The notes beneath the pieces are model-generated. The model had not been told where the DNA came from. It was given only the letters and a program-made list of their open reading frames with translations, and made no database searches. DNA of 44,273 bases from Clostridia bacterium (lineage in GTDB: Bacteria > Bacillota > Clostridia > Christensenellales > CAG-138), in assembly GCA_017395105.1 (NCBI GenBank), contig JAFPWD010000005.1, positions 1-44,273 on the forward strand, given 5' to 3'. Of the stretch, positions 1 through 44,273 are shown piece by piece; within the stretch, counting starts at the first letter, position 1, and every line of letters starts with the position of its first letter. The translations under genes and the position numbers were made by a program.

Positions 1-64
1 CGCCTTCCTCGATAATACTTGCAACATTAATGGGTAAAACTACTTGATTTCCGCGTGCTTTCAT
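1..64 (-). CDS. N-terminal fragment of a probable transposase (runs off the window)
   Basis: An ATG at 64-62 opens a frame that leaves the window after 21 codons and begins MKARGNQVVLPINV. The wording 'NQVVLP-N-V' resembles the start of IS1182-type transposases (inference from memory of the family; the fragment is too short to prove it). A good promoter lies just upstream (108-136), and a 12-bp IS-end-like motif at 176-187 sits before it, as expected for the left end of an insertion sequence. It could instead be the start of an unrelated small regulator. Confidence 0.4.
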   Translation of the reverse strand, partial: MKARGNQVVLPINVASIIEEG

Positions 65-107
65 TGTACAATATCCCTGCTTTCTGTGTGGTTTTTTCGC
101 TAAACTA

Positions 108-136
108 ATTATACATGAAAGCAGCAGACCGGGCAA
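108..136 (-). promoter_or_regulatory. Promoter of the edge transposase-like gene
   Basis: On the minus strand TTGCCC (136-131) and TATAAT (113-108) are separated by exactly 17 bp. The start codon is 44 bp downstream. The -35 lies inside a hairpin stem (127-156), a common way for IS elements to limit transposase expression. Confidence 0.6.
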
Positions 137-164
137 CCCTTGCGGATCGCCCGGTCTTGTTTTA
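127..164 (+). terminator. GC-rich hairpin followed by TTGTTTTA
   Basis: GACCGGGC (127-134) pairs perfectly with GCCCGGTC (149-156) across a 14-nt loop, and TTGTTTTA follows on the plus strand. It would stop plus-strand readthrough toward the left. No plus-strand gene precedes it, so it may instead be part of the insertion-sequence end. Confidence 0.4.
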
Positions 165-215
165 TTGGGGCTTAATGCAACAGCCCCGTATGCTGTTTTT
201 TAAAATGTATTACGC

Positions 216-1412
216 TCATCTTAGCCAATCGAGCGTGCCCTCAGCAACGGTATCGAGGCCTGTTACAACAAGAAAATCGCTGATGCCGTATTCCTTGCAA
301 AGCTCGCTCGGAGCGGGGAGGGATGGGCTGTAGTACAGCGAGCGCACATCGATCATAATGATGGTGTTGTAGTGCGCGGCAAGGAAGGGAACTATCGCAT
401 TACCGAAGCTGTCCTTCAAAACGAGGAGAGTGCCGTCGATGACCGAATCGTTCACGATCCGCGTTATGCCGTGGTTGCTGTAGAGATAGGCAGCGTATTT
501 ATCCACAACGTCGTCCTTTAGGCAGTCGGTATCGAGCGAGCCGTGATACACCTTTTCATCGCCGCCGTCAGCTGTTGTAACGGTGAGCTTATCATCATAG
601 AAGCCGACCCAAGTTTCAAGCGTATCGCAGGGAACTCCGAATAAACAGCTCTGACCGTACAGCGTGCCGTAAAAGTCGTACCCGGTCTTGGTGAATTCGC
701 TTTCGGGCAGCGGAGTAAGTCCCAACTGCTCGGCTATCTCAACGTAGGAGAGGTAGGAGCCCTTCATGGTGAGATGATGGTCGGTCTTGTAGTACAGCGA
801 GCCTACATCGCCGTATGCGTTGAAAAGATCGCGAACGGGGATAGCCTCGGCACTGCCTTCAAGCGCAGACTCAAGCCTGTCTATTATCTCTCCGTCGTGA
901 TACTCAAGATGCAGCTTGGGAAGCTCGTTTTCGAGCATGTAGCCCGAGGTGGGGATGAAATAGGTGTATGCATTCAGCGCATTTTCGCCGATAAAGCGAT
1001 TAAGCTTGCCGATATTGGTCTCTATAGCAGAGTCGCTCGCCGCAATCGGAGCCTTTATAAGCCTGTCGTCGGACGCGAGCACAACGCTCTCGACCGCATT
1101 TCTGCCGGTGTAGCGGTTCGCGTAGGAATAAAGCGAAACGAATTCGGAGCGAAGAGGGAAATGATCCTGAAGCCAGGCATCGACCTGCTCGGAGAATCCG
1201 CCGTCCATTATGTTGCCGATGCTTGCATCGGGCGCTTTTGCGAGTATTCTTCGCTCGTTCGGGCTGAGCTCGCCTTCATGCTTGGGAAGGAAAAGGATCA
1301 GCAGAAAGAACACTCCGATGAATGCTGCAAACAAGCCGAACAGCACTGCCTTCGGTGCGCTTAGTCTGTCGTGGGAGACAGTATTGACAGAGTTATTATT
1401 AAGATCATTCAT
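216..1412 (-). CDS. DHHW-family membrane-anchored protein (AlgX/AlgJ-like SGNH-type acyltransferase candidate)
   Basis: About 398 aa with one N-terminal membrane segment (VLFGLFAAFIGVFFLLILF) and an extracytoplasmic domain. DHHLTMKG near residue 212 matches the DHH signature of DHHW proteins, relatives of AlgX/AlgJ, and KDSFGNA near residue 340 is the GDSF-like nucleophile block. Such proteins usually O-acetylate or otherwise modify surface polysaccharide together with an MBOAT acyl carrier; none is visible here. The start at 1412 is chosen because ATGAATGA overlaps the stop of the DUF4358 gene by 8 nt (translational coupling). An upstream in-frame ATG at 1469 has no better RBS. It is the third gene of a minus-strand operon. 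The DHHW W is L here. Confidence 0.8.
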   Translation of the reverse strand: MNDLNNNSVNTVSHDRLSAPKAVLFGLFAAFIGVFFLLILFLPKHEGELSPNERRILAKAPDASIGNIMDGGFSEQVDAWLQDHFPLRSEFVSLYSYANRYTGRNAVESVVLASDDRLIKAPIAASDSAIETNIGKLNRFIGENALNAYTYFIPTSGYMLENELPKLHLEYHDGEIIDRLESALEGSAEAIPVRDLFNAYGDVGSLYYKTDHHLTMKGSYLSYVEIAEQLGLTPLPESEFTKTGYDFYGTLYGQSCLFGVPCDTLETWVGFYDDKLTVTTADGGDEKVYHGSLDTDCLKDDVVDKYAAYLYSNHGITRIVNDSVIDGTLLVLKDSFGNAIVPFLAAHYNTIIMIDVRSLYYSPSLPAPSELCKEYGISDFLVVTGLDTVAEGTLDWLR

Positions 1413-1923
1413 GGATCTTGAGCGTGGTTTCAAGAAGATCGTTGAGAATGCTCTTGGCCTGAGCGGCATCGTTGCTGACGATCAGAAAAACGTACCTTCC
1501 GGCAGTCATCTTAACGCAGGAATCGATCTTGGGAACCTGATCGGGACCGTAATCGGAATAACCGTCGCGCTGATACTTGACCCAATCGCTGATGGGACCG
1601 CTCAGGATCTCCTTTGCAGCCGCGGCATCCTTTGCGCCGATGACGAGAACCTCCTCGGGAGAAGCCATGGAGCGGTACATCTCGGGTTTGCCGTCGATAT
1701 AGTTGATCTTATCCTTGCTGATCTTGAGCAGGGTCAACGCAGAGAACTCAAGATCGTCGGCGGGAACCTCGGAGAGGTTGTACTCAAATTTTGCGTTTGA
1801 CACGATGTTCTGACCGAAGCCGGTGATGTTGCCGATCTTAAGGTCGGCATACTTATCGCCGCCGCAGGCGGTGAGCGAGAATACCGTTATCACGGCAAGA
1901 AGCATAGCAAGTATTTTTTTCAT
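1405..1923 (-). CDS. DUF4358-type lipoprotein
   Basis: 172 aa. It starts MKKILAMLLAVITVFSLTAC: a signal peptide with lipobox LTAC, so a lipoprotein on the outer face of the membrane. The rest matches the DUF4358 pattern, with a conserved YIDGKPEMYRSMASPEEVLVI block and a C-terminal region typical of this small Clostridia family, whose function is unknown. The start at 1923 has an ideal RBS (GGAGG-AAAAA-ATG). It overlaps the downstream DHHW gene by 8 nt and lies 110 bp after the SGNH gene. DUF4358 and DHHW genes are commonly neighbours, which suggests a shared surface-modification role (inference). The gap upstream carries only small palindromes (TTGATATATCAA at 1959-1970, ATCGC-N5-GCGAT at 1939-1953). 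Confidence 0.8.
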   Translation of the reverse strand: MKKILAMLLAVITVFSLTACGGDKYADLKIGNITGFGQNIVSNAKFEYNLSEVPADDLEFSALTLLKISKDKINYIDGKPEMYRSMASPEEVLVIGAKDAAAAKEILSGPISDWVKYQRDGYSDYGPDQVPKIDSCVKMTAGRYVFLIVSNDAAQAKSILNDLLETTLKIHE

Positions 1924-2033
1924 TTTTTCCTCCGTTTTATCGCTCATAGCGATATTGTTTGATATATCAATCAGCATTATGCGTGAATGAATCCATAAGA
2001 ATAGAAAATTGTAAGCATCGTTTAGCTCGAGCG

Positions 2034-3008
2034 TTAGCTCGACAGCCCCGCAGCCACCGCCTGAACAAGATATTCAGCCCATATCCTTGAATAAGTCATG
2101 TTCAGGTGAAGTCCGTCGCCCGAAGCAGCGGCAGGCAGTGCGCCCGAAGCATCGTACATACCATCGGGAACCGAAATATAGCGGCAGTAGCCGAACTGAG
2201 ATGCCAAATTCGCAAGAAGCGAGTTAATGTAGTTAATGTTTTCGTTTGTAATGCCGTTCTCGTTTCTGTCCGAAAGCGCCTTGGTTATGGGTGTCATGCC
2301 GGTAATGAAGATCCTTGCATTGGGCTGCCTTGATTTCACGTCGCGGATCAAATCGGCATATTTTCTAATGAAAACCGAAGGGTCGGGCCAACCGAGCTCG
2401 TTTTGACCAAACATTAAAAGCACACCGAGATAATTCCCTGAGTTCAGCTCGTCGATAACGGGAATGCTGCCATGCGTAGAGGTCTCGGTATAAACGGTGT
2501 TTATATTCAGACCGACGGTCGTGAAAAATGCACCGTGAGTCACAACGCCGTAAGCGTGGAGCGCCTCAAACATGGAGTTTCCGACAAAAGCACAGCCGTC
2601 AAACACGCGCTGATCGGTGATCCCGCCGGGCAGTGAGGTCGGAACGGGGGGCATCGTCGCTATCACCGGAGTGGGAGTGACGGAAACGGGAGTGACGGCG
2701 GAAGTCGGAGCCGAGGTTGGCGCAGCGGAAGGCACAGCAGTCGGCTCGGGAGTCGGCGTGGGCGGCGCATAGGGTGTTGGCGAAACCTCAAAAGGAGCGG
2801 GAGTGGCCGCGGGAATGAGCGTGCTGAGCTTCACTTCGGCTGCAACAGGCGCAAGGGTAGAAACCGGAACGGCCGTGAAGCTGTCTATTTCTATTATTAC
2901 GGGCTCGCTTGAATGCATGCAGCCGAAAGCGGAAAACACCGTAAATAAAGCGACCGTAAGTGTTATGCATTTTTTGATGAACGAACCGGTCATAAATACC
3001 TTGCGCAT
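2034..3008 (-). CDS. Secreted SGNH/GDSL-type hydrolase with Pro/Thr-rich linker
   Basis: 324 aa. An N-terminal signal segment ends in SAFGC (weak lipobox, so secreted or lipid-anchored). A low-complexity linker rich in Pro, Thr, Ala and Val spans roughly residues 45-130, followed by an SGNH domain. The blocks are visible: FVGNSMFEAL (block I, nucleophile Ser), GQNELGWP (block III, Asn) and DGLHLN (block V, Asp/His). This predicts an extracytoplasmic esterase or acyltransferase acting on cell-wall or surface glycans. The start has GAAAGGA 5 nt upstream of ATG. It is first in the operon with DUF4358 and DHHW, behind the promoter at 3060-3088. The three genes probably build or trim acyl groups on a surface polymer (inference). 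Confidence 0.8.
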   Translation of the reverse strand: MRKVFMTGSFIKKCITLTVALFTVFSAFGCMHSSEPVIIEIDSFTAVPVSTLAPVAAEVKLSTLIPAATPAPFEVSPTPYAPPTPTPEPTAVPSAAPTSAPTSAVTPVSVTPTPVIATMPPVPTSLPGGITDQRVFDGCAFVGNSMFEALHAYGVVTHGAFFTTVGLNINTVYTETSTHGSIPVIDELNSGNYLGVLLMFGQNELGWPDPSVFIRKYADLIRDVKSRQPNARIFITGMTPITKALSDRNENGITNENINYINSLLANLASQFGYCRYISVPDGMYDASGALPAAASGDGLHLNMTYSRIWAEYLVQAVAAGLSS

Positions 3009-3059
3009 CGTTCCTTTCGGGCTGCGTACACGCTGATCGAATTCAGCGCACCAAATGTT

Positions 3060-3088
3060 ATTATACCAAATCTATGCGCTTATTTCAA
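3060..3088 (-). promoter_or_regulatory. Promoter of the SGNH-DUF4358-DHHW operon
   Basis: TTGAAA (3088-3083), a 17-bp spacer ending in TGG, then TATAAT (3065-3060): a near-consensus SigA promoter with an extended -10. The start codon is about 50 nt downstream. Confidence 0.75.
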
Positions 3089-3227
3089 CCGATCGACACT
3101 CTATTTACCTATTTACGGCAATGATATTTATTAACTTTTTGTGTCTTTTTTTGTATACAGACGATCGGGTGCCGAAAACCGGCCGAAGTCGAAAGCCTGT
3201 TATAGTGCATGGTCGCACCGCATGATG

Positions 3228-3260
3228 AAAGGCGCATCGCCGAAATGACGATACGCCTTT
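3228..3260 (-). terminator. Hairpin downstream of ppdK
   Basis: AAAGGCG.ATCG (3228-3239) pairs with CGAT.CGCCTTT (3249-3260) with one mismatch. It lies 20 bp beyond the ppdK stop. The U-tract is short on both strands, so termination may be partial. Confidence 0.5.
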
Positions 3261-3279
3261 TAATATGAAGTTAAAGCGA

Positions 3280-5910
3280 TCAGTTGTTCTCGTTAAGAGC
3301 CGCCTGAGCTGCCGCGAGCCTTGCGATCGGTACGCGGAAGGGGGAGCAGGAAACATAGTTCAGACCGATCTTGTGGCAGAACTCGATGGAGGAAGGATCG
3401 CCGCCGTGCTCGCCGCAGATGCCGAGCTTGATGTTCGGGCGGGTCTTCTGACCGAGCTCGACCGCAATCTTCATCAGCTTGCCAACGCCAACCTGGTCAA
3501 CGCGAGCGAAAGGATCGTTCTCGAAGATCTTCTTATCGTAGTAATCGGGCAGGAACTTGCCTGCATCGTCGCGGCTGAAGCCGAAGGTCATCTGGGTAAG
3601 GTCGTTGGTGCCAAAGCTGAAGAACTCGGCCTCGGTGGCAACTTCGTCCGCAGTGAGAGCCGCACGGGGGATCTCGATCATGGTGCCGACGAGGTAGGGG
3701 ATCTCCATACCGCGCTCCTCCATGACCTTCTTCGCGGTGGCGACTACGAAGCTCTTAACGTATGCAAGCTCCTTGACTTCGCCAACGAGGGGGATCATGA
3801 TCTCGGGAACGATCTCAAGACCGGTCTCCTTGCGAACCTCGATAGCCGCTTCGATAACGGCGCGGGTCTGCATCTCGGCGATCTCGGGATAGGTGACGGA
3901 AAGGCGGCAGCCGCGGTGACCCATCATGGGGTTGGACTCGTGCAGGCCGTCAATGGTGGCCTTGAGCTCATCGAAGGTGAGACCCATGGTCTTTGCAAGC
4001 GCCTTGATATCCTCTTCCTTGGTGGGAAGGAACTCATGGAGCGGGGGATCGAGGAAGCGGATGGTGACCGGGCGGCCTTCCATCGCCTTGTAGATGCCCT
4101 TAAAGTCCTCGCGCTGCATGGGGAGGAGCTTGTCAAGAGCGGCTCTGCGCTCATCGGCGTTCTTGGAAACGATCATCTCGCGCATTGCGGGGATACGATC
4201 CTCGTCGAAGAACATGTGCTCTGTGCGGCAGAGGCCGATGCCTTCTGCGCCGAACTTAACGGCCATAGCGGACTGAGAGGGGGAGTCGGCATTGGTGCGG
4301 ATCTTCAGCTTGCGGAAGGAGTCCGCCCACTCCATAACGGTTGCGAAATTGCCGGAGATCTCGGCGGGAACGGTCTTGATGGCCTCGGCATAAACCTTGC
4401 CGGTGGTGCCGTCGAGGCTGATCCAGTCGCCTTCCTTGAGAACGGTGCCATCGGGGAAGGTGATGGTCTTGGCTTCCTCGTTGATCAGAGCCTCGGTGCA
4501 GCCGCAAACGCAGCAGGTGCCGATCTGGCGGGCAACGACGGCCGCGTGGCTGGTTCTGCCGCCGAAGGCGGTGAGGATGCCCTGAGAAGCGTTCATGCCC
4601 TCGATATCCTCGGGGCTGGTCTCCTTGCGGGCGAGGATGACTTCGTGACCCGCATCGTGAGCGGACTTCGCCTCATCGGCGGTGAAGTAAACAAGACCGC
4701 AGGCGGCGCCGGGGGATGCGTTGAGGCCCTTTGCAACGGGCTTTGCAGCCTTGAGCGCAGCGGTGTCAAACTGGGGATGGAGCAGCGCGTCGAGCGCCTG
4801 GGGTTCGATCATGCAGATGGCTTCTTCCTTGGTGCGCATGCCCTCGTTCACAAGGTCGATTGCAACCTGGAGAGCGGCGGCGGGGGTGCGCTTGCCGCTT
4901 CTGGTCTGGAGCATGAAGAGCTTGCCCTTTTCAATGGTGAACTCCATGTCCTGCATATCGCGGTAATGCTTTTCAAGGGTATCCGCGATCTTAACGAACT
5001 GGTTGTAGATCTCTTCGTTGGTGTTCTTGAGCTGATCGATGCTCTGAGGAGTGCGGATACCAGCAACAACGTCCTCGCCCTGAGCGTTCATCAGATACTC
5101 GCCGAACAGCGCCTTTTCACCGGTGGCGGGGTCGCGGGTGAACGCAACGCCGGTACCGGAGTCATCGCCCATGTTGCCGAATACCATGCTCTGCACGTTG
5201 ACGGCGGTGCCCCAGCTTGAGGGGATGTCGTACTGACGGCGATAGACGATAGCGCGGTCGTTGTTCCAGCTGCGGAAAACCGCCTTGATGGCCTCCATGA
5301 GCTGAACCTTGGGTTCCTGCGGGAAGTCGAAGCCCTTCTCGGACTTGAACATCGCCTTGTATTCTTCAACGATCTGCTTGAGGTGATCGGCGGTGAGCTG
5401 AGTATCGAACTCAAAGCCGTTCGCTTTCTTGGTGCCCTCAAGGATCTCGTCAAACTTCTTCTTTTCAACCTCCATAACAACGTCCGAGAACATCTGGATG
5501 AAGCGGCGATAGCTGTCGTAGGCAAAGCGCTCGTTGTTGGTGAGCCTTGCAAGCGCGACCACGGTTTCATCGTTGAGACCGAGGTTGAGGATGGTGTCCA
5601 TCATGCCGGGCATACTTGCGCGTGCGCCGGAGCGGACGGAAACGAGGAAGGGATTCTCGGTGCTGCCAAGCTTCTTGCCTGCGCGCTCCTCGATAACGAC
5701 GAGCGCTTCCTCGATCTGCTTAACGATCTCATCCGCGATGGTTTCGCCATCTTCGTAATAGCGGGTGCAGGCTTCGGTGGTTACCGTGAAACCGTAGGGA
5801 ACGGGAAGACCGAGGCCGGTCATCTCGGCGAGGTTAGCGCCCTTGCCGCCCAGGAGGTTTTTCATACCTGCGTTACCTTCGTTGAAAAGGTAAACGTACT
5901 TCTGTGACAT
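3280..5910 (-). CDS. ppdK: Pyruvate, phosphate dikinase
   Basis: 876 aa, the normal length for bacterial PPDK. It interconverts pyruvate + ATP + Pi and phosphoenolpyruvate + AMP + PPi in the cytoplasm. In anaerobic Clostridia it often works toward pyruvate, as a PPi-using glycolytic step. Visible parts: the N-terminal nucleotide-binding domain beginning YLFNEGNAGMKNLLGGKGANLAEM, the swivelling phosphohistidine domain with GGRTSHAAVVARQ (catalytic His near residue 453), and the C-terminal TIM barrel with CGEHGGDP (catalytic Cys near 830). TSH is the site used by the PPDK regulatory kinase in other organisms; no such kinase gene is seen here. RBS GGAGGACAAATCGAATG. Monocistronic, with its own promoter and a downstream hairpin. 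Confidence 0.97.
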   Translation of the reverse strand: MSQKYVYLFNEGNAGMKNLLGGKGANLAEMTGLGLPVPYGFTVTTEACTRYYEDGETIADEIVKQIEEALVVIEERAGKKLGSTENPFLVSVRSGARASMPGMMDTILNLGLNDETVVALARLTNNERFAYDSYRRFIQMFSDVVMEVEKKKFDEILEGTKKANGFEFDTQLTADHLKQIVEEYKAMFKSEKGFDFPQEPKVQLMEAIKAVFRSWNNDRAIVYRRQYDIPSSWGTAVNVQSMVFGNMGDDSGTGVAFTRDPATGEKALFGEYLMNAQGEDVVAGIRTPQSIDQLKNTNEEIYNQFVKIADTLEKHYRDMQDMEFTIEKGKLFMLQTRSGKRTPAAALQVAIDLVNEGMRTKEEAICMIEPQALDALLHPQFDTAALKAAKPVAKGLNASPGAACGLVYFTADEAKSAHDAGHEVILARKETSPEDIEGMNASQGILTAFGGRTSHAAVVARQIGTCCVCGCTEALINEEAKTITFPDGTVLKEGDWISLDGTTGKVYAEAIKTVPAEISGNFATVMEWADSFRKLKIRTNADSPSQSAMAVKFGAEGIGLCRTEHMFFDEDRIPAMREMIVSKNADERRAALDKLLPMQREDFKGIYKAMEGRPVTIRFLDPPLHEFLPTKEEDIKALAKTMGLTFDELKATIDGLHESNPMMGHRGCRLSVTYPEIAEMQTRAVIEAAIEVRKETGLEIVPEIMIPLVGEVKELAYVKSFVVATAKKVMEERGMEIPYLVGTMIEIPRAALTADEVATEAEFFSFGTNDLTQMTFGFSRDDAGKFLPDYYDKKIFENDPFARVDQVGVGKLMKIAVELGQKTRPNIKLGICGEHGGDPSSIEFCHKIGLNYVSCSPFRVPIARLAAAQAALNENN

Positions 5911-5962
5911 TCGATTTGTCCTCCGTATTTAGTTTTGATTTGTATTTATGGTACAACTTCTG

Positions 5963-5991
5963 ATTATAAAGCATTTTACATGAATTTACAA
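5963..5991 (-). promoter_or_regulatory. Promoter of ppdK
   Basis: TTGTAA (5991-5986), 17-bp spacer, TATAAT (5968-5963), about 53 bp before the ppdK start codon. Confidence 0.7.
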
Positions 5992-6063
5992 GGGTTTATC
6001 AAAATTTTTTGAAACTTTTTGGGGAATAATGATTTATAAGTCCAAATCAAGGAGGTAAAATAG

Positions 6064-6420
6064 ATGAAAAAAGACGATAAAAAGAGCAAAGTAACCGGAT
6101 TTGATGCCGAAGCTGCCGATTCTGCGCTGCTCGATGGGATCGGGACTGCGTCGGCATCGGAAGCTACGGGTATGATGTACTGCCCTCCGAGGAGCGAGGA
6201 TGAGCTCAGAAGCCGTGAGCAGCTTTTCTCGCTTCAGGTCGATATGCCGCCGGAAGGATACGTTGGAAACGAGCGGGAATGGCGTGCCGATATCGAAAGA
6301 TTTTACCGCGATGAAGCGAAAACTCCGCTTAAGGATACCGCTATAAACTATATGGCAAGGCCGGATATTCTCGATCCCGCGAACACCTTCGTTGATATCG
6401 ATGAGCCGCGCGGTGTTTAA
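6064..6420 (+). CDS. Hypothetical 118-aa protein, no family recognised
   Basis: A perfect RBS (AAGGAGG, 9 nt before ATG) and codon use like the neighbouring genes show that it is real. The protein is soluble and charged, with no signal peptide or membrane segment. It has a lysine-rich start (MKKDDKKSK), a low-complexity Ala/Ser stretch near residues 20-40, and an acidic, tryptophan-containing second half (GYVGNEREWRADIERFYRDE). One Cys near residue 40. It is divergent from ppdK and ends 30 bp before the MGMT-like gene. I do not recognise it and propose no function. Confidence 0.75.
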   Translation: MKKDDKKSKVTGFDAEAADSALLDGIGTASASEATGMMYCPPRSEDELRSREQLFSLQVDMPPEGYVGNEREWRADIERFYRDEAKTPLKDTAINYMARPDILDPANTFVDIDEPRGV

Positions 6421-6444
6421 AACGAGCCGATTTTCTGCTATAAT
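6416..6444 (+). promoter_or_regulatory. Extended -10 promoter placing the transcript start at the ATG of the MGMT-like gene
   Basis: TG-C-TATAAT (6436-6444) with TTTAAA (6416-6421) 17 bp upstream of the hexamer. The -10 ends 6 bp before the ATG at 6451, so initiation about 7 bp downstream would start the mRNA at or next to the A of ATG. No Shine-Dalgarno lies between the -10 and the ATG. Confidence 0.5.
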
Positions 6445-6450
6445 ACCCGC

Positions 6451-6759
6451 ATGGAGAAAAACACATTTGAACTGATATACGAGATAGTGCGAATGATTCC
6501 GCACGGCAAGGTAGCAACCTACGGTCAGATAGCCGCGCTTGCGGGAAACCCGAGGCTTTCGCGCGTTGTCGGCTATGCGCTGCACGTCAATCCGGATCCC
6601 GAGAGCATTCCTTGCTACCGTGTTGTGAACAGGCTTGGCGAGGTATCGAAGGCATTTGCATTCGGCGGTGAAAACAGGCAGATCGCTCTGCTTCAAGCCG
6701 AGGGAGTTAGCTTTACGGATGGGCGTGTGGATCTGCAAAAGCATCTTTGGAGACCCTGA
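6451..6759 (+). CDS. MGMT/ATL-like DNA-binding protein (alkyltransferase C-terminal domain)
   Basis: 102 aa, only the DNA-binding/active-site domain of O6-alkylguanine-DNA alkyltransferases (as in ATL proteins). Features: PHGKVATYGQIAALAGNPR (helix-turn-helix with arginine finger), VGYALHVNP and the active-site block IPCYRVVNR. The acceptor Cys is present but the usual PCHRV His is Tyr, so it is either a variant alkyltransferase or an alkyl-lesion sensor (inference). The C-terminal FAFGGENRQIALLQAEGV and DGRVDLQKHLW are typical of the family. Translation probably depends on a leaderless mRNA, since no RBS precedes the ATG. It ends at a bidirectional terminator shared with the convergent SpoIID gene. 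Confidence 0.85.
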   Translation: MEKNTFELIYEIVRMIPHGKVATYGQIAALAGNPRLSRVVGYALHVNPDPESIPCYRVVNRLGEVSKAFAFGGENRQIALLQAEGVSFTDGRVDLQKHLWRP

Positions 6760-6782
6760 TTATCGTAAACAAATGAACGTTG

Positions 6783-6815
6783 AAAAGGATGGAGGCGGGA
6801 AGCTTCCATCCTTTT
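6783..6815. terminator. Bidirectional terminator between convergent genes
   Basis: A 14-bp stem (6783-6796 with 6802-6815, one G-U) around the loop GGGAA. AAAA leads into it and TTTTT follows, so U-tracts exist in both directions. It sits between the MGMT-like gene (plus) and the SpoIID gene (minus). Confidence 0.85.
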
Positions 6816-6841
6816 TCGGTTGGTATCGGTCGATATGCCGA

Positions 6842-8776
6842 TCAAAAGAGCTTGTTTATGTCGTGCTCGGGAGTGATCTTGGAGTAATTCCAAACGGGCG
6901 CGGTGATCTTGGAAGCGTGGATATACGCATATCTTCCCGCGAAGCGAACGTGGTACCAGTTGCCGATGCGGTGCCAGACCTGCATGTTCACCCCGGGATA
7001 GAGAGTTATGATCGCACCGCTGTATTCGGAAGGTCCGATGCGAAGCTGAGCATCGAGCACACCCGCTTTAACGGAAGCGGTGCCGATGGGTCTCTCCTCG
7101 CCGGCGGGAGCGGGGAAGAGAGAAATATTGACAAGGTCTCCGCGAATATAGCCGAGCTTGTTGTTTGCAATGCATACGATCCAACCGTTGACCTCGGTGA
7201 TAACGTAGATATGCGTTCCGGCTGTCAGCGTATCAAGGAGCGTGTCGTTGGTTGAAGGGCCGCCGCGAAGCCTTGCTGAGGATGCGGCAACGGTGCCGTA
7301 AGCTACCGTCTGCTTGGTGTAGGAATAGGGAAGCTCGGGATTGCGCTCTTTTACGCTCAGAATCTCCATGTTCGGGTAGTAGAAATCGAGGATCTCATAG
7401 TGATCCTGACCGTTTGCATATCTGCCCCTTGCAGCCTGCTGTGAAAGGCCGATTCCGTTGCCGTAGCGGCAGTGGTGAACAACGTAGCCGTTATCGGTCG
7501 CCTCGCCCCAATAGATGCGGTAGACTCTGTTGTATTGAGGAACGAGAACTCCGTAAGCATCCTTTCCGAGCTTATCAACGTCGAATCTGAGGAACTGGCT
7601 GCGTTCAACGCCGTTATCGACGATGCGTACGATCAAATCAAGCTTTGTCAAATTCAGCTCGGTATCGGGGAATGCAGGAGTGTTCACTTCGGCATGGATT
7701 ATGCTCAAAAGCTGAACGCTGTGTCCAACTGCTGCATAGAGCTCATCGTTGATGAGCGATCTGAAATTCGCGTTGGTTACGGGCTCGCCGTATTCGATGG
7801 GAAGATCGAGCATGTGAGGAGCTCCGTACTGAAGGTCAAAGCTGTCGCGAACGATGGAGTATGCGCCGTCGATGGTCGAATAGCCGAAGGCGTAAGAAGG
7901 CAGATTCGTTTCGCCGCCGTTTGTGGCGTCATAATAAGCGGCTTCCACGTTGCCGTTATAAAACAGCATCTCTCCTACAGCATCTCGGCAGGCGGCCATC
8001 GAATGGGTATAGCCGGCCTGATAGCCTCTATACCACTGATGGCGCCTATATGCGGTTATGTCGTGATCGTCCGCACTCGCGGGATAGGAAAAAGCATAGG
8101 CCTTGCAGGCGAGAGCCTGGCAGATCAGCGCTTCGGAGCCCCACGAATCGTTCATTTCATAGGGCACTATGCCGTATGCATAATGCGCCGTGGGTATGTG
8201 ATTAACGATGCGCAGACTGCTTCCTGTTGCCGTGATGCGGAAGCTTCCGAGATAATCCCTGTCGCTGCACTGCGTTTCGGGAACGGTAACAACGTGCGCA
8301 TAGCCGCCTGCTTCGCCAAGAAAAACGCGGTTCAGATCCACGGTTGCGCCCTGATAAACCGCAGTGCCGAGATAATATACGGTCACGATGCCGCTGTAGG
8401 CAGTCATGCTGATGATGGCGGGTGACCCGGCCGAGCCGACTATCGGCTTCAGGTTCTGGTCGATATAGTATGCGCCGTAAAGGGACATGTTGATGCGGGT
8501 AACGCTTTCGCTTTCAAAGTTCAGAAGAACGCGAATAGTTGAAAAATCGTCCTCGGGGGTGAACTTAACGGATTTTTCGGGCAGCGGCTGACCCTTATCG
8601 TCGAAGGGAAGCAGCTCGGAACGCTCGGACTCGAACACGTTGTAGTAAGCGCGGGTTTCATCGGATTCGGAAACGGGCAGTGTCCGATCCGCAGCCGATG
8701 CGGGCATTTGTGCGGCGCACAGGGTAAAGGCGAGCACAAGCAGTGAGCAAAATAGCTTTAATCGGAATTTTGACAC
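6842..8776 (-). CDS. Exported SpoIID/LytB-domain protein with two SH3 domains
   Basis: 644 aa, GTG start (8776) with GAGAGGATAG upstream. A signal peptide (LFCSLLVLAFTLCAAQMPASA) is followed by a SpoIID/LytB domain. YAYGIVPYEM near residue 200 contains the Glu corresponding to the catalytic residue of SpoIID lytic transglycosylase; ALACKAYAFSY, YDATNGGETN and NGIGLSQQAARG are further signature blocks. Two SH3b repeats follow near residues 490-550 (RLRGGPSTNDTLLDTL) and 560-635 (LRIGPSEYSGAIITLYPG), likely for cell-wall binding. Predicted role: cleavage of denuded peptidoglycan strands during sporulation or wall remodelling. It is longer than B. subtilis SpoIID and carries SH3 domains, so it is a paralogue type rather than strict spoIID. 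It lies next to sigG, transcribed divergently. Confidence 0.88.
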   Translation of the reverse strand: MSKFRLKLFCSLLVLAFTLCAAQMPASAADRTLPVSESDETRAYYNVFESERSELLPFDDKGQPLPEKSVKFTPEDDFSTIRVLLNFESESVTRINMSLYGAYYIDQNLKPIVGSAGSPAIISMTAYSGIVTVYYLGTAVYQGATVDLNRVFLGEAGGYAHVVTVPETQCSDRDYLGSFRITATGSSLRIVNHIPTAHYAYGIVPYEMNDSWGSEALICQALACKAYAFSYPASADDHDITAYRRHQWYRGYQAGYTHSMAACRDAVGEMLFYNGNVEAAYYDATNGGETNLPSYAFGYSTIDGAYSIVRDSFDLQYGAPHMLDLPIEYGEPVTNANFRSLINDELYAAVGHSVQLLSIIHAEVNTPAFPDTELNLTKLDLIVRIVDNGVERSQFLRFDVDKLGKDAYGVLVPQYNRVYRIYWGEATDNGYVVHHCRYGNGIGLSQQAARGRYANGQDHYEILDFYYPNMEILSVKERNPELPYSYTKQTVAYGTVAASSARLRGGPSTNDTLLDTLTAGTHIYVITEVNGWIVCIANNKLGYIRGDLVNISLFPAPAGEERPIGTASVKAGVLDAQLRIGPSEYSGAIITLYPGVNMQVWHRIGNWYHVRFAGRYAYIHASKITAPVWNYSKITPEHDINKLF

Positions 8777-8873
8777 GGTTTTCTATCCTCTCATATAAAA
8801 TGCTTTTCAGCAGCGTGTATATCGTGCGCTGACAGATCTAAGCGCGGCCGATCCGCACACCGCTCTAAGATAC

Positions 8874-8902
8874 AGTATACCACTTAAACAGAGAAACCGC
8901 AA
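8874..8902 (-). promoter_or_regulatory. Promoter of the SpoIID-like gene
   Basis: TTGCGG (8902-8897), a 17-bp spacer ending TGG, then TATACT (8879-8874), about 98 bp before the GTG start. The rest of the 8777-9076 gap holds only the weak sigG promoter candidate. Confidence 0.55.
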
Positions 8903-8985
8903 TCATCTCCTGCTTAGAATTACGAAAAATAGGTTGATTAAATCCGCAGTTCAACAATAACAGACATGAATTATTAAGAAACGCC

Positions 8986-9016
8986 GAATACTTCGAGCCT
9001 TATTTCGCCATTACTA
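8986..9016 (+). promoter_or_regulatory. Weak SigF/SigG-like promoter candidate before sigG
   Basis: GAATA (8986-8990) followed after 18 bp by CATTACTA (9009-9016). The SigG consensus is roughly GMATR-N18-CATNMTA; the -10 fits only with one extra base. sigG is autoregulated in Bacillus, so a site here is expected, but the match is imperfect. No SigA-like promoter of comparable quality was found nearby. Confidence 0.3.
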
Positions 9017-9076
9017 AATATGAAAGCCGATGCAGCGCGAGGAAGCAGCGCGAAAATCTGTCGGCCGGAGGGAAGA

Positions 9077-9850
9077 ATGGCGTTGAATAAGGTTGAAATA
9101 TGCGGAGTTGATACGAACAATCTGCCGAGGATAACGCATAAGCGCAGCATGGAGCTGTTTGAAAGGATCAAGCAGGGCGATGAAGGCGCAAGGGAGGAGT
9201 TTTTAACCGGGAACCTGCGGCTCGTTCTGAGCGTTATCCAGAGATTCTCGGGAAGGGGCGAGCAGCCCGACGATCTGTTTCAGGTGGGATGCGTGGGGCT
9301 TATTAAAGCACTCGATAACTTCGACACCTCGCACAACGTTCGATTCTCAACCTATGCCGTTCCTATGATAATAGGAGAGATCAGACGTTTTCTTAGGGAC
9401 AACAGCAGCATCAGAGTAACAAGATCGATGCGCGATACCGCATACAGGGCACTTCAGGTCAAGGCAAAGCTTGTTGAAAAGAACGGGGTCGAGCCGAGGA
9501 TATCGGAGATAGCCTCCGAGCTTGGCATGCCGGAATCAGATGTTGTTTTCGCACTCGAAGCCATCACCGATCCGATATCGATGAATGAGCCGATATTCAG
9601 CGAAGACGGCGATGCGGTGTATATAGAGGATCAGATCAGGGATGAAACTGCGGACGACGAGATCTGGCTCAACGGCATAGCGGTAAAGGAGGGGATCAAG
9701 AGGCTCTCGGAGCGTGAACAGCGCATAATAAGGCTGCGATTCTTTCTTGGCAAAACACAAAACGAGGTGGCCGATCATGTTGGAGTAAGTCAGGCGCAGG
9801 TTTCAAGGCTTGAAAAAGCAGCTCTTATAAAAATGAGGAGATATCTTTGA
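9077..9850 (+). CDS. sigG: RNA polymerase sporulation sigma factor SigG
   Basis: 257 aa. Its N-terminus MALNKVEICGVDTNNLP is the SigG-specific motif (NKVEICGVDT), the region that sets SigG apart from SigF. Sigma-70 region 2 (NLRLVLSVIQRFSGRGEQ, DDLFQVGCVGLIKALDNFD, RFSTYAVPMIIGEIRRFLRD), region 3 and region 4 (LSEREQRIIRLRFFLGKTQNEVADHVGVSQAQVSRLEKAAL) are complete. It directs forespore late gene expression after engulfment. The start at 9077 is set by GGAGGGAAG 2-7 nt upstream and by alignment with known SigG; the longer frame from 9020 is not needed. spoIIGA and sigE are not adjacent, unlike in Bacillus. Confidence 0.97.
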   Translation: MALNKVEICGVDTNNLPRITHKRSMELFERIKQGDEGAREEFLTGNLRLVLSVIQRFSGRGEQPDDLFQVGCVGLIKALDNFDTSHNVRFSTYAVPMIIGEIRRFLRDNSSIRVTRSMRDTAYRALQVKAKLVEKNGVEPRISEIASELGMPESDVVFALEAITDPISMNEPIFSEDGDAVYIEDQIRDETADDEIWLNGIAVKEGIKRLSEREQRIIRLRFFLGKTQNEVADHVGVSQAQVSRLEKAALIKMRRYL

Positions 9851-9884
9851 CAGTTAATTTTATCGCCATTTTTCGCCGCAAATA

Positions 9885-9922
9885 TGTCAAAAATATGGCA
9901 AAGTGGGGCAAAAAATGTCAAA
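9885..9922 (+). repeat. Four helically phased TGKCAAA-type direct repeats
   Basis: TGTCAAA (9885), TGGCAAA (9896), GGGCAAA (9906) and TGTCAAA (9916) are spaced 11, 10 and 10 bp apart, so they fall on one face of the helix. They lie between the sigG stop and the BlaI-type promoter. The function is unknown; an array of binding half-sites is possible. Confidence 0.55.
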
Positions 9923-9978
9923 CGGATAGATAAAATAAACTATTTACGATAATTTCTAAAAAATATCCGGTATATATA

Positions 9979-10007
9979 TTGCAATTTTATACAAATTACT
10001 GTATAAT
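9979..10007 (+). promoter_or_regulatory. Promoter and operator of the BlaI-type regulator
   Basis: TTGCAA (9979-9984), 17 bp, TATAAT (10002-10007). A perfect 7-bp inverted repeat, TTATACA (9987-9993) and TGTATAA (10000-10006) with a 6-bp centre, covers the spacer and the -10. Its TACA/TGTA cores match the half-sites of BlaI/MecI/CopY repressors, so autorepression is likely. Confidence 0.7.
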
Positions 10008-10047
10008 TAAAATCGATAACTTTAAAGCATAGGAGTTGGACTACACT

Positions 10048-10422
10048 ATGATCCTAAAAGATGTTTCATCAGCCGAGCTTGAGATCATGAAGATCATCTG
10101 GACGGCAGGCAAGCCCGTCATTATCACCGATATATGGCGTGAGATCGAAGGGCACGACTGGACCTACCAGACTGTGCAGACCTTTGTAAACCGCTTGAAT
10201 GCCAAGGGCTATATCAAAATAGTCGGCAAACAGGTGCGCAGCTACCTCTATCTTCCCACTGTTACCCGCGCTGAATACATCGTTCAGTCCCGCGGAGAGC
10301 TCATCGACGGCGGTGAGGGCGCAAGCATCTCCGATGTCGTTTCCATCATGTTCAGGCAGGGCATCTGCTCCAAGGACGAGCTTGAGAAGCTTTCCGAGAC
10401 CGTGAGCCAGCTTCTCAAATAA
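10048..10422 (+). CDS. BlaI/MecI/CopY-family transcriptional repressor
   Basis: 124 aa winged-helix protein. VSSAELEIMKIIWTAGKPVI, WTYQTVQTFVNRLNAKGYI and YLYLPTVTRAEYI match the BlaI family (Penicillinase_R). The start at 10048 is preferred: AGGAG lies 12 nt upstream, while a TTG at 10036 directly abuts the RBS. BlaI relatives dimerise on TACA/TGTA dyads and are inactivated by a BlaR1-type protease or by metal (CopY). No blaR1 gene is present. The CopY metal motif CxCx4CxC is absent; only one Cys near the C-terminus is seen, so the inducer is unknown. The next gene is a cation ATPase, a plausible target. Confidence 0.9.
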   Translation: MILKDVSSAELEIMKIIWTAGKPVIITDIWREIEGHDWTYQTVQTFVNRLNAKGYIKIVGKQVRSYLYLPTVTRAEYIVQSRGELIDGGEGASISDVVSIMFRQGICSKDELEKLSETVSQLLK

Positions 10423-10440
10423 TATCGATTTGCTTTCATT

Positions 10441-10471
10441 AAACCGTGGGCTTATTGCTTGCGGTTTTTTT
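10441..10471 (+). terminator. Terminator after the BlaI-type gene
   Basis: AAACCG (10441-10446) pairs with CGGTTT (10462-10467); a run of seven T starts inside the 3' arm. The loop is 15 nt and could fold further. Confidence 0.7.
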
Positions 10472-10525
10472 CATATAATTTAGCATTTATCCGATTCTGC
10501 GAGGGCTCGGCGCATATTATTGCTA

Positions 10526-10557
10526 TTGTCAATTTTAAAGATTAAATGTATAATCTT
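10526..10557 (+). promoter_or_regulatory. Promoter with inverted repeat before the P-type ATPase gene
   Basis: TTGTCA (10526-10531), 17 bp, TATAAT (10549-10554). A perfect 7-bp inverted repeat, AAGATTA (10538-10544) and TAATCTT (10551-10557) with a 6-bp centre, overlaps the -10. This is the same geometry as at the BlaI promoter but with different arm sequences. Confidence 0.65.
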
Positions 10558-10593
10558 ATCATCGGGTCGAGCTGCGATCCGTTGGAGGATTTG

Positions 10594-13023
10594 ATGAAAC
10601 TGTTTAATGCAAAAAAGAATGACGACCGCACGGTGAACACAGGTCTTGATATTCCCAAGGTGCCCAAGGAAGGGACCGTTTTAACGCCTGCCTGCGGATT
10701 GAGCTCCGAGGAGGCTGAAAAGCGTAAGCAGGCAGGGCAGAGCAACCGTCAGGCGGATAACGAGCATAAATCGGTGATGCGGATAATCTCCGATAATCTA
10801 TTCACGCTGTTTAATCTTTTGAATTTTGCGCTCGCCGCATGCCTGATACTTGTCGGCTCATTGAAAAACATTATGTTTCTCGGGGTCGTGTTTTCAAACA
10901 CTCTTATAGGCACGGTGCAGGAGCTTCGCGCCCGCGCAACGATGAAAAAGCTCAAGCTTTTGAACGTTCGCACTTCTCGTGTAATTCGCGATGGTGCCGA
11001 AAAGCAATGCACAGCGGATGAGCTCGTGCTTGGCGATCTTGTGCTTTTTTCAAGCGGCGATCAGATACCCGCCGATTCATTGATCGTGGACGGCGTTTGC
11101 GCTGCCGATGAATCGCTTCTGACAGGCGAAAGCGAGCCGCAGGCTCATAAGGAAGGCGAGCTGCTGCTTTCGGGCAGCTTCCTGACTGAAGGAAGGGTGG
11201 TCGCTCAGCTCATAGCCGTTGGAAACGACAGCTACGCTTCGAGGCTTACCCACGAGGCAAAGCGTCTTGCCTCACCGAGATCCGAACTGCTTAGCGAGCT
11301 CAAAAAGCTGGTTTCGCTCGTCAGCAAGCTCCTTGTGCCGATAGGCATAATAATGTTTTTAGAACAATATTTGCTACTGAAATCGCCGCTTGACGTTGCC
11401 GTACCCAAGGCAGTCGCCGCAATGATTGGTATGCTGCCCGAGGGACTGATACTGCTGACCTCCGTTGCGCTGATGGCAGGCGTTGTTAAGCTTGGAAAAA
11501 GAAAAACGCTTGTGCACGAGCTTTTCGGCATAGAAACGCTTGCAAGGGTGGATATGCTCTGCACCGATAAAACGGGAACTCTTACAACGGGCGAACCCAC
11601 TTTTGAACGCTTCGTTCCGATCGAAGCCGATGAGAGCGAGCTTAAATCCGGTATGGCAAGGTTTATTGCGGCCTTCGAGTCATCGTCGGGAACGCTTCGC
11701 GGAATCGCCTCCGCCGTGGATTCTGAAGGTGAGCAGCCTATTGCAAAGCTGCCCTTTTCTTCCGCGAGGAAAAAATCCGCCGCATCATTTGCAAACGGAA
11801 AAACTCTTATACTCGGCGCGCCGTCCTTTGTGACCGACCGAACCGTAAGCGAGGTCGATACGGCGGTGAACGAGGGCTTTAGAGTGCTCATGCTCGCGGA
11901 GGCAGAAGGAATTATCGAAAATGAGCAGCTTCCCCCCGTAACGCGCGTTCTCGGCATCGTGCTGCTGCGCGAATCCCTTAGGCCGACCGCGAAGGATACG
12001 CTCGATTGGTTCAGAAAAGAGGGCGTTGAGGTTCGTATCATGAGTGGCGACGATCCGCGCACGGTTGCCGCGCTCGGAAGAATGCTCGAGCTAAAGGGAA
12101 GCGACCGAGTGGTGGACTGCGCCGCGCTTTCGGATGAGGAGCTCTGCGCCGCCGCGAAGGATCGAGTGATCTTCGGCCGTCTTACCCCCGATAGGAAACG
12201 CATTCTCGTTGAGGCAATCAAAAGGGAGGGACATAACGTTGCCATGACAGGCGACGGCGTAAATGACATTCCCTCCATGAAGGCGGCCGACTGCTCCATT
12301 GCGATGGGCGGCGGCGCCGAGGCGACCGAGCATGCGGCTCAGCTCGTGCTTTTAAACAACGATTTCAGCTCCCTGCCGGAAGTAGTTGCCGAGGGCAGGC
12401 GCGTTATCGGAAACATAACGCGAACCGCCTCGCTTTTCCTTCAAAAAACGCTCTATTCCTTTGCGCTCAGCGTAATAAACATACTGATCGCGCTGTTCCT
12501 GCCGCTCAAATATCCCTTTGAGCCCATTCATCTGACCCTTATCAGCTCGCTGACGGTAGGAATTCCCGCATTCTTTCTCGCGCTCGAGCCGAGCTCCGAA
12601 CGCTTCAAGGGAAGCTTTTTGAAGCGGATAATCCTGAATGCTGTTCCGGGTGCGCTGGGCGTTACCTGCTGTGCGCTCGCTGCGATGATCTTAAATCACT
12701 TCGGAACGCCTGAAAGCATTGCCTCCACTCTTGCGGTGCTCTCGGCGGGAGCGATCGGCCTTGGAAATCTCATCCTTATTTGCAGACCGTTTTCCAAGCT
12801 CCGCATTGCGGTATGCTCGCTGATGTGCGCCGGCTTCGCTGCCGCAGTCGCGTTCTTCCCGCAGCTGTTCTCGCTCGATATCCAAAGCTTTACATCTGCA
12901 AATTGGATATCGCTCGCGCTGATGACTGTCGGCGGTCTCGCCGTGCTTGTTATAGCAAGGCTCGCGGTTCAACCCTCCCTGCGTAAGCTGGATCAAACTA
13001 AAAGCAGCGATCATAAAGCTTAA
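10594..13023 (+). CDS. CtpE-like cation-transporting P-type ATPase
   Basis: 809 aa with the complete P-type ATPase core: actuator TGES near residue 175, phosphorylation site CTDKTGTLTTGE (Asp near 325), TM4 MLPEGLILLTS near 280, hinge TGDGVNDIPSMKAADCSIAMG near 552, and six C-terminal membrane segments. MLPEGL plus the short N-terminus without a metal-binding domain fits the CtpE group (calcium uptake in mycobacteria) better than copper ATPases; the ion is inferred. The start at 10594 has GGAGG 5 nt upstream. An upstream in-frame ATG (10546) lies inside the promoter. It has its own promoter with a dyad that a BlaI-type protein could bind. Confidence 0.9.
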   Translation: MKLFNAKKNDDRTVNTGLDIPKVPKEGTVLTPACGLSSEEAEKRKQAGQSNRQADNEHKSVMRIISDNLFTLFNLLNFALAACLILVGSLKNIMFLGVVFSNTLIGTVQELRARATMKKLKLLNVRTSRVIRDGAEKQCTADELVLGDLVLFSSGDQIPADSLIVDGVCAADESLLTGESEPQAHKEGELLLSGSFLTEGRVVAQLIAVGNDSYASRLTHEAKRLASPRSELLSELKKLVSLVSKLLVPIGIIMFLEQYLLLKSPLDVAVPKAVAAMIGMLPEGLILLTSVALMAGVVKLGKRKTLVHELFGIETLARVDMLCTDKTGTLTTGEPTFERFVPIEADESELKSGMARFIAAFESSSGTLRGIASAVDSEGEQPIAKLPFSSARKKSAASFANGKTLILGAPSFVTDRTVSEVDTAVNEGFRVLMLAEAEGIIENEQLPPVTRVLGIVLLRESLRPTAKDTLDWFRKEGVEVRIMSGDDPRTVAALGRMLELKGSDRVVDCAALSDEELCAAAKDRVIFGRLTPDRKRILVEAIKREGHNVAMTGDGVNDIPSMKAADCSIAMGGGAEATEHAAQLVLLNNDFSSLPEVVAEGRRVIGNITRTASLFLQKTLYSFALSVINILIALFLPLKYPFEPIHLTLISSLTVGIPAFFLALEPSSERFKGSFLKRIILNAVPGALGVTCCALAAMILNHFGTPESIASTLAVLSAGAIGLGNLILICRPFSKLRIAVCSLMCAGFAAAVAFFPQLFSLDIQSFTSANWISLALMTVGGLAVLVIARLAVQPSLRKLDQTKSSDHKA

Positions 13024-13049
13024 ATTTGAATAAACAAATCAATTATTCC

Positions 13050-13090
13050 GGAAAAAACAAGGTAGGAGGAGCCGCAAGGCTCGCCGTCCT
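13050..13090 (-). terminator. Terminator of the STAS-HD-YdcF operon
   Basis: On the minus strand, GAGCC (13082-13078) pairs with GGCTC (13073-13069) around a TTGC loop, extended by AGGA/TCCT outer pairs. TTGTTTTTT (13059-13051) follows 4 bp later. Confidence 0.65.
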
Positions 13091-13119
13091 ATAAGCTTAT
13101 TTGCTTAATTCAAATATCG

Positions 13120-14349
13120 CTAATGACTGTAAATCGAGATCGTCAGCGCAACGTACGCTGTGATTATGCTGCCAAGGATTATCGCCTGCTTCAAGCGATG
13201 CTCGGAAATCAGACCGATGAATTCGCGTACGGCTGCATTGGGCCAGAAATACCATTTTGTTTTAGCACCAACGCCTATCGCGCGCATTTTGGCGCGCCGA
13301 GCGCAGATGCCGCTTCTGAAAACGTGGTAGTTAGATGTGGAGTATGATACCTTGGTTTTGCTTGTGAATTCGCCGTTTTTGCTTCGTTCGGCGATCTTCT
13401 CCTTGGAAAAGCGCATATTCTGCATCGTATCGCGCGAGCTGTCCTCCTGAATTATTTTATCCTCGGGAATGCCTTGCTCGATAAGATAGCGCATCATGGC
13501 AAGGCTCTCGGAGTTTGCCTCAAGGTCGCCCTTGCCGCCTGAAGTTATGAAGGTAAGCTCCTTGCCCGTTTCAGCCTTTTGCTGTTTATAAAATGCGATG
13601 GCGCGGTCGATGCGGCTTTTGAGCAGCGGCGTGGGGGAGCCGTCCTTCCTGAGACCGCAGCCGAGAATTATAAGATAATCCCGATCGAGCGGAGCTTTAT
13701 AGCGCACAACTATCGTGTTTGCAATGATCGAGCCGATGAGCATGCACTCGAAGTAGAGATAGACCGCGGCAAAAATATTTGCGAAGATATCGTGGAGCAT
13801 GACCTCCTTTTGACTGCCGCTTGCGCTGCGATCGTATTTCAAAAGGAAAAGCTCACCGCCAACAAGCAGGATGGAAAGAAGAATGCCGAGTACGTTTGCA
13901 AATCTTTTGCGTTCGTGCCGCAAAAGCGAAATGTTTGAAATGAGGAGCAGCAGCGAGAAGATCAGGATAAACGGTATCGAAAGGAGCATATAGTTCTTCG
14001 CGGAATTAGCGAGAATTCGCGGGATATCTTCGGCGGTATAAATGCTCGGAGAACTCAAAAGGCGTGCAAGAAGCACGGCATGAGTCAATAACACCGAGAA
14101 AAGAAACAACGCGAAGCCTGCGTAGTAAATGGTGTTGTAGGAGTATGGATTATAGCGCAGCTGTGCGAAAAATGCCCATAAAAGCGAAGCGATAACTACA
14201 GCAAGATAAACTATCGCTAACGCAAAAAGGGGAATGGTATTGCTGTCGGCTCCGCAGTGGTGCAGCAGATATGCGGCAATTAATGCGGCGATCGTAATGG
14301 GGATGAGAAAGTACAGCTTCGGTTTTTTATCCCTCGTGTCAAACGTCAT
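13120..14349 (-). CDS. YdcF/ElyC-like (DUF218) membrane protein
   Basis: About 409 aa. Roughly five hydrophobic segments in the first 200 residues, then a cytoplasm- or surface-exposed DUF218 domain (DYLIILGCGLRKDGSPTP, TSGGKGDLEANSES, SSRDTMQNM, STSNYHVFR), and a final membrane segment. YdcF/SanA/ElyC proteins affect envelope polymer metabolism, but their reaction is not settled. The start at 14349 is chosen because GGAAAGGA lies 8 nt upstream; the gene then overlaps the HD gene by 11 nt. Third gene of the operon, followed by a clear terminator. Confidence 0.85.
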   Translation of the reverse strand: MTFDTRDKKPKLYFLIPITIAALIAAYLLHHCGADSNTIPLFALAIVYLAVVIASLLWAFFAQLRYNPYSYNTIYYAGFALFLFSVLLTHAVLLARLLSSPSIYTAEDIPRILANSAKNYMLLSIPFILIFSLLLLISNISLLRHERKRFANVLGILLSILLVGGELFLLKYDRSASGSQKEVMLHDIFANIFAAVYLYFECMLIGSIIANTIVVRYKAPLDRDYLIILGCGLRKDGSPTPLLKSRIDRAIAFYKQQKAETGKELTFITSGGKGDLEANSESLAMMRYLIEQGIPEDKIIQEDSSRDTMQNMRFSKEKIAERSKNGEFTSKTKVSYSTSNYHVFRSGICARRAKMRAIGVGAKTKWYFWPNAAVREFIGLISEHRLKQAIILGSIITAYVALTISIYSH

Positions 14350-14917
14350 TCGGCTCATCCTTTCCAAACATAGCATCGATCAGAAGCGAAAACTCCTTCC
14401 ATGCATCGAATTCGCAAAGCTCATCAAGAAGCTCGCGTATGGAGCGATAGTACCAAGCATGCTGAGCGGGATCCTTCTGATTGAAGCAGTTTAGAAATTC
14501 AAACCCCTGCTTCAAAAATGCCTGATGCATGCTGCGAAGATTGGAAAGCTTATCGCCAAGCCAAATGTATTTAACGCCTATATCCGAAGCGTTTTTTAGC
14601 TCCTCGAGCGATTCCTCCTTGCGGATGCGCCAGCTCTCAGCTCTGGAAATGCCGTGGCGCTTATCCTCGGTTTCGGATGCAACGAGCGCGGCCGTTCTCG
14701 TGCCGAACAGTGCCTCAATATCCGCCAAGGTCGCATCCGTATCCTCAACTGTGTCGTGGAGCACGGCGGCAGAGAGCACCTCCTCGTCAAGCGTCATGGA
14801 AGAAACGATGAGCGCGACCTCGATAGGGTGCAGTATGTACGGAGCGGGATCCATCTTGCGTTTTGAGCCGCTGTGCTTTTCGGATGCAAAAGCAAGAGCC
14901 TTTTCAAATAGTTCCAT
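14339..14917 (-). CDS. Small alarmone-hydrolase-like HD-domain protein (MESH1/SpoT hydrolase type)
   Basis: 192 aa. The SpoT/RelA hydrolase signature is present: HPIEVALIV, HDTVEDTDAT (metal-binding HD plus ED) and GDKLSNLRSM (distal Asp and Asn). There is no synthetase, TGS or ACT domain, so it resembles stand-alone alarmone hydrolases (SAH/MESH1) that remove pyrophosphate from (p)ppGpp. The substrate is inferred from the residues. The start is 1 nt after the stop of the STAS-kinase gene, and its RBS AGGAGG lies within the last codons of that gene, indicating translational coupling. Downstream it overlaps the YdcF gene by 11 nt. Confidence 0.85.
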   Translation of the reverse strand: MELFEKALAFASEKHSGSKRKMDPAPYILHPIEVALIVSSMTLDEEVLSAAVLHDTVEDTDATLADIEALFGTRTAALVASETEDKRHGISRAESWRIRKEESLEELKNASDIGVKYIWLGDKLSNLRSMHQAFLKQGFEFLNCFNQKDPAQHAWYYRSIRELLDELCEFDAWKEFSLLIDAMFGKDEPNDV

Positions 14918-14918
14918 C

Positions 14919-16526
14919 TTAGCCTCCTATCTGCTTCTTGAGAGTGAGAATATTTCTGCCGTCATTGTATTCATAAACGATATCGTCCATAAGCTGCTTG
15001 GTCATGAATATCCCAAGACCGCCGATCTGCCTTCGCTCAACGGCAAGCGTAACGTCGGGATCGGGCTTTGCAAGAGGATCGTAGGGAATGCCATGATCGA
15101 TGAAGGTGATGGAAACGGTGATGGGGGAGTCCGACACCTCAATGCGAACGACGGTGCGGCCGTTTTCGGGCGCGTAGGCGTAGCTCGCAATATTCACGAA
15201 AACCTCCTCAACTGCAACCTCTATCTGCATTCGAGCCTTCATAGGGCAGCTTATCGCTTCAAGATGGGAACCGACAAACGCCAAAACCTTTTGAAGGTTG
15301 GCGGCATCGGCCTCGATATCGAGCTCGTCCGCATGCGCTTGAGCTTCACTCTCTTCGAAATACAGGCTGTCGACCCGTTCCAAAAGCTCGATAAGCTCGC
15401 GCTTGTAAAGCTCAACAGTGGCAACGTCATCATCGCTCTTAAGAGCGGTGTGCCTGATCCTCCAATCGATAAGATCGGAATAGGCTATGCAGCGCACCTT
15501 ATCCTCAACCGATGAGATGAAGGCTTCATCATTCGAGCCAAGGTAGGCGCGAAGGCTCCGCTTCCAGAATTCATCGGCGGTTATTTGAGAGAATCCCTGA
15601 AATTTTAAAACGATGGCGGGATCGTATTCTGAAAAACCAACGTAGGCATTGAATATGCGCGCGAGCTCAAAAACGGGATGTCCAACGGAGAGCTTATCCA
15701 TATCTATGAGAAGCACCTCGCCCGATGCAAGCACTATGTTTTGAGTATGATAATCGCCGTGGATGAGGCAGTTCGTATTGGGGATCTCCTCCGCCATGCG
15801 AAGGAGCTTTTCGGCGGCGCAGGTCGGAAGAAGATGCATCATCCGCTTGATATCTCCGAGCGCCTCGTCCTTAACAGCGGGGAGCTTGCCGTCGGGAACG
15901 GAGATAGAATGGATGGTATGCAGCATGTCAACGTATTCCTTTACGCACCAATCCATGCGCTCGGGCTCATCGGCAAGGATCTTTGAAAAGGAATGCGCAT
16001 TCAAAAGCTCGAACACGGAGCCGAAGCTTGAGCCAACGCGCACAACGTCGTAGGATATCGCGGTCGGCACTCCGAGTATCAGCGCAAGCCGAGCGTTTTC
16101 GCGCTCGTGCGTTATTTCGTCGAGCCCCTCGCTGCTTTTATAAACCTTAACGACTGTATCGTCGTCTAAGCGGTAGACTTTGGCGTTTGCGCCCTGACCC
16201 AAGATATCGCATCCATCAACGGACAGAACGCGGAACGCCTTTTCAACGCTCATCATATCGGTGAAGCCAGTCATTTCAAGTATTTCATAGACCTCGGAGC
16301 AAACATTCTGTATGCGAAGTTCGGGGAAATCTTTGCGAAGCCGCAGAAGGATGCGCAGACCCGCGCTTGAAATGTATTCAAGCTTCGACGCATCAAGAAT
16401 AAGCGAGCTCGGTTTGGCTGCATTGAGCTCGGCACGAAGCTTCTCTTCTTCGAGCTGTGCGCTGTTGGAGTCGATGCGCGAAGGAAGAGACAAGGTTAAA
16501 GCATTATCTGTGTTTGCGCTATCCAT
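14919..16526 (-). CDS. STAS - APH-fold kinase - HATPase (RsbW-like) triple-domain protein
   Basis: 535 aa. Residues about 5-100 form a STAS domain of the anti-sigma antagonist type; LEYISSAGLRILLRLRK holds the usual phosphorylatable Ser. Residues about 105-370 form an APH/choline-kinase-like domain: LGQGANAKVY glycine loop, VVKVYK lysine, HGDYHTQN catalytic loop near 257 and IDMDK near 274. Residues about 400-535 form a GHKL ATPase like RsbW/SpoIIAB: EVAVEEVFVNIASYAY (N box), DHGIPYDP and GGLGIFMT. The three activities of a partner-switching pathway thus sit in one chain. Neither a sigma factor target nor a PP2C phosphatase is adjacent. RBS GAAAGGACGG, 5-8 nt before ATG. First gene of an operon with the HD hydrolase and YdcF. 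Confidence 0.9.
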   Translation of the reverse strand: MDSANTDNALTLSLPSRIDSNSAQLEEEKLRAELNAAKPSSLILDASKLEYISSAGLRILLRLRKDFPELRIQNVCSEVYEILEMTGFTDMMSVEKAFRVLSVDGCDILGQGANAKVYRLDDDTVVKVYKSSEGLDEITHERENARLALILGVPTAISYDVVRVGSSFGSVFELLNAHSFSKILADEPERMDWCVKEYVDMLHTIHSISVPDGKLPAVKDEALGDIKRMMHLLPTCAAEKLLRMAEEIPNTNCLIHGDYHTQNIVLASGEVLLIDMDKLSVGHPVFELARIFNAYVGFSEYDPAIVLKFQGFSQITADEFWKRSLRAYLGSNDEAFISSVEDKVRCIAYSDLIDWRIRHTALKSDDDVATVELYKRELIELLERVDSLYFEESEAQAHADELDIEADAANLQKVLAFVGSHLEAISCPMKARMQIEVAVEEVFVNIASYAYAPENGRTVVRIEVSDSPITVSITFIDHGIPYDPLAKPDPDVTLAVERRQIGGLGIFMTKQLMDDIVYEYNDGRNILTLKKQIGG

Positions 16527-16595
16527 AGTTCCGTCCTTTCAAGAATAATGCCGAAAAAAGATATCATCCGCCCTTTAGCAGCATTTATTTTATGT

Positions 16596-16624
16596 ATTAT
16601 ACACCATTTTTGTGGAATTCTCCA
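16596..16624 (-). promoter_or_regulatory. Probable promoter of the STAS-kinase-HATPase operon
   Basis: TATAAT (16601-16596) directly preceded by TG, with TGGAGA (16624-16619) 17 bp upstream. The -35 is poor. About 70 bp before the start codon. Confidence 0.4.
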
Positions 16625-16653
16625 GAGGAATTCAACCTTGATTTTGCGCCTGC

Positions 16654-16680
16654 AAATGAAAATACCGCCCGAAAGGGCGG
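16654..16680 (-). terminator. Terminator of the fba-DUF1292-lipoprotein unit
   Basis: CCGCCC/GGGCGG stem (16665-16670 with 16675-16680), 4-nt loop, followed on the minus strand by TATTTTCATTT. It lies 20 bp after the lipoprotein stop. Confidence 0.75.
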
Positions 16681-16700
16681 CAAGGGTTTTCATATTTGCG

Positions 16701-17240
16701 TTACTGAGGCTTAACTCCTGTCTGCTGATCGAAGATGAGCCTAAAAGGCTTATCGGTCAAAACCGTATCAGTCATAACGCGGGCAAAGAGCCTGGTTTTT
16801 CCGCCGGGAAGTGCAAGCATGAACGAGCCGTCCGGCATCTGAAGGCTGCTTGAAGCGATTATGGAGCCGTCGGCATTGTAGAAGGCGATGTTCACAGCGC
16901 AGAGAATAAGCTTGGGATAGCTGTTTTCAACGGTTAGATCCACAAAGGTTTCGCCGTTTTGCTCATAAACGAGAATGTCGCTGAAGCTGATATAACGCTC
17001 ATAATGATCGCTCCCGTAGATGACGTTGCCGAGCACGTCCACTAACTCATCGGGGGCAGTGGTTAACTCGGGCAGCGGTTCCTCCGAAAGCTCCGGAGTC
17101 GGCGCTTCGGTAAAGGGCGCGGCGGTATCAGGCGCGGGAGGCGGCGTAACGCCGGGATCGAGCCTCGGCGAAATATCGGTGCAGCCCGCAAGGATGAACA
17201 CCATAACCATGGCGGATGCGATCAAGAGTCTGAGTTTCAT
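16701..17240 (-). CDS. Lipoprotein with Pro-rich linker and a small beta domain
   Basis: 179 aa. The signal peptide ends in the lipobox ILAGC (mature N-terminal Cys near residue 20). A linker rich in Pro, Glu and Thr runs to about residue 70, followed by a beta-rich domain: VYEQNGETFVDLTVENSYPKL, AFYNADGSIIASSS, LALPGGKTRLFARV. This resembles the FxLYD/DUF3426-like 'comparison of variants' folds of exported lipoproteins, but I cannot name a family with confidence. RBS GGAG 8 nt before ATG. It ends at a terminator. The function is unknown, with attachment to the outer face of the membrane predicted. Confidence 0.75.
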   Translation of the reverse strand: MKLRLLIASAMVMVFILAGCTDISPRLDPGVTPPPAPDTAAPFTEAPTPELSEEPLPELTTAPDELVDVLGNVIYGSDHYERYISFSDILVYEQNGETFVDLTVENSYPKLILCAVNIAFYNADGSIIASSSLQMPDGSFMLALPGGKTRLFARVMTDTVLTDKPFRLIFDQQTGVKPQ

Positions 17241-17286
17241 CTATAGTACTCCAATTAGCGAATCGGTGGAAAGCGCGGATCGTCGA

Positions 17287-17541
17287 TCAATCGATGCTGT
17301 TGCGCTTTTTGTATTCGTTGAAAACGCGGTCGAGAGTGCTTTCATCATCAATTCCGATGAGCTCGCCCTCGGCTTTTTCGCGCAGTATTACAAATTCGAT
17401 ATCGTCGCGCTCATCATCAACAGGAAGAAGCACGTAATAATGCCCTCCCTCGAAAGCGAAGCTGTCCATAATATCGAATTCTATTTCGTTATCGTCCTCA
17501 TCGGTGAGGAGGATCGATCTGATCTGTTCATTCTGTTCCAA
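17287..17541 (-). CDS. DUF1292 family protein
   Basis: 84 aa, highly acidic. The pattern ILLTDEDDNEIEFDIMDSFAFEGGHYYVLLP...FVILRE and the acidic C-terminus are characteristic of DUF1292 (YrzB), a small cytosolic family found across Firmicutes and of unknown function. The start is TTG (17541-17539), with GGAG 6 nt upstream. It lies 100 bp after the fba stop, beyond a likely partial terminator, and 46 bp before the lipoprotein gene. Confidence 0.8.
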   Translation of the reverse strand: MEQNEQIRSILLTDEDDNEIEFDIMDSFAFEGGHYYVLLPVDDERDDIEFVILREKAEGELIGIDDESTLDRVFNEYKKRNSID

Positions 17542-17571
17542 AGCTTTCTCCGTTTATATAGATTGAATTTC

Positions 17572-17626
17572 CAAAACAAAATCACCCCCGGCAGGAGCTC
17601 CGATCCGTGACCGAAACGCCCGCCGG
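17572..17626 (-). terminator. Hairpin after fba
   Basis: An 8-bp stem (17619-17626 with 17588-17595, one G-U) with a 23-nt loop, followed on the minus strand by GATTTTGTTTT. Probably a partial terminator between fba and the DUF1292 gene. Confidence 0.5.
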
Positions 17627-17641
17627 AGGATAGATGACTTA

Positions 17642-18577
17642 TTATGCCTTGCCGTTGCAGCCAAGAACGTTGATAAGCTTATGGCGAACCATTTCCTTGA
17701 TCGCGGCGCGGGCGGGCTTGAGATACTGACGGGGATCGAAATGGGAGGGATTCTCGTCAAAGTACTTGCGAATGGTGCCGGTCATGGCAAGGCGCAGGTC
17801 GCTGTCGATGTTGATCTTGCAAACTGCCATGCTTGCGGCCTTGCGGAGCATATCCTCGGGAACGCCGATAGCATCGGGCATGTTGCCGCCATGCTCGTTT
17901 ATCATCTTAACGAATTCGGGAATGACGGAGCTTGCGCCGTGCAGAACGATCGGGAAGCCGGGGAGAAGGCGCTCGACCTCTTCGAGAATGTCGAAGCGGA
18001 GCTGGGGCTTGGTGCCGGGCTTGAATTTATATGCGCCGTGGCTGGTGCCGATCGCGATTGCAAGGCTGTCCACGCCGGTGCGCTCGACGAATTCCTGAAC
18101 CTGCTCGGGGTTGGTGTAGCTTGCGTCCTCCGCGGATACGTTTACGTCGTCCTCAACGCCCTCAAGACGGCCAAGCTCGCCCTCAACCACAACGCCGTGA
18201 TCGTGCGCATACTCAACTACCTCGCGGGTAAGCTTGATATTATCCTCGAAGGAATGATGCGAGCCGTCGATCATAACGGAGGTGAAGCCGCCGTCGATGC
18301 AGCTCTTGCAAAGCTCGAAGGTGTCGCCGTGGTCGAGATGTACGCAGATCGGAAGATCGGTCTCGATGAGAGCGGCCTCGATGAGCTTCATAAGGTAGGT
18401 GTGGTTGGCATATTTCCTTGCGCCGGCGCTGACTTGAAGAATGAGGGGTGCGTTCTCCTCTTTGGCAGCCTCGGTGATACCCTGAATGATCTCCATGTTG
18501 TTGACGTTGAATGCGCCGATGGAGTAGCCGCCTTCATAGGCCTTTTTGAACATTTCGGTACTGGTTACGAGTGGCAT
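17642..18577 (-). CDS. fba: Class II fructose-1,6-bisphosphate aldolase
   Basis: 311 aa, zinc-dependent class II type. It cleaves fructose 1,6-bisphosphate to DHAP and glyceraldehyde 3-phosphate in glycolysis and gluconeogenesis. Zinc and active-site blocks are visible: VHLDHGDTFE, MIDGSHHSFEDN, VEGELGRLEG, IGTSHGAYKF, VLHGASSV and INIDSDLR. The start MPLVTSTEMF at 18577 has GGAGG 8 nt upstream; the longer frame to 18655 lacks an RBS. Its own promoter at 18697-18725 gives a roughly 110-nt leader. With ppdK in the same window it fits a glycolytic anaerobe. Confidence 0.96.
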   Translation of the reverse strand: MPLVTSTEMFKKAYEGGYSIGAFNVNNMEIIQGITEAAKEENAPLILQVSAGARKYANHTYLMKLIEAALIETDLPICVHLDHGDTFELCKSCIDGGFTSVMIDGSHHSFEDNIKLTREVVEYAHDHGVVVEGELGRLEGVEDDVNVSAEDASYTNPEQVQEFVERTGVDSLAIAIGTSHGAYKFKPGTKPQLRFDILEEVERLLPGFPIVLHGASSVIPEFVKMINEHGGNMPDAIGVPEDMLRKAASMAVCKINIDSDLRLAMTGTIRKYFDENPSHFDPRQYLKPARAAIKEMVRHKLINVLGCNGKA

Positions 18578-18696
18578 AGGATGATCCTCCCAAAATCTTG
18601 TGTGTGTAGTATGAGGCTCGAAGAATGACGGGGAAGCGGTGAAACATGAGCGCACCGAAGCTCAACCCGAGCGCCAAACTCGATCCTGCTTTGTTC

Positions 18697-18725
18697 ATTA
18701 TATACCACAATGCGAATTAAATCAA
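18697..18725 (-). promoter_or_regulatory. Promoter of fba
   Basis: TTGATT (18725-18720), 17 bp, TATAAT (18702-18697). Confidence 0.7.
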
Positions 18726-18812
18726 CCTCAAAATCGATATAATTTCCTTAATTTAATATTTTATTCCCCGCAAAGGCGGATAATACGCGAAACGGCGTGA
18801 AAATTCGACGGA

Positions 18813-20252
18813 TCATTCATCCAAAACGGTTTCTATCCTTGCGTTTAAAAGCCCCTTCGGAAGATGATTTTTAATAACTCCATCCGAAAGCTTGCCGAAG
18901 CCGACGGGGAAGCTGCCGCAGCAAATGGGAAGGTATCGCGAGTACTCGCCGCGGATATCGAGAGCGGCATCCGTCTCGATCGTTTCTCCGCGAAGAAAAG
19001 CCGCGAGCTCGCCGCTCGAGAGCTCGATACGATTGCGGCAGCAAAAGCCGTGCGCCGCCATGAAGAAGGTGTGGGAAGGCTTGAGCCTACCCTTTGTAAA
19101 TTCGCCGATCTCAACACCAAGGGATACAGTGCGAAGCCTTAGTACGGAGGACGGAATATCGAACGGAGCATAAATCAGCCTGTCATTTAATGCATATAGG
19201 CTGTCGAACAGAACTTCGTTGTCCTCGAGGATGCACACGCCCGAAAGAAAGTCCGAAGCGATGCGTTTTTGCTCGCTGCCGAGAGGGGCGAGCCCCGGCG
19301 AAGCTCCGCCGCGCTTTGCGGGCTTTCGAGACAGGACGGAATTCTTATCATTTCCAACGATCGAAGGCTTGAGCGCGGAAAAAGTGTCGCAGTCACGCTG
19401 AAAGCTGCCGCTTTTTTCAAGCACCGCAACGAAATGCCCTTCGCCTGCGCAGGTATGGGGATAAAGGCGTTTTTGTGAAACAAGCGAATAATCGGAGTGC
19501 GCATTCAAAAATGCCTCGATCATGCCCTCGTTCTCTTCGGGCGAAAAGGTGCAGGTGGAATAAACGAGCCTGCCGCCATCGGCAACGCATTTTTCCGCGC
19601 TCTCAAGTATTGACTTCTGCCTTGCTGCGCAGGAAACAACGTGCTCGGGAGACCATTCGGCTATCGCGGTATCGTCCTTTCGGAACATTCCCTCGCCGGA
19701 GCAGGGAGCATCCACAATAACCCTGTCGAAAAAGCGGGGAAGCGCATCGGCTATCATATCGGGATGCGCGCTTGTGACGGCTGCATTCACAACGCCGAGC
19801 CGCTCAAGATTGCGCGCAAGCTGCTTTGCTCTTGACGGAACTATTTCGTTTGAAAGAATGAAACCGCTTCCTCCAAGCCTCGAGGCTATTCCGCCGGACT
19901 TGCCGCCGGGAGCCGCGCAAAGATCGAGAACGCGCATGCCGGGACGAATATCCGCAGCCGCAATAACGCTCATCGCGGCGGGCTCCTGAACGTAGAAAAG
20001 CCCTGCAATATGGAACGGATGCGAGCCTATATGTGGAGCTTCTTCGCGAAGTATAAGCCCCTCGTCGAGTGTTGGGGATTGCTCGATTTTCCATGGGCAA
20101 AGCTCAATAAACCGCTCCTTGCTTATCTTGAGCGTGTTAATTCTGATTCCGCGCACGGGCGGCAGCTCGTATGCGGAAATGAATGCATCATACTCAAAAC
20201 CGAGCTGCGCCGCCATGCGTTTTTTAAATGCCTCGGGAAGCGATCCTATCAT
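18813..20252 (-). CDS. rsmF: RsmF/NOL1-type rRNA (cytosine-C5) methyltransferase
   Basis: 479 aa. SAM-dependent m5C methyltransferase of the RsmB/RsmF/Nop2 family. VLDLCAAPGGKSGGIASRL binds SAM. DAPCSGEGMFRKD and STCTFSPEENEGM carry the two cysteines used for release and catalysis. VQEPAAM is typical of the N-terminal part, and the C-terminal region (YLPICCGSFPVGFGKLSDGVIKNHLPKG) is the PUA-like extension of RsmF, which modifies 16S rRNA. RBS GGACGGC before ATG. It starts 27 bp after the second ABC gene, so it is probably the last gene of that operon and subject to the same attenuator. No strong terminator follows. Confidence 0.92.
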   Translation of the reverse strand: MIGSLPEAFKKRMAAQLGFEYDAFISAYELPPVRGIRINTLKISKERFIELCPWKIEQSPTLDEGLILREEAPHIGSHPFHIAGLFYVQEPAAMSVIAAADIRPGMRVLDLCAAPGGKSGGIASRLGGSGFILSNEIVPSRAKQLARNLERLGVVNAAVTSAHPDMIADALPRFFDRVIVDAPCSGEGMFRKDDTAIAEWSPEHVVSCAARQKSILESAEKCVADGGRLVYSTCTFSPEENEGMIEAFLNAHSDYSLVSQKRLYPHTCAGEGHFVAVLEKSGSFQRDCDTFSALKPSIVGNDKNSVLSRKPAKRGGASPGLAPLGSEQKRIASDFLSGVCILEDNEVLFDSLYALNDRLIYAPFDIPSSVLRLRTVSLGVEIGEFTKGRLKPSHTFFMAAHGFCCRNRIELSSGELAAFLRGETIETDAALDIRGEYSRYLPICCGSFPVGFGKLSDGVIKNHLPKGLLNARIETVLDE

Positions 20253-20279
20253 GCTTTGCCGTCCTTTTTTATCAGTTCG

Positions 20280-22139
20280 TCACGCAAGCAGCTTCTCGGT
20301 GCTGTTCTCGGTGAACTGGGTGGTGTAAAGGTTGTAATAATAGCCGCGCAGCTTTAAAAGCTCCTTGTGAGTTCCGCTCTCGGTGATTTTTCCGCCGCGG
20401 ATAACGAGTATCCTGTCCGCCGAGCGGATGGTGGAGAGCCTGTGCGCAACTATGAAGCTCGTGCGGTTCTTCAAAACCTCGCCGATCGCGCTTTGGATAA
20501 GCGCTTCGGTCTCGGTATCTATGGAGCTGGTCGCCTCATCGAGCACGAAAATACGCGGATCGGCAAGTATGACCCTTGCAAAGCTTATAAGCTGCTTTTG
20601 ACCCGTGGAGAGTCTCGCGCCGCCTTCGCCGACCTCGGTATCGTAGCCCTTGTCGAGCGCGATGATGAATTCATCCGCGTGAACGAGCTTCGCCGCAGCG
20701 ATGACCTCTTCATCGCTCGCATCCTTTCTGCCGTAGCGGATATTATCCTTAATGCTTCCGCTGAAAAGATGTGGCGACTGGAGCACATAGCCAAGCCTGT
20801 CCTGAAGCCAAAGCTGACTTTTCTCTCGGTAATCTCTTCCGTCTATCAGGATCTCGCCGCTCGTGGGCTCGTAGAATCTGCAAACGAGGTTGACGATCGT
20901 GCTCTTTCCTGCGCCCGTTTCGCCAACGAGCGCGATCGTTTCGCCCTGCTTGACCTTGAGATCGAAATCCTTGAGCACCTGCTCACCACCCTTGTAGGCA
21001 AACGAAACGTTCTTGAATTCGACCTCGCCGAAAAGCTCCTCCCAGTTCTCGCGCTTGGGATCGAAGCAATCGCCGTATTTTGCGATGACCTCGGGAGTAT
21101 CGGTGATATCGCAGGGCGTGTCAAGAAGCGAAATCACGCGCTCTGCGCTCGCCTGTGCGCTTTGCATCTCGGCGAATATGCCCGCAAGCTGCTGCATGGG
21201 GTCGAAGAGATTGGTGGTGTATGAGATGAAGGCCGTCAGCGCACCGAGTGTCATAGTGGCACCGAATATCGTGGGCGCGATAACGGTTTTTCCGCCCGCA
21301 TAAAGCGCGATAGCGGTGGCGATGGAGCCGAGGGTCATAACTATCGGTGTGAAGATACCCGAGAGTATCGCCGCCTTGATCGAAGCCTTCTTCATGGTTT
21401 TGGCTTCGCTCTTGAATTCATCGAAGTTTCGATCCTCGCGAACGAGCGTTTTGGTCGTAACAGCGCCCATTATCCCCTCATTGAATGCACCAGTAATGCG
21501 CGAATTCTGCTTGCGCACTATGCGATGCTGAGCGAGTATCTTCCGCTGAAAATAAACGCTTACAACGGCGAGCGGGGGAAGCACGATCAGCACAAGCAGG
21601 CCGAGCTTCCAGTTCATCGAAAGCAGGAATATGATGCATCCGATTATAAAGCCGCCCGACCAAAAGATATCCGTCACGCTCCATGCGATCATCTCACTCA
21701 GTCGCGGGATGTCGCCAACCATGCGTGCCATGATGTAGCCGACTGCGGTTTTATCGTAATATGAGAACGAAAGCTCCTGCAGCTTTTTGAAGGCATCCTC
21801 GCGAATATCGAAGCTCATGCGCATCTCGAGCTGCCCGCAGAACAGAATGAAGCCGACAATGGATGCGCCTTGGACAACAACGAAAAGCAGGTAAACAAGG
21901 GCGAACGGAACTATATCTCCAATGCCGCTCTCGCCCTTAACTATGATCTTGTCTATCGCATACCTTGTGAGCTGTGGGTAAACAAGATCGATAAAGGCCG
22001 TAACAAGCATAAGTGCAACACCCGCAAACAATACGCGCTTGTGTCTGAGAGCATACTCAAGCAGCCTTTTCCAAAGCTTGAAATCTATTTTCTTATTAAA
22101 CTCTTCCTCTTGAAGAGCGGTCGTTGTCAACTCGTCCAT
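20280..22139 (-). CDS. ABC exporter half-transporter, subunit 2 (BmrD/LmrD-like)
   Basis: 619 aa: six-helix ABC transmembrane domain (about residues 30-330), then a nucleotide-binding domain. GETGAGKST (Walker A), QSPHLFSGSIKDNI (Q loop), LSTGQKQ (signature), IFVLDEATSSID (Walker B with catalytic Glu) and AHRL (switch His) are all intact. This is the catalytically competent partner of a heterodimer with the upstream subunit. The genes overlap by 1 nt (TGATG), with AGGAGG inside the upstream gene, so equimolar synthesis is likely. The substrate is unknown; multidrug or peptide export is usual for this type. Controlled by the attenuator at 24130-24290. Confidence 0.92.
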   Translation of the reverse strand: MDELTTTALQEEEFNKKIDFKLWKRLLEYALRHKRVLFAGVALMLVTAFIDLVYPQLTRYAIDKIIVKGESGIGDIVPFALVYLLFVVVQGASIVGFILFCGQLEMRMSFDIREDAFKKLQELSFSYYDKTAVGYIMARMVGDIPRLSEMIAWSVTDIFWSGGFIIGCIIFLLSMNWKLGLLVLIVLPPLAVVSVYFQRKILAQHRIVRKQNSRITGAFNEGIMGAVTTKTLVREDRNFDEFKSEAKTMKKASIKAAILSGIFTPIVMTLGSIATAIALYAGGKTVIAPTIFGATMTLGALTAFISYTTNLFDPMQQLAGIFAEMQSAQASAERVISLLDTPCDITDTPEVIAKYGDCFDPKRENWEELFGEVEFKNVSFAYKGGEQVLKDFDLKVKQGETIALVGETGAGKSTIVNLVCRFYEPTSGEILIDGRDYREKSQLWLQDRLGYVLQSPHLFSGSIKDNIRYGRKDASDEEVIAAAKLVHADEFIIALDKGYDTEVGEGGARLSTGQKQLISFARVILADPRIFVLDEATSSIDTETEALIQSAIGEVLKNRTSFIVAHRLSTIRSADRILVIRGGKITESGTHKELLKLRGYYYNLYTTQFTENSTEKLLA

Positions 22140-24040
22140 CAGTTTGCCTCCTGTTCCGTTTTCATTTCATCCTCAAGCAGGTTCTGGATATCGGCTATGC
22201 GCTGATACAGACCCGGCGTTTTGAGAAGCTGCTCGTGGGTGCCCTCCTGCACAAGCCTGCCGCCCTCGAGAACGAGGATCTTGTCCGCCCTTGAAAGGGT
22301 CGTTATGCGGTGCGATATTATGAAGGTTGTGCAGCCGTCGCGGCGTGATTGGAGCGCATCGCGGATGGCGGCATCGGTCTCGGTATCCACCGCGCTCATA
22401 GAGTCGTCAAGTATGATTATCGGTGCCTTCTGCATCAGCATTCGCGCAATGGCAACGCGCTGCTTCTGGCCGCCCGAAAGCGTAACGCCCTTTTCGCCCA
22501 CAACGGTTTCATAGCCTTTTTCAAACGATTTGATAACCTCATGAATGGAAGCCACGCTCGAAGCATCATACACTTCGCTCTCATCCGCCTCGGGGCGGGT
22601 GATGCGGATGTTTTCCATAATGGTTCTGGAGTACAGGAAGGGCTCCTGAAGAACTATGCCGATATTACGCCTGAGATGGTGGCGCTCGATGTCGTTTATG
22701 TTCACGCCGTCTATGAGTATCTCGCCATCTCGAACGGTATAGAGCCTTTGAAGAAGCTGCACAAGGCTCGATTTACCCGAACCCGTGGAACCGAGTATAG
22801 CCACGGTCTCGCCCGGGCTTGCGGAGAAGCTGATATCCTTCAAAACGTCCTGACCGTCCTCATAGCCGAAGCCAACTCCGCGGAACTCAACGCTGCCCTT
22901 TATTTCGGGCTGAAGCGCGCGGCCGGGCTCGGTCTCGACGGGGGCTTCAAGTATCTCGTTCAGCCTACCGAGCGAAACGCCCGCCTTTTCAAGATCGGCA
23001 AGGATGCGCCCGAGCTGGCGAACGGGCCAAACCAGCATTGCGGTATAGCTCGAAAACACGGTGAGTTCGCCAACAGAGATCTCACCCATTATAACGAAGT
23101 AAACGCCGAAGCAGAGGCTGATCGCTATCTGGATAAAGCCAAACATATCTGAAACGCCCCAGAAGAACGCCATAAGGCTGTTTAGCTTGAGCGACTTGTT
23201 TTTATAGTCCTCATTTTTTTCTGTAAACGAATCAAGCTCCGAGCGCTGCTGCCCGAAAGCACGAACGACCCTAACGCCGGCGGCATTCTCCTGAATAGCC
23301 GCGCTCAAAACGCCCTCGGATTCGTCGGAGAGCGCAAAATGCTTCTTAACGCCACGGCAGTATACGTATGCGGCAGCAGCGAGGATCGGCATCAGCATAA
23401 CCGAGATCAGCGAAAGCTTCGAGTTCATATTGAACATGATGTAGCCCGCAACGATTATCATAAATACGGTTCGAACTATCTCAAGAAGCTGATTCTGAAC
23501 GAACCTGCGCACCGTGTCCACGTCCGAGGTGCAGCGCTGGATTATATCGCCGCTCGAGATGTGCTTATGGTAGTCGTACGGCACGTTCGCAAGATGATCG
23601 TAAAGCCGAGTGCGCATATTGTAGGCAAGCTGCTCCGCACCATAGGCCACCCGGCTCCGGCGAACGAAATTTGCAAGCGCGTTCAGAGCGGTGGCAAGAA
23701 TGAGCAGTATGCCCATTATATAAAGGTTGTTGACAAGAAACTGCTTGCCGCCAAAGCTTTCCACGATGCGCTCTATCCACGGGGCAACGACCATGCTGCC
23801 CTGATAGTCCGCCTCGGCGTAATCCTTGAGCACGTAGTCGATGGTAAAGCCCGTGATAAGCGGAATGAGATACGCCGAAACTATCGCGGCGAATATGCCG
23901 AGAATGCCAAGCAGGAAATGATGCCTCGTGCCCCTGCTGAAATCGAGTGCAAGTGCGCGCACAGCCTTCCTATGCTTCTTTATTTCTTCCTTTGATGGCT
24001 TTGCAGCCGTTCCGTTTTTGATTTCCGTTATTGTTTCCAT
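22139..24040 (-). CDS. ABC exporter half-transporter, subunit 1 with degenerate Walker B (BmrC/LmrC-like)
   Basis: 633 aa from ATG 24040. A membrane domain is followed by an NBD with GSTGSGKSS (Walker A), QEPFLYSRTIMENI and LSGGQKQRVAIAR. Walker B reads IIILDDSMSAVD: the catalytic Glu is Asp, the mark of the non-hydrolysing site in heterodimeric exporters such as BmrCD, LmrCD and TM287/288. The switch reads SHRITTL. The start is uncertain: ATG 24040 has a weak AGAAGAA upstream, while a GTG at 24112 has no RBS and would add 24 residues encoded by a tandem repeat. First structural gene after the leader peptide and terminator. Confidence 0.92.
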   Translation of the reverse strand: METITEIKNGTAAKPSKEEIKKHRKAVRALALDFSRGTRHHFLLGILGIFAAIVSAYLIPLITGFTIDYVLKDYAEADYQGSMVVAPWIERIVESFGGKQFLVNNLYIMGILLILATALNALANFVRRSRVAYGAEQLAYNMRTRLYDHLANVPYDYHKHISSGDIIQRCTSDVDTVRRFVQNQLLEIVRTVFMIIVAGYIMFNMNSKLSLISVMLMPILAAAAYVYCRGVKKHFALSDESEGVLSAAIQENAAGVRVVRAFGQQRSELDSFTEKNEDYKNKSLKLNSLMAFFWGVSDMFGFIQIAISLCFGVYFVIMGEISVGELTVFSSYTAMLVWPVRQLGRILADLEKAGVSLGRLNEILEAPVETEPGRALQPEIKGSVEFRGVGFGYEDGQDVLKDISFSASPGETVAILGSTGSGKSSLVQLLQRLYTVRDGEILIDGVNINDIERHHLRRNIGIVLQEPFLYSRTIMENIRITRPEADESEVYDASSVASIHEVIKSFEKGYETVVGEKGVTLSGGQKQRVAIARMLMQKAPIIILDDSMSAVDTETDAAIRDALQSRRDGCTTFIISHRITTLSRADKILVLEGGRLVQEGTHEQLLKTPGLYQRIADIQNLLEDEMKTEQEAN

Positions 24041-24053
24041 AAATCTATTCTTC

Positions 24054-24089
24054 TTATTTCGGATATTTCGGTTATTTAGGTTATTTAGG
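24054..24089 (-). repeat. Four 9-bp tandem repeats before the ABC exporter start
   Basis: TTATTTCGG, ATATTTCGG, TTATTTAGG, TTATTTAGG in plus-strand order, contiguous. They sit between the attenuator and the ATG at 24040, in the untranslated leader (or in an N-terminal extension if GTG 24112 is used). Such repeats can change copy number by slippage. Confidence 0.75.
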
Positions 24090-24129
24090 TTTGTTTCGCC
24101 GCATTCGGTCACAGAGGATCAAAACGCAT

Positions 24130-24160
24130 AAAAAACGAGCCGCAGATATGCCTGCGGCCC
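24130..24160 (-). terminator. Attenuator terminator upstream of the ABC exporter genes
   Basis: Minus strand: GGGCCGCAG (24160-24152) pairs with CTGCGGCTC (24145-24137), 9 bp with one G-U and a 6-nt loop, followed by G and six T (24135-24130). A strong intrinsic terminator lying between a promoter plus leader ORF and the structural genes, so it must be bypassed for expression. Confidence 0.88.
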
Positions 24161-24183
24161 GATAGCTCCAAATTAGCTTAAGC

Positions 24184-24276
24184 TCAAATTAAAGCAAAAG
24201 CAGCGGACGAGGTCGCACGCGGGGAAGGGGTGAAAACACCGCCGAGGATTTTGACCGAGTTGACGTTGATGATCAT
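24184..24276 (-). CDS. 30-residue leader peptide of the ABC exporter operon
   Basis: ATG at 24276 and TGA at 24186-24184. AAAGGAGG lies 9 nt before the ATG, about the strongest Shine-Dalgarno in the window. The peptide begins MIINVNSVKILGGVFTPSPR and ends TSSAAFALI; it has no family resemblance. It starts about 27 nt after the predicted transcript start and ends 24 nt before the attenuator terminator. The layout matches regulatory leader peptides such as BmrB upstream of bmrCD, where ribosome stalling by antibiotics prevents termination (known for bmrB; inferred here). The SD (GAGGTCGCA) is perfectly complementary to codons 20-23. Confidence 0.75.
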   Translation of the reverse strand: MIINVNSVKILGGVFTPSPRATSSAAFALI

Positions 24277-24289
24277 TTTTTGCGACCTC
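24209..24289 (-). promoter_or_regulatory. Competing RNA pairings of the attenuator (SD sequestrator / antiterminator)
   Basis: Segment 1, GAGGTCGCA (24289-24281, containing the SD), is a perfect 9-bp complement of segment 2, TGCGACCTC (24217-24209, inside the leader ORF). Segment 2 can also pair with segment 3, the 5' arm of the terminator (GGGCCGCA; seven pairs with one C-A mismatch). Pairings 1:2, 2:3 and 3:4 are mutually exclusive in series. A ribosome on segment 1 would free segment 2 to block the terminator. Confidence 0.65.
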
Positions 24290-24309
24290 CTTTCCGTTAA
24301 GATGCAGCT

Positions 24310-24338
24310 ATTATATAAGAATTTCATTCGGATTGCAA
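24310..24338 (-). promoter_or_regulatory. Promoter of the leader peptide-ABC exporter operon
   Basis: TTGCAA (24338-24333), 17 bp, TATAAT (24315-24310). The predicted transcript start is near 24303. Confidence 0.75.
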
Positions 24339-24389
24339 GCCGATTTTATTAAAAAGGCGGATATATTTTCAATGCTGCCTTTGCCGCGC

Positions 24390-24417
24390 TTGACATATTT
24401 GTCGGTCTGAATATAAT
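24390..24417 (+). promoter_or_regulatory. Promoter of groES-groEL
   Basis: Consensus TTGACA (24390-24395), 16 bp, TATAAT (24412-24417). No CIRCE element (TTAGCACTC-N9-GAGTGCTAA) or close variant is seen between it and groES. Confidence 0.8.
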
Positions 24418-24503
24418 ACCAGTTATAGGAAATAATATTATCGTGCGGGAATTTGGCCTTTTATCGGCCCGATCCCAAACGAATCACCCAAGGAGGAAAG
24501 GTT

Positions 24504-24788
24504 ATGAAACTCAAACCCTTATTTGACAGAGTAGTTATCAAGAGCTGCGAAGCGGAGGAGACCACCAAGAGCGGCCTCATCCTCACCGGCAACGCGAAGG
24601 AAAAGCCCCAGATGGCGGAAGTGGTCGAGGTCGGCCCCGGCGGCATGGTTGACGGCAAGGAGATCAAAATGACCGTCAAGTCAGGCGATAAGGTCATCTA
24701 TTCCAAGTACGCGGGCAACGAAGTCAAGCTCGATGGCGTTGAATACATCATCGTTCGCCAGAGCGATATCCTCGCGGTAGTCGAATAA
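24504..24788 (+). CDS. groES: Co-chaperonin GroES
   Basis: 94 aa, standard length. The 10-kDa ring that caps GroEL. KPLFDRVVIKSCEAEETTKSGLIL, including the mobile loop (EETTKSGLIL) and VGPGGMVDGKEI, identifies it. The start at 24504 follows AAGGAGGAAAGGTT; the upstream in-frame ATG lacks an RBS. It is 45 bp upstream of groEL in a two-gene operon behind a consensus promoter. The usual CIRCE operator is missing, so heat control may differ. Confidence 0.97.
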   Translation: MKLKPLFDRVVIKSCEAEETTKSGLILTGNAKEKPQMAEVVEVGPGGMVDGKEIKMTVKSGDKVIYSKYAGNEVKLDGVEYIIVRQSDILAVVE

Positions 24789-24827
24789 TCAAGGCTCATC
24801 ATATTTCAAAGAATCGAAAGGAAGTAA

Positions 24828-26459
<1,632 letters not shown>

Positions 26460-26488
26460 TGAGCGCCTGACCCAAAATAACCATAAGC

Positions 26489-26524
26489 GGAGCCGTCCGA
26501 ACGGGCGGCTCCGAAAGCTTTTAA
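26489..26524 (+). terminator. Terminator of groES-groEL
   Basis: A 10-bp stem (26489-26498 with 26503-26512, one U-G) with a GAAC loop; the trailing T-run (CTTTT) starts 7 nt after the stem. Confidence 0.7.
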
Positions 26525-26552
26525 AACAAAAACATTCGGGGGATAAACGAAT

Positions 26553-28292
26553 ATGAAGGTTCGCAATTTACTCGGCGAAAGATTTAAGGAACGCGCATAC
26601 GATATCGAAAGCCAGAACCTGATGACCCGCGGCGGCTATATGAAGCAGGTCGGCAACGGCATCTACTCGCTGTTCACGCCCGCAAAGCGCATTCAGAACA
26701 AGATCGAGCAGATACTGCGCGAAGAGATGGATCTTATCGACGGCCAGGAGGTGCTCTTCCCGGTCGTTATGCCCGCAACGCTTTGGCAGTCTTCGGGCAG
26801 GTTTGAGTCCATCGGCAGGGAGCTTCTTCGTTTTAAGGACAGGAGCGGAGCAGACATGGTGCTCGGCATGACTCATGAGGAGGCGGCGGTCCAGCTTGCA
26901 AACAACGTGGCTGGTACCTACCAAAAGTATCCCTTCATGATCTATCAGATCCAGATCAAATTCCGCGACGAGCCCCGCGCAAGGGGCGGCCTTATCCGCG
27001 TTCGCGAGTTCACCATGAAGGATGCGTATTCCTTCCACACCTCCCAGGAGGATCTGGAGGCCTACTACGAGCGCGCCTACCGCGCATACGAGCGCATCTA
27101 TGCCCGCTGCGGTCTGCCCGAGGTAATCGCCGTAAAGTCAGACAGCGGCATGATGGGCGGCAAGGTCAGCCACGAGTTCATGCTTCTTACTTCGATCGGC
27201 GAGGATTCGATCGTGTTCTGCCCCGAGTGCGGCTTCAGAGCCAATATGGAGGCTTGCGAGGCCATCATCGAGAATGAAACCGAATCGCAGCTACTCCCTC
27301 TCACCGAGGTGTTTACCGGCGAAGCCAAGACCATCGATGAAGTCGGCGAGATGCTCAAAATGCCCGCAAACAAGTCCTGCAAGGCTGTCGTCTACCAGAA
27401 GAATGAGGACGATTCCTTCGTGCTCGTGTTCATTCGCGGCGATCTTGAGATAAACGAAACGAAGCTCACCAATTACCTCAAGGCCGAGATCCATCCCGCT
27501 GTTGAAATAGAAAACGCGAATCTCGCTGCCGGAAATATCGGCCCCGTAGGGCTCGATGCGAAGGCGACCGTGCTCTTTGACCGTTCTCTCGTTGGAGCCA
27601 TGAACCTCGTTTGCGGCGCGAACAAGGCCGAGTATCATATCACCGGCTTCAACCCCGCTCGCGATCTCCCGGAAAATACCGAGTTCATCGACTTTGCCAA
27701 GGCGGTTGAGGGCGGCGTGTGTCCAAGCTGTAAGAAACATTCGCTCAATATCAAGCGCGGTATCGAGGTCGGAAATATTTTCCAGCTCGGCAAGCGCTAC
27801 ACCGAGGCGATGGGCATGACCTACGATAACGAGAACGGCGAAAGGGTAAGCCCGATAATGGGCTGCTACGGCATCGGCGTTGGCAGGCTGATCGCTTCCG
27901 TTTGCGAGGAGCATCACGATGACTACGGCCCCATCTGGCCGATCACCATCGCGCCCTGGCAGGTTCAGATCTGCGCTCTGCGTATCGACGACGAGTCCGT
28001 GAAGGCCGCCGCCGAAAAGCTCTATTCCGAGCTCAAAAACGCGGGCATTGAGGTCGTATACGACGACCGTCCCGTTTCCGCAGGAGTTATGTTCTCCGAT
28101 GCCGATCTTCTCGGCGCACCGCTTCGCGTTGTTATCAGCCCCAAGACCCTCGGCCGCAATTGCTTCGAGTTCTCCGCAAGGGATAAGTCCTTCCGCGAGG
28201 ATATCGAGGCCGAGAACGCCGCAAAAGCCATCTGCGATAAGGTTCGCGAGCTGATCGCAGAGGTGAACTCGAAGGTTCCCAAAACCATCTGA
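26553..28292 (+). CDS. proS: Prolyl-tRNA synthetase (bacterial type with editing domain)
   Basis: 579 aa class II synthetase that charges tRNA-Pro. SQNLMTRGGYMKQVGNGIYSLFTP, LGMTHEEAA, QIKFRDEPRARGGLIRVREFTMKDAYSFH (motif 2) and YGIGVGRL (motif 3) are visible. The YbaK-like editing insertion spans about residues 230-400. Cysteine pairs CPEC (about 225) and CPSC (about 390) flank it and could bind zinc, as in several Clostridia ProRS. The anticodon-binding domain is C-terminal. RBS CGGGGGAT before ATG. Monocistronic, between two terminators. Confidence 0.97.
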   Translation: MKVRNLLGERFKERAYDIESQNLMTRGGYMKQVGNGIYSLFTPAKRIQNKIEQILREEMDLIDGQEVLFPVVMPATLWQSSGRFESIGRELLRFKDRSGADMVLGMTHEEAAVQLANNVAGTYQKYPFMIYQIQIKFRDEPRARGGLIRVREFTMKDAYSFHTSQEDLEAYYERAYRAYERIYARCGLPEVIAVKSDSGMMGGKVSHEFMLLTSIGEDSIVFCPECGFRANMEACEAIIENETESQLLPLTEVFTGEAKTIDEVGEMLKMPANKSCKAVVYQKNEDDSFVLVFIRGDLEINETKLTNYLKAEIHPAVEIENANLAAGNIGPVGLDAKATVLFDRSLVGAMNLVCGANKAEYHITGFNPARDLPENTEFIDFAKAVEGGVCPSCKKHSLNIKRGIEVGNIFQLGKRYTEAMGMTYDNENGERVSPIMGCYGIGVGRLIASVCEEHHDDYGPIWPITIAPWQVQICALRIDDESVKAAAEKLYSELKNAGIEVVYDDRPVSAGVMFSDADLLGAPLRVVISPKTLGRNCFEFSARDKSFREDIEAENAAKAICDKVRELIAEVNSKVPKTI

Positions 28293-28310
28293 AAGTATTA
28301 GCTTTTTTAG

Positions 28311-28339
28311 ACCCGAGGAACTCAGCTCCTCGGGTTTTT
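28311..28339 (+). terminator. Terminator of proS
   Basis: Perfect 9-bp stem ACCCGAGGA (28311-28319) / TCCTCGGGT (28327-28335), 7-nt loop, TTTTT. Confidence 0.9.
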
Positions 28340-28406
28340 GCTTTCGAAACCGGATTCTTATATAAATATAATATCGTTTGTAAGGCACTTTGAGCAAAAA
28401 CGGGGA

Positions 28407-28434
28407 TTGACAAATTTCGATTTTGCGTTATAAT
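28407..28434 (+). promoter_or_regulatory. Promoter of tRNA-Tyr
   Basis: TTGACA (28407-28412), 16 bp, TATAAT (28429-28434), 17 bp before the mature tRNA start. Confidence 0.8.
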
Positions 28435-28451
28435 AGTATCGTTGTGAATAT

Positions 28452-28536
28452 GGACGGGTTCCCGAGCGGCCAAAGGGAGCGGACTGTAAATCCGTTGTCA
28501 CAGACTACGATGGTTCGAATCCATCCCCGTCCACCA
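28452..28536 (+). tRNA. tRNA-Tyr (anticodon GTA)
   Basis: 85 nt including encoded CCA. Acceptor stem GGACGGG (28452-28458) / CCCGTCC (28526-28532), discriminator A, then CCA. Anticodon loop CTGTAAA with GTA at 28486-28488. The long variable arm (class II tRNA) and the TTCGAAT T-loop fit bacterial tRNA-Tyr. It has its own promoter and terminator, and its 3' end is echoed by a remnant at 29333-29364. Confidence 0.95.
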
Positions 28537-28538
28537 AA

Positions 28539-28579
28539 GCGAAAATCCTGTCGACGACAGTCGGCAGGATTTTTGCTTT
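28539..28579 (+). terminator. Terminator of tRNA-Tyr
   Basis: GCGAAAATCCTG...CAGGATTTTTGC: the stem AAAATCCTG / CAGGATTTTT with inner CGA/TCG pairs, ending in a T-run. Confidence 0.8.
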
Positions 28580-28679
28580 GTATTCTTCATTCTTAAGTTT
28601 TAAGTCTTAAATATTCATTAAACAGCGACAGGATTTTCTAATGAATACTGAAAACTGAAGACTGAAAAATGAATAGTTG

Positions 28680-28708
28680 TTGCGAAATCGGACGTTTTCC
28701 GATATAAT
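28680..28708 (+). promoter_or_regulatory. Promoter of the GNAT gene with a dyad in the spacer
   Basis: TTGCGA (28680-28685), 17 bp, TATAAT (28703-28708). ATCGGA (28687-28692) and TCCGAT (28699-28704) form a 6-bp inverted repeat across the spacer, a possible operator. 45 bp before the GNAT ATG. Confidence 0.55.
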
Positions 28709-28752
28709 ATTGCTGGAAAGGATAATTTTTTTGGATTCATAGAGGTGAGAAG

Positions 28753-29229
28753 ATGACAGTATTACTTCATGACAGAACAGAAGCAACTGTAAGGATGTAT
28801 TATGAAAAATCACAGCAGCCTGAAATAAAAACTATGTTGCCGCAAAAAGCAAAAAGCGCTGAGGAAGCTGTTTTGGACTATTATAAAATGCTCCTTCCTG
28901 GCAGCACTAGTTATGGACGGACGATCTTTGTCGACGGCGTATATATCGGAGATGTGTGGTGCTACTGCATCGACAAGACCGATACGCCAAACGCCATGCT
29001 GAGTTTCTGTATTTTTGAAATAACGTATTGGCGCAAAGGGATCGCATCGGAAGCTGTTTCCCTGTTTTTGAAGGCGATCCATGAAAAGTTTGGGATCGGA
29101 ACAATCGGCGCTTTCACGTTTTCCAATAATATCGCATCGCAGAGAGTCCTTGAAAAAAACGGCTTTCAGTTTTTAGAAGAATTCATTGAGGACGGAAGGG
29201 CATCAAAATACTATCAACTGTCTCTTTGA
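28753..29229 (+). CDS. GNAT-family N-acetyltransferase
   Basis: 158 aa. GNAT fold: GVYIGDVWCYCID (beta strands), FCIFEITYWRKGIASEAVSLFLKAI (motif A; R-x-x-G-I-A acetyl-CoA loop as WRKGIA) and FTFSNNIASQRVLEKNGFQFLEEF (motif B). Such enzymes acetylate amines on proteins, antibiotics or metabolites; the substrate cannot be told. RBS GAGGTGAGAAG before ATG. Its base composition and codons are more AT-rich than those of its neighbours. It lies alone between tRNA-Tyr and a partial copy of the tRNA 3' end, suggesting arrival by transfer. Confidence 0.85.
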   Translation: MTVLLHDRTEATVRMYYEKSQQPEIKTMLPQKAKSAEEAVLDYYKMLLPGSTSYGRTIFVDGVYIGDVWCYCIDKTDTPNAMLSFCIFEITYWRKGIASEAVSLFLKAIHEKFGIGTIGAFTFSNNIASQRVLEKNGFQFLEEFIEDGRASKYYQLSL

Positions 29230-29332
29230 TCCATTCGTATGATGCTTCGGTTTATCCGGCTCCTGGTGAGGAAATAACCATAATTCAATACAAGCTTTTG
29301 ATTTGTTTGACCTATCATGATATACTTTCAAG

Positions 29333-29364
29333 GGTTCGAATCCATCTGTCAAAAACGAAAATCC
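29333..29364 (+). repeat. Partial copy of the tRNA-Tyr 3' region (att-like remnant)
   Basis: GGTTCGAATCCATC (29333-29346) is identical to tRNA-Tyr 28512-28525 (T-loop and part of the acceptor side). Nine bases later CGAAAATCC (29356-29364) matches 28540-28548 just beyond the tRNA, where the spacing is 14. Upstream TTGATT-17-TATACT (about 29296-29324) looks like a leftover tRNA promoter. Either a decayed integration-site repeat or a deleted second tRNA-Tyr. Confidence 0.5.
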
Positions 29365-29386
29365 ATCTTTTTCGTACCCGTTTCAC

Positions 29387-29423
29387 AATACAAGAGGGTA
29401 GGCAGAGCCTGCTCTCTTGTATT
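29387..29423. terminator. 17-bp near-perfect hairpin
   Basis: A 17-bp stem with two wobble pairs and a 3-nt loop (AGA); the outer arms are AATACAAGAG / CTCTTGTATT. A longer stem than other terminators here, with only a weak T-run after it. It may end the GNAT transcript or be a miniature repeat. Confidence 0.45.
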
Positions 29424-29481
29424 GGTTTAAATAATGGATACATCCTTCATAATGCGAACGATGCCTGTGTCGAAAAAACAC

Positions 29482-29525
29482 TTGACAAGGGTAGGCGAAT
29501 GAATTATAATTAACCAAAAGGTTAA
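29482..29525 (+). promoter_or_regulatory. Promoter and operator of sdpR-sdpI
   Basis: TTGACA (29482-29487), 17 bp, TATAAT (29505-29510), directly followed by the perfect palindrome TTAACC-aaaa-GGTTAA (29510-29525) over the transcript start. Its position and sequence are typical of an ArsR/SdpR-type operator, so autorepression is likely. Confidence 0.8.
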
Positions 29526-29560
29526 ATGTTATTCCGTATAGTTTGAATGGAGGTTGTGTT

Positions 29561-29824
29561 ATGGGACTGCAATCAACTCTGCGGGCGATAAGCGATCCGA
29601 CCCGCAGAACCATACTCAATCTTCTAAAAAAGCGCAGTTTGCCCGCGGGCGAGATCGCCGCGCATTTCGACATGAGCTTGCCCGCTGTATCGAAGCATCT
29701 TTCGATATTGAAGGATGCGGAGCTGATACGCGATCGTCGTGAAGGTAAATTTATTTATTATGAACTGAACGCCACCGTTTTGGAGGAGGCGCTCATCTGG
29801 ATCAAGGATCTGAAGGGAGAATAG
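29561..29824 (+). CDS. sdpR: ArsR/SdpR-family transcriptional repressor
   Basis: 87 aa winged helix. LRAISDPTRRTILNLLKKRSLPAGEIAAHFDMSLPAVSKHLSILKDAELIRDRREGKFIYYELN covers the complete ArsR-type HTH. The metal-binding ELCVCDL motif is absent, as in SdpR-type autorepressors. The start at 29561 follows GGAGG by 7 nt; an ATG at 29543 overlaps that RBS. The next gene, 1 bp downstream, is an SdpI homologue, the known partner in the B. subtilis sdpRI operon, where membrane SdpI titrates SdpR when toxin is sensed. Confidence 0.88.
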   Translation: MGLQSTLRAISDPTRRTILNLLKKRSLPAGEIAAHFDMSLPAVSKHLSILKDAELIRDRREGKFIYYELNATVLEEALIWIKDLKGE

Positions 29825-29825
29825 A

Positions 29826-30500
29826 ATGAACAACAAATACAGAAAGCCCTATATAGTTCTCGGAGTTGTGGCTCTGATAGGCATTGTAGTTCCCGTTGTG
29901 CTTCTGAGCTTTTTGCCCGACATCGTGCCCCTCCACTATGATTTTAATGGCAATATAGACCGCTATGGAAGCAAGTATGAGCTGCTGATCTTTCCGGCGA
30001 TCGCCCTTATTATGGTGCTCTCATTTGCCTTTGTTGCCTATAAAGAGAGCAAAAAGGGTGAAAGCTCGAATGAAAAGCCGATCCTTTACACAGCTATCGG
30101 TTCCTGCCTTCCCTTTAGTGCGCTTGGGATATATATTACGGCTAAATCGATAAACAACCCGGAGCCTGTTAGTGCCGAGAGTATAATGACTTTCATGGGC
30201 ATAGCCATTGGTATTATGCTTATCATACTCGGAAATGCAATGCCCAAGGCGCGCATGAACTCCTACTTCGGTCTCCGCACGACTTGGAGCATGAAAAACG
30301 AGCGCGTTTGGCAGAAGAGCCAGCGCTTGGGAGGCATCTCGCTTGTGATAGGCGGCGTTGTTATGATAATCCTTATGGCCTTCATCAAGGGGGCTTGGTC
30401 GATGCTCGTTCTGACAACTGTGTTGATCGGCGTTATAACAGTAAGCCTGATAGGCTCGCGCCGCTATTATCTGGAGGACAAGCGGAATGAAGTCGAATAG
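29826..30500 (+). CDS. sdpI: SdpI-family membrane immunity protein
   Basis: 224 aa with six hydrophobic segments. The DUF1648 block P-LHYDFNGNIDRYGSKYELLIFP and the SdpI C-terminal block NSYFGLRTTWSMKNERVWQKSQRLGG identify the family. In Bacillus it gives immunity to the toxin SdpC and acts as a signal receptor. It starts 1 bp after the sdpR stop. No sdpC-like toxin or SdpAB processing genes are in the window, so it may protect against toxins of neighbours or serve another signal. A terminator follows at 30551. Confidence 0.88.
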   Translation: MNNKYRKPYIVLGVVALIGIVVPVVLLSFLPDIVPLHYDFNGNIDRYGSKYELLIFPAIALIMVLSFAFVAYKESKKGESSNEKPILYTAIGSCLPFSALGIYITAKSINNPEPVSAESIMTFMGIAIGIMLIILGNAMPKARMNSYFGLRTTWSMKNERVWQKSQRLGGISLVIGGVVMIILMAFIKGAWSMLVLTTVLIGVITVSLIGSRRYYLEDKRNEVE

Positions 30501-30550
30501 GCTATAGAAGCTGTCTCGAGCCGCTTTATCGTGAATAACAAATCAAAACC

Positions 30551-30592
30551 GAGAGCCGCAGGATAGAAACCTTGCGGCTCTCGCTCGTTTTG
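30551..30592 (+). terminator. Terminator of sdpR-sdpI
   Basis: GAGAGCCGCA.GG pairs with CC.TTGCGGCTCTC (30551-30562 with 30570-30582), followed by GCTCGTTTTG. Confidence 0.75.
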
Positions 30593-30710
30593 AGCTGATG
30601 CATGCGTTCGGCCCGGCTTAGTCTATGACCTCGCAGCGCGGAATTATAGGTGATAAGACTGCTTGCAGTTAAGATATTTTCACATAAGAAAAAATAATCG
30701 GTGAATAACA

Positions 30711-30739
30711 TTGCATATCTTGACTTTTTGTGCTATAAT
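30711..30739 (+). promoter_or_regulatory. Promoter of the PHP-helicase-topoisomerase operon
   Basis: TTGCAT (30711-30716), a 17-bp spacer ending TGC, then TATAAT (30734-30739), an extended -10. 24 bp before the PHP start codon. Between this and sdpI nothing else is seen except the terminator. Confidence 0.75.
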
Positions 30740-30763
30740 ACAATTTCAATCGGAGGACGAGAT

Positions 30764-31564
30764 ATGATCGACTATCACGTACACACCTGCTTTTCGGGCG
30801 ATTCTATGGCTTTACCGAGCGAAATGCTCGATTCTGCCGCCCGGCTCGGCATCGAGGAGATATGCTTCACCGATCACGTAGATTTTGACAATCCCGGGAA
30901 TAATTTTGAACCCGCCGATCTTGCCGCAAGGCACGAATGCCTGAAGGCATTCGGCGGATGCTATCGCGGCGTTCGCATTCGCGAGGGCGTTGAGATCAGC
31001 ATGGCGCCATCGGATGCTTGTTTTAAAAAAACAAAGGCATATCTTGCGGCATTTCAGCCCGATTTTATCATAGGCTCGCAGCACGTAGTAAACGGCGTGG
31101 ACGTGTACTATCCGGAGTACCATCAGGGAAAAACAAAGGAAGATGCGTATCTTGCCTACCTTGAAACCATCGCGGCATCGCTCGAAAAATTCGATTTTTT
31201 CAGCGTGCTCGGCCACTATGATTTTGTTGCCAAGTTTGCACCCTATCCCGACAGAAGTATGAAAAGCGACCTTTCGCCGCTGATCCGCAGCGCGTTTGAG
31301 CGCATTTTTAAATCCGTTATCTCGATGGGCAAGGGTATCGAGATAAACACCGCGGCTTGGAGGGACGATCCGCGCTGGGGGCTCGACGTTCTCAAGCTCT
31401 ACCGCGAGCTCGGAGGTGAATTCGTTACCTTCGGCTCGGATGCGCACAGGAGCTTTTTGCTCGGAAACAGGCTCTTTGAAGCGTACGAGCTTGCGCGTGA
31501 AGCGGGAATACCTTATTATGCCGTGTTTGAAAAAATGAAGCCGAGCTTTATTGCGATCGATTGA
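30764..31564 (+). CDS. PHP-domain phosphatase (histidinol-phosphatase HisJ type)
   Basis: 266 aa. Polymerase-and-histidinol-phosphatase fold: IDYHVHTCFSGDS (metal His pair), EICFTDHVDF, EGVEI, IIGSQHVV, LGHYDFV and TFGSDAHRSFLLG are the metal ligands in order. HisJ-type enzymes hydrolyse histidinol phosphate; no other his genes are here, so another phosphoester is possible. The start at 30764 has GGAGG 8 nt upstream. The helicase gene follows after 34 bp. Confidence 0.88.
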   Translation: MIDYHVHTCFSGDSMALPSEMLDSAARLGIEEICFTDHVDFDNPGNNFEPADLAARHECLKAFGGCYRGVRIREGVEISMAPSDACFKKTKAYLAAFQPDFIIGSQHVVNGVDVYYPEYHQGKTKEDAYLAYLETIAASLEKFDFFSVLGHYDFVAKFAPYPDRSMKSDLSPLIRSAFERIFKSVISMGKGIEINTAAWRDDPRWGLDVLKLYRELGGEFVTFGSDAHRSFLLGNRLFEAYELAREAGIPYYAVFEKMKPSFIAID

Positions 31565-31598
31565 ATAAACCCTTACGGCGGTTACTGAAGAGGCAGCA

Positions 31599-36819
<5,221 letters not shown>

Positions 36820-36858
36820 ACAACACAAATCTAAATAATAATTAACAGCAATTTAAAT

Positions 36859-36886
36859 GAGGAAGCTGATTATGGCTTCCTCTTAA
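36859..36886 (+). terminator. Terminator after the topoisomerase B gene
   Basis: GAGGAAGC (36859-36866) pairs with GCTTCCTC (36875-36882); a short T-run follows. Confidence 0.6.
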
Positions 36887-36945
36887 TGCGTGAAATAATA
36901 TTAAGCTTCCGATGGCGAAATGCCGTTTTCAGAAAGCTGTCATTT

Positions 36946-37848
36946 TTACTTCCATCTACCAATAACAGAATAGTTTGCCGTTACATCGATTCCTCGAATT
37001 TCAACCGCATTGCAAATATATTGATTTCCGGGATTGTTTTTGGAATATGTCGAGTAGTTATTGAGCGCCCATCCATTTCCGTGAGTCGCCTGTAGAGTAA
37101 CGTTGACGGAGGGATACTCTGCAAAAGCAAACGGATAATTATCCGGCGCATCAAGCACCTGAAAGTAAACATTTCCCCAAGGCTTGACAATATTGACACC
37201 GTTATGCTGTTTTCTTCCCCAGCATTCAGCCACTCCGGATGACCACTTTCTCCAGCTCCACATTCCTGCAGAGCCGGTTTCTATCACTTTGTCATCATTG
37301 GTGGACGAGGATAATAACGTATTAACCCTGCTGGCTATTTCGGGATGCCTGTTGTAAAGGTAATCTCCCGGGCAAGCCTTGCTGTCGAACCACCGATGAA
37401 CGGTCATCACCGCTTCGCCGTTCTTAGGTTCATAGTTAAGCGTTCTATCCTTGTCACCAAACCAAATCAGTTTAGTGATGCCGTTGCGTTTGCAAATGTC
37501 GGAAACAAGGACAATGAGCTTTTCGTATGCTGCATCAGTTACAGCATAGGGGTGATAGGCTTCCGAGGCCACTTCAATATTAACTGCTCTATGGTCATTG
37601 GAACCATTGCTGGAACACCACGCGCGGTCTTTTTCTTCGACATACATTCCAACTCTGCCATCAGGTCCGATGCCATAATTTGAAGATGCTTTTTTTGACG
37701 GTTCATGGAACATCGCACCAAGCGCTTCCACACTAACCTTACCGGCAGTACAATGAATAGTAATCCTGTCAATCTTATTGTTGCGCGGAACTGTTTTGTT
37801 AGGCGAAATTTGGGTATAGCCAACAAGAGGACTGTTTGAATATGCCAT
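36946..37848 (-). CDS. N-acetylmuramoyl-L-alanine amidase, phage-endolysin-like
   Basis: 300 aa. An Amidase_2/PGRP domain covers about residues 1-185: RITIHCTAG (first zinc His), NYGIGPDGRVGMYVEE, NDHRAVNIEVAS, MTVHRWFDSKACPGDYL (second zinc His and Cys/Asp region). It would cut the amide between muramic acid and L-Ala of peptidoglycan. There is no signal peptide, typical of phage endolysins needing a holin. The last 110 residues (WSWRKWSSGVAECWGRK...NAVEIRGIDV) resemble a phage tail-fibre C-terminal module rather than a usual wall-binding domain. AT-rich compared with its neighbours. It overlaps the upstream 46-aa ORF by 1 nt. No other phage structural gene is present. Confidence 0.85.
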   Translation of the reverse strand: MAYSNSPLVGYTQISPNKTVPRNNKIDRITIHCTAGKVSVEALGAMFHEPSKKASSNYGIGPDGRVGMYVEEKDRAWCSSNGSNDHRAVNIEVASEAYHPYAVTDAAYEKLIVLVSDICKRNGITKLIWFGDKDRTLNYEPKNGEAVMTVHRWFDSKACPGDYLYNRHPEIASRVNTLLSSSTNDDKVIETGSAGMWSWRKWSSGVAECWGRKQHNGVNIVKPWGNVYFQVLDAPDNYPFAFAEYPSVNVTLQATHGNGWALNNYSTYSKNNPGNQYICNAVEIRGIDVTANYSVIGRWK

Positions 37849-37988
37849 TATTCATCCTCCCCCTTTCCATTTGATAGCTCAGCAAGAGTTTCCTCGGTAA
37901 TCTCCACACCGAATTCTTCTTTCCACTTTTCGATTTCTACTGAAATTTCAGATTTGTCTCTTTCTCTGATAACCTTAGTCTCTGTCAT
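37848..37988 (-). CDS. 46-aa hypothetical protein translated together with the lysin
   Basis: ATG 37988, TAA 37850-37848 overlapping the amidase ATG (TAATG). AGGAG lies 6 nt upstream of the start. The peptide starts MTETKVIRERDKSEISVEIE and ends GKGEDE; it is soluble, highly charged and probably helical. Short acidic ORFs of this size are common next to phage tail and lysis genes, but no family was recognised. The tight overlap indicates that lysin translation is coupled to it. Confidence 0.65.
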   Translation of the reverse strand: MTETKVIRERDKSEISVEIEKWKEEFGVEITEETLAELSNGKGEDE

Positions 37989-38149
37989 AAGTATCTCCTA
38001 TCTATGTGATATTTGGGCGTAATAGCTAAAAGCTATGAAATCCAACAGCTTCTTTTTGCAACCGAGAGAATATACTATCAAATCATTTTATATTTCACAT
38101 CCTTTCATGCAATAATGAGAGTTGGGCGGTTTGCTCATCTCTAGCAATA

Positions 38150-38178
38150 ATTATAGTCTTTTTAACGACTATTGTCAA
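38150..38178 (-). promoter_or_regulatory. Promoter of the lysin cassette with inverted repeat
   Basis: Consensus TTGACA (38178-38173), 17 bp, TATAAT (38155-38150). ATAGTC (38153-38158) and GACTAT (38167-38172) form an inverted repeat inside the spacer, a likely operator. The leader to 37988 is about 155 nt and includes a small hairpin, ATAGCT-aaa-AGCTAT (38022-38036). Confidence 0.7.
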
Positions 38179-38200
38179 GAAAAAGAACATAAAATAAAAT
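38172..38200 (+). promoter_or_regulatory. Promoter of the XRE regulator, overlapping the lysin promoter
   Basis: TTGTCA (38172-38177), 17 bp, TAAAAT (38195-38200). Its -35 shares bases with the -35 of the divergent lysin promoter, so one bound repressor could control both. Confidence 0.6.
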
Positions 38201-38231
38201 CAAATATATGGATTTAAAGGAGGAACGGCAA

Positions 38232-38450
38232 ATGATCTCATACGAGCCCTTTTGGAATACTTTGCGTTCCTCTGCGGAATCCACTTATACTTTAATTAAC
38301 AAATATCGCATTTCAAGCTCAACGATAGATAAGCTTAGAAAGAACAAGCCTGTCAACACCACTACCATAAACGATATTTGCAGGATACTTAATTGCAGGG
38401 TAGAGGATGTGATGCTGTACGTTCCGTCTGACGAAGATCAGATTCTATAA
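38232..38450 (+). CDS. XRE/Cro-type helix-turn-helix regulator
   Basis: 72 aa. YEPFWNTLRSSAESTYTLINKYRISSSTIDKLRKNKPVNTTTINDICRILNCRVEDVM matches the compact Cro/C1-type HTH domain (HTH_26-like) common in phages and ICEs. The start at 38232 has GGAGG 8 nt upstream; an in-frame ATG at 38208 has none. It is divergent from the lysin cassette with overlapping promoters, suggesting it represses the lysin genes and possibly itself. AT-rich, so probably acquired with the cassette. Confidence 0.85.
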   Translation: MISYEPFWNTLRSSAESTYTLINKYRISSSTIDKLRKNKPVNTTTINDICRILNCRVEDVMLYVPSDEDQIL

Positions 38451-38565
38451 ATGCACACGCACTGATTAGACTTTTTTATCAATTTGATTGCCAATTGTTT
38501 GCTTTCGTGATATATTGGTATTAATGGCTAATACTCTATATTCGATGAGGTAAACTACAAACGAT

Positions 38566-40083
38566 ATGAAATGCTTGAATAATAACGATACCTTGTTACC
38601 TTCTCGCTCCTCCGGCATACTTCTGCCGGTTTTTTCCCTTCCGTCGCCGCACGGGATAGGCACGCTCGGCAGGGCGGCGTTTGATTTCATCGACTTTCTG
38701 GCGGCGGCGGGGCAGAGGTGCTGGCAGGTTTTGCCGCTGAACCCGACGGGCTTCGGCGATTCGCCGTATTCAAGCTGTTCGGTCTTCGCGGGAAACCCGT
38801 ACTTTATAGACCTCGATACGCTTGCAGCCGAGGGGCTTTTGAAAAAGCGCGAGATAAAAGCCTTCGACTTTGGCAAAGATCCCCGCAGAATCGACTATGA
38901 AAAGCTGTATAAGGGCAGGCTCAAGCTTCTGCGCCTTGCTTTTGAACGTGCGGAGCTTCAAAACGATTCCGATTATTCGCGCTTCGTTTCGGAAAACGAA
39001 GCATGGCTTTCGGACTACGCGCTGTTTATGGCGCTTAAATCGCATTTTGATATGAAGCTTTGGCAGGCTTGGGACGATGCGGGCGCAAGGCTGCGCAGAT
39101 CTGCCGCGCTCAAAAAGTACGAATCCAAGCTTCAAAGCGAGATAAAATTCCATAAGTTTTTGCAATACATTTTCTATTCCCAATGGGAAAAGGTCAAGTC
39201 ATACGCAAATTCGCGTGCTATCTTCATCATCGGCGATCTGCCGATCTACTGTGCGCTCGATTCGGCGGATTGCTGGGCAAACAAGGCGCAGTTTCAGCTT
39301 GATAAGGACTGCAGACCAACGCTCGTTGCGGGAGTGCCTCCGGATGCGTTCACCGAGGACGGTCAGCTTTGGGGCAATCCCTTATACGATTGGGAAAGGA
39401 TGAAGAAAAGCGGGTTTGCTTGGTGGATGCGCCGCATAGAGAATGCCGAAAAGCTCTATGATGCTGTTCGCATCGATCATTTCCGTGCTCTGGAAAGCTA
39501 CTGGGCGGTGCCTGCTTCGGACGATACCGCGCGAAATGGGCATTGGGTGAAGGGCCCGGGTATCGGCTTTATAAATGCAATAAAAAAACGCTTCCCGAAG
39601 CTTCCGTTCATCGCCGAGGATCTCGGCTTTTTGACCGAGGAAGTCCACGCGCTGCGCCGCGAATCGGGCTGGCTGGGCATGAAGGTGCTTGAATTTGCAT
39701 TCGATCCCTCGGGCAAGAGCGATTATCTGCCGCATAACTACGATAAAAACTGCACCTGCTACACGGGAACGCACGACAACGCGCCGCTTTTGCTCTATCT
39801 TGAGCAGGCAAGCGAAGCCGAGCGGGCATTTATAGCAAAATATCTCGGCATAAAAACCAAAAATGCAAAACAGCTTGCCGAAGCCATACTTCGCGCGGGG
39901 CTTGTTTCGACCGCAAATCTCTTTATTGCACAGATGCAGGACTGGCTGAACCTTTCCGAAGGCTCTCGCATAAATATGCCCGGAACGAGCGAGGGCAACT
40001 GGCAATGGCGCATGAAACGCGGCGAAGCAAGCGAAAAGCTTGCCGCGCGCATTCGCGAGCTGACCGAGCTTTACGGCAGATAA
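38566..40083 (+). CDS. malQ: 4-alpha-glucanotransferase (amylomaltase)
   Basis: 505 aa GH77 enzyme. It transfers alpha-1,4-glucan segments between maltooligosaccharides, releasing glucose, in maltose, starch or glycogen use. Signature blocks: SGILLPVFSLPSPHGIGTLG, VLPLNPTGFGDSPYSSCS, YDAVRIDHFRALESYW (nucleophile Asp), AEDLGFLT (acid/base Glu) and YTGTHDN (stabilising Asp). Length is typical. The RBS is weak (GAGG 14 nt before ATG), so the start could be slightly different. The phosphotransferase gene follows after 10 bp. Confidence 0.95.
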   Translation: MKCLNNNDTLLPSRSSGILLPVFSLPSPHGIGTLGRAAFDFIDFLAAAGQRCWQVLPLNPTGFGDSPYSSCSVFAGNPYFIDLDTLAAEGLLKKREIKAFDFGKDPRRIDYEKLYKGRLKLLRLAFERAELQNDSDYSRFVSENEAWLSDYALFMALKSHFDMKLWQAWDDAGARLRRSAALKKYESKLQSEIKFHKFLQYIFYSQWEKVKSYANSRAIFIIGDLPIYCALDSADCWANKAQFQLDKDCRPTLVAGVPPDAFTEDGQLWGNPLYDWERMKKSGFAWWMRRIENAEKLYDAVRIDHFRALESYWAVPASDDTARNGHWVKGPGIGFINAIKKRFPKLPFIAEDLGFLTEEVHALRRESGWLGMKVLEFAFDPSGKSDYLPHNYDKNCTCYTGTHDNAPLLLYLEQASEAERAFIAKYLGIKTKNAKQLAEAILRAGLVSTANLFIAQMQDWLNLSEGSRINMPGTSEGNWQWRMKRGEASEKLAARIRELTELYGR

Positions 40084-40093
40084 CGGAGAAACT

Positions 40094-40948
40094 ATGCAGC
40101 ATCCCGAAAAATGGCGCGAAACGGTCGATCCGTTTTCGCTTCCTTATAAGCAATTCGAGTTAAAGCGTATCCTCGGATACCCGCACGCCGGAAACGACGT
40201 GTTCCAGGCCGAGGGCATCTATCGCGGCGAAACCGTCCGCGCCTATATCAAGGCGGCGCGGCAGAACGGTGCGAATATCGAAAACGAGGTTTTTATACTG
40301 TCCCGGCTCGATTCCCCGATCTTCCCCAAGGTGATAGACTTCGGCTTTGATGGCATTCCTTTTTCTGTAACGCTCGAGCTTACGGGCGAAAGGCTCTCAA
40401 ACATAGTCGGCGATAATGCCGATATGCGCTCAATGCGCTATCTTTTTGAGTACGGAAGAAGCCTTGCAGAGCTGCACAGCTTGAAAATCAACGAAGCAAA
40501 ACCGGTTGCCGACAGGCGTTTCTTTCACGCACCGAGCGCGGAGCTGCTTTCAAAGCTCGGTCTTTCAAGCTTGCAAACTCTTTTTGAAAAAGAGCTCCCA
40601 AATGCCACAAAATGCTTTTGCCACGGCGATTTTCATTACGCGAATATCCTTTGGAAGGATGGTCATATAAGCGGCATCCTCGATTTCGAGCTTTCGGGCA
40701 TCGGAAACCGCGATTTCGATATCGCTTGGGCGATCTTCCGCCGTCCGGGTCAGAGGTTTATGAAAACCGATGATGAGATAAGTGAATTCCTGCGCGGCTA
40801 TTCGGAAATGGGTAAATATGACGAGCACGTCGTTCGCCGCTATATGGCTCAATGCTATATACATTTTCTTGAGTTCTGCGCGGACGATCAAGAATACTGC
40901 GCGTTCGCAAGAGCGTGGCTGAACTCTTATGCCGCCGCGCTTCTATAA
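40094..40948 (+). CDS. APH-fold phosphotransferase family protein
   Basis: 284 aa. Aminoglycoside-phosphotransferase/choline-kinase-like fold: IENEVFILSRL, CFCHGDFHYANILW (catalytic loop) and ISGILDFELSGIG (Mg-binding Asp). Real substrates in this superfamily range from sugars and choline to antibiotics; none can be assigned. RBS CGGAG 6 nt before ATG, 10 bp after malQ, so the two are cotranscribed, which makes a sugar or small-metabolite kinase more likely than drug resistance (inference). It ends 6 bp from the convergent symporter gene with no visible terminator. Confidence 0.85.
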   Translation: MQHPEKWRETVDPFSLPYKQFELKRILGYPHAGNDVFQAEGIYRGETVRAYIKAARQNGANIENEVFILSRLDSPIFPKVIDFGFDGIPFSVTLELTGERLSNIVGDNADMRSMRYLFEYGRSLAELHSLKINEAKPVADRRFFHAPSAELLSKLGLSSLQTLFEKELPNATKCFCHGDFHYANILWKDGHISGILDFELSGIGNRDFDIAWAIFRRPGQRFMKTDDEISEFLRGYSEMGKYDEHVVRRYMAQCYIHFLEFCADDQEYCAFARAWLNSYAAALL

Positions 40949-40954
40949 AACAGG

Positions 40955-42337
40955 TTATTCATAGAATCCTATCTCTTTTTTGACCTCCTTTGAAAGCATC
41001 AAAAGCGCAAGAATATTCGGCGCCGCCATAAGAAAATTGAATATTTCGCCGCATTTCCAAGCGATATCCACGCGAACGAATGCACCGAGCGCCGTAAGCA
41101 GCGTAAACAGAACGCAGAACGGCGTTTTCGCTTTTTCGCCGAAAAGATATTTCGCCGCCGAAAGCCCGTAGACAGACCATCCGATTATCGAAGTGTAGGC
41201 AAAAAGCAGCAGTGAAACCGAAAGAAACACGCTTGCCGCTCTTTCCCCGAGCACGCTTGAAAAAGCCGAAAGCGCGATGCTCGTTCCGGAAACGGAAGGA
41301 TCGCGCGGCAAATTAACCCCGCTTGAAAGCACTACGAGCGCCGTAAGAGTACACATAACGAGCGTATCGGCGAAAACCTCGAAAATACCGTACAAGCCCT
41401 GCCGGACGGCTGAATCTGTCTGTGCCGAGGCATGAGCCATGGCCGATGTGCCAACTCCAGCTTCATTGGAATAAACGCCCCTTGAGATGCCAACTCGCAT
41501 CGCCTTTGAAACGCATAAGCCGCAAAAGCCGCCGCCGATCTGTCGAAACCCGAACGCTTCTTTAAATATCCTAACGAGGCTTGGAAGTATGTTTGCTCGA
41601 AACTTAAACAGCATCGCTGAGCATATCGCAATATAGCCAAGTGCCATGAACGGCACAAGAAGTGAGGATATTCTTCCGATGCGTTTTGCTCCGCCGATAA
41701 CAACGATTCCTGTCAGCGCAGCGCATACAAGACCGGAGGCAGCAAAGACTGCTATATCGGAAATTTTGAGATCGAATGCTAAAAGCAAATCCGATGCGCT
41801 TCTTGCAACCGTGTTTGACTGAACAAGCGGAGTTCCGAATGAGGAAGAAAGCAGCGTAAACGCGGCGTATGAGATAGCGAGCGGCTTTGCAAAGCGGGAT
41901 ATGGCAGAGAAACGCTTTTTATTACCTATTCCGCGCTCAATATAGCTCATCGGTCCTCCCGAATACTCGCCGTTCCGTTTTTCACGGTATTTGAGAGCAA
42001 GCACGATCTCGGAAAGCTTCAAAGCCATTCCGAACACCGCCGCAAGCCACATGTAGAAAACAGCGCCCGCGCCGCCAATTGCGATAGCGCTTGCCGTTCC
42101 CGCTATGTTTGCCGTGCCGATCGAGCCGCCAAGCGCCGAGGCCATGGCCTCAAAAGGTGTGGTGCCGCGCCGATCGCGTTCTGCTTTTCTGCTGATAGAA
42201 ACATTTTTTCCTTCCGAAAAAAGAACGATTTTCAGGCTCTGCTTCAGATGTCCAAACTGAAAACAGCGAAGCTTTGCTGTTTGCACAATGCCGCCCGAAA
42301 GAATAAATATTGAAAATAAGCTTGAAAACACTTCCAT
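40955..42337 (-). CDS. AGCS-family sodium:alanine/amino-acid symporter
   Basis: 460 aa, about ten membrane segments. AGCS signatures: TTPFEAMASALGGSIGTANIAG, GGPMSYIERGIG, GVGTSAMAHASAQTDSAVRQG and NAVEV-like helices. It imports alanine, glycine or a similar amino acid with Na+. The N-terminus is a little shorter than usual: the first helix is followed directly by RCFQFGHL, equivalent to the family's R-FQ-RH block. The start at 42337 has only a distant GGAGGA (22 nt), so the true start is uncertain. Monocistronic, divergent from the sRNA candidate. Confidence 0.9.
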   Translation of the reverse strand: MEVFSSLFSIFILSGGIVQTAKLRCFQFGHLKQSLKIVLFSEGKNVSISRKAERDRRGTTPFEAMASALGGSIGTANIAGTASAIAIGGAGAVFYMWLAAVFGMALKLSEIVLALKYREKRNGEYSGGPMSYIERGIGNKKRFSAISRFAKPLAISYAAFTLLSSSFGTPLVQSNTVARSASDLLLAFDLKISDIAVFAASGLVCAALTGIVVIGGAKRIGRISSLLVPFMALGYIAICSAMLFKFRANILPSLVRIFKEAFGFRQIGGGFCGLCVSKAMRVGISRGVYSNEAGVGTSAMAHASAQTDSAVRQGLYGIFEVFADTLVMCTLTALVVLSSGVNLPRDPSVSGTSIALSAFSSVLGERAASVFLSVSLLLFAYTSIIGWSVYGLSAAKYLFGEKAKTPFCVLFTLLTALGAFVRVDIAWKCGEIFNFLMAAPNILALLMLSKEVKKEIGFYE

Positions 42338-42433
42338 GCTAAAAAACTATGACGGATTCCTCCGATTGATGAAAATATTACACGGTTAAATTGTAACATT
42401 TTTATTAACTTTGCTTTTTTGGCGGAAAAACTG

Positions 42434-42462
42434 TTTACAAACTCTTTTTTTCCTGTTAAAAT
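42434..42462 (+). promoter_or_regulatory. Orphan promoter of the candidate small RNA
   Basis: TTTACA (42434-42439), a 17-bp spacer ending TGT, then TAAAAT (42457-42462), with an extended -10. No ORF follows. Confidence 0.6.
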
Positions 42463-42468
42463 GGAAGC

Positions 42469-42609
42469 ATAGAAGGATTCTGCTTCTAAAAGCGCAAACT
42501 TGTTTTGCCCCCATCTTTTCCGGAGGTCTTTTTAGTTATTTTGCTCCTCCGGTCCATACCTCCTATGCCTCCCCGCTCCTTCCCGAAAGAGCGGGGAGGA
42601 CCTTTTAGG
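42469..42609 (+). ncRNA. Candidate roughly 140-nt small RNA with exposed CCUCC
   Basis: It begins after the orphan promoter and ends at a strong terminator. Predicted elements: AGAAG/CTTCT hairpin near 42471-42487, a 7-bp hairpin CCGGAGG (42520-42526) / CCTCCGG (42546-42552), a single-stranded linker containing ACCTCC (42558-42563), then the terminator. The CCUCC linker is complementary to Shine-Dalgarno sequences. No ORF of useful length is present. It matches no RNA family I know (not T-box, 6S, SRP or tmRNA). asnS downstream has its own promoter. Confidence 0.5.
42568..42606 (+). terminator. Strong terminator of the candidate small RNA
   Basis: Perfect 11-bp stem CCTCCCCGCTC (42568-42578) / GAGCGGGGAGG (42589-42599), 10-nt loop, followed by ACCTTTTAGG. 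Confidence 0.8.
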
Positions 42610-42665
42610 CTCCGATCATCAAGTGAAGATCGAATGAATTATTGAATATATATTAGAAATTAAGC

Positions 42666-42694
42666 TTGCATATCTGGAATAATTGTGCTACAAT
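42666..42694 (+). promoter_or_regulatory. Promoter of asnS
   Basis: TTGCAT (42666-42671), a 17-bp spacer ending TGC, then TACAAT (42689-42694). No T-box consensus (GGGTGGNACCGCG) in the leader. Confidence 0.7.
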
Positions 42695-42725
42695 GAGCGA
42701 ATAATTACCGCAAAAGAGGTGTGAT

Positions 42726-44108
42726 ATGGTTAGATTATTTCAGCTTCAAAACGATCCTAAGGCCTTCGTGGGCAAGATCGAGGTCTCAGGTTGGATAAAA
42801 ACCGCCCGTCAATCCAAAAACGTCGGCTTTATCGCCCTTTCGGACGGCTCCTGCTTCAGAACCGTTCAGGTCGTTTATGAGACCGAGGCGATATCTGCCG
42901 ATGTCGTTCGTCTGCTCGATACAGGTGCGGCGATCACCGTTAAGGGCATTCTTGAGCTTACCCCCGATGCACAGCAGCCCTTTGAGATCAAGGCTGATGA
43001 GATCGTGATAGACGGCGAATGTCCGAACGACTATCCGCTTCAGAAAAAGCGCCACTCGCTCGAGTATCTCAGAACCATACAGCATCTGCGTCCGCGCACG
43101 AACACCTTCCAGGCTGTTTTCCGTGTCCGCAGTGTCGTTGCGCAGGCTATCCACCGTTTCTTCGACGAGCGCGGCTTCCTCTATGTCCACACGCCTATAT
43201 TCACCGGAAGCGATTGCGAGGGCGCGGGCGAGATGTTCAGAGTGACCACGCTTGATATGGACAATCCGCCCAAAACGAAGGACGGCAAGGTGGATTTCTC
43301 CAAGGATTTCTTCGGCAAGAGCTGCAATCTGACCGTCAGCGGTCAGCTTCATGGCGAGGCGTTCGCGCTTGCTTTCCGCGATATCTACACCTTCGGCCCC
43401 ACCTTCCGCGCTGAAAACAGCAACACCGCGCGCCATGCTGCGGAGTTCTGGCAGATCGAGCCCGAAATGGCGTTCTGCGATCTTGCAGGCTATATGGACA
43501 CCGCCGAGGCGATGATCAAATACATCATCAAAACCGTTCTTGAACGTTGCCCCGATGAGATGGAGTTCTTCAACCAGCACTACGATAAGGGTCTGCTTGA
43601 AAGGCTGAACCACGTGCTCAACTCCGACTTCGTTCGCTGCAGCTACACCAAGGCTGTCGATCTTCTGCTCGAATCGGGCAAGGAGTTCCAGTATCCTGTC
43701 TATTGGGGCTGCGATCTCAAAACCGAGCACGAGCGCTATATTTGCGAGCAGGTGTTCAATTCGCCCGTGTTCCTGACCGACTACCCCGCGGAGATCAAGT
43801 CCTTCTATATGCGCCTCAACGACGACGGCAAGACCGTTGCGGCTGCCGATCTTCTCGTGCCCGGCGTGGGTGAGATCATCGGCGGAAGCCAGAGAGAGGA
43901 ACGTTACGATGTGCTCAAGAAAAAGATAGAGGATCTTGGCATGGACATGAGCTACTACGACTGGTATCTTGACCTTCGCAAGTACGGCGGCGTCAAGCAT
44001 GCGGGCTACGGCCTTGGCTTCGAGCGCATCCTTATGTATCTTACCGCTGTTGAAAATATTCGCGATGTTGCGCCATTCCCGCGCACCACGGGCAGCATGG
44101 AGCTGTAA
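42726..44108 (+). CDS. asnS: Asparaginyl-tRNA synthetase
   Basis: 460 aa class IIb synthetase that charges tRNA-Asn. The N-terminal OB fold reads the anticodon ([24 protein letters not shown]-like block at residues 15-45, and [13 protein letters not shown]). The catalytic core has [35 protein letters not shown] (motif 2) and [14 protein letters not shown] (motif 3, ATP Arg). Length is typical. RBS AGAGGTG 5-8 nt before ATG. Monocistronic, with its own promoter; followed by a hairpin that may be its terminator or the end of an IS. Confidence 0.97.
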
Positions 44109-44132
44109 GATAGCTAAATTGATTTCATACTT

Positions 44133-44181
44133 GGGGCTGTTGCACAAGCAAGCAAATTGCGTGCAGCAGCCTCTTTCTTTT
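44133..44181 (+). terminator. Hairpin after asnS
   Basis: GGCTGTTGCAC.AA (44135-44147) pairs with TTGCGTGCAGCAGCC (44157-44171) with one G-U and a 2-nt bulge, then TCTTTCTTTTC. It can serve as the asnS terminator. Confidence 0.5.
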
Positions 44182-44273
44182 CGCGGTTTTTGAGTTTGAT
44201 TTGGAAAATTATCTTTCGGTGTGCGGAAATCAGCGGTATTTATAGGGTTGGATTGATTTTTGGGTACACTAAA
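44133..44273. mobile_element. Possible IS end at the right window edge
   Basis: GGGGCTGTTGCA (44133-44144) is identical to the IS-like end at 176-187 (opposite orientation). The following 130 bp are AT-rich with no plus-strand gene. On the minus strand the frame stays open to the window edge and could be the end of a transposase. Evidence is thin. Confidence 0.3.

Follow-up and report, generated by a model that had tools for sequence, protein, structure and literature searches.

A putative ribosome-mediated attenuator upstream of a heterodimeric ABC exporter in Clostridia, with the Shine–Dalgarno sequence of its leader ORF as a candidate anti-antiterminator arm

The trp attenuator is built on a series of competing RNA pairings (1:2, 2:3 and 3:4), and its leader ORF is similar in length to the one described here. 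The leaders studied here differ from it in that they lack control codons and that their arm 1 is the Shine–Dalgarno (SD) sequence of the leader ORF, which suggests that they read the state of initiation rather than codon-specific stalling.

Ribosome-mediated attenuation of a multidrug ABC exporter has been demonstrated experimentally for bmrBCD of Bacillus subtilis (excerpts of PMC4191407). Further experimental precedents are cplR (PMC10201436, in excerpt), vmlR (PMC9226507, in excerpt) and rli80-hflXr (PMC6310831), together with rli53 and rli59, taken from part of a review (PMC8079631). Like the present leader, bmrB is an upstream ORF (uORF) preceding a heterodimeric ABC exporter, bmrCD; its translation is needed for induction, and ribosome-targeting drugs act as inducers (excerpts of PMC4191407). 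The excerpts place three structures in nt 60–162, with the terminator inside the ORF, and describe no SD arm, whereas in the present leaders arm 1 is formed by the SD, and 18–56 nt separate the stop codon from the start of the terminator, a layout different from that of bmrB. The rli59-lmo1652 system of Listeria monocytogenes likewise has a small ORF and a premature terminator before an ABC transporter, and is opened by several classes of translation inhibitor; in the part of the review available, its mechanism is only postulated and no arms are described (PMC8079631).

In cplR of Clostridioides difficile and in rli53-lmo0919/vgaL, the repressed hairpin sequesters the uORF and an anti-SD element is marked where the uORF region is aligned; a ribosome held on the uORF permits the anti-terminator, and otherwise the terminator forms (excerpts of PMC10201436 and PMC8079631). 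These systems have three-codon uORFs (MR[I/M]), ABCF ribosome-protection targets and a terminator that hides the SD of the main gene (same excerpts), whereas the present leaders have ORFs of 21–39 codons, an exporter target and an anti-SD inside the ORF, so that full translation would also mask the anti-SD. The vmlR leader of B. subtilis follows the same anti-antiterminator, anti-terminator and terminator scheme, with uORF initiation essential, but its uORF has three codons (MIN) and its SD is single-stranded before the anti-antiterminator (excerpts of PMC9226507); the sequence of that uORF matters (PMC10201436, in excerpt), whereas the peptide of the present leaders is free to change. Similarly, the uORF ribosome-binding site overlaps the anti-terminator hairpin in are5sc and tiaA of Streptomyces, which differ in being actinobacterial ABCF genes with other arms and short uORFs (excerpts of PMC12421871). 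The present family takes its place beside these known uORF attenuators with a uORF of classical length, the SD as arm 1, an anti-SD within the ORF and an exporter as target.

The window analysed here is a 44,273-nt stretch of the 1.9-Mb draft genome of a Clostridia bacterium. Contigs of near relatives are labeled Christensenellaceae or Clostridia, and their sources include sheep and water buffalo. A first-pass annotation, made from the letters of the window, had read on the minus strand a promoter, a 30-codon ORF with an SD and a 9-bp intrinsic terminator with six T, followed by exporter genes, and each of these elements was recovered (Table 1). The promoter is of the sigma-70 type, and transcription is predicted to start 9–10 nt 5′ of the leader SD. 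The terminator hairpin (24161–24136) has 11 pairs in the scan, including the end pairs, with an inner stem of 9 bp that contains one G·T. The locus thus has the parts of an attenuator, with a leader ORF bearing an SD and start codon 3′ of a promoter, and a terminator between that ORF and the target genes.

Table 1. Features of the exporter leader and downstream genes in the window
Feature	Positions	Strand	Basis
Promoter: −35 TTGCAA, 17-bp spacer, −10 TATAAT	24310..24338	−	Sequence and promoter scan
Arm 1: leader-ORF SD plus extension, AAAGGAGGTCGCA	24281..24293	−	Sequence, family comparison
Leader ORF, 30 codons plus stop (ATG 24276, TGA), peptide MIINVNSVKILGGVFTPSPRATSSAAFALI	24184..24276	−	ORF reading
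Arm 2: anti-SD inside the ORF, towards its 3′ end, TGCGACCTC; doubles as anti-terminator region	24209..24217	−	Family comparison
Arm 3: terminator 5′ arm, GGGCCGCAG; pairs with arm 2 to form the anti-terminator	24152..24160	−	
Arm 4: 3′ arm of terminator, CTGCGGCTC	24137..24145	−	
T tract of intrinsic terminator, six T	24130..24135	−	
ABC exporter subunit 1 (ABC_membrane + ABC_tran), LSGGQ, Walker B ILDDS	22139..24040	−	Domain search
ABC exporter subunit 2 (ABC_membrane + ABC_tran), LSTGQ signature, Walker B VLDEA	20280..22139	−	Domain search
rsmF-like rRNA m5C methyltransferase, 27 nt 3′ of exporter	18813..20252	−	Domain search

The target consists of two half-transporters encoded side by side, of which one carries a degenerate catalytic site, as in heterodimeric type IV ABC exporters, an assignment that draws on the sequence and on the usual meaning of the motif residues. 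Subunit 1 is probably the degenerate-site subunit, taking the residues of ILDDS, LSTGQ and VLDEA to distinguish, as we assume, a degenerate from a catalytic site. As regards a relationship to BmrC/BmrD, the scores of the pair against YheI/YheH were equalled or exceeded by those against other bacterial exporters of known structure, in a comparison of scores rather than a tree. Translation of subunit 1 more likely starts at ATG 24040 than at the listed GTG 24112, because a relative with a 98% identical exporter (L002) diverges just 5′ of that ATG, which lies 90 nt from the terminator. The rsmF-like gene is probably the last gene of the exporter operon. As in the window, it comes directly after the exporter in 9 of 9 regions retrieved from the same genus, and it does so in 2 of 11 regions from elsewhere, so that its control by the exporter leader, as the first-pass annotation had it, is plausible mainly in the window's genus. 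As rsmF modifies the ribosome, a ribosome-modifying gene may there be governed by the same ribosome sensor as the exporter.

The divergent neighbors of the leader and exporter are groES and groEL. The groES promoter region (24390–24504, plus strand) contains an exact TTGACA-16-TATAAT inside a block, TTTCCTATAACTGGTATTATAT, that recurs, slightly altered, 5′ of groES in same-genus relatives. L012 and L013 instead carry a TTAGCACTC...GAGTGCTAA repeat there, which we take to be CIRCE-like, and comparison of these regions suggests that the heat-shock operator before groES may have been replaced in the window's genus. Elsewhere in the window, a single 535-aa protein (14919–16526, minus strand) joins STAS, APH-type phosphotransferase and RsbW-like HATPase_c_2 domains in series, a fusion of anti-sigma-antagonist, kinase-fold and anti-sigma-kinase domains.

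Within the window's own leader, GAGGTCGCA (24289–24281) is a perfect 9-bp complement of TGCGACCTC (24217–24209), as the first-pass annotation had noted. The second pairing that it proposed, between this ORF segment and the 5′ arm of the terminator (TGCGACCT with GGGCCGCA), does exist, though it is imperfect, with one A·C mismatch. Codon permutation of the ORF gave p = 0.017 for 1:2 and p = 0.075 for 2:3. The 186-nt strand, a few bases of which belong to the promoter, has a folding energy of −66.5 kcal/mol (z = −4.1), a value equaled by 0 of 200 shuffles, and a combined SD and anti-SD pattern, itself written from the leaders, matched once in the window and in 0 of 100 shuffles. Taken alone, the window's leader is moderate evidence, and it is the relatives, rather than this leader, that establish the 2:3 pairing. 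Orthologous exporters were therefore compared.

Regions 5′ of the exporter were taken from 54 of 87 family genomes with a match, 49 of 49 further genomes of the order and 73 of 74 further places in the class. A detector requiring an SD, a start codon, an ORF of 10–50 codons, a terminator, a duplex of ≤ −13 kcal/mol and a permutation p ≤ 0.1 fired in 37 of 59 relatives-set regions, 15 of 44 further order regions, and 17 of 29 and 10 of 44 class regions. It fired in none of the controls (0/132 and 0/44 reverse-complement regions; 0/244 window tiles). This gives 78 leaders of the same plan in 176 regions 5′ of orthologous or related exporters, in 13 family-level groups, a count that leaves out four doubtful detector rows (L143, L162, L231 and L239) and includes three leaders that passed the first rule and were missed by the detector (L012, L014 and L044).

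For closer analysis, 40 leaders were delimited by an SD and start rule: 39 from the family and one (L028) from another family of the order, falling into 12 genus-level groups. In these, the SD lies 13–20 nt before the start codon of an ORF of 21–39 codons, and the anti-SD sits towards the 3′ end of that ORF, at a median distance of 8 nt from the stop. A terminator, which the selection rule did not demand, is present after all 40 ORFs at the distance given above. A best-of search assigned −10-like and −35-like elements to 40 of 40 leaders, misplacing them in L010. Frame 0 is open as far as the anti-SD in 40 of 40 and the other two frames in 23 and 18, partly by construction, as the rule demanded an ORF.

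Both pairings that involve arm 2 are conserved by co-variation. Arms were assigned by duplex folding, as a table of longest perfect runs had missed some anti-SDs. The SD extension changes together with its partner, as in GGTCGC/GCGACC, GGCCGC/GCGGCC, GAGCCGTG/CACGGCTT and GTCGCGAGG/CCTCGCGGC. When partners were exchanged between the 12 groups, the own SD:anti-SD pair was better in 5000 of 5000 draws and the own 2:3 pair in 4998 of 5000, with a cost of exchange of ~4 kcal/mol in 1:2 and ~3 kcal/mol in 2:3. For 2:3 this holds between genera: within group g1, swapped partners were as good in 148/5000 draws for 1:2 and in 390/5000 for 2:3, only a mild advantage for the own pair, and within g25 in 8/5000 for 1:2 and 3461/5000 for 2:3, where the own pair is no better. 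Codon-permuted ORFs gave p ≤ 0.05 for 1:2 in 29 of 40 leaders and for 2:3 in 12 of 40; the combined p-values (2e-29 and 1e-13) come from related leaders, which are not independent. At SD offsets 5–9, past the core, 64–75 of the 78 leaders are paired, with all six standard pair types represented, in pairs chosen by duplex folding and hence biased towards pairing. The first-pass annotation had named as its refutation homologous loci in which the ORF start and the paired segments are not conserved; the opposite was observed, as the start, both pairings and the terminator are kept while the sequence turns over, and the 1:2 / 2:3 / 3:4 series is borne out by orthologous leaders more strongly than by the window's own 2:3.

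A motif, TATGCCC(G/T), recurs slightly 5′ of the anti-SD in L005, L008, L009, L012, L048, L050 and L051, in differing frames. In some leaders it is able to pair with the 5′ arm of the terminator, and it is perhaps a recurrent anti-terminator or pause element.

Unlike the pairings, the leader peptide drifts. The anti-SD occurs in all three frames (frames 0, 1 and 2 in 14, 9 and 17 of the 40 leaders, and in 23, 31 and 24 of the 78), and in nine close pairs the substitutions are spread evenly over codon positions 1, 2 and 3 (47, 54 and 51), from which we infer that the peptide changes while the ORF and pairings stay. The nine pairs share members, two are poorly alignable, and L006/L007 carry compensating one-base gaps. 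Median peptide identity in the family is 0.20, compared with 0.17 after shuffling, and a Pfam search of the leader peptides gave no match. On sequence comparison, then, the promoter, SD, ORF, 1:2, 2:3, terminator, co-variation and neutrality of the peptide are well supported features of these leaders.

This drift bears on two kinds of peptide-dependent sensor. In an amino acid starvation attenuator of the trp or his kind, a run of codons would sense charged tRNA; the pairing logic would be identical and the leader length is classical, yet no residue is enriched in the 78 peptides (the largest being V 9.0%, A 8.9% and L 8.6%), runs of three equal residues occur in only 7 of 78 and in differing residues, and a search of leader codon usage found no control codons. 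Given also the even spread of substitutions and an exporter pair as the target, we regard starvation sensing as very unlikely. A drug-dependent arrest peptide of the erm/macrolide type, in which a specific nascent peptide and a specific drug together stall the ribosome, would account for the leader ORF and its alternative hairpins as well as for a target that probably exports drugs, and other exporter and ABCF leaders are drug-responsive (excerpts of PMC4191407 and PMC10201436). Against it stand a peptide identity near that of shuffled sequences, drift at all codon positions, the anti-SD in all frames, and the presence of RLR in 1 of 78 peptides, with no conserved arrest motif found among them. 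Arrest peptides that arose independently, species by species, are a conceivable form of this explanation, which as a whole we consider improbable. The lack of peptide conservation suggests instead that the sensor reads the location of the ribosome rather than an amino acid or an arrest peptide.

Small ORFs beside ABC exporters often encode the exporter's cargo, and the terminator directly 3′ of the leader ORF could then merely end the transcript of a small peptide destined for export or signalling, while the exporter itself would be transcribed from another promoter. Against this stand the drift of the peptide, its lack of a Pfam match and an SD complement that is kept in any frame. The promoter scan of the minus strand found no promoter-like site between the terminator and the exporter in the window, and the terminator ends ≤45 nt from the exporter match in 10 of the 40 leaders, with a smallest gap of 21 nt, which leaves little room for a second promoter. 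We therefore find the cargo explanation hardly credible.

Leaderless exporters point the same way as regards the exporter's promoter. A PriA-like C-terminus lies directly 5′ of the exporter in 14 of 19 leaderless relatives-set regions, and in the one region checked (L027) it was identified as PriA by NCBIfam. These exporters probably share the priA transcript, and the leader seems to be absent mostly where the exporter has no promoter of its own. The other 5 of these 19 regions showed no PriA end, and neither did the regions without an accepted leader in the order (30 of 44) and in the class (49 of 73). Some of the leaderless order and class regions hold distant relatives of the exporter, and about five are short contig ends.

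We then considered how the arms would behave on folding. For full-length leaders at equilibrium, the mean terminator probability over the 40 was 0.95 when free, 0.89 with the start covered and 0.92 with the stop covered, and a ribosome at the start clearly lowered it in 6 of 40. As the terminator is kept in nearly every equilibrium state, a switch must be kinetic, and because attenuators decide earlier, the unfinished transcript was folded, with arm 3 out and arm 4 unmade. Covering the SD and start then raised mean 2:3 probability from 0.25 to 0.65 (up in 30 of 40, down in 3); with four more bases it rose from 0.30 to 0.61 (up in 26, down in 0). These folds use predicted transcription starts; beginning 20 nt before the SD, with promoter bases included, gave 0.21 to 0.62 (28 up, 0 down). 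In codon-permuted ORFs the rise was just 0.11 ± 0.03, with a maximum of 0.16 in 25 sets. With a ribosome at the stop, 2:3 stayed at 0.26, below the start state in 27 of 40 leaders (30 of 40 with four more bases). L017 had no 2:3 switch in these folds.

The three falling leaders include that of the window and its near copy L002. With arm 4 unmade, covering the SD and start of the window's leader took 2:3 from 0.24 to 0.00; with four more bases transcribed it rose from 0.35 to 0.42. Its predicted anti-terminator is among the weaker of the family, and the folds fit the switching model for the family as a whole, whereas the window's member shows a weak switch rather than none.

The arms could also serve only for translational self-control or mRNA protection, with 1:2 limiting leader translation and no anti-termination of the exporter. 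In favor of this, 1:2 is the best supported pairing, equilibrium folds retain the terminator and 2:3 is weak in the window. However, the 2:3 partners co-vary between genera, and the start-covered state lifts 2:3 far above its value in permuted ORFs; we thus think it unlikely that self-control is the whole function. The SD-sequestering arm proposed by the first-pass annotation is real as a pairing, and is better called an anti-antiterminator arm than an extra layer of translational control.

The preferred reading, to which we assign a probability of roughly 0.8, is that the exporter leader is a ribosome-mediated transcription attenuator with its own SD as the anti-antiterminator arm. Transcription would begin ~10 nt 5′ of the leader SD and yield four competing RNA arms. 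With no ribosome, 1:2 would form and 3:4 would terminate. With free translation to the stop, arm 2 would be covered while arms 3 and 4 emerge, and 3:4 would again terminate. A ribosome held at the start or first codons would cover arm 1 and leave arm 2 free to pair with arm 3 before arm 4 is made; RNA polymerase would then read through into the exporter pair (and rsmF in the window's genus). The signal is likely to be anything that blocks initiation or early elongation, ribosome-targeting antibiotics being an example. Stalled ribosomes would thereby cause read-through, drugs would be both inducer and exporter substrate, and induction by translation inhibitors is expected by analogy with bmrB, rli59, vmlR and cplR.

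To follow the leader further, sequence patterns were searched. A class-leader pattern (SD GGTCGTG plus its complement) matched in 8 of 391 class genomes and in none of the controls. Five matches lie just 5′ of exporters already found, L194 precedes an exporter in a gapped contig, L192 is at a contig end, and L196 precedes two small ORFs of unknown family. The family pattern gave nine matches in 61 relatives, eight being exporter leaders and one an unrelated place, against one control match. As a class-wide marker, the family-sequence anti-SD pattern was discarded as useless, because its control matches (~28) outnumber its matches in 391 genomes (16). Rfam 15, at the gathering score, gave no leader match (one tRNA only in the window; none in 20 sources), and a search of the open-licence full-text literature turned up no description of this kind of leader from these bacteria.

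In L196 and L243 (G336:C5, ~153850–153925, minus strand), the same SD:anti-SD leader is followed by two terminator-like hairpins. It precedes two similar ORFs of ~60 aa with no Pfam match, and there is no exporter at that place.

On balance, we think it probable, with less confidence than for the mechanism, that these leaders form a class-wide family in which the uORF SD is an anti-antiterminator arm and the peptide is selectively neutral. They would act as a sequence-blind sensor of ribosome position guarding one lineage of heterodimeric exporters, often beside groESL and with rsmF in the window's genus, in which every base but the pairings turns over rapidly.

If true, this gives a search recipe, namely a short ORF that carries a complement of its SD close to its end and is followed by a terminator. 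RNA pairings alone could then preserve a translation sensor while its peptide drifts freely, which would set leaders that sense ribosome position apart from those that rely on an arrest peptide. Uncultured Clostridia of the gut and rumen would control a probable multidrug exporter through a built-in switch that is inducible by drugs, invisible to gene annotation and outside every Rfam family.
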